Source: Candidatus Desantisbacteria bacterium CG1_02_49_89
GTDB taxonomy: Bacteria > Desantisbacteria > UBA1551
Assembly (NCBI GenBank): GCA_001871075.1
Contig: MNUP01000010.1
Span: 1-26,748 of the forward strand
Reading direction: 5' to 3'
DNA length: 26,748 bases
Positions 1 to 26,748 of this stretch are shown here, piece after piece. Position numbers and translations under genes: made by a program. Each line of letters begins with the position of its first letter. Position 1 is the first letter of the stretch. The notes below the pieces were generated by a model that saw only the letters and a list, made by a program, of their open reading frames with translations, did no database searches and was not told where the DNA came from.

Positions 1-739
1 TATCTACCAGTTCCCTTATCTTTACGGTCATGTCGGAAACGACTGCCTCAACTTCGTCTGTCTGGCACCACGCCCTTGCCGAAACAGTCAGCTTATCCCC
101 TGTCGCGCTGCTCACCACAACGCCTGTAGGCGGCTCCTTCAGGATCCTTGCGTCGGATCTGAAAACAGCCAGGATGCTGTCCGAGATCTTCGCGAAGTCT
201 TTCCCGGAGTTGACCTGGACAGGAATGCTTATCCTGCGTATCTTGTGGGTGCTCAAGTTCTTGATCTCGCCTGCAAGCAGCTTCGCGTTGGGGAAGATTA
301 TCCTGACGTTATCCGGCGTATCTATGATGGTTGAGGTTATCTTTATCTCCTTGACCTCCCCTGTTTCGCCGTATACCTCAACCTGGTCCCCGGTCTGGAA
401 CGGCCGCTGTGCGAGTATCATCATTCCGGCAACGAAATTCGAAAGAGCCCCCTGGGTCGCAAGCCCGACAACAAAACCTATTATCGCCAGTCCCACGACA
501 AGCGGAATTATATCTATCTCGAACCTTGTCAGCGCCATTATGACAGCTATGATGATTATAACGAAAGATATGGACCCTGCGAGGAAACCGCGCGTGGCAG
601 GCGGCATATCAGTGCGTTTCAGTATGTTGTTTATGAACACCGAAAGCAGTCTGGCAATCACCACTCCCACCAGCACGATCACTATTGCGGTGATCACGCG
701 CCAGGTATACTGGCTCAGCGCGCTTGTCATTTCTTCCAT
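1..739 (-). CDS. MscS-family mechanosensitive ion channel (3' end beyond window)
   Basis: Small-conductance mechanosensitive channel of the inner membrane, which opens under membrane tension to release solutes. The frame opens with ATG at 739, preceded by a strong AAGGAGG site, and runs 246 codons off the left edge without a stop, so only the C-terminal end is missing. Three hydrophobic segments are visible at about residues 13-36, 53-70 and 76-105. The third is the pore helix and carries the family pattern GLATQGALSNFVAGMMI followed by QRPFQTGDQVEV, the start of the beta domain. The helix is rich in Gly and Ala, as in MscS. It lies downstream of ilvN behind a repeat-filled gap. The family assignment is firm from the pore-helix and beta-domain motifs; which MscS subfamily is uncertain. 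Confidence 0.9.
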   Translation of the reverse strand, partial: MEEMTSALSQYTWRVITAIVIVLVGVVIARLLSVFINNILKRTDMPPATRGFLAGSISFVIIIIAVIMALTRFEIDIIPLVVGLAIIGFVVGLATQGALSNFVAGMMILAQRPFQTGDQVEVYGETGEVKEIKITSTIIDTPDNVRIIFPNAKLLAGEIKNLSTHKIRRISIPVQVNSGKDFAKISDSILAVFRSDARILKEPPTGVVVSSATGDKLTVSARAWCQTDEVEAVVSDMTVKIRELVD

Positions 740-761
740 TGTATTATTACCTCCTTGATTA

Positions 762-840
762 TGATTACAGTGATTATTAACTAATGATTACGGTGATATT
801 AAAATAATCACTGAAATCATCTTTAAAAAATCACTGTAAT
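762..840. repeat. Word-array repeat (GATTACAGTGATT type) with inverted arms
   Basis: Copies of ATTAC(A/G)GTGATT lie between ilvN and the channel gene. The left arm ATTACAGTGATT (764-775) has a perfect 12-nt inverted partner AATCACTGTAAT (829-840), with an AT-rich centre. The same word occurs upstream of ilvB (5893-5940) and upstream of the AAC(3)-like gene (17755-17835). Confidence 0.7.
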
Positions 841-841
841 C

Positions 842-1318
842 TTATCTTCTCTGCATGGCGATCTTGCCGGTGCGCGCCAGCTCCTTTATGCCGAACGGCC
901 GCAAAAGGTCCAGGAGCGTCTGCACCTTCTTCGCGTCCCCGGTGATCTCCATGATCAGGGTTTTGGGCGCAACGTCAACGACTTTGGCGCGGAAGATCTC
1001 CGCTATCTGCATTATCTCTGACTTGGCGGCGGCATCAGCCGTGTTCACCTTCACAAGCGCCAGCTCCCTTTCAACGGAATCCGCTCCGGTAAGGTCAATA
1101 ACCTTTATTATGTCAATTAATTTGTGCAGCTGTTTTATCACCTGCTCCAGCATCTTTTCGTCCACATTCACCACTATGGTCATCCGCGAAATGGACGGGT
1201 CTTCGGTTTCCCCGACGGCAAGGCTGTCTATGTTGAACCCCCTTGCGCTGAACAGGGTTGATATGCGGGCCAGGACCCCGAACTTATTTTCCACAAGGCA
1301 GCAGATCGTATGTTTCAT
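842..1318 (-). CDS. ilvN: Acetolactate synthase small (regulatory) subunit
   Basis: Regulatory subunit of acetohydroxyacid synthase, which binds the IlvB catalytic subunit and mediates feedback inhibition by valine in branched-chain amino-acid synthesis. The 158-residue length is typical of the IlvH/IlvN family. The N-terminal ACT domain is clear: ICCLVENKFGVLARI then FSARGFNIDSLAVG within the first 40 residues, followed by a C-terminal ALS small-subunit domain. GGAGG lies just upstream of the ATG. The catalytic partner ilvB is not adjacent but 2.9 kb upstream in transcription order, separated by two AT-rich genes and a MITE-like element. The symbol ilvN rather than ilvH is a convention here; the two cannot be told apart from sequence alone. 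Confidence 0.95.
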   Translation of the reverse strand: MKHTICCLVENKFGVLARISTLFSARGFNIDSLAVGETEDPSISRMTIVVNVDEKMLEQVIKQLHKLIDIIKVIDLTGADSVERELALVKVNTADAAAKSEIMQIAEIFRAKVVDVAPKTLIMEITGDAKKVQTLLDLLRPFGIKELARTGKIAMQRR

Positions 1319-1340
1319 GTCGTTCCTCCAATTAAATTGC

Positions 1341-1420
1341 CCCCGCAGGTTTTTACCCCTATAGATTTTTTATGAAATCTACACACAGGGGTTCTTTGGG
1401 AATAAAACCTATACGCGGGG
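1341..1420. repeat. 80-nt nested inverted repeat at the edge of the AT-rich cargo
   Basis: CCCCGCAGGTTTT (1341-1353) pairs with AAAACCTATACGCGGGG (1404-1420) with a short bulge. Inside it, ACCCCTATAGATTT (1355-1368) pairs with AAATCTACACACAGGGGT (1375-1392). The fold lies just upstream of the ilvN start and marks the left boundary of the low-GC block. No T-run follows on the minus strand, so it does not look like an ordinary terminator. Confidence 0.6.
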
Positions 1421-1507
1421 ATTCTTTATGAACAAAATTAAAAATGCAAAATTACACAAACTTGAATTTTTTCCTAAATTTTTAAAACTGGATGTTGCCA
1501 CTACTTT

Positions 1508-2107
1508 CTATCTAATTCCTTTTATTTGCTTTTTTAAATCTGCTCTAATTTCATTTATAATTTGTTTATATTTTTCCTTTTTTTCTTTGTTACATTCGAT
1601 TAAACAATTAATATCCTGAACATCTTGACTATATACTTCACTGTCTTGCCTATAAAGCTCGATAAGCTTTGTTTTACCAAATTCATATTCTCCAAATTGC
1701 TTTAATAAACTCATTAATTTTTGATAATGCTCTTCTTCGATAAATAGATAGCTTTTTTCTATTTCATTTATTGTTGTTTCCAATTGCCTAGAAAATTCCT
1801 TAAGATTTTTCATATTTGCTTTCTCCCAAAGAATATCTGCAGACAATTTTAAACTATATAGGGAATGCCAAAGATCGTTATATAATTCAAATTGACGATT
1901 CGAATATCGTAAAGACGTTTCTTTTAAAATATCTAACTCTAATTTATAATTTTCTATTTCTTTTTGATATTCTTTTTTAATTGATTCTAAATATTTTACT
2001 GCCCATATTTTTCCAATATAGGTTGACAATTTCCAAAAAATAAATCCTGCTCCCCCTACCGATATAGTCACACTTGAAATAACTTTAAAAATTTCTACAA
2101 AACTCAT
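1508..2107 (-). CDS. Membrane-anchored coiled-coil hypothetical protein
   Basis: Not assigned to a named family. The 199-residue product has one hydrophobic stretch near the N-terminus (about residues 7-30, VISSVTISVGGAGFIFW) and then a long, charged, Lys/Glu-rich helical region, much of it likely coiled coil. This suggests a single-pass membrane protein with a cytosolic helical domain. The segment FELYNDLWHSLYSLKLSADI resembles, from memory, a widespread group of membrane-anchored hypotheticals often found in accessory regions. The gene is markedly more AT-rich than the ilv genes around it and is followed only by ilvN. A GAGG motif precedes the ATG. It sits 55 bp downstream of the HEAT-repeat gene in the same orientation, so the two may be co-transcribed as one acquired cargo unit. 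Confidence 0.75.
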   Translation of the reverse strand: MSFVEIFKVISSVTISVGGAGFIFWKLSTYIGKIWAVKYLESIKKEYQKEIENYKLELDILKETSLRYSNRQFELYNDLWHSLYSLKLSADILWEKANMKNLKEFSRQLETTINEIEKSYLFIEEEHYQKLMSLLKQFGEYEFGKTKLIELYRQDSEVYSQDVQDINCLIECNKEKKEKYKQIINEIRADLKKQIKGIR

Positions 2108-2162
2108 ACTAATTACCTCGATTACAAATTATTATATATAATAACATAAGATAACTTAAAAT

Positions 2163-3788
2163 TCACTTTAATTTTGACATTTTCAAAGAAGACCTGACAC
2201 GTTTGCTTTTATTATTTATTTTTTTAGCTGCTTCTTTAGCTACGATTCTTACACATTCATCCGAATCATTTTTTATAGTATAATTTAAATGTTTTAACAC
2301 AGATTTATCGCCAATATTGCCAAGAACCTCTGCAACAACCAACCTGGTAGAATCCTTCCAATCCTTTAATGCTTTAATTAGAAATGGGATTGCTGCTGGA
2401 CCGATATTGTATATAGCTGTGGATATACTGATCTCGACTGATACATCTTTATGATTTAAGGCATTAATTAGCGCCGGGACGGCATCTTTTGCTTCTGGGC
2501 CAATTTTACCTAAGGCTTCAGCAGCGTACATTTTGTTTGTTCTTTCTTCATCCTGTAATAGCTCGACTAATTCTGGGACTGCGTCTTTTGCGGCAGAGCC
2601 AATTTTACCTAAGGCGAAAGCGGCATCACTTCTAACATCACCAACATCTTCGTATTCAGGCTTATGTTTTAATGCTTCAATTAACATTGGAACTGCGTCT
2701 TTTGCGGCAGGACCAATATACCCTAATGCTATAATATAATCTTTACAATCTCTTATATCCTTATTCTCATACTCGTTTTTTAATGCTTCAACTAATACCG
2801 GGACTGCGTCTTTTGCTGTTGGACCAATTTTGCCTAATGCTCTTGCAGCGCTTTTTCTGACATCAGAATCTTCATATTCGTTTTTTAATACTTTGATTAA
2901 CGCTGGGATTGTACCTTTTACCTCAGAACCAATGTTACCTAATGCTTCAGCAGCATATTGTTTAACATTCCCATACTCATAATTTAATACGTTTATTAAC
3001 GCCGGGACGGCATCTTTTGCTTCTGGGCCAATTTTACCTAAAGCCTTAGCAGCTTCACTTATGACTTCTTCATCACTGTCATCTTCATTTTTCAATGCTT
3101 CAATCAACACAGGAATCACGGATTTGTCGCGCATTTTTCCAAGGGCTTCGGCAGCGCTGGATCTGACCCACTCTTCCTCATCCTTTAATGCTTCAATCAG
3201 CGCAGGGATTGCAGATGGATCGCCGATTTCACCCAAAGCATATACTACCATCCGCCTAAAATTTTCCTTATCTTTCAATAACTCGATCAACGCTGGAACT
3301 GCATCTTTTGCGCCAATGTCGGCCAAGGCTTCTGCGGCACATCCTATAACAAAATGATCTTTATCCTTTAATGCCTCTATCAACACTAGCTTTGCATCAC
3401 TTGCTCTAATTTTACCTAAAGTTTTAGCAGCAAATCCTCTGGCATCCCCGCTCTCCTGTTCATCTTTTAATATTTTAATAAATGATGAAGTTATATCATT
3501 TGGTACAGACCAAATATTTCTTAAAGCAATAGCGGCAACCATCCTGACAATATAATTTTTATCTTTACATGCTTCAAGCAACACTGGGCGTGCGTAAAAA
3601 CCAATACGACTCAAAGCTCGGGTAATACTATCTATAACATCTTCGTTATAATTATCTTTCCTTAATACTTCTTGCAAAATAGGAATAATGGAAGTATTAC
3701 CCCATTCTTTTAAAGAATCAGCAGCTTCAATTACAATCTCAGGTACCTCGCTATTAAGTGCTTTTATAATATCTTCTTTTTGTTTCAT
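2163..3788 (-). CDS. HEAT-repeat (PBS-lyase-like) scaffold protein
   Basis: A 541-residue protein made almost entirely of HEAT-like helical repeats of about 30-40 residues. The recurring pattern is (D/K)AVPALI(E/N)(A/V)L then AA(E/K)ALG(K/N)IG. There are roughly fourteen units, and no signal peptide or transmembrane segment. Such solenoids act as protein-binding scaffolds; the partner cannot be read from sequence. Neighbouring repeats are close even at DNA level: a 42-nt stretch at 2472-2513 recurs without change at 3000-3041, implying recent internal duplication or gene conversion. The C-terminus ends in a basic tail. The gene is AT-rich compared with flanking ilvB and ilvN and follows the MITE-like element, so it looks acquired. 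The ATG has a short AAGGT site upstream. Confidence 0.85.
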   Translation of the reverse strand: MKQKEDIIKALNSEVPEIVIEAADSLKEWGNTSIIPILQEVLRKDNYNEDVIDSITRALSRIGFYARPVLLEACKDKNYIVRMVAAIALRNIWSVPNDITSSFIKILKDEQESGDARGFAAKTLGKIRASDAKLVLIEALKDKDHFVIGCAAEALADIGAKDAVPALIELLKDKENFRRMVVYALGEIGDPSAIPALIEALKDEEEWVRSSAAEALGKMRDKSVIPVLIEALKNEDDSDEEVISEAAKALGKIGPEAKDAVPALINVLNYEYGNVKQYAAEALGNIGSEVKGTIPALIKVLKNEYEDSDVRKSAARALGKIGPTAKDAVPVLVEALKNEYENKDIRDCKDYIIALGYIGPAAKDAVPMLIEALKHKPEYEDVGDVRSDAAFALGKIGSAAKDAVPELVELLQDEERTNKMYAAEALGKIGPEAKDAVPALINALNHKDVSVEISISTAIYNIGPAAIPFLIKALKDWKDSTRLVVAEVLGNIGDKSVLKHLNYTIKNDSDECVRIVAKEAAKKINNKSKRVRSSLKMSKLK

Positions 3789-3858
3789 AAGATTACCTTA
3801 ATAGTCTGAATAATTAAAAAAATCTCGATTTTAAAATTTGAATTGTTTTAAAATTTTT

Positions 3859-4176
3859 GGTTCTTCTACAAATGTTGTTATATAATACAATAAATGCCAC
3901 GAGTATATAATAAGGGCCTTTGCGGAACAGACCTAAGCGCAGGCGCAGAAGCAAATTCCCGATTGCGATAAGGAGGAAAGCCGAAACTGACCGACGAAGC
4001 TTGTTTCAGCGCACCCCGATAAGAGAATTTCGGAAGGAGTATCCCCTTAGAGCAATCGTGTGGCTCTCAAACCGAACTTTCAGAATTTGCCTGCGCCAAA
4101 GCGTAGTCGTGGAGCAAAACCCTTATTCCATATATGAGTATATATTACATTGGCCGACAACATTTGGAGAAGAACC
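3859..4176. mobile_element. MITE-like non-autonomous element, ISL3-type ends
   Basis: A 318-bp element bounded by 20-bp terminal inverted repeats that differ at one position: GGTTCTTCTACAAATGTTGT at 3859-3878 and its inverted partner at 4157-4176. It is flanked by a likely 8-bp target duplication, AAATTTTT (3851-3858) and GAATTTTT (4177-4184), 7 of 8 matching. The GG.TCTTC ends and 8-bp duplication fit the ISL3 transposase family as I remember it. There is no transposase frame inside, so it must be moved in trans. It lies 30 bp after the ilvB stop codon and accounts for most of the 425-bp gap between ilvB and the HEAT gene. The interior is notably less AT-rich than both flanks. Confidence 0.8.
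3909..4127. other. Nested stem structure inside the MITE-like element
   Basis: The interior can fold end to end: AATAAGGG (3909-3916) with CCCTTATT (4120-4127); GCGCAGGC (3937-3944) with the complementary segment near 4089-4096; GCAAATTC (3951-3958) with GAATTTGC (4083-4090); CGATTGC (3960-3966) with GCAATCG (4052-4058); TAAGG (3969-3973) with CCTTA (4045-4049); GAAAC with GTTTC near 3982-4007. Some of these overlap and compete for the same bases. A TATAAT hexamer lies at 3906-3911 on the plus strand. It could be a transcribed structured RNA or simply the hairpin body of the element. I do not recognise a known RNA family in it. Confidence 0.45.
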
Positions 4177-4213
4177 GAATTTTTTTACATTTTTAATTAA
4201 AACCAACTCTCAT

Positions 4214-5884
4214 TTAAGCTAAGCCGCCCATCATTTCCGAAAGCGGGGAACCCGCGGGCACTATCGGAAAAACGTTTTCCTCGGGTGCCACGTGAAAATC
4301 AATGACCGCCGGCAGCGGCGATTTAATGGCTTTTTCGATGGCAGGGGCGACTTCTTCGGGCTTTGTGACGTTGACACCCAGCGCTCCGTATGCCTCGGCT
4401 ATCTTCACAAAATCAGGATTCATCATGCGCGACTCTGAATAACGTTTCTCGAAGAACAGCTCCTGCCACTGGCGCACCAGCCCCAGGAAACCGTTGTTCA
4501 GCACCGCGACCTTGACCGCGATCTTGTACTGCACCGCAGTGGCAAGCTGCTGCAGGTTCATCTGAAAACTGCCGTCGCCCGCGATGTCAAAAACCGTCAT
4601 ATCCGGGCAGCCAACCTTGGCCCCTATCGCCGCTGGGAACCCGTAACCCATTGTGCCAAGGCCCCCGGAAGAAAGCAGGGTCCGCGGTTTTGTGAACTTG
4701 TAGAACTGCGCCGTCCACATCTGGTTCTGGCCGACCTCCGTGGCGATTATCGCCTTCCCCTTCGTGATCCTGGAGATCTCCTCAATAACGAACTGGGGCT
4801 TTATTATTTTCTTGTCCTGCTTATACGTGAGAGGATATTCCTTTTTCCATTTTTCAATTTTTTCCACCCACCCGCTGATATTCCCCTTCTTCACGATCTT
4901 GTTCAGCTCTTTCAACACGTTCTTAACGTCCCCGACGATCGGGATGTGCACCTGCACGCTCTTGCTGATGCTTGTGGGGTCGATGTCAATGTGCGCGATC
5001 GTCGCCTTGGGAGCGAAATGGCTGATCTTTCCGGTCACCCTGTCGTCAAACCTTGCCCCGATGCCTATAAGCAGGTCGCATTCTATAACAGCGTAATTCG
5101 CGTACCTCGTCCCGTGCATACCGAGCATCCCCAGGGAAAGCGGCGAAGTCTCGGGAAAACCACCCAGGCCCAGGAGCGTTGTTGTCACGGGAATCCCTGT
5201 TTTTTCCGCCAGCTCTTTAAGCTCGTCCGCGGCATTCGAGATTATGACTCCGCCGCCCGCGTAGATCAACGGGTGCTCGGCTTTTTGGATCGCCTCGGCA
5301 AGTTTTTTTATCTGGCCCTGATGACCGGTATAAGTCGGGTTGTAACTGCGCAGGCTGATCTTTTCCGGATAATGGAACTCTGCCGCTGCCATCTGCACGT
5401 CTTTTGGAATGTCGACAAGGACAGGCCCCGGCCTTCCTGAGGAAGCAATGTAGAAAGCCTCCTTTATTGTGTATGCCAGGTCCTTGACGTCTTTCACGAG
5501 GTAATTGTGCTTGGTGATCGGGCGCGTAATCCCCGTTATATCCGCCTCCTGGAAGGCATCATTGCCTATCAGGGGGGTAGCAACCTGCCCTGTAATTGCG
5601 ATAATCGGGATGGAATCCATATAGGCGGTAGCAATACCGGTAACAAGGTTGGTGGCGCCCGGGCCCGACGTGGCAAGGCAGACGCCGGTTTTGCCTGTTG
5701 CGCGGTAGTAACCGTCAGCCATGTGGGCTGCGCCCTGCTCATGGCGCACGAGGATATGTTTTAACGGCGCGCCGTAGAGAGCGTCGTAAATGGGAAGGGA
5801 CGCGCCTCCGGGATACCCGAATATCACATCAACTCCTTCCTTGATCAAACTTTCGATAAGTATCTGTGCTCCGTTTTTTTTCAT
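4214..5884 (-). CDS. ilvB: Acetolactate synthase large (catalytic) subunit
   Basis: Thiamine-diphosphate enzyme that condenses two pyruvates to acetolactate (or pyruvate with 2-oxobutyrate), the first common step of valine, leucine and isoleucine synthesis. The 556-residue length is normal. The N-terminal PYR domain holds the catalytic Glu49 in [14 protein letters not shown]; a central domain follows; the C-terminal domain has the ThDP/Mg motif beginning [12 protein letters not shown] at residue 436 and closing with NN at 463-464. The ATG has a GAGGAG site. The upstream gap holds only GATTACGGTGATT-type words, with no leader peptide or T-box that I can see. The regulatory subunit ilvN is displaced downstream behind a MITE and AT-rich cargo, while ilvD lies about 7.8 kb upstream. 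Confidence 0.96.
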
Positions 5885-5892
5885 TATGACTC

Positions 5893-5940
5893 CTCGATTA
5901 CGGTGATTTTTAAAAATGATTACAGTGATTATTTTAAATA
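5893..5940. repeat. GATTACGGTGATT word repeat upstream of ilvB
   Basis: Two direct words, GATTACGGTGATT and GATTACAGTGATT, are separated by a short T/A-rich stretch and directly abut the 3' end of the secreted hypothetical gene. The word is shared with 762-840 and 17755-17835. Confidence 0.65.
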
Positions 5941-6372
5941 AATTTTCAAATCGCTGAATCCGCCTTTTGCCGCACCTTCGTATGATACGGGCGCAGGATT
6001 ATTTTTGTTGTCCCTGTCTGTTTCATAAGTTCTGGCAACGGATTCTCCCCTTTTTATCTCGCACTTCGCATCTATTGATACTCTGCCGCGCGGGAACGAG
6101 GGGGTTATCCTCGCGTTGTAAAATTTTATTTCCCTGTCACCTTCCATGCCTTTGAACACAACTTCCTCGATGATCTCCCTTCCTGTACCGCCGGCGGACG
6201 CTTCCAGGTCTTTCCAGATAAGTTTGACAGTAAGAACGGGTATTGAGCCTGCGGGGCATTCTTCAGGCAGGCATACCTTCCCGCCTGAGCTTATTGTCTG
6301 CGCCTGCTGGGCCCCGGCTGCGACAGAAAATACCATTAGAAACATTACAGACATTAAAAACATTTTATTCAT
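5929..6372 (-). CDS. Secreted hypothetical protein
   Basis: Function unknown. The 147-residue product begins with a classic signal peptide ([21 protein letters not shown], cleavage probably near AGA/QQ at about residue 21), so it should be exported. The mature part is beta-rich, with two cysteines close together ([10 protein letters not shown]) that could form a disulfide and a third cysteine near residue 103. The start is well supported: GGAGG lies a few bases upstream and the ATG overlaps the stop of the 55-codon small gene (ATGAATAA), a translational-coupling arrangement. Its last codons run into the GATTACAGTGATT word repeat. It may be an envelope or extracellular partner of the glycoside hydrolase upstream, but this is only a neighbourhood argument. 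Confidence 0.8.
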
Positions 6373-6532
6373 TTTTTCCTCCGGAAACGTTTAACCTCTT
6401 TAACTCTTTGAGTATTTCTTTAAGCAGGGCGAGCACAAGCCTGCGAAACTGTATAGTGCTGGAAAGCTTCGCCCACTTTCGCGGATTCTCCTCGGATATA
6501 TATTCCTCAAGCACTTCAATTATGTCTTTCAT
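6365..6532 (-). CDS. Small 55-residue protein coupled to secreted gene
   Basis: A short gene below usual length cut-offs. ATG at 6532-6530 has GGAG seven bases upstream, and the frame runs 55 codons to a TAA at 6367-6365 that overlaps the start codon of the secreted hypothetical (ATGAATAA). The product begins MKDIIEVLEEYISEENPRKW and continues with an amphipathic, Leu/Lys-rich helix (LVLALLKEILKELKRLN), with no signal peptide. The good ribosome-binding site, coding-like composition and 8-base overlap argue that it is translated. The function is unknown; it could be a small regulator or simply a coupling leader for the downstream secreted protein. No homologue comes to mind. Confidence 0.65.
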   Translation of the reverse strand: MKDIIEVLEEYISEENPRKWAKLSSTIQFRRLVLALLKEILKELKRLNVSGGKNE

Positions 6533-6543
6533 TAAAAGCTCCG

Positions 6544-6706
6544 TTTAACCACAGGTGAACACTGCAATACTTTCTTTTACAGGGATTCAGCGGGATTTAA
6601 ACTACAATATTCTCAGTTTTTTGAATCTCTTTCGTAAGATCCCTGCAAAAAGCCTTTTTCGTGCTTTCGTGGCACTTTCGTGATTTCGTGGAAATCTGTG
6701 GTTAAA
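6544..6706. repeat. Word-array element bounded by TTTAACCACAG inverted arms
   Basis: TTTAACCACAG (6544-6554) and its perfect reverse complement CTGTGGTTAAA (6696-6706) bound about 160 bp. The right side holds several TTTCGTG(G) words (6659-6692). The end of the glycoside hydrolase gene (stop at 6704-6702) falls inside the right arm. CAGGGAT (6580-6586) also has an inverted partner, ATCCCTG (6641-6647). Confidence 0.7.
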
Positions 6707-8450
6707 ATACTATTTCGGTGATGGCATTCGGCGGCACTTTCGCCTTGACCTTCCTGCCGTCAGGAAGCATTATCTTTTTCTTCACGGGATCGTTAGTAGT
6801 ATTAAGGTACAGGACTCTGTTCTTGTCAAGCACGGTCGCGTATACCCCGTCCGCTTCGCCGTCCGGGTTTATCAGGCCTTCCTTTTCAATAAGCCTTGAA
6901 AGCTTGTCAAAGAACTCCTGCCTGTTTTCCCACTTCACCGGCACGTAAAGGGTTTTACCTTCCCCAATGGATTTTGTTCCGCCCGAAATCTTGAACGTCC
7001 TTTTGTGGTATTTCTTATCCCCGCCGACCGTTTCAAGCTGGCCGAAATCAAGGGCGGCAAGCGCTCCCCCATCCTTTACCCATTCCCTTATGGTCCTGAT
7101 ATCCGCATCTTCAAGCACGGCGCCGTGCAGCATGATCAGTATGCTGTACTTTTTCAGCGCCCCGTCCCTCAGCATAGTTTCGTCCACATAGTCGTAATCC
7201 AGTACATCCCTCAGCGCGGACGCCTTTTCGAAAAAGCCCTGCCAGTCCAGCGTGAGCGAAACGTTTGGATACCACAGTGCCGCGTCCACGGTAGGTTTCG
7301 CCGCGAATATATATTTGAAATTTGCCTTCTGCGCGCTGATCGTCTGCTCTGACTTGATCACGTTGGGGTTGTAATCGTGCAGCTGCCTGGCGCCTGAGGC
7401 TGTGGCGTTGTAGATCCTCACGGCTATCCCCTTCTCGTCCTCTGCGCCTGCCGGCTCAAACCCGTAATACGCGTTGTAAAATTTACCCGCTGAACCCACC
7501 CATCTTGTTATTACGAAATTGGCTGCGTAATTGGAGCCCTCGTTGGTAATGCGCACTCCGGCGCCGTGCTTCGCGGCCACCCTGCACTGCTGCGCGAAAT
7601 CAGAGCCGTGCTCAGGTATCGCGTCACCCCCCGTGCAGAGATAGATCTCCGTGTCAGGAAAATATTTCCGCGTAAGCCCTATCCACCAGTCTGACCACCT
7701 TGTCATAGAGCCCCGGTACCACTCGACGAAATCCAGCCAGCGCCTCCTGCCTTCAGGTCCCAGGCTTGCGGTCTTTTTGCGGTACTCTATGAACGCCTCT
7801 CCCCTTGCCGGAAAATCTATCTCGTCAAACGCTTTGAACGCCGCGCCCCACGCCTTGTTAAGGCTGCTTATCCTCCTGTATTTCCCGCTGAAGTATTTCC
7901 TGAAATCCGCGAGGGCGTAATCGTCGTTGCACCAGAATCCCTGGTGGTTATGATATTCGCCGGGGCCCTTGAAAGTCCACCCGCCCCCGGTCACCGAATA
8001 AATCGCCTCGCCGTAATCACCCTGGATCCCGAGGAGCACGGACTCTATGACATTCTCTCCCCTGTATTTCTTCGCGAATTCAGCGATAAAACGCTCTATC
8101 CATTTCGGGAGGTTCGGGTTCCACAGCGATTCAACCTTGCTCTGAGTGCCGTGTTCCAGGCATATGCAGCCGAAATGGTCAGGTGTCTGCCTGAACCAGT
8201 TCGGGATCGAGTATGCAGGGCCTACTATAAGGAAAGGGACCCATTTCAGGTTGTTCCTTTTAAGTATGTCCACCTGCTTGTCCCATACCGACCAGTCCCA
8301 CTGGTCCTTCCCCTTATCCTCAACGGTCTGCCAGGTAACATAGGATTCGATGCTCGTGACGCCAAGAGACCTGTAAAGCTTCGCCTTTTCCTCGTCCGCG
8401 TCATTTCCGAAAGTGTATTCCATCCCGCCGGGCCACAGTTCTTCAGCCAT
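6702..8450 (-). CDS. GH42/GH14-like glycoside hydrolase (beta-galactosidase type)
   Basis: A 582-residue cytosolic protein (no signal peptide) with a TIM-barrel glycoside-hydrolase fold of the GH42/GH14 type. The N-terminal barrel shows GVTSIESYVTWQTVED then WVPFLIVGPAYSIPNWF. Candidate catalytic acids are Glu148 in GIQGDYGEAIYSV, which resembles the beta-amylase or GH42 acid/base region, and Glu304 in RITNEGSN. From about residue 370 a glutamine-amidotransferase-like domain follows (ILIMLHGAVLEDADIRTIREW, DGGALAALDFG), as in GH42 trimerisation domains. Start: ATG with AAGGAGG upstream. The substrate cannot be deduced; a plant- or algal-type galactoside or glucan is possible. Together with the secreted lectin-like protein (10515-11120) and the ADP-ribosylglycohydrolase homologue it suggests glycan use. 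Confidence 0.8.
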   Translation of the reverse strand: MAEELWPGGMEYTFGNDADEEKAKLYRSLGVTSIESYVTWQTVEDKGKDQWDWSVWDKQVDILKRNNLKWVPFLIVGPAYSIPNWFRQTPDHFGCICLEHGTQSKVESLWNPNLPKWIERFIAEFAKKYRGENVIESVLLGIQGDYGEAIYSVTGGGWTFKGPGEYHNHQGFWCNDDYALADFRKYFSGKYRRISSLNKAWGAAFKAFDEIDFPARGEAFIEYRKKTASLGPEGRRRWLDFVEWYRGSMTRWSDWWIGLTRKYFPDTEIYLCTGGDAIPEHGSDFAQQCRVAAKHGAGVRITNEGSNYAANFVITRWVGSAGKFYNAYYGFEPAGAEDEKGIAVRIYNATASGARQLHDYNPNVIKSEQTISAQKANFKYIFAAKPTVDAALWYPNVSLTLDWQGFFEKASALRDVLDYDYVDETMLRDGALKKYSILIMLHGAVLEDADIRTIREWVKDGGALAALDFGQLETVGGDKKYHKRTFKISGGTKSIGEGKTLYVPVKWENRQEFFDKLSRLIEKEGLINPDGEADGVYATVLDKNRVLYLNTTNDPVKKKIMLPDGRKVKAKVPPNAITEIVF

Positions 8451-8469
8451 CTGTTCCTCCTTAAATACA

Positions 8470-8573
8470 GTATCAAAGTGTCAGAGTATCAAAGTATCAG
8501 AGTTTTAACACGCCAACACGACAGTTCTTCTGTTTTTCCGTTACACGTTACACGTGACACGTTACACGATGAA
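8470..8573. repeat. Octamer (GTATCAGA) and heptamer (CGTTACA) word arrays
   Basis: Four degenerate octamers of GT(A/G)TCA(A/G)A (about 8472-8503) are followed, after about 37 bp, by four heptamers of CGT(T/G)ACA (8540-8567). The heptamer array runs into the coding end of the DUF2284 gene and supplies its stop codon. Confidence 0.7.
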
Positions 8574-9215
8574 CACAATGCCGACCGAGACCGCGCATTT
8601 GATGGAATCCGGGTCAACGCCGCGCGCCCCAACGGAATAAATATCCCATCCTGCTTTTGTCGCGGTGCGGAAAACGTCTATGCCAGCGCCTTCCATTGAA
8701 GGGCGGGATTTCAGCGGGAACCTGCACCTGCCGCTGTCAAGGGACTGGCAGTACTGGCCGCCGCACAGCGCTGTCTTGCACCCGCCCGCTCCGAAAGCTG
8801 TGGCGAAATAATACCCGTCGCTGAAAGCAAGCGATTCAACGCTGCTTCCGATCTCGTGGATCTTTCCCTGGTGGCGCATATGCCCCGCAAGCCACTGCTT
8901 GTCGCCAACGAAGTCCTCTTTGGGCTCAACTTCCGTTTTGAAAAGCACCGCGTATTTGAACTTCCGCAAGGTCCTTCTCATCTCTGAAACAGGCGGAACG
9001 TGGGGCGGGCAATTCGCGCTTTCCCCGTAAAGGTGGCACCTTGGCACAGCGCACTTAAGCCGCACCCTGTCGTCGAAAGCGACAAAATAAGCAGGCACGA
9101 CCTTCGCGGCCTTCGCGCCCAGGTCAATAGCCGCTTTCCTGTATTTCTCAAGGTCTTTTTTCAGCTGTTCTTTTGAAACCTTAAGAGTGATCTTCCTCGC
9201 CTTTATCTTTTCCAT
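8562..9215 (-). CDS. DUF2284 cysteine-rich metal-binding protein
   Basis: A 217-residue cytosolic protein of the DUF2284 (predicted metal-binding) family. Two cysteine clusters are visible: Cys55, Cys60 and Cys69 in KCAVPRCHLYGESANCPPHV, and Cys146, Cys151, Cys156 and Cys164 in GGCKTALCGGQYC and SGRCRFPL. The spacing suggests one or two iron-sulfur clusters or zinc sites. The region RPSMEGAGIDVF is typical of the family. Biochemical function is unknown. The N-terminus is Lys-rich and helical. The upstream ribosome site is weak (AAAGG). The stop codon lies in the CGTTACA heptamer array, so the last few residues (near FIV) are repeat-encoded. Confidence 0.85.
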   Translation of the reverse strand: MEKIKARKITLKVSKEQLKKDLEKYRKAAIDLGAKAAKVVPAYFVAFDDRVRLKCAVPRCHLYGESANCPPHVPPVSEMRRTLRKFKYAVLFKTEVEPKEDFVGDKQWLAGHMRHQGKIHEIGSSVESLAFSDGYYFATAFGAGGCKTALCGGQYCQSLDSGRCRFPLKSRPSMEGAGIDVFRTATKAGWDIYSVGARGVDPDSIKCAVSVGIVFIV

Positions 9216-9244
9216 TTAGTACCTTTTCACCACAGAAGATATTG

Positions 9245-9344
9245 TAACCACGAATTTCCACTAATTTCCACGGATTTTTATATTATTTAATATCAAGCTT
9301 TTAGCATTTTAAACTTAGTGAAAATTCGAGTTAATTCGTGGTTA
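9245..9344. repeat. Word-array element bounded by TAACCACGAATT inverted arms
   Basis: TAACCACGAATT (9245-9256) has a perfect inverted partner AATTCGTGGTTA (9333-9344). The left side repeats ATTTCCAC words; the centre is AT-rich. It fills the gap between fmt and the DUF2284 gene and ends within 10 bp of the fmt stop codon. Same architecture as 762-840 and 12573-12675. Confidence 0.75.
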
Positions 9345-9348
9345 AAAA

Positions 9349-10338
9349 TTAGTTTTGTCCTAGTTTTATTCCTTTTATAAGCGGGTGGCCGGCAAGGTAT
9401 TCCTTCGCTGTCATTACCCGCTTGCCTTCCGGCTGCAGTTCCAGGATCGAAAGAATGCCTTTGCCTGTGGAAATAAGGATCTCATCTGCTTTTATATCAA
9501 TGATCTCTCCCGATGGTTTTGCAAGGCTGAAGCCTTGCCCTACGTAAACCGATGATCTAAAGATCTTAAGGCGTTTGCCTTCTAAAAAAGTAAACGCGGA
9601 AGGTTCTGGATCCAGGCCCCTGATAAGGTTGTGTATTTCCTGCGCCGGCTTTGACCAGTCTATCCTGCAGTCCTCTTTCTTTATCACGGGCGCGAGGGAA
9701 AAACTGCCTTCTCCGAAGCTTTCGTTCGGAGTCCGTATTCCCCCGATGGACATCGGGGGACATCGGACCTGCTTCCTATAGGAAGCGCTGCCGGATTCAA
9801 CCATCTTCAGGGTTTCGCACAGGAGCTGCACCCCTTCTAAAGACATCTTCTGCTCAAGGCTTCCCTTTGTATCGCCAGGCAGTATCTCCATTTCTTTCTG
9901 CAGGATCATGTCGCCGGTGTCTATGCCCTCGTCCATCCGCATCGTTGTCAGGCCTGTTTTTTTCATTCCCCTGATAACGCTCCAAGCGATCGGCTCAGGT
10001 CCCCGCAGCTCGGGGAGCAAAGACGCGTGCAGGTTAACACAGCCCTTTGCCGGGATTTTCAATATTTCCTTCGTTAGTATGTGGCCGCTCGCAACCACAA
10101 CTATCAGGTCCGGCTTCAGTTCTTTCAGCCTGTCCGTGGCCTCGGAGATCTTTTCCGGCTGCAGGACAGGAATGCCCAGCTGTCCTGCCGCGAATTTCAC
10201 GGGGGGCGCGGAGACCTTCATGCCCCTGCCCTTCGGTTTGTCGGGCTGGGTCACGACGCAGGCCACCCCATACGCCTTTGCTATCATGTTCAGGGACGGC
10301 AGGGCAAACTGCGGCGTCCCCATGAAAATAATCCGCAT
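9349..10338 (-). CDS. fmt: Methionyl-tRNA formyltransferase with repeat insertions
   Basis: Transfers a formyl group from 10-formyl-tetrahydrofolate to initiator Met-tRNA in the cytosol. Catalytic Asn102 and His104 in VNLHASLLP and Asp140 in DEGIDTGDM are all present. The N-terminal hydrolase fold and C-terminal OB-like domain (LELQPEGKRVM) are intact. At 329 residues it is slightly longer than the usual ~310-315. Two hairpin repeats explain the excess. Residues ~185-209 are encoded by a chain of three palindromes at 9712-9786, and residues ~267-273 (GQGFSLA) by the palindrome GCAAGGCTGAAGCCTTGC at 9521-9538. Both lie in loops: the first in the linker region before the KEDCRIDW segment, the second inside the C-terminal domain. 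GGAGG precedes the ATG. Confidence 0.93.
   Translation of the reverse strand: MRIIFMGTPQFALPSLNMIAKAYGVACVVTQPDKPKGRGMKVSAPPVKFAAGQLGIPVLQPEKISEATDRLKELKPDLIVVVASGHILTKEILKIPAKGCVNLHASLLPELRGPEPIAWSVIRGMKKTGLTTMRMDEGIDTGDMILQKEMEILPGDTKGSLEQKMSLEGVQLLCETLKMVESGSASYRKQVRCPPMSIGGIRTPNESFGEGSFSLAPVIKKEDCRIDWSKPAQEIHNLIRGLDPEPSAFTFLEGKRLKIFRSSVYVGQGFSLAKPSGEIIDIKADEILISTGKGILSILELQPEGKRVMTAKEYLAGHPLIKGIKLGQN
9521..9538. repeat. Hairpin repeat inside fmt (GCAAGGCT..AGCCTTGC)
   Basis: A perfect 8-bp stem with a GA loop, in frame in fmt, encoding part of VGQGFSLAKP. A related CAGGGCT..AGCCCTG hairpin lies between thiL and scpB at about 19027-19043. Confidence 0.65.
9712..9786. repeat. Triple-hairpin repeat inside fmt
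   Basis: Three adjacent palindromes: TCCGAA..TTCGGA (9712-9730); GTCCG..CCCCCGATG-GA-CATCGGGGG..CGGAC (9731-9768); GCTTCCTATAGGAAGC (9771-9786). Together they add about 25 codons without a stop or frameshift. Confidence 0.7.
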
Positions 10339-10352
10339 CCAACCTCCGGAAG

Positions 10353-10432
10353 ATGCTAGATCCTAGATCCTGGATCCTAGATCCTGGATGAAGGAGTTTA
10401 TTTTAATAATTCCTTAATCTAGGATCTAACAT
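10353..10432. repeat. GATCCTA/GATCCTG heptamer array with AT-rich core
   Basis: Four alternating heptamers GATCCTA and GATCCTG (10358-10388) precede a core AAGGA..TCCTT (10391-10414), which is followed by reverse-complement words (CTAGGATCT). The gap upstream of fmt contains nothing else except the double hairpin at 10436-10483. Confidence 0.7.
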
Positions 10433-10435
10433 CCC

Positions 10436-10483
10436 CGCCCTGAAACCTTAGGGCGAGGCTCGCCCAGGCATAGGCCATGGGCG
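10436..10483. repeat. Double-hairpin element, copy 1
   Basis: CGCCC..GGGCG (10436-10455), spacer AGGCT, then CGCCC..GGGCG (10461-10483). Architecture shared with four further copies at 16437, 18856, 19050 and 25387. Confidence 0.7.
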
Positions 10484-10514
10484 GCAGCATCCAGGATCTG
10501 CATTTAGCGATAAG

Positions 10515-11120
10515 CTATTTCAGGGGAGTAATTTTTACTTCAGAAAACTTGGCTTCGGTGTTTTCGCCTTCAACGTGGCTTGTCACGGCAAGGCCTGCGA
10601 GCACGCTCTTGCCCATGCTTATCTCGATCTCTCCCGCCTCGTTCCACTTCTTGCCGTCGCTTGACCAGGATCCGGCGAACTTGCCGCCTGTCTTTTTCAT
10701 CTTCAGGTATATCGGATATGAAAACTCGCCTGCTTCAACGTGCTGGCTCATATCGTTTTCTTCGGGCCTGTACTGGAACGCAAGGCCGTGCTGGGGAGTT
10801 GCGACCAGCATCGCGTGCTTTGAGCCCGGTTCTGCGCTCTCTCGTATCATAACACCTGCTTTTGACCATTCAAAAACTTCTTTCAGACTGCTTATCTTCG
10901 CGGACACCTCGAAATTGCCGCTCATCTTCTGGTAAACGAACCTGAAGCCGTCTGCCAGGTCCCAGATGTCAAGGCCGCCCGCTTCCACGACAATGGAATC
11001 CTTTCCCATTATGGTCTTGCCGCCGCTTGTCCCTATGTCCTTGCTTTCCCAGTTCTCCGCGGCTGTCAGAACACCTGCCGCGCAAACCAGCACCGCCAGT
11101 AACAATACGCTCTTTTTCAT
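10515..11120 (-). CDS. Secreted concanavalin-A-like (DUF1349-type) protein
   Basis: A 201-residue exported protein. Signal peptide: MKKSVLLLAVLVCAAGVLTAA, cleavage near residue 20-21. The mature part fits the concanavalin-A-like lectin/glucanase fold grouped with DUF1349: DLADGFRFVYQKMSGNFEVSAKISSL, WSKAGVMIRES, AFQYRP, YLKMKKTGGKFAGSWSSDGKKW and a closing strand FSEVKITPL. These are the recurring beta strands and the SxDGxxW turn of the family. It probably binds carbohydrate outside the cytoplasm or in the envelope; no catalytic residues can be assigned. The ATG has GGGGGT five bases upstream. It lies between fmt and the ADP-ribosylglycohydrolase homologue, with repeat-filled gaps on both sides. 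Confidence 0.82.
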   Translation of the reverse strand: MKKSVLLLAVLVCAAGVLTAAENWESKDIGTSGGKTIMGKDSIVVEAGGLDIWDLADGFRFVYQKMSGNFEVSAKISSLKEVFEWSKAGVMIRESAEPGSKHAMLVATPQHGLAFQYRPEENDMSQHVEAGEFSYPIYLKMKKTGGKFAGSWSSDGKKWNEAGEIEISMGKSVLAGLAVTSHVEGENTEAKFSEVKITPLK

Positions 11121-11134
11121 GCTACCCCCTGTTC

Positions 11135-11235
11135 TCGTGCGTCGTGCTTCGTTCTTCGCACATCGTTAAAATCTCAGTGTTTTCAGTGCCTTCAGTGGCA
11201 AAACTGTGTTAACCTGTGTTCACCTGTGGTTAATA
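11135..11235. repeat. Heptamer words and ACCTGTG-type words
   Basis: Degenerate heptamers CGTGCGT/CGTGCTT/CGTTCTT (about 11138-11165) are followed by (T)CAGTG words and TGTGTTAACCTGTGTTCACC-type words up to the end of the ADP-ribosylglycohydrolase gene. The TTAACCTGTG words are related to the AACCACAGGTTAACACAG words at 18988-19014. Confidence 0.6.
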
Positions 11236-12546
11236 TTACTTCGTAGTGGCGATCTTCAGGGTCCTGCGCGCAAGGTCCGAGATCTTCGCCCTGAAAAGGG
11301 ATTCATTGCCGCTCACCACAGTGCTGGAAAGCGTGTCGTTCAGGGGCGCGATCCATTTCTGCGGAAGGTTTTTCGCCCCAAGCATTGCTCCGGCGACGGA
11401 ACCTGTTGTCGCGCCGTTGCAGTCCGTGTCAAGCCCGCACATTACGGCAATCGATATGGTCTTTTCAAAATCCCCTTTTCCGTAAAGCAGGCCCAGCAGC
11501 ACGATGCACGCGTTATTTATCGTATGCACCGGGTGGTAATGCCCGTATTTCTCCATCATTTTTTTAAACGCGCCTTCCCATGAAGTTATTTCCGCGCTCC
11601 ACTTTACCATGTCCTGCACTGCTTCGTAAAGCCTTGAAGTGCGGGGGATCTGGCTTGAGCCTATCCTTATTATCTCTTCCAAGCTTGAAACCGAAAAAGC
11701 CGCCGCTATCATTGCCGCTACGAACATTTCACCGTATATGCCGTTTTTCACGTGCGAGAGCGAGGCTTCCCTGAAAGCGAGTTCTGCCGCCTGCAGGGGT
11801 TTCCCGGGAGACGCATAACCCCAGAAATCCGCCCTGATCTGCGCGCCTATCCATTCCCTGTAGGGATTATGGAAGAGCGGGACCTCGTCAATATGCAAGC
11901 CGTTCGCAAGGTTCAGGTACGCCTGCCTTTCCGCGGTGCAGACGTGGAAGAACGGAAGCGAATACAGCCAGAAATTGCCCACGTCCGATGTGGTAAAATT
12001 CAATCCCTTTGACTCGGCTATCAGAAGGCCCGCGGTAGTGTAATTAATATCGTCGTCAGGCTCCATGTACTGGATATGCTCCCTGGTAGACGCGGGGCAC
12101 ATTCCTTTTACCTCGGTTCCCTCTTTGTCCAGCGATTTCTCGGGGAAGTAGTTGTCAAGCGGGTATGCCGCCGCGTTTTTCAGGTATATCCTGATATTTT
12201 CCTCTGTCCATCCCTCGACCGGTTTGCCCAGGGCGCATCCGGCGCACCTGCCCAGCCACGCGCCGTAGATCCTGTCATAGAGCTCCTCTTCAGAAAACCT
12301 CATCGGGAGGATATCCCTTCTCAAAGCAGGCCTTTTCCTCAGGATACGGTTAAAATCTGAAGGTTCCTTATAGGGGAAATCCTTTTTAGGCTTGAGGCGC
12401 ATTAACTTCCTGTAAACGCCCGCCCTTGCCTTGTCATCCTTTGCCCTTGCAGCCATTTCTGAAAAACCCGATATATCGCAGCCCTCTTCCTGGCGCTGCT
12501 TCAGCTCTTCTTTTAAAAGATTCTGCACGTTCGTCCATCCGGCCAA
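11236..12546 (-). CDS. ADP-ribosylglycohydrolase (DraG/ARH) family protein
   Basis: A 436-residue member of the ADP-ribosylglycohydrolase family (Mg-dependent removal of ADP-ribose from proteins or small molecules; many bacterial members have unknown substrates). Family motifs: GAWLGRCAGCALGKPVEGW (about 95-113), the metal-binding Asp cluster at 164-166 in EPDDDINYT, and the second site DTD at 373-375 in GLDTDCNGATTGSVAGAMLGA. An N-terminal extension of about 90 residues precedes the catalytic domain. The start codon is TTG (12546-12544), supported by AGGAGG seven bases upstream. A nearby ATG is out of frame. Its position among glycan genes suggests a metabolic rather than signalling role, but this is inference. 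Confidence 0.85.
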   Translation of the reverse strand: MAGWTNVQNLLKEELKQRQEEGCDISGFSEMAARAKDDKARAGVYRKLMRLKPKKDFPYKEPSDFNRILRKRPALRRDILPMRFSEEELYDRIYGAWLGRCAGCALGKPVEGWTEENIRIYLKNAAAYPLDNYFPEKSLDKEGTEVKGMCPASTREHIQYMEPDDDINYTTAGLLIAESKGLNFTTSDVGNFWLYSLPFFHVCTAERQAYLNLANGLHIDEVPLFHNPYREWIGAQIRADFWGYASPGKPLQAAELAFREASLSHVKNGIYGEMFVAAMIAAAFSVSSLEEIIRIGSSQIPRTSRLYEAVQDMVKWSAEITSWEGAFKKMMEKYGHYHPVHTINNACIVLLGLLYGKGDFEKTISIAVMCGLDTDCNGATTGSVAGAMLGAKNLPQKWIAPLNDTLSSTVVSGNESLFRAKISDLARRTLKIATTK

Positions 12547-12572
12547 TTTTCCTCCTATCTTTTTTAAATAAA

Positions 12573-12675
12573 ATTATGAGTTACGAGTTATGAATTATGA
12601 ATCAACTGCATGGTATTAAATTTAAATAGAACTCCTTGTTTTTGACTCATAATTCATCATTCATAATTCATAATT
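12573..12675. repeat. TTATGAA heptamer inverted element, copy C1
   Basis: Heptamers of TTATGA(A/G) at 12573-12603 face reverse-complement heptamers at 12643-12675, around a core reading GCATGGTATTAAATTTAAAT then ACTCCTTGTTTTTG (12631-12644). It is nearly the same as the copy at 15346-15450 and similar to 20541-20638. It fills the gap upstream of the ADP-ribosylglycohydrolase gene. Confidence 0.85.
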
Positions 12676-13621
12676 AATCTTTGATATGCAAAACATAGTC
12701 TTTTAAAAGATCCTGGGCGCTGTTGCTGACCCCGGATCTGTCAAGGTCATATAAAGCTTTGCGCAGATATTCCGTGCCGATCGCTTCTGAATGGCGCAAC
12801 GCGCCTGTTTTTTCTATGAGAACGCGCATACCGGACGCTCCTTTTTTCCCCGCGCCAAGGGCAAGGACGAAAGGAAGCGTCTTCTTGTTCTTTTTAAGGT
12901 CGCTCTGTATATGAAGGGAACGGCTGCCTTTATCGCCGAAGCCCGAGATATCGTTAAAAATCTGGAACGCCATTCCCGCGTTAGCCCCGAAACTTCTGTA
13001 GCATTTAATTATCCCGCAGTTTTGGGTTGAAACAAGAGCGCCTGAAACAGGGGCGGATTCAATAAGCGCGGCTGTTTTCTCCCTTATCATCCGCAGGTAT
13101 TCGCCTATTCCTACCCGGGCTCTTTTTTCAAAGGACAAATCGAGCATCTGGCCTTCACACATACGGTAGCAGGCAGAATTAACCGCAGAGGATACAGAGT
13201 TGATAACAGCCGGCTTCAGGCCTGAATCAAAAAGACCTGAAAGGGCAAGGCCTACCAGCGCATGCATCGCGTCCCCGGCGTTGATAGCCTGGTTCGCGCC
13301 CCACTTCCTCCAGACCGTCTGCCTGCCGCGCCTGAATTCGTCCCCGTCCTGTATGTCGTCGTGGATAAGCGAAAAATTATGTATCAGTTCTATCGCGACT
13401 GCCGCGGGAAGCGCTTTTTTATAGCTGCCGCTGATCGCTTTTGCGGTTAGCAGACACAGAACGGGTCTGAATCTTTTACCCTGAGCTCCAGTGGATTGGT
13501 TTTTCAGCAAACCCAACTGGTATCCAAGCATCTCCCCGGCAATAGGGATATCGCAGAATTTCTTCAGCGTTATGGTAATTTCCCTGTTTATCTCATCCCT
13601 TAATTCATTTATAAGTTTCAT
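12674..13621 (-). CDS. Polyprenyl (farnesyl/geranylgeranyl) diphosphate synthase
   Basis: Trans-prenyltransferase that chains isopentenyl diphosphate onto an allylic diphosphate. At 315 residues it is of family length. The first aspartate-rich motif DDIQD (88-92) lies in LIHNFSLIHDDIQDGDEFRRG, the usual chain-length region. The second motif is unusual: NDISGFGD at 223-230 in place of the common DDxxD, though Asn in the first position is seen in some homologues. KK residues before TLP (DLKKNKKTLPF) match the family's conserved lysine. A FQ pair (219-220) precedes the second motif as expected. No clear ribosome-binding site is visible at the ATG, which directly follows TTTCGTG-type words. The product chain length cannot be read. 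Confidence 0.87.
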   Translation of the reverse strand: MKLINELRDEINREITITLKKFCDIPIAGEMLGYQLGLLKNQSTGAQGKRFRPVLCLLTAKAISGSYKKALPAAVAIELIHNFSLIHDDIQDGDEFRRGRQTVWRKWGANQAINAGDAMHALVGLALSGLFDSGLKPAVINSVSSAVNSACYRMCEGQMLDLSFEKRARVGIGEYLRMIREKTAALIESAPVSGALVSTQNCGIIKCYRSFGANAGMAFQIFNDISGFGDKGSRSLHIQSDLKKNKKTLPFVLALGAGKKGASGMRVLIEKTGALRHSEAIGTEYLRKALYDLDRSGVSNSAQDLLKDYVLHIKD

Positions 13622-13680
13622 ATTTTGGTATTTTTTCGTGATTTCGTGGTACTTTCGTGTTTTCGTGGAAATCAGTTAAA
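13622..13680. repeat. TTTCGTGG word array between ilvD and prenyl synthase
   Basis: Words (A/T)TTTCGTG(G/A/T) repeat four times and end in GGAAATCAGTTAAATCAG, which carries the ilvD stop codon. The same words recur at 6659-6692, 16490-16505 and 25366-25382. Confidence 0.65.
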
Positions 13681-15304
13681 TCAGTTTCGCGTATTTCGCC
13701 AGATACCCGGTTTTTACCTTCGGCGCGGGAGCCTTCCATTTCGCGAGCCTTGCCCTGATCTCCTTTTCACTTAAGACAAGGTCGAGTTTACGGTTTTTGA
13801 TATCGATGTTTATCCTGTCCCCGTTCCTGACAACCGCGATCGGTCCGCCGACCGCTGCTTCCGGCGCCACATGGCCGATGCAGGGGCCCTGCGTGCCTCC
13901 GGAGAACCTTCCGTCCGTAATGAGCGCGACGCTTTCCCCCATCCCCATTCCCGTAAGCACGGCAGTAACCGAAAGCGTTTCCGGCATTCCGGGAGCGCCC
14001 TTATCGCCTTCGTAACGTATAATGACAACGTCCCCTTTTTTGATCTTCCTGCCCATGACAGCTTTCATCGCTTTTTCTTCCCCGTCAAAAACCCGGGCGC
14101 GGCCCGTGAATTTCCACATTTTAGAGCTAACGGCTATCTGCTTGACAACCGCTCCTTCAGGCGCAAGGCTCCCGAAAAGAATAGCTATCCCGCCCTCTTT
14201 ATGGTACGGGTTTGATCTATTGTGTATGACCGCGGAATTCAGCACCCTGCCTTTCCGCGCGACCTCCAGTATGCCCCTTCGGCCGTTCACCGTAGGCGAA
14301 GGCTTAAGCCCGTCTTTCAGGACATTTAAAATCGCCGGTATGCCTCCCGCATATTCCAGGTCCTCAAGAAAATATTCGCCGCTGGGGCGCAGGTTTATGA
14401 TATGGGGCGTGGACCTGCTGACCTTGTTGAAAACTTCAAGTGGCAGGTCTATATCCAGCTCTTTCGCGATGCGCGTAAGATGGAGGACAGTGTTTGACGA
14501 ACCTCCCAGAGCCATATCAACTTTAATCGCGTTAAGGAGCGCGTTTTTTGTCATTACGCTCCTGGGCAGTATATTTTTCCTGACCATCTCCACGACTCTT
14601 TCGCCGCTTTCCTTGGCGATCCTTTTCTTTCTGGCTGAAACCGCAAGCGCGGTGGCGCATCCCGTGAGTGACATTCCCATTGTTTCCGTGATGCAGGACA
14701 TAGTGTTGGCGGTGTAAAGGCCCTGGCAGGAACCGAAACCCGGGCATGCTTCCATCTCAAGTTCATCCAGCTCTTCCCCGGAGATCTTACCGGCTTTCGC
14801 CCTTCCCACTGCCTCAAACGTGTCGTGAACAAGGTCAAGCCTGATCGTGCCTTTGTACCTGCCGCAAAGCATGGGCCCTGCGGTGACGACAACGGTCGGT
14901 ATGTTCAGGCGCGCGGCTGCAATAAGACAGCCGGGCGTGATCTTATCGCAGTTTGTGAGCAGCACAAGGCCGTCGAAACAGTGCGCCCCTGCGACAGATT
15001 CGATAGTATCCGCGACTATTTCCCTTAAAGGGAGCGAATACCTCATTCCCTTGTGGCCCATGGCGATGCCGTCGCAGATGCCCGGGATCCCGAAGATGAA
15101 CGGCACGCCGCCGCCGGAGCATACTCCCCGCTCTATGAACCTTTCAAGCTCGCGCATCCCAACATGCCCGGGGATAATATCAGTGAAGCTTGACGCTATG
15201 CCGATGAACGGCTTTTTCATGTCCGATTTCGAAATGCCCGTTGCGTAAAGCAGCCCGCGGTTCGGGACCCTTTCTATTCCTTTTTTAACTGTATCTGACC
15301 GCAT
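13676..15304 (-). CDS. ilvD: Dihydroxy-acid dehydratase
   Basis: Iron-sulfur enzyme that dehydrates 2,3-dihydroxy acids to 2-oxo acids in valine and isoleucine synthesis. The 542-residue length is at the short end of the usual range. Conserved segments: [33 protein letters not shown], the cluster cysteines in [15 protein letters not shown] and [16 protein letters not shown], and the C-terminal [26 protein letters not shown] precedes the ATG. The stop codon lies in the adjacent TTTCGTGG/CTGATT word repeat. It is separated from ilvB and ilvN by several unrelated genes, so the branched-chain pathway genes are dispersed within this window; ilvC is not present here. Confidence 0.95.
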
Positions 15305-15345
15305 TTATTTCCTCCTTAGTCCGTTGGATTAATAATCGTCGGAAA

Positions 15346-15450
15346 AGTTATAAATTATGAGTTATGAATTATGAATTAACTTCATGGTATTAAATTTAAA
15401 TAAAGATCCTTGTTTTTGACTCATAACTCATCATTCATAATTCATAATTG
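15346..15450. repeat. TTATGAA heptamer inverted element, copy C2
   Basis: Same layout as 12573-12675: left heptamers 15347-15379, core TTCATGGTATTAAATTTAAA and ATCCTTGTTTTTG (15406-15418), right reverse heptamers 15418-15449. Most positions match copy C1. The tsaB stop codon (TGA in ..TTATGAATT) lies inside the right arm. Confidence 0.85.
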
Positions 15451-16305
15451 GGGTTGAATCGATGAGTGTATGTCCGGTTCCCTGACATAAACCGGCTTTA
15501 ATCTAAAAAGATCGTCGCCCTTCCTGTTCTTCTGCAATTTCCTGTAACCTTCAAAAGCAATAGTGCCTGCTTTCGGGCGCCACAGTTCTTCAGGCGCGAA
15601 TATTGCCTTACCGCCGAGTTTTTCTTTTATCGCGTCCCCGTATATCCTTACTGCATTGCCGATAAATACCGTCGGACGTCGGACGTCGGACGTCGTAAGT
15701 AAATTCAGTAAATCCTCAATGCTTAATACTGAATCTTTCATTACTTTTCTTAACTTTGAGCTTCTGTCCTGTATACTTATACACTTATCCACTTGTCCAC
15801 TTATCAACTTGTTCCCTTGTAAACTTGTAAACTTGTAAACTTGTAAACTGTATAAGGAAGTATAGACCTGCTGTTTCCTCGCGTCCGTTATCACGCATAT
15901 TTTAAATCCCCCGCCATCCCCCCTTTCATAAAGGGGGGTAAGAGGGGATTTTTCATTTTTTTTGCTGGATACCGCATTTAAAGCAATCACATCCAGCGTT
16001 CCCACGGCTACTATCGGAACATCCAACGCCTGCGCGAGCGCTTTCGCTGAAGCCACTCCAACGCGCAGGCCCGTGTAACTGCCCGGGCCAATGGATACGG
16101 CAACAGCATTGATGTCCCGGATCTTCAGCTTGTTTTTTTTCAGGATCCTGTCAATGAAGAATACCAGCTTGGAGGAATGCTCCCGGGGAGTTCTTTCGCT
16201 TGTTTCATCAAGTAATCTACCGCGGTCAGCCAGGCCAACGCTGCAGTATTCCCCGCTTGTATCGATCCCAAGAACTACGAAGCATTTTTTGACGCTGATT
16301 TTCAC
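15442..16305 (-). CDS. tsaB: tRNA t6A biosynthesis protein TsaB with three repeat insertions
   Basis: TsaB is the ASKHA-fold partner of TsaD and TsaE in N6-threonylcarbamoyladenosine formation on ANN-decoding tRNAs. The motif SIGPGSYTGLRVG (71-83) and the N-terminal LGIDTSGEYCSVGL are typical. At 287 residues it is roughly 50 longer than the usual ~220-240. Three in-frame repeat blocks account for this: residues ~119-134 (KSPLTPLYERG, from a CCCCCCTTT..AAAGGGGGG hairpin), ~151-179 (a run of about ten ACTTGTAA-type octamers), and ~203-212 (CGGACGT heptamers). All are stop-free. The start is GTG at 16305 inside a GTGAAAATCAGCGTC word, and the TGA stop lies in the TTATGAA repeat. The next gene upstream is tsaE. 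Confidence 0.88.
   Translation of the reverse strand: MKISVKKCFVVLGIDTSGEYCSVGLADRGRLLDETSERTPREHSSKLVFFIDRILKKNKLKIRDINAVAVSIGPGSYTGLRVGVASAKALAQALDVPIVAVGTLDVIALNAVSSKKNEKSPLTPLYERGDGGGFKICVITDARKQQVYTSLYSLQVYKFTSLQGNKLISGQVDKCISIQDRSSKLRKVMKDSVLSIEDLLNLLTTSDVRRPTVFIGNAVRIYGDAIKEKLGGKAIFAPEELWRPKAGTIAFEGYRKLQKNRKGDDLFRLKPVYVREPDIHSSIQPQL
15671..15696. repeat. CGGACGT heptamer array inside tsaB
   Basis: About three and a half tandem copies of CGGACGT, in frame, encoding part of LTTSDVRRPT. Confidence 0.7.
15769..15850. repeat. ACTTGTAA octamer array inside tsaB
   Basis: About ten degenerate octamers of the type (A/C)ACTT(A/G)T(A/C); the four nearest 15850 are almost invariant (ACTTGTAA) and the rest diverge. 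In frame, adding about 27 residues rich in Ser, Leu, Lys and Gln. Similar words lie at 25482-25509 downstream of the ABC ATPase repeat. Confidence 0.75.
15904..15951. repeat. CCCCCCTTT..AAAGGGGGG hairpin inside tsaB
   Basis: AATCCCC and ATCCCCCCTTT pair around CAT with AAAGGGGGG and GGGGATT. The coding product KSPLTPLYERG is, from memory, a peptide seen where this kind of palindrome has entered reading frames in many bacteria. Confidence 0.75.
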
Positions 16306-16419
16306 TGATTTTCTCTGTGCCCTTGGTAATAGTATTAAAAGACAGTTTACTGAGTTTATAGAGTTTACATAGTTTACAAAGTGTAAACCGTGATAATCTG
16401 TGACAATCTGCGTCTAAAG
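16306..16419. repeat. GTTTACANA nonamer and AATCTGTG word array
   Basis: Nonamers GTTTACTGA/GTTTATAGA/GTTTACATA/GTTTACAAA (about 16345-16380) are followed by TGATAATCTGTGACAATCTG words. The latter are related to AATCTGTGTG words at 22393-22422. No gene in this gap. Confidence 0.65.
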
Positions 16420-16902
16420 TTATTTCGTACTTTCCTCGCCCATCCTTTCCAGGTGGGCGAAGTCTCGCCCGCTGTAAGACGGACGGAGTGATTTCGTGGA
16501 AATCAGTAATTCTCTTTTATTTTTGCCTAAGATCTCAATTTTTATTCTAACGCATTCCGCCGGCAGCAGTTCTTTCAGCCTTTCCGCCCATTCGATGACC
16601 GCTGCGCCGTCACCGTAAAAAAATTCTTCATATCCCAGCGCGCGGACATCATCCGTGCTGTTAAGGCGGTACAGGTCAAAGTGGTAAAGAGGTATCCTGC
16701 CCTTGTATATGCTCATGAGCACGAACGTGGGACTTATTACCTTGCCTTTGACACCCAGGCCTTTTGCCAGGCCCTGGATGAACGTGGTCTTGCCGCTTCC
16801 GAGGCTCCCTGTCAGGCAGAGTATATCGCCGGCTTTCAGTTTTTTAGCAAAGCCCTTAGCAAATTTTTGTGTTTCTTTCGCACTGTTTGTTATTATTTTC
16901 AT
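16420..16902 (-). CDS. tsaE: tRNA t6A biosynthesis ATPase TsaE with repeat-derived C-terminus
   Basis: TsaE is the P-loop ATPase that supports TsaB-TsaD in t6A formation. Walker A TGSLGSGKTT (31-40), the switch-like segment VISPTFVLMSIY, LYHFDLYRL and the Walker B-like AVIEWAERL are all visible. At 160 residues it is slightly longer than the family norm. Residues ~133-160 (from about LISTK to the end, including the stop) are encoded by the double-hairpin repeat at 16437-16485 and the adjacent TTTCGTGG word, so the original C-terminus appears replaced or extended. No clear ribosome-binding site is visible at the ATG. tsaE and tsaB are neighbours, separated by a repeat-filled gap of 114 bp. Confidence 0.9.
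   Translation of the reverse strand: MKIITNSAKETQKFAKGFAKKLKAGDILCLTGSLGSGKTTFIQGLAKGLGVKGKVISPTFVLMSIYKGRIPLYHFDLYRLNSTDDVRALGYEEFFYGDGAAVIEWAERLKELLPAECVRIKIEILGKNKRELLISTKSLRPSYSGRDFAHLERMGEESTK
16437..16485. repeat. Double-hairpin element, copy 2 (in tsaE)
   Basis: CGCCC..GGGCG (16437-16459), spacer AAGTCT, then CGCCC..GGACG (16466-16485). It is the inverted near-copy of 25387-25434: about two substitutions and one indel over 48 bp. It forms part of the tsaE reading frame. Confidence 0.75.
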
Positions 16903-16917
16903 TTTTTATGATTGCAA

Positions 16918-16961
16918 TGATTTCTTTAACTTTCAACCTTCAACCTTTAACCTTTAACTTT
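16918..16961. repeat. AACCTTT heptamer array
   Basis: About five degenerate heptamers of AACCTT(T/C) between the AAC(3)-like gene and tsaE; no hairpin is visible here. Confidence 0.6.
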
Positions 16962-17750
16962 TTAGCCTGCCGCTGCGCGCTTCCCTTCTTCCGATAAAAG
17001 GAAACAAGGGTCTTCTTCAAGCTTTCTAAGGGTAAAATCCATCATTTCTCTTGCCTTGATAAGCTTTAAAGATGCGTTACCGGACAGGCCGGCTTTCATT
17101 ATTCCCCGGCTGAGCAACAACGGTTCCATCTTCGGAAAATCCCGCACGATCCCGTAACGGTGTATTTTTGTCCTGGCAATGATCTTCCTGCCGCTTCTAT
17201 CTATTATAACGGCATCCACAGGTTCCGGCTGTAACTGGTAATCAACCCCGGCAAGCTCTTCCGCGCAGTGGAACGTGGTAAAACAAGCCAGCCCGATGCC
17301 TATCATAAGCACGTAACCGTTATCCGCTGAACATAATTTGTCGTAAGGGCTGCCCTTGCCGCACGGCGTGCTGCAGAGCTGGTGGCCTTCTGTCAGAAAT
17401 TCCGCCTGCCTGCCTATTGCCGCGACAGAATGCGTGGGGCCCAGGCTCCTGACCGCGTTTTTCCTTTTCCTGAAGGTCTCGGGGATCGTCCCTGTCCAGC
17501 AGGGAGTATTCAGAACATCGAACACAGGCGGGCTGGCAGCTGTCAGCTGCGCAGAACCTGTCAGGGTCGGCACCAAAACGGTTCCGCTCGCGCCAACCGT
17601 TTCTATTAAAGAGTCTATGACGGCATCCGCCCCGCCTTCCACCCAGCCGAAGCTTTTCAAAGAACTGTGGACGAGAACATTTGATCCTTCTTTTAGCCCG
17701 GTATTTTCAACAAGATCCCTTTTTATTTCCTGCTTTGTTATTATATTCAT
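16962..17750 (-). CDS. Aminoglycoside N(3)-acetyltransferase (AAC(3)/YokD) family protein
   Basis: A 262-residue acetyl-CoA-dependent N-acetyltransferase of the antibiotic-NAT fold. Typical segments: LKEGSNVLVHSSLKSFGWVEGGADAVIDSL (14-43), GTVLVPTLTG, PSxTHS-like SLGPTHSVAAIG, CGKGSPYDKL and the catalytic-region ELAGVDYQL. Homologues in non-clinical bacteria often act on sugars or nucleotide-sugar intermediates rather than antibiotics, so resistance should not be assumed. No ribosome-binding site stands out; the ATG directly follows GATTACGGTGATT words. The C-terminus (KRAAAG) is short. It sits between thiL and tsaE with no obvious functional link. Confidence 0.85.
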   Translation of the reverse strand: MNIITKQEIKRDLVENTGLKEGSNVLVHSSLKSFGWVEGGADAVIDSLIETVGASGTVLVPTLTGSAQLTAASPPVFDVLNTPCWTGTIPETFRKRKNAVRSLGPTHSVAAIGRQAEFLTEGHQLCSTPCGKGSPYDKLCSADNGYVLMIGIGLACFTTFHCAEELAGVDYQLQPEPVDAVIIDRSGRKIIARTKIHRYGIVRDFPKMEPLLLSRGIMKAGLSGNASLKLIKAREMMDFTLRKLEEDPCFLLSEEGKRAAAG

Positions 17751-17754
17751 AACG

Positions 17755-17835
17755 GGATTACGGTGATTATTAACTACTGATTACGGTGATTTTAGAATAG
17801 ATTACGGTGATTATAAATAAAAAATTGCGGTGATT
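17755..17835. repeat. GATTACGGTGATT word array
   Basis: Four copies of (G)ATTACGGTGATT or TTGCGGTGATT are spaced by short AT-rich stretches between thiL and the AAC(3)-like gene. They end at the thiL stop codon. Same word as 762-840 and 5893-5940. Confidence 0.75.
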
Positions 17836-18979
17836 AAAAGTGCGAGAAGCCTAAATTTTTAGCGGTTCTCTTTCTGCCCTTATTGTCAATGATAAAAAGA
17901 CTTTTGTCTTTTATGATCTCGCCGACTGCCGTAACAGGAGTGCCGGTCAATCTTGGCACCAATGCCAGGACCTTCTTTAATTTAGCCGGCGGGACAGTGA
18001 AAACAAGCTCGTAATCCTCACCGCCTGTCAGTACTAACTTACGACTTACGACGTACGACGTACGACGGATAAGTTGCTCTGAAACAGGGATCATGTCTTC
18101 ATGGATCTTGGCGCCTGTGCCGGATTCCTGGCAGATGAACCCAACCGAAGCAAGAAGCCCGTCGCTTGAATCTATCATTGCGGTTGCCAGCTTGTTCTTA
18201 GCGATTATCCCCGCCTCTTTTACTCTTGGGCTTGGCATTAAATGCCTTTTTATAAGATATTCGTGGTTTTGGCGATGCACGATGCACGATGCACGATGAA
18301 CGGTTTTTTTAAGGAGCTCAAAGCCAGCCGCGGAGTCGCCGCAGGACCCTGTTACGCAGATCATATCTCCGGGCCTGGCACCCTTGCGCAGAAGAAGGTT
18401 CTTCTTTTCAACTTCGCCGATCACGGTCGTATCTATTATTAAAGAATCCGATTTGCTGATATCACCGCCGATAACCTGAACGCCTTTACTGCAATGGGAC
18501 AGTCCCTCCCGATGACCATCGGGATGGGACAGTCCCTGACCTGCGGCGTTCATCCCGCGGTATAGATCATCTATGAATCCAACGTCTTCTTTACCTGTCA
18601 ATCCCAGCGTTACAAGCGCGTATTTTGGCTTCCCGCCCATTGAAGCGATGTCGCTCATGTTTACAGCCATCACCTTCCATCCTAACATGAACCCGTACGA
18701 CGTACGACCCGCAAGGGCGACGTACGACGGCAAACGGGCAAGGAAATGCACGCCCTCAATAAGGATATCGGTAGTCCAAAGTAAACATTTACCGCGGGAA
18801 ATTGGAATAACGGCAGTATCATCGCCAATTCCGATCAAACCACGTGTAACGTGCCCGCTCCGATTTATATCGGGGCGAGGTCTCGCCCCGACTGACGTCG
18901 GGGCGGATAACGTGTTACGTGTAACGCGGCTACGGATGCGGTCAATGAGCCCAAATTCCCCTAAATCCTTGATTTTCAT
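17834..18979 (-). CDS. thiL: Thiamine-monophosphate kinase with five in-frame repeat blocks
   Basis: ThiL phosphorylates thiamine monophosphate to the diphosphate cofactor that, for example, IlvB uses. Conserved motifs all survive: GIGDDTAVI, TDILIEGVHF, NMSDIASMGGKP, VIGGDISKSD, TGSCGDSAAGFELL, MIDSSDGLLAS and LTGGEDYELVF. At 381 residues it is about 50-60 above the usual length. Repeat-encoded blocks: residues ~18-46 (double hairpin plus ACGTGTAACGTG words), ~82-97 (GTACGAC), ~145-162 (three GGGAC/CCCGATG palindromes), ~226-237 (CGATGCA) and ~303-313 (GTACGAC). Each lies between motifs and keeps the frame open, so I call an intact gene rather than a pseudogene; activity is untested. No clear ribosome-binding site precedes the ATG. 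Confidence 0.88.
   Translation of the reverse strand: MKIKDLGEFGLIDRIRSRVTRNTLSAPTSVGARPRPDINRSGHVTRGLIGIGDDTAVIPISRGKCLLWTTDILIEGVHFLARLPSYVALAGRTSYGFMLGWKVMAVNMSDIASMGGKPKYALVTLGLTGKEDVGFIDDLYRGMNAAGQGLSHPDGHREGLSHCSKGVQVIGGDISKSDSLIIDTTVIGEVEKKNLLLRKGARPGDMICVTGSCGDSAAGFELLKKTVHRASCIVHRQNHEYLIKRHLMPSPRVKEAGIIAKNKLATAMIDSSDGLLASVGFICQESGTGAKIHEDMIPVSEQLIRRTSYVVSRKLVLTGGEDYELVFTVPPAKLKKVLALVPRLTGTPVTAVGEIIKDKSLFIIDNKGRKRTAKNLGFSHF
18042..18070. repeat. GTACGAC heptamer array inside thiL (block 5)
   Basis: Four tandem heptamers TTACGAC/TTACGAC/GTACGAC/GTACGAC in frame, encoding roughly RRTSYVVSRK just before the LTGGEDYELVF motif. Confidence 0.7.
18273..18298. repeat. CGATGCA heptamer array inside thiL (block 4)
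   Basis: About three and a half copies of CGATGCA in frame, encoding HRASCIVHR after the GDSAAGFELL motif. Confidence 0.75.
18496..18536. repeat. Triple-palindrome repeat inside thiL (block 3)
   Basis: GGGACAGTCCC (18496-18506), CCCGATGACCATCGGG (18508-18523) and GGGACAGTCCC again (18526-18536). In frame, encoding GLSHPDGHREGLSH before VIGGD. Confidence 0.75.
18693..18729. repeat. GTACGAC words inside thiL (block 2)
   Basis: GTACGACGTACGAC, a short CGCAAGGGC spacer, and GACGTACGACGG, in frame, encoding roughly PSYVALAGRTSY between GVHF and NMSDIA. Confidence 0.65.
18841..18934. repeat. Double-hairpin element, copy 3, flanked by ACGTGTAAC words (in thiL, block 1)
   Basis: Hairpins at 18856-18877 and 18884-18905 around spacer AGGTCT, flanked by ACGTGTAACGTG on one side and ACGTGTTACGTGTAACG on the other. 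All in frame. It is the inverted copy of 19050-19099, differing at two of 50 positions. Confidence 0.85.
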
Positions 18980-18987
18980 ACGAGTTT

Positions 18988-19048
18988 AACCACAGGTTAA
19001 CACAGTTTAACACAGTTTAGATACATCAGGGCTGAAGCCCTGAGTTAT
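18988..19048. repeat. TTAACACAG words and CAGGGCT hairpin
   Basis: AACCACAGGTTAACACAG and TTTAACACAG words run to about 19014, followed by a CAGGGCT..AGCCCTG hairpin (about 19027-19043) and then the double hairpin. Confidence 0.65.
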
Positions 19049-19049
19049 C

Positions 19050-19099
19050 CGCCCCGATGTCAGTCGGGGCGAGACCTCGCCCCGATATAAATCGGGGCG
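19050..19099. repeat. Double-hairpin element, copy 4
   Basis: CGCCCCGATG..CGGGGCG (19050-19071), spacer AGACCT, CGCCCCGATA..CGGGGCG (19078-19099). Best-formed copy in the window, located in the scpB-thiL gap. Confidence 0.85.
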
Positions 19100-19108
19100 G
19101 GCAATAAA

Positions 19109-19156
19109 ATTCCTTGTTGTTGCGTTGACACGTTGATACGTTGACACGCTGACACT
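19109..19156. repeat. ACGTTGAC octamer array with TTCCTTG core
   Basis: Core ATTCCTTGTTGTTG (19109-19122) is followed by four octamers of ACG(T/C)TGA(C/T). A related core and octamers lie at 23323-23372. Confidence 0.7.
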
Positions 19157-19160
19157 GCAT

Positions 19161-19805
19161 TTAAAGAAGGCCGCGCAGTTCTTCGACTTTCGGAAGATCC
19201 GAAAGGTCTTTAAGCCCGAAATAAACAAGGAATTCGTCGGTGGTCCGGTAAAGGAGCGGCCGACCGAGTACTTTCTTACGGCCCGCTATTTTTACCAGCT
19301 TCTTCTCAAGCAGGCCGTGCAGGACTCCGGACGTATCAAGGCCCCTGAGCGCCTCTATCTCCGCCCTTGTGATCGGCTGTCTGTAGGCTATGATGGCAAG
19401 GGTCTCAAGGGACTGCTTGCTCAATTTAGCAAGGTTCTTGGAAGCGTAAAGCATTTTTATCCAGGGCGCGTATTCGTGTCGCGTGCACATCTGGTAGCCC
19501 TCTGCGATCTCAACTATCTTGAAGCTGTGCCCCCTGCTGTCGTATTCCTGTATCAGTTCGGAAGCGAGCTTTCTTGCTTCTTCCGGGGTTATGCCTATAA
19601 GCTTTCCTATCCTTTCGGGAGTAAGGGGGCTGTCCGATACGAAAAGAAGGCTTTCTATGACGGATTTCAGGGGCAGTTCCTGCGGCGATTCGGCGGCCTG
19701 CGCCTCTTCCTTCTTCTCCATTCCGACCCCGGGAGTCGGAACGGTTTGTTTTTCCTGGTCCTGCGCGTCTTCAGTTATGTTGTCATCTGTTTTATTCTCT
19801 TCCAT
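19161..19805 (-). CDS. scpB: Segregation and condensation protein B
   Basis: ScpB is the winged-helix (kite) subunit that dimerises and binds ScpA in the SMC-ScpAB condensin complex on the chromosome. The 214-residue product has a charged, probably disordered N-terminal tail (about 45 residues: EDAQDQEKQTVPTPGVGMEKKEEAQAAESP region), then the paired winged helices: LKSVIESLLFVSDSPLTPERIGKLIG, the typical LSKQSLETLAIIAYRQPITRAEIEALRG, and GRKKVLGRPLLYRTTDEFLVYFGLKDLSDLP. These are diagnostic. GGAG lies five bases upstream of the ATG. It follows scpA by 17 bp in the same orientation, as in most bacteria. Confidence 0.95.
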   Translation of the reverse strand: MEENKTDDNITEDAQDQEKQTVPTPGVGMEKKEEAQAAESPQELPLKSVIESLLFVSDSPLTPERIGKLIGITPEEARKLASELIQEYDSRGHSFKIVEIAEGYQMCTRHEYAPWIKMLYASKNLAKLSKQSLETLAIIAYRQPITRAEIEALRGLDTSGVLHGLLEKKLVKIAGRKKVLGRPLLYRTTDEFLVYFGLKDLSDLPKVEELRGLL

Positions 19806-19822
19806 TATCTCCGCCTTTTGAT

Positions 19823-20524
19823 CTAAACTTGTATTTTTATCAGTTCAATGTCCGCGAACATTTTTTTCTGCACGGCCCTGATGATCTTCTCGAGTATCAG
19901 CTCAAGCAGCGCGAGGAATGAAACTATTATTTCGATCCTTGAATGCGAGGTCTTGAAAATATCGGTGAATTTTATCACCGGGTTTACCGCAAGCATTCTG
20001 GATATTTCCTCCATCTTCTGTTCCACGGTCACGGTGTCCCGCGCGATCTCGGTGAATTCCTGTCTTTTTGCCACGTCGGTAAGCACGGTCTTGAAAGCCG
20101 CGACAAGGTCAAACAGGCTTGCCTCAACGTATTCTTCCTCTTTCAGGCCTTCCGGGACCGGCCGGGGGAACATCTGGCTGGCTATGACCGCTTTTTCTTT
20201 TAATCCCTCCGCGACCTGCTTGTATTTTTCGTATTCCTGCACCTGCTTTTCAAGGGATTCCTGCAGCTGCTGTTCCTCCGCCTCCAGCACGGGCTCCTTG
20301 GGGAGCAGCGCCTTGGATTTCAGGTACACCAGGCTTGCCGCGATAACCATGAACTCGAGCGCCTCTTCCACGTCAAGTGTATTTACCGCCGAAAGGTGTT
20401 CGAGGTACTGGGATGTGATCTTCGCGATCCATACCTCGTAAATATCCACTTCGTTCTTCTTGACGAGCTCGAAAAGCAGCTCTATCGGCCCTTCAAATCC
20501 GTTCGCTTTTACGTTCAGTGCCAT
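19823..20524 (-). CDS. scpA: Segregation and condensation protein A
   Basis: ScpA is the kleisin subunit that bridges SMC heads in bacterial condensin. The 233-residue length is typical. The N-terminal SMC-binding region FEGPIELLFELVKKNEVDIYEV is diagnostic, followed by the helix LEEALEFMVIAASLVYLKSKALLP, an acidic coiled-coil middle (LEAEEQQLQESLEKQVQEYEKYKQVAEGL) and the C-terminal winged helix (SFLALLELILEKIIRAVQKKMFADIELIKI). GGAG precedes the ATG. The upstream gap to trpS contains only the TTATGAA repeat element. Paired with scpB directly downstream. Confidence 0.95.
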   Translation of the reverse strand: MALNVKANGFEGPIELLFELVKKNEVDIYEVWIAKITSQYLEHLSAVNTLDVEEALEFMVIAASLVYLKSKALLPKEPVLEAEEQQLQESLEKQVQEYEKYKQVAEGLKEKAVIASQMFPRPVPEGLKEEEYVEASLFDLVAAFKTVLTDVAKRQEFTEIARDTVTVEQKMEEISRMLAVNPVIKFTDIFKTSHSRIEIIVSFLALLELILEKIIRAVQKKMFADIELIKIQV

Positions 20525-20540
20525 CTTTTCTCCAGAAAAT

Positions 20541-20638
20541 CAATTATGAATTATGAATGCTGAGTTATGAATCAACAGCAAGGATTTTAATTTAAATTAA
20601 CTCCTTGATTCATAATTCATAACTCATAATTCATAACT
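20541..20638. repeat. TTATGAA heptamer inverted element, copy C3
   Basis: Left heptamers 20541-20572, AT-rich core AAGGATTTTAATTTAAATTA then ACTCCTTGATT (20600-20610), right reverse heptamers 20607-20638. More diverged than the copies at 12573 and 15346. Confidence 0.8.
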
Positions 20639-20643
20639 ATCTG

Positions 20644-21639
20644 TTACGCTATTTTCATTGCCTGCCGCACTTCGTCCATTGTCGCGCGCGCCATTTTGCC
20701 GGCCTTTACAGCCCCTTCGTTAAGTATATCCCTGACCTTGTCCCTTGTCCAGTGCTTCTGTTTTTCCTGTATGGGAGCGAGGAATTTTTCAACGTAACCC
20801 GCGAGCCTTTTCTTGCAGTCCGTGCAGCCTATCCTGCTTGCCGCGCAATCGCCCCGCAGCGCCGCGGGCGCATCCTTCGGCCCGAAAAGTGTGCAATAAG
20901 TAAAAACGTTGCACAAATGCGGATGCCCCGGGTCGCTGAGCTTTATCCTTGCGGGGTCAGTGAACATTCCCTGCACCTTCTTCGCTGTTTCCTGCGGAGT
21001 TTCGTCAAGGCTGATGTAGTTATCGTATGATTTACCCATTTTTTTCTGGCCGTCAAGCCCAAGCAGCTTTGAGGTCGGGGCTAGCAGGCCCTGGGGTTCG
21101 GGAAAAACTTCCCCGTAAAAATAATTGAACCGCCTGGCGATCTCGCGCGTGAGCTCAAGGTGGGGAAGCTGGTCCTCACCCACGGGCACCGCGTTGGCCT
21201 TGTACATCATTATGTCCGCTGCCTGCAGCACCGGGTACCCGAGCAGGCCGTAGGAAATGTCCGCCTTGCCTATGTGCATGTCCCTGACCTTTTCCTTGAA
21301 TGTGGTGCACCTTTCAAGCCACGGAACAGGCACAAGCATTGACAGAAGCAGGTAAAGCTCGCTGTGCTCGCGCAGCTCCGACTGCACGAAAACCGTGCTC
21401 TTCGCGGGGTCTATGCCGGCAGCGAGCCAGTCCCTTACTATGTAATAAATATTGTCCTGGTAATCCTTTGTGTCAAGGTGGTCTGTGAGAGCGTGCCAGT
21501 TCGCGACCATATAATAGCACTCATATTCGTCCTGCAGTTTAACCCAGTTCTCAAGCGCACCCAGAAGGTGGCCGAGATGCAGCCTGCCTGTAGGCCTCAT
21601 ACCGCTCAATATCCTTTTTTTACCTGTTTCTTGCTTCAT
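20644..21639 (-). CDS. trpS: Tryptophanyl-tRNA synthetase, possible iron-sulfur type
   Basis: Class I synthetase that charges tRNA-Trp. The 331-residue length is typical. HIGH signature HLGH (21-24) in RPTGRLHLGHLLGALENW; KMSKS signature KKMGKS (199-204) in GLDGQKKMGKSYDN. The C-terminal anticodon-binding part has Cys243, Cys265, Cys272 and Cys275, giving C-x21-C-x6-C-x2-C. This is close to the C-x22-C-x6-C-x2-C [4Fe-4S] motif I recall from Thermotoga maritima TrpRS, so a cluster is plausible but unproven. The ATG overlaps the stop of the M50 peptidase gene by four bases, implying translational coupling. Confidence 0.95.
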   Translation of the reverse strand: MKQETGKKRILSGMRPTGRLHLGHLLGALENWVKLQDEYECYYMVANWHALTDHLDTKDYQDNIYYIVRDWLAAGIDPAKSTVFVQSELREHSELYLLLSMLVPVPWLERCTTFKEKVRDMHIGKADISYGLLGYPVLQAADIMMYKANAVPVGEDQLPHLELTREIARRFNYFYGEVFPEPQGLLAPTSKLLGLDGQKKMGKSYDNYISLDETPQETAKKVQGMFTDPARIKLSDPGHPHLCNVFTYCTLFGPKDAPAALRGDCAASRIGCTDCKKRLAGYVEKFLAPIQEKQKHWTRDKVRDILNEGAVKAGKMARATMDEVRQAMKIA

Positions 21640-22247
21640 AAAGGGACTCCTATCAGCCTGGCAAGAATTGTTATTATCGGCACGATCAACATGGAAAAAA
21701 ATCCGCTCATTAGCAGCAGCAGTATAAAGAACATCCCGAATGGCTCAAGCCTGCTGTAAAGAACAGCGAGCGGCATCGGAAGCAGGCCTATGAGTATCTT
21801 GGAACCGTCCAGCGGTGGTATCGGTATAAGGTTAAACACGGCAAGCACAAGGTTTATCCCTGCCAGGTTTATGAGAAAAATGTAAAGCAGCGAATCCGGG
21901 TTTATGATCCCGATCCTCAGCAGGAGAACCGAGATCAGGGCGAGAATGATATTCACGCCCGGCCCTGCCAGAGAAACCCATATCATATCCCTTTTCGGGT
22001 GGCGCAATGCCTGGAAGTTGACGGGAACGGGCTTTGCCCAGCCGATAATGAACCTGGATTTGAAAAAAAGCAGGGCAAGCGGAAGTATCACAGACCCGAT
22101 AGGGTCAATGTGCGCGAGAGGATTGAGTGTTATCCTTCCCATAAGCCTTGCAGTGGGGTCACCGCACTTCTCAGCGACCCAGCCGTGCGCGACTTCGTGC
22201 AGGATCACCGCTATCCCAAGAGCGATCAGCTGAAGAACTATAGTCAC
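21636..22247 (-). CDS. Site-2-protease-like M50 zinc metallopeptidase
   Basis: A 203-residue integral-membrane peptidase of the M50 family (SpoIVFB/S2P-like minimal form). HEVAH (17-21) in the first membrane helix supplies two zinc ligands and the catalytic Glu; the third ligand region is NLIPIPPLDGSK with Asp147 (family NPDG-type motif). About four to five hydrophobic helices are visible, no PDZ domain. The start is GTG at 22247, four bases after GGAGG. It overlaps trpS by four bases. The M50-trpS-scpA-scpB order is, from memory, recurrent in several bacterial groups, perhaps just a conserved housekeeping string. Substrate unknown. Confidence 0.92.
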   Translation of the reverse strand: MTIVLQLIALGIAVILHEVAHGWVAEKCGDPTARLMGRITLNPLAHIDPIGSVILPLALLFFKSRFIIGWAKPVPVNFQALRHPKRDMIWVSLAGPGVNIILALISVLLLRIGIINPDSLLYIFLINLAGINLVLAVFNLIPIPPLDGSKILIGLLPMPLAVLYSRLEPFGMFFILLLLMSGFFSMLIVPIITILARLIGVPL

Positions 22248-22261
22248 AATACCTCCCCATA

Positions 22262-22424
22262 ACTACAGTGACAAGTGATCCCCCTGCTTTTTCATGAAAG
22301 CAAGAAGGGGGACTCACTTTAAGTGGCAAGTAACAAGTGACAAGTTTATTTGCTGGATGCTAAATGCTGGATACTGAAAGATAAATGTAATAATCTGTGT
22401 GAATCTGTGTGAATCTGTGTCTAA
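22262..22424. repeat. Composite repeat gap: AAGTGAC, CCCCCT hairpin, ATGCTGG and AATCTGTGTG words
   Basis: Within about 160 bp: a CCCCCTGCTTT..AAAGC..AGGGGG hairpin (about 22281-22311) flanked by AAGTGAC-type heptamers (22267-22276 and 22322-22345), then ATGCTGG/ATGCTAA heptamers (about 22354-22378) and three AATCTGTGTG decamers (22393-22422). No gene is visible here. Confidence 0.7.
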
Positions 22425-22426
22425 GT

Positions 22427-23191
22427 TTACGGGATTGTCGGGAGAGAACGCTTGAAGGCGTTCTTTTTTATCCTGTCCCTGATATTCTTTATGAAATCCC
22501 GGCTGAAACCCATAGCTTTAAGCTGGCCCGGCATTTTCTTACGGTCGATCATATTGAAAAGCAGTCTGTCTGCGTCTTTATACCTGAACCCCAGCTCTCC
22601 CTCATCTGTCTGGCCCTGCCACAGGTCCGCTGTCGGCGGTTTTTTAATGATCTCTTCCGGGACTCCCAGGTATTTTGCGACCTGCCAGACCTGGGTTTTG
22701 TATAAGCAGCCAAGCGGCATTATCGCGCACGCGAGATCCCCGTGCGCCGTACCGTAACCAAGAAGCAGCTCTGTCCTGTTGCTGGAACCGATTACAAGCG
22801 CCCTGTATTTCGCGGAAAGGTCATAAAGAACAGACATCCTTTCACGCGCCATTTTATTCCCGACACGCACCCTTGACGCATCCTTGAATTTTCTAAAATA
22901 CGCGTCTATCTGCGCGGTTATGTCAACATTCAGAGCGTTGATGCCCAGTTTTCTAATAACAAGTCCCGCGTGCTTTATAGATTCTTTTGAATTTGACCTG
23001 TGCGGTATGGTCACTCCCCACACGTTTTTAGGACTCAGGGCTTTTGCCGCGAGGAATGCAACTACGGCAGAATCCACGCCGCCTGAGATCCCCAGTATCG
23101 CGCGGCTGAACCCCCTTTCACGCGCCTCTTGCTTTATGAATCCCGCAAGGCGCCTGCTTGCTTTCCCCGGATCGATCTTCAAATCCTTCAT
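22427..23191 (-). CDS. nadE: NAD synthetase, ammonia-dependent type
   Basis: Amidates nicotinate adenine dinucleotide to NAD using ATP and ammonia, the last step of NAD synthesis. The 254-residue single-domain form lacks the N-terminal glutaminase domain, so it should use free ammonia. PP-loop SGGVDS at 36-41 (LGISGGVDSAVVAFLAAKAL). Family motifs SSNRTELLLGYGTAHGDLACAIMPLG and KPPTADLWQGQTDEGELGFRY are intact. GAGGT lies just upstream of the ATG. Both flanking gaps are filled with repeats. Confidence 0.95.
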   Translation of the reverse strand: MKDLKIDPGKASRRLAGFIKQEARERGFSRAILGISGGVDSAVVAFLAAKALSPKNVWGVTIPHRSNSKESIKHAGLVIRKLGINALNVDITAQIDAYFRKFKDASRVRVGNKMARERMSVLYDLSAKYRALVIGSSNRTELLLGYGTAHGDLACAIMPLGCLYKTQVWQVAKYLGVPEEIIKKPPTADLWQGQTDEGELGFRYKDADRLLFNMIDRKKMPGQLKAMGFSRDFIKNIRDRIKKNAFKRSLPTIP

Positions 23192-23204
23192 TTTACCTCA
23201 TTGC

Positions 23205-23372
23205 GTATTAATTCAGCCACGGATGCCCCCCTGCAGCTCCGATGAAACTGGAGCTATAACTCAGGGACCTTCGGGTCAGGACCAAGTTAATGACCCTACG
23301 GCACGGATTAATCCTAAGAATTATTCCTTGCTTTTGCTCTGACACGTTGATACGCTGATACGTTGACACGTT
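23205..23372. repeat. Composite repeat gap between ABC permease and nadE
   Basis: CCACGGAT words at the left edge and CACGGAT at 23302-23308 frame two hairpins: AGCTCC..GGAGCT (23235-23255) and GACC..GGTC (23266-23277). Then comes the core ATTCCTTGCTTTTG (23323-23336) and four octamers of ACG(T/C)TGA(C/T). No gene visible in this 184-bp gap. Confidence 0.7.
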
Positions 23373-23375
23373 TAT

Positions 23376-24554
23376 TTAAGCCACTCTTCTTTTCAGGACA
23401 AGCGAACCCAGCAGCATCATGAGAAAAGCGAAAAGTATAAGCATAACGAATTCAAAACCTATCTGCCCCAGCCCGAAACCCTTTATCATCACCCCTTCTA
23501 TCGCAGAACTGGCGTAAGTAAGGGGCATAATATATGATAAAGGTTTTAAGTATCCCGGCAGGTCCCTTATCGGCCATATCAAGCCGGACAGAAAAACCTG
23601 GGGCACAATGACGATCGGTATGAACTGCACTGCCTGTAGTTCGTTCTTCGCGAAGAAAGAAAGAAGTATGCCCATATTGACCGCGCCAACTGCGAAAATC
23701 GCGTTAAGGGCAAAAAGCAGGTAGATGCTTCCCATATAATTGATCTTCAGGACGTAAAGCGTGAAAAACAGGACCAGGGCTGACTGGGCAAGCGCGAAGA
23801 TGCTGAATCCCAGCGAATAACCCAGGATGAGCTCCATCTTTGTCAGCGGCGAGGCAAACAGCCGCTCCATCGTGCCGTACGCCCTCTCCCTTAAAAAGGA
23901 GATTATGGTCAGCAGGAAAGTAAGAAAGAACACGAAGAACGCGATGAACACCGGCGAAAAGTAATCTATATTCGTGAATTTTTTTCCGCCGTAAACGTAC
24001 CTTGTGTCGATCTCAACCTTCAGGTTCGTTTCAAGCGGGGTGCCCTGTATCAGCAGGCCCGGTATTGTTTTAGAGAAGAATTTTTCAAACTGGTTCTCAA
24101 GGACGACTTTCTTGGAATAGCTGGTGCCTTCTATGACAAGGCCGAACCTTATTCCCTTTCCGTCAATGATGTTCCCGGAAAAATCCTCAGCGAACAGGAG
24201 CAGGCCGTCAAGCCTGTTTTCCCTGATGACCTTTTCCGTGTCCCCGCCCGCAAGCTCGATGATATCAAAACCGCCGTTCTCCTTCAATCCCTCAACGAAT
24301 TTCTGGCCCACGTTTATTTTTACTTTCTTTATGACAGGTATGGGCGGAAAGGTCCTGGGCGGTTCCACAATGGTTCTTTCCGCTCCTTTGTCGCTGTTAA
24401 TGACCCCTACTCTGATATTGGCTGATTCTGTCTTGAAAAGTATCCCGAATAGCGTGAAGACGACTATCGGGACAATAAAAACAAGCGCGAGCGTGCGCTT
24501 GTCCCGCAGGAACTGCCGTATTATCCTTAAAGCCATTGCAGCGATCCTGTTCAC
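23376..24554 (-). CDS. ABC-2 type transporter permease
   Basis: A 392-residue ABC-2 membrane protein of the YhhJ/DrrB-like exporter class. One N-terminal transmembrane helix (about 20-42, LALVFIVPIVVFTLFGILF) is followed by a long extracytoplasmic domain (about 45-200) and then five helices in the C-terminal half (FLTFLLTIISFL; FSIFALAQSALVLFFTLYVL; LLFALNAIFAVGAVNMGILL; IPIVIVPQVFLSG; FEFVMLILFAFLMMLLGSLVL). The motif FLRERAYGTMERLFASPLTK is typical of the ABC-2 coupling region. The longest frame begins at GTG 24554; an internal ATG (MALRII) at 24536 has AGGA upstream and is an equally good start. It should pair with the ATPase just upstream. Cargo unknown, possibly a drug or lipid. Confidence 0.9.
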   Translation of the reverse strand: MNRIAAMALRIIRQFLRDKRTLALVFIVPIVVFTLFGILFKTESANIRVGVINSDKGAERTIVEPPRTFPPIPVIKKVKINVGQKFVEGLKENGGFDIIELAGGDTEKVIRENRLDGLLLFAEDFSGNIIDGKGIRFGLVIEGTSYSKKVVLENQFEKFFSKTIPGLLIQGTPLETNLKVEIDTRYVYGGKKFTNIDYFSPVFIAFFVFFLTFLLTIISFLRERAYGTMERLFASPLTKMELILGYSLGFSIFALAQSALVLFFTLYVLKINYMGSIYLLFALNAIFAVGAVNMGILLSFFAKNELQAVQFIPIVIVPQVFLSGLIWPIRDLPGYLKPLSYIMPLTYASSAIEGVMIKGFGLGQIGFEFVMLILFAFLMMLLGSLVLKRRVA

Positions 24555-24589
24555 TTGTATGCTTCTCTCTTTTTCCCTATTCTTCTTCC

Positions 24590-24645
24590 CCCCTTAAAAT
24601 TTCCTTGTTCTCCTCCCCCCTTGTGGGGGAGGATTAAGGTGAGGG
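24590..24645. repeat. CCTCCCCC..GGGGGAGG hairpin between ABC genes
   Basis: TTTCCTTGTTCTCC (24600-24613) runs into a CCTCCCCCCTTGTGGGGGAGG hairpin (about 24612-24632) and AGGTGAGGGG. On the minus strand it would read TPHLNPPPQGG, a peptide I recall from repeats of this kind in many genomes. It separates the ATPase stop from the permease start. Confidence 0.7.
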
Positions 24646-24646
24646 G

Positions 24647-25363
24647 TTATTTTCCCGATGTCCTTATCAGCTCCAAAAACGCCTCTTCCAGGGTCTCTTT
24701 TCCTGTCATTGACCTTATCTCGCCTGGCCTGCCCTCCGTGAGCAGCTTGCCTTCCCTGAGGAAACCAAGCCTCGCGCACTTCTCCGCCTCGTCCATCTGG
24801 TGGCTGGATATAAGTATTGTCACGCCTTCTTTTGCCAGGCGGTTGAAGTAATCCCAGAATGAAACCCTTAAAGCCGGGTCAATCCCGACAGTGGGCTCGT
24901 CCAGCAAAAGCAGCTTCGGGCTGTGCGCCAGGGCGCACGCGAGAGACACCCTTTTCTTCGTGCCGCCGCTAAGGTTCCCGACAAGCTCGTCCGCTTTATC
25001 AGACAGCTCAAGCAGGTCAAGAAGCTCTGTTATTTTCTTTTTCAGTGCGTTCCTCTCAACGCCGTAAAGCGCGCCGAAAAACGATATGTTCTCCCTTACT
25101 GTAAGATCTATATACAGGGACTCGCTCTGGTTCATGTACCCGATCTGAGCGGCTTTCTTGAAGGGATTAGCGCTTCCCATAACACTGATCGTTCCCGATG
25201 TAGGAAGGAGCACACCGACTATAATGCGGATAAGGGTTGTCTTGCCTGAACCGTTAGGCCCCAGCAGTCCGTAGAGCTCACCCTCTTTTATCTCAAGGTT
25301 CAGCCCGTCCAGCGCCTTCACGCCGCCAAAATTCTTTTTAAGGTTCTCAGTTTTTATAACCAT
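24647..25363 (-). CDS. ABC transporter ATP-binding protein
   Basis: Nucleotide-binding subunit for the ABC-2 permease encoded just downstream. Walker A GPNGSGKTT (about 35-43), Q-loop at GYMNQSESLY, signature LSGGTKKRVSLA, Walker B LLLLDEPTVGID, H-loop ISSHQMDEAEKC. About 238 residues from the ATG chosen here, normal for the DrrA/CcmA-like class. The frame could start at a GTG seven codons earlier (25384), but those codons lie in the GATTTCGTGGAAATC word repeat, and the family usually starts at MxIKTxNL, so the ATG at 25363 is preferred. No clear ribosome-binding site for either. Confidence 0.93.
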   Translation of the reverse strand: MVIKTENLKKNFGGVKALDGLNLEIKEGELYGLLGPNGSGKTTLIRIIVGVLLPTSGTISVMGSANPFKKAAQIGYMNQSESLYIDLTVRENISFFGALYGVERNALKKKITELLDLLELSDKADELVGNLSGGTKKRVSLACALAHSPKLLLLDEPTVGIDPALRVSFWDYFNRLAKEGVTILISSHQMDEAEKCARLGFLREGKLLTEGRPGEIRSMTGKETLEEAFLELIRTSGK

Positions 25364-25386
25364 ACAAGATTTCCACGAAATCACTC

Positions 25387-25434
25387 CGCCCGTCTTTCAG
25401 CGGGCGAGACTTCGCCCACCTGAAAGGATGGGCG
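25387..25434. repeat. Double-hairpin element, copy 5
   Basis: CGCCCGTC..GGGCG (25387-25406), spacer AGACTT, CGCCCACC..GGGCG (25413-25434). It is an inverted near-copy of the element in tsaE and is likewise flanked by a TTTCGTGG-type word (25366-25382). Confidence 0.8.
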
Positions 25435-25439
25435 AGGAA

Positions 25440-25568
25440 AGCACGAAAAGATTCAGCCACGGATTTCCACGGATTTCAACTTTGTATATAAACTTGTGTA
25501 CTTGTAAGCTATATTTAAATTTCAACTTTTAAAATTTACAATTTGAAATTTGCAATTTGCAATGTTTT
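25440..25568. repeat. Mixed word arrays upstream of the ABC ATPase
   Basis: CCACGGATTT words (25459-25478), ACTTGTGT/ACTTGTAA octamers (25492-25508) and CAATTTGAAATTTGCAATTT-type heptamers (about 25539-25564). No gene visible; the last words abut the stop of the YifB-like gene. Confidence 0.6.
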
Positions 25569-25569
25569 C

Positions 25570-26748
25570 TTATAACCACAAATTCCTATCAAGGCTGCGG
25601 TACTGTATCGCCTCGGAAATGTGCTGCTCTTCTATGCCGCTCTTGCCTTCCAGGTCCGCTATCGTGCGGCTCACCTTCAGGATCCTGTCATAAGCGCGCG
25701 CGCTCAGCCCCAGCTGCTGTATCGCTGATTTGAGAAGCTCCATGCCTGCTGCTTCAAGCCTGCAGAATTCCCTGACGTCTTTCGTGCCCATCCGCGCGTT
25801 GCAGTAGATCTTCCTTCCCTTAAATCGCTCTTCCTGGATCCTGCGCGCCTTCTCCACCCTTGCCCTTATGTCCTTTGAACTTTCTGAGGAAGTATTGTCA
25901 GCCATATCCCTGTATTCAAGCGAAGGCGCTTCTATGTGGATGTCGATCCTGTCCAGCAAGGGACCGGATATCCTTGAAAGATATTTCTGGATCTGGTGGG
26001 GCGTGCATGAACACTCCCTTGACGGGTGCGTGAAATAACCGCACGGGCAGGGATTCATCGCCGCGACCAGCATGAACCTTGCCGGATACGTCAGGGAGGT
26101 AAGCGCCCTTGATATCGTGACATTGCCGTCTTCAAGCGGCTGGCGCAAAGCTTCAAGCACGTTCCTGTGGAATTCAGGAAGCTCGTCAAGGAACAGCACC
26201 CCGTTATGCGCAAGGCTCACCTCGCCGGGCTTCGGGATCCTTCCTCCCCCGACCAGGGCAACGTCCGAGACCGTGTGGTGCGGAGCCCTGAAAGGCCGGG
26301 TCGCGATCATAGCTTTTTCTGAAGGCACAAGCCCCACTATGCTGTGCAGCTTTGTCGTTTCGATCGCCTCGTCAAGCACCATAGAAGGAAGGATAGTGGA
26401 AAGCCTGCGGGCAAGCATTGTTTTGCCTGAACCCGGCGGCCCTACCATAATACAGTTGTGCCCGCCTGCTGCCGCGACCTCAAGGGCGCGCTTTACGTGA
26501 TACTGGCCTTTCACGTCGCTGAAATCCACTTCGTATTCGGAAGCTTCCTTCCACGCCTCCTTTATGTTATATGAATAAGGCTGTATCGTTGACTTCGCGC
26601 TGAGGAATTCGCATGTTTTATTCAGGTTGTCAACCGCGAACACGTCAAGATCTTCCACAATGGCCGCTTCTTTCGCGTTCTCCGAAGGTATTACAAGCGA
26701 CTTTTTGGCTTTCTTGCCTGCGATGGCTATGGGCAGGGTTCCGTTTAT
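25570..26748 (-). CDS. YifB/ComM-family Mg-chelatase-like AAA+ ATPase (5' end beyond window)
   Basis: AAA+ ATPase of the YifB/ComM group (ComM is a helicase aiding branch migration in natural transformation). The frame is open to the right edge, so the N-terminal part is missing: 392 codons are visible of the usual ~500. The first visible residues [20 protein letters not shown] and [15 protein letters not shown] match the YifB N-terminal ChlI domain. Walker A GPPGSGKT (visible residues 103-110), Walker [11 protein letters not shown], a cysteine-rich insert [18 protein letters not shown], and the C-terminal [18 protein letters not shown] plus QYRSLDR are all diagnostic. The stop codon lies in a GTGGTTA-type word that abuts the repeat gap. 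Confidence 0.93.

Follow-up and report, generated by a model that had tools for sequence, protein, structure and literature searches.

Results

The thiL gene of Candidatus Desantisbacteria bacterium CG1_02_49_89 raises the question of how several repeats can lie within the reading frame of one biosynthetic enzyme, and of what this has done to the enzyme. The gene was studied within a window of 26,748 nucleotides (contig MNUP01000010.1), the whole stretch of DNA analysed here. A sequence-only reading of the window had placed five repeat blocks in thiL, at 18042-18070, 18273-18298, 18496-18536, 18693-18729 and 18841-18934. We found all five at about these positions, between conserved ThiL motifs and in one stop-free frame, and the protein is about as much longer than usual as had been estimated (50-60 residues), with 381 aa against a 320-position profile and about 60 extra. 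The features, with sites numbered along the protein, are as follows.

17834..18979 (-): single-copy thiL, encoding a thiamine-phosphate kinase of 381 aa, with five repeat-derived segments
18836..18931 (-): site 1 (aa 17-48), a run of (TAACGTG)n heptamers in which a 52-bp double-hairpin palindrome is nested
18855..18906 (+): the 52-bp palindrome CCGCTCCGATTTATATCGGGGCGAGGTCTCGCCCCGACTGACGTCGGGGCGG within site 1, with ACGTGTAACG in both flanks
18686..18733 (-): site 2 (aa 83-98), a heptamer array of the ACGACGT class that has a small hairpin at its core
18485..18541 (-): site 3 (aa 147-165), GGGACTGTCCC hairpin dimer
18266..18307 (-): site 4 (aa 225-238), a heptamer array, (CGATGCA)n, that encodes the peptide VHRASCIVH; TRF array 18273-18302
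18035..18073 (-): site 5 (aa 303-315), (TACGACG)n heptamer array in place of the native loop, peptide RRTSYVVSR; TRF array 18040-18067
18980..19160 (no strand): thiL-scpB intergenic gap, filled by repeat classes also present in thiL

The thiL product scores 265 bits in a profile search with TIGR01379 (curated cut-off 184.15) and has relatives of solved structure in the ThiL entries 1vqv/3c9r. It is the sole ThiL above the family cut-off in its own 2.48-Mb genome (G000), where its best match is itself at 100%; a ThiL scan of genome contigs returned two distant loci besides, and a scan of viral contigs for ThiL returned none. The motifs GIGDD, VNxSDIAxMG, GGD, DxSDGL and GGEDYEL are intact in the 381-aa protein, which also matches at 39 of the 40 columns that are at least 90% conserved among about 30 ThiLs from other phyla. 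We compared the gene with that of G001, the only other available genome of the phylum, found by genus-to-phylum searches and belonging to a sister family. Core differences by codon position 1/2/3 amount to 0.28/0.19/0.65, and this excess at third positions is the mark of purifying selection on the core. Judged by these features the 381-aa ThiL has an intact core and is probably a working enzyme with the predicted kinase activity. ThiC was found in both genomes. A PF02581 search gave no convincing ThiE in G000 (93.5% complete) and a convincing one only in G001, so that the pathway around ThiL is incompletely represented in G000; ThiE may lie outside the assembled sequence or have been replaced. 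Rfam searches gave zero family matches in the window.

For the length comparison we counted residues between fixed anchors, with 29 ThiLs from other phyla as outgroup. The window's ThiL has 33, 19, 25, 20 and 16 residues at sites 1 to 5, against outgroup ranges of 8-16 at site 1, 8-10 (one 14) at site 2, exactly 10 in 29/29 at site 3, 10-37 at site 4 and 12-27 at site 5. The gain of about 21, 10 and 15 residues at sites 1, 2 and 3 identifies these, on the alignment, as true insertions. Site 4 lies by the same comparison within a stretch that is naturally variable in length, and the repeat of site 5 stands in place of the native loop, since its 16 residues bring no net gain over the outgroup median of 18. 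The description of all blocks as insertions is in this way confirmed for sites 1-3 and needs correction for 18042-18070, which adds no length, and for 18273-18298, which falls in the variable stretch. Homologues without the repeats also lack the corresponding residues at sites 1-3, and thiL is single-copy and intact; the two observations that would count against the sequence-only reading, repeat-free homologues with the same residues or a decayed thiL beside an intact second copy, were therefore not made. The location of the five segments in loops of the three-dimensional structure is inferred mainly from the alignments because the structure model is poor (three sequences, mean pLDDT 53); the low-confidence stretches of this weak model (1-54, 70-103, 147-167, 213-243 and 300-322) cover all five sites.

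Genome-wide figures come from samples of 1.05 Mb of G000 (about 42%) and 0.35 Mb of G001 (about 20%), both metagenome-type assemblies (150 and 130 contigs, respectively) on which ORF calling was crude. BLASTN of each block against the 1.05 Mb of G000 (E<=1, self-hits included) gave 113 hits for 18036-18070, 47 for 18268-18305, 17 for 18690-18731, 141 for 18838-18936 and just 9 for 18490-18540. Four of the five thiL blocks are dispersed repeats of their own genome. The GGGACTGTCCC hairpin dimer at site 3 is rarer than the repeats of the other four; beyond thiL, two GGGACTGTCCC...GGGACTGTCCC dimers were found in the sample, one within an ORF and one intergenic. Several distinct families do lie within the one enzyme, four rather than five because the blocks at 18042 and 18693 share an ACGACGT-class heptamer. 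The block at 18841-18934 proved to be a composite of TAACGTG heptamers with the 52-bp palindrome inside, and an inverted copy of the palindrome is located at 19049-19100 in the thiL-scpB gap, the inverted pair being 97% complementary over 60 nt. RNA folding of the two hairpin blocks gave z = -4.7 and -5.3, the latter for site 3; the other three blocks are not unusually structured. The repeat-encoded peptides of the predicted ThiL include VTRNTLSAPTSVGARPRPDINR and TSYVVSR.

Dispersed repeat accounts for 43% of intergenic versus 1.4% of genic bases in the G000 sample, and 59 of 878 sampled ORFs (about 7%) contain at least one inner repeat segment. The affected genes, many of which have housekeeping roles, include those for LeuRS, ValRS, GluRS, the CCA-adding enzyme, a HisA/HisF-type enzyme, LeuC, HypF, TsaB, a Mur ligase, Ddl and NadC. 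Under uniform placement, at least three segments in a gene of thiL's length has a probability of 2e-4, and the seven sampled genes that reach this number indicate that some genes are far more tolerant than others. Period-7 arrays number 188 in the 1.05 Mb (179 per Mb, 58 unit classes) and 0 in loci of other phyla that total 211 kb, which argues that the heptamer blocks of thiL are not due to chance. Within genes the arrays number about 50-60 per 0.9 Mb of coding sequence. The sense strand is open in 53 of 60 genic heptamer arrays versus 162 of 420 strands of non-genic arrays, a comparison that is partly circular because ORF calling itself requires an open frame.

The 52-bp palindrome consists of two GC-rich hairpins around GCGAGGTCTCGC. 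The 1.05 Mb contain 29 full copies, and 11 of these lie in called ORFs. Its flanks share a word of at least 7 bases in 34% of copies versus 4% for mismatched flanks, and the palindrome thus often sits within a tandem array or between short duplications. The length of the copies is 1 mod 3 in 10 of the 11 genic versus 9 of the 18 intergenic ones. A split-HSP search, in which in-frame inserts are bridged by gaps, found no repeat-linked frame break among the orthologue matches. Both this result and the mod-3 bias of the genic palindromes support a constraint on frame.

The ThiL of G001 has 415 aa and is about 65% identical to that of the window in the core. It is enlarged at all five sites (28, 19, 37, 30 and 32 residues), with sequences unlike those of the window: site 2 measures 19 residues in both members of the phylum, site 3 measures 25 in the window and 37 in G001. 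Repeat families with dozens of hits in G001 account for site 3 and for part of site 5, site 4 has a few hits, and no convincing copies of sites 1 and 2 were found in the 0.35-Mb sample. Recognisable repeats are present at two or three of the five sites of this protein, the repeat origin of sites 1 and 2 being unproven because their sequences are not multi-copy in the sample. At site 5 there is a GGGACTGT-type dimer that resembles site 3 of the window. A 75-bp stretch is shared by thiL (site 3) and tsaB of G001 (L078:3817-3891 and L078:7644-7718) with 74/75 identical positions in the same reading frame, which suggests recent copying. Only 2 period-7 arrays were found in the 0.35 Mb of G001 versus the 188 of G000. 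Since the sequences at the sites differ and heptamer arrays are near-absent from G001, the sites are common to both genomes and their content is lineage-specific. The genes of G001 with repeat segments include thiL, tsaB, topA, dprA, hypD and others.

A second gene of the window, tsaB, is also strongly affected and carries three repeat segments.

15442..16305 (-): tsaB, repeat segments at 15661-15704, 15799-15855 and 15901-15957

Among these are 8-mer arrays, a heptamer array of CGTCGGA units and a repeat that codes for KSPLTPLYERGDGGG. The site at 15901-15957 is also filled in G001, by a different repeat, and the outgroup rows inspected show no comparable extra segment.

Discussion

Our results suggest that dispersed repeats of the genome's own families entered or overwrote loops of a working ThiL. 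We regard this account as probable. The sequences themselves show the identity of the repeats, their in-frame position, the intact enzyme core, the enlargement of all five sites in the sister family and the pattern across the genome; the translation and neutrality of the segments and their landing-pad history are the parts that we infer. The repeats would spread, or arise via slippage, and loop segments would be entered or overwritten by them, with survival limited to in-frame, stop-free events in tolerant loops. The segments are most likely translated as extra loops without a function of their own. Seven is not a multiple of three, and a heptamer array therefore gives the same cyclic seven-residue peptide in all three frames, so that the orientation of the array alone decides whether a stop appears. 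Once enlarged, a loop could accept more repeats, for example a palindrome into a heptamer array, and would form a landing pad that persists through lineage splits. The palindrome nested in the heptamer array at site 1 fits an enlarged loop that became a safe target. Site 3 is fixed in length in the 29 outgroup proteins and longer in the two members of the phylum. As far as two genomes can tell, this speaks for an enlargement in their ancestor, followed by turnover of the content, rather than for independent hits. Inherited landing pads in essential enzymes, where the loop is kept across two families, its content is overwritten repeatedly and heptamer arrays seed palindromes, may explain the pattern, and we put this forward tentatively.

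The sharing of sites could also have come about by independent convergence, if the five sites are simply the few insert-tolerant loops of ThiL, filled separately in each lineage with no inherited landing pads. The outgroups lend this some weight, as sites 4 and 5 vary among them too (10-37 and 12-27 residues), and in one locus of another phylum (L148) a short GAATGCC heptamer run (x2.4) lies within an expanded ThiL site 4, a hint of the same process elsewhere. The argument is harder to sustain for site 3, exactly 10 residues in 29/29 outgroups, and for site 2, 8-10 in all but one, both being enlarged in the two members of the phylum. Five random positions would coincide within 6 columns with a probability of about 2.5e-5 under uniform placement, but of 1/56 to 1/3003 if 8-15 loops are tolerant. 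We consider convergence doubtful but a substantial possibility. The persistence of the enlarged sites in two families might instead mean that the inserted peptides were recruited for a function, such as partner binding or regulation; this is very unlikely given that, site by site, the two genomes have unrelated sequences and that similar peptides occur in many unrelated enzymes.

The remaining alternatives concern the fate of the gene and its message. Bypassed segments form strong hairpins, and the blocks could be short introns cut from the mRNA, or be skipped by the ribosome like the mitochondrial byps, leaving an enzyme of normal size. Two blocks have strong hairpins of this kind, but the other three do not, and skipped segments need no control of frame or stops, yet all thiL blocks keep the frame, no repeat-linked break was seen in the orthologue matches and one length class mod 3 prevails among the genic palindromes; we think removal very improbable. 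That thiL is a decaying pseudogene gathering repeats like intergenic DNA might be suspected from its place among the ORFs richest in repeat segments, and from a hexamer coding score too low for the first-pass gene caller. The single copy, the intact motifs, the third-position bias of substitutions against G001 and the same condition of thiL in the sister family, again with its frame intact, leave little room for decay. Even less credible are contingency loci, in which 7-nt slippage of the heptamer arrays would toggle thiL by phase variation. The arrays share with known phase-variable genes a unit length that is not divisible by three, but those of thiL are imperfect and comprise no more than about 4 units, the gene serves biosynthesis, and tRNA synthetase genes, in which off-switching would be lethal, contain similar arrays.

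If repeats were indeed taken up as loops of working enzymes, they offer a natural experiment that can tell which core-enzyme loops accept arbitrary peptides, and a route, open to testing, from non-coding DNA to protein sequence. Selfish palindromes that insert into genes are known in Rickettsia and, as a rarity, in the form of intragenic REPs; here the process would reach about 7% of sampled genes and involve several unrelated repeat classes, with the same sites enlarged in two families. The frame-independence of heptamer arrays would be a simple reason for arrays to act as the entry point.

Rickettsia palindromic elements (RPE) are dispersed palindromes found in frame in working genes and presumed to be tolerated at protein surfaces. 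The thiL case resembles these and the Wolbachia palindromic elements in having a dispersed palindrome in frame within ORFs (11 of 29 full copies of the 52-bp palindrome). It differs from RPE in that several unrelated classes, mainly heptamer arrays and some of them nested, occur in one gene, and in that the sister family has these sites filled anew with other sequences; no sequence relation was found. The intragenic repeats of R. conorii include RPE-4 and RPE-6, and a CGTC tag has been reported for some of its RPEs (PMC3733652). No such tag is present at the ends of our palindrome, which read TGC|CCG or TAT|CCG, and CGTC-tagged hairpins are not enriched in the G000 sample (19 versus 50 for control tags). 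The likeness to RPE that the sequence-only reading had drawn can for these reasons be kept as a functional one only. Small palindromes within housekeeping genes are likewise known as intragenic REPs, GTAG/CGTC-tagged and RAYT-mobilised; O. terrae uvrA carries double REP insertions, and in two Xanthomonas species recB holds different REPs at nearly the same position (PMC3733652). In contrast to GTAG REP/REPIN elements, those of thiL in the window have neither a GTAG nor a CGTC tag at their ends. On our best reading the thiL case would work like RPE and intragenic REPs; the lack of both tags is why we do not claim that it belongs to either.

Heptanucleotide repeats such as the cyanobacterial STRR, long simple sequence repeats and the Beggiatoaceae TAACTGA repeats are similar to our arrays in their period of 7, their many copies per genome and their mostly intergenic position. 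In coding regions, repeat units with a length divisible by three are the most to be expected, and the Beggiatoaceae TAACTGA repeats are mainly found at protein ends (PMC4679880). The genic arrays described here differ from the latter, as they often lie mid-enzyme and comprise dozens of unit classes. Compared with these systems, three things are new: a single enzyme combines several classes, the scale is larger, and sites are shared although their content differs.

G000 has ten Y1_Tnp matches, and its GTAG hairpins number 74 versus about 26 for control tags; in G001 the repeat GTAGTGGCAGACCTTGGTCTGCC begins with GTAG. The flanks of the Y1_Tnp genes inspected carry other inverted repeats, some of them GGGACAG-like (L172), and neither the 52-bp palindrome, considered as a candidate partner of the transposase, nor the window's other elements were found among these. 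Y1/RAYT-type transposase genes are present in the genome, and the flanks inspected gave no link between them and the thiL elements. Two Y1_Tnp genes (L173 and L174) lie amid long arrays of TCAAACCTGAAGGTTTGAGTTACG-type hairpins, and these are likely a REP-RAYT system of the genome.

Other observations in the window

16962-17750 (-): AAC(3) aminoglycoside N-acetyltransferase fold
2163-3788 (-): HEAT-repeat protein
16420-16902 (-): TsaE
9349-10338 (-): Fmt

The scores of the AAC(3)-fold protein are well below the curated cut-offs, which makes a resistance function doubtful. The HEAT-repeat gene has at least 10 degenerate repeats of about 93-111 nt and a higher AT content than the DNA around it. 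A repeat makes up the C-terminal end of TsaE and is also found inverted in the 25368-25448 intergenic stretch. Fmt contains a repeat-like segment, VGQGFSLAKP, and its G001 orthologue differs at the same place, possibly making this a further shared site.
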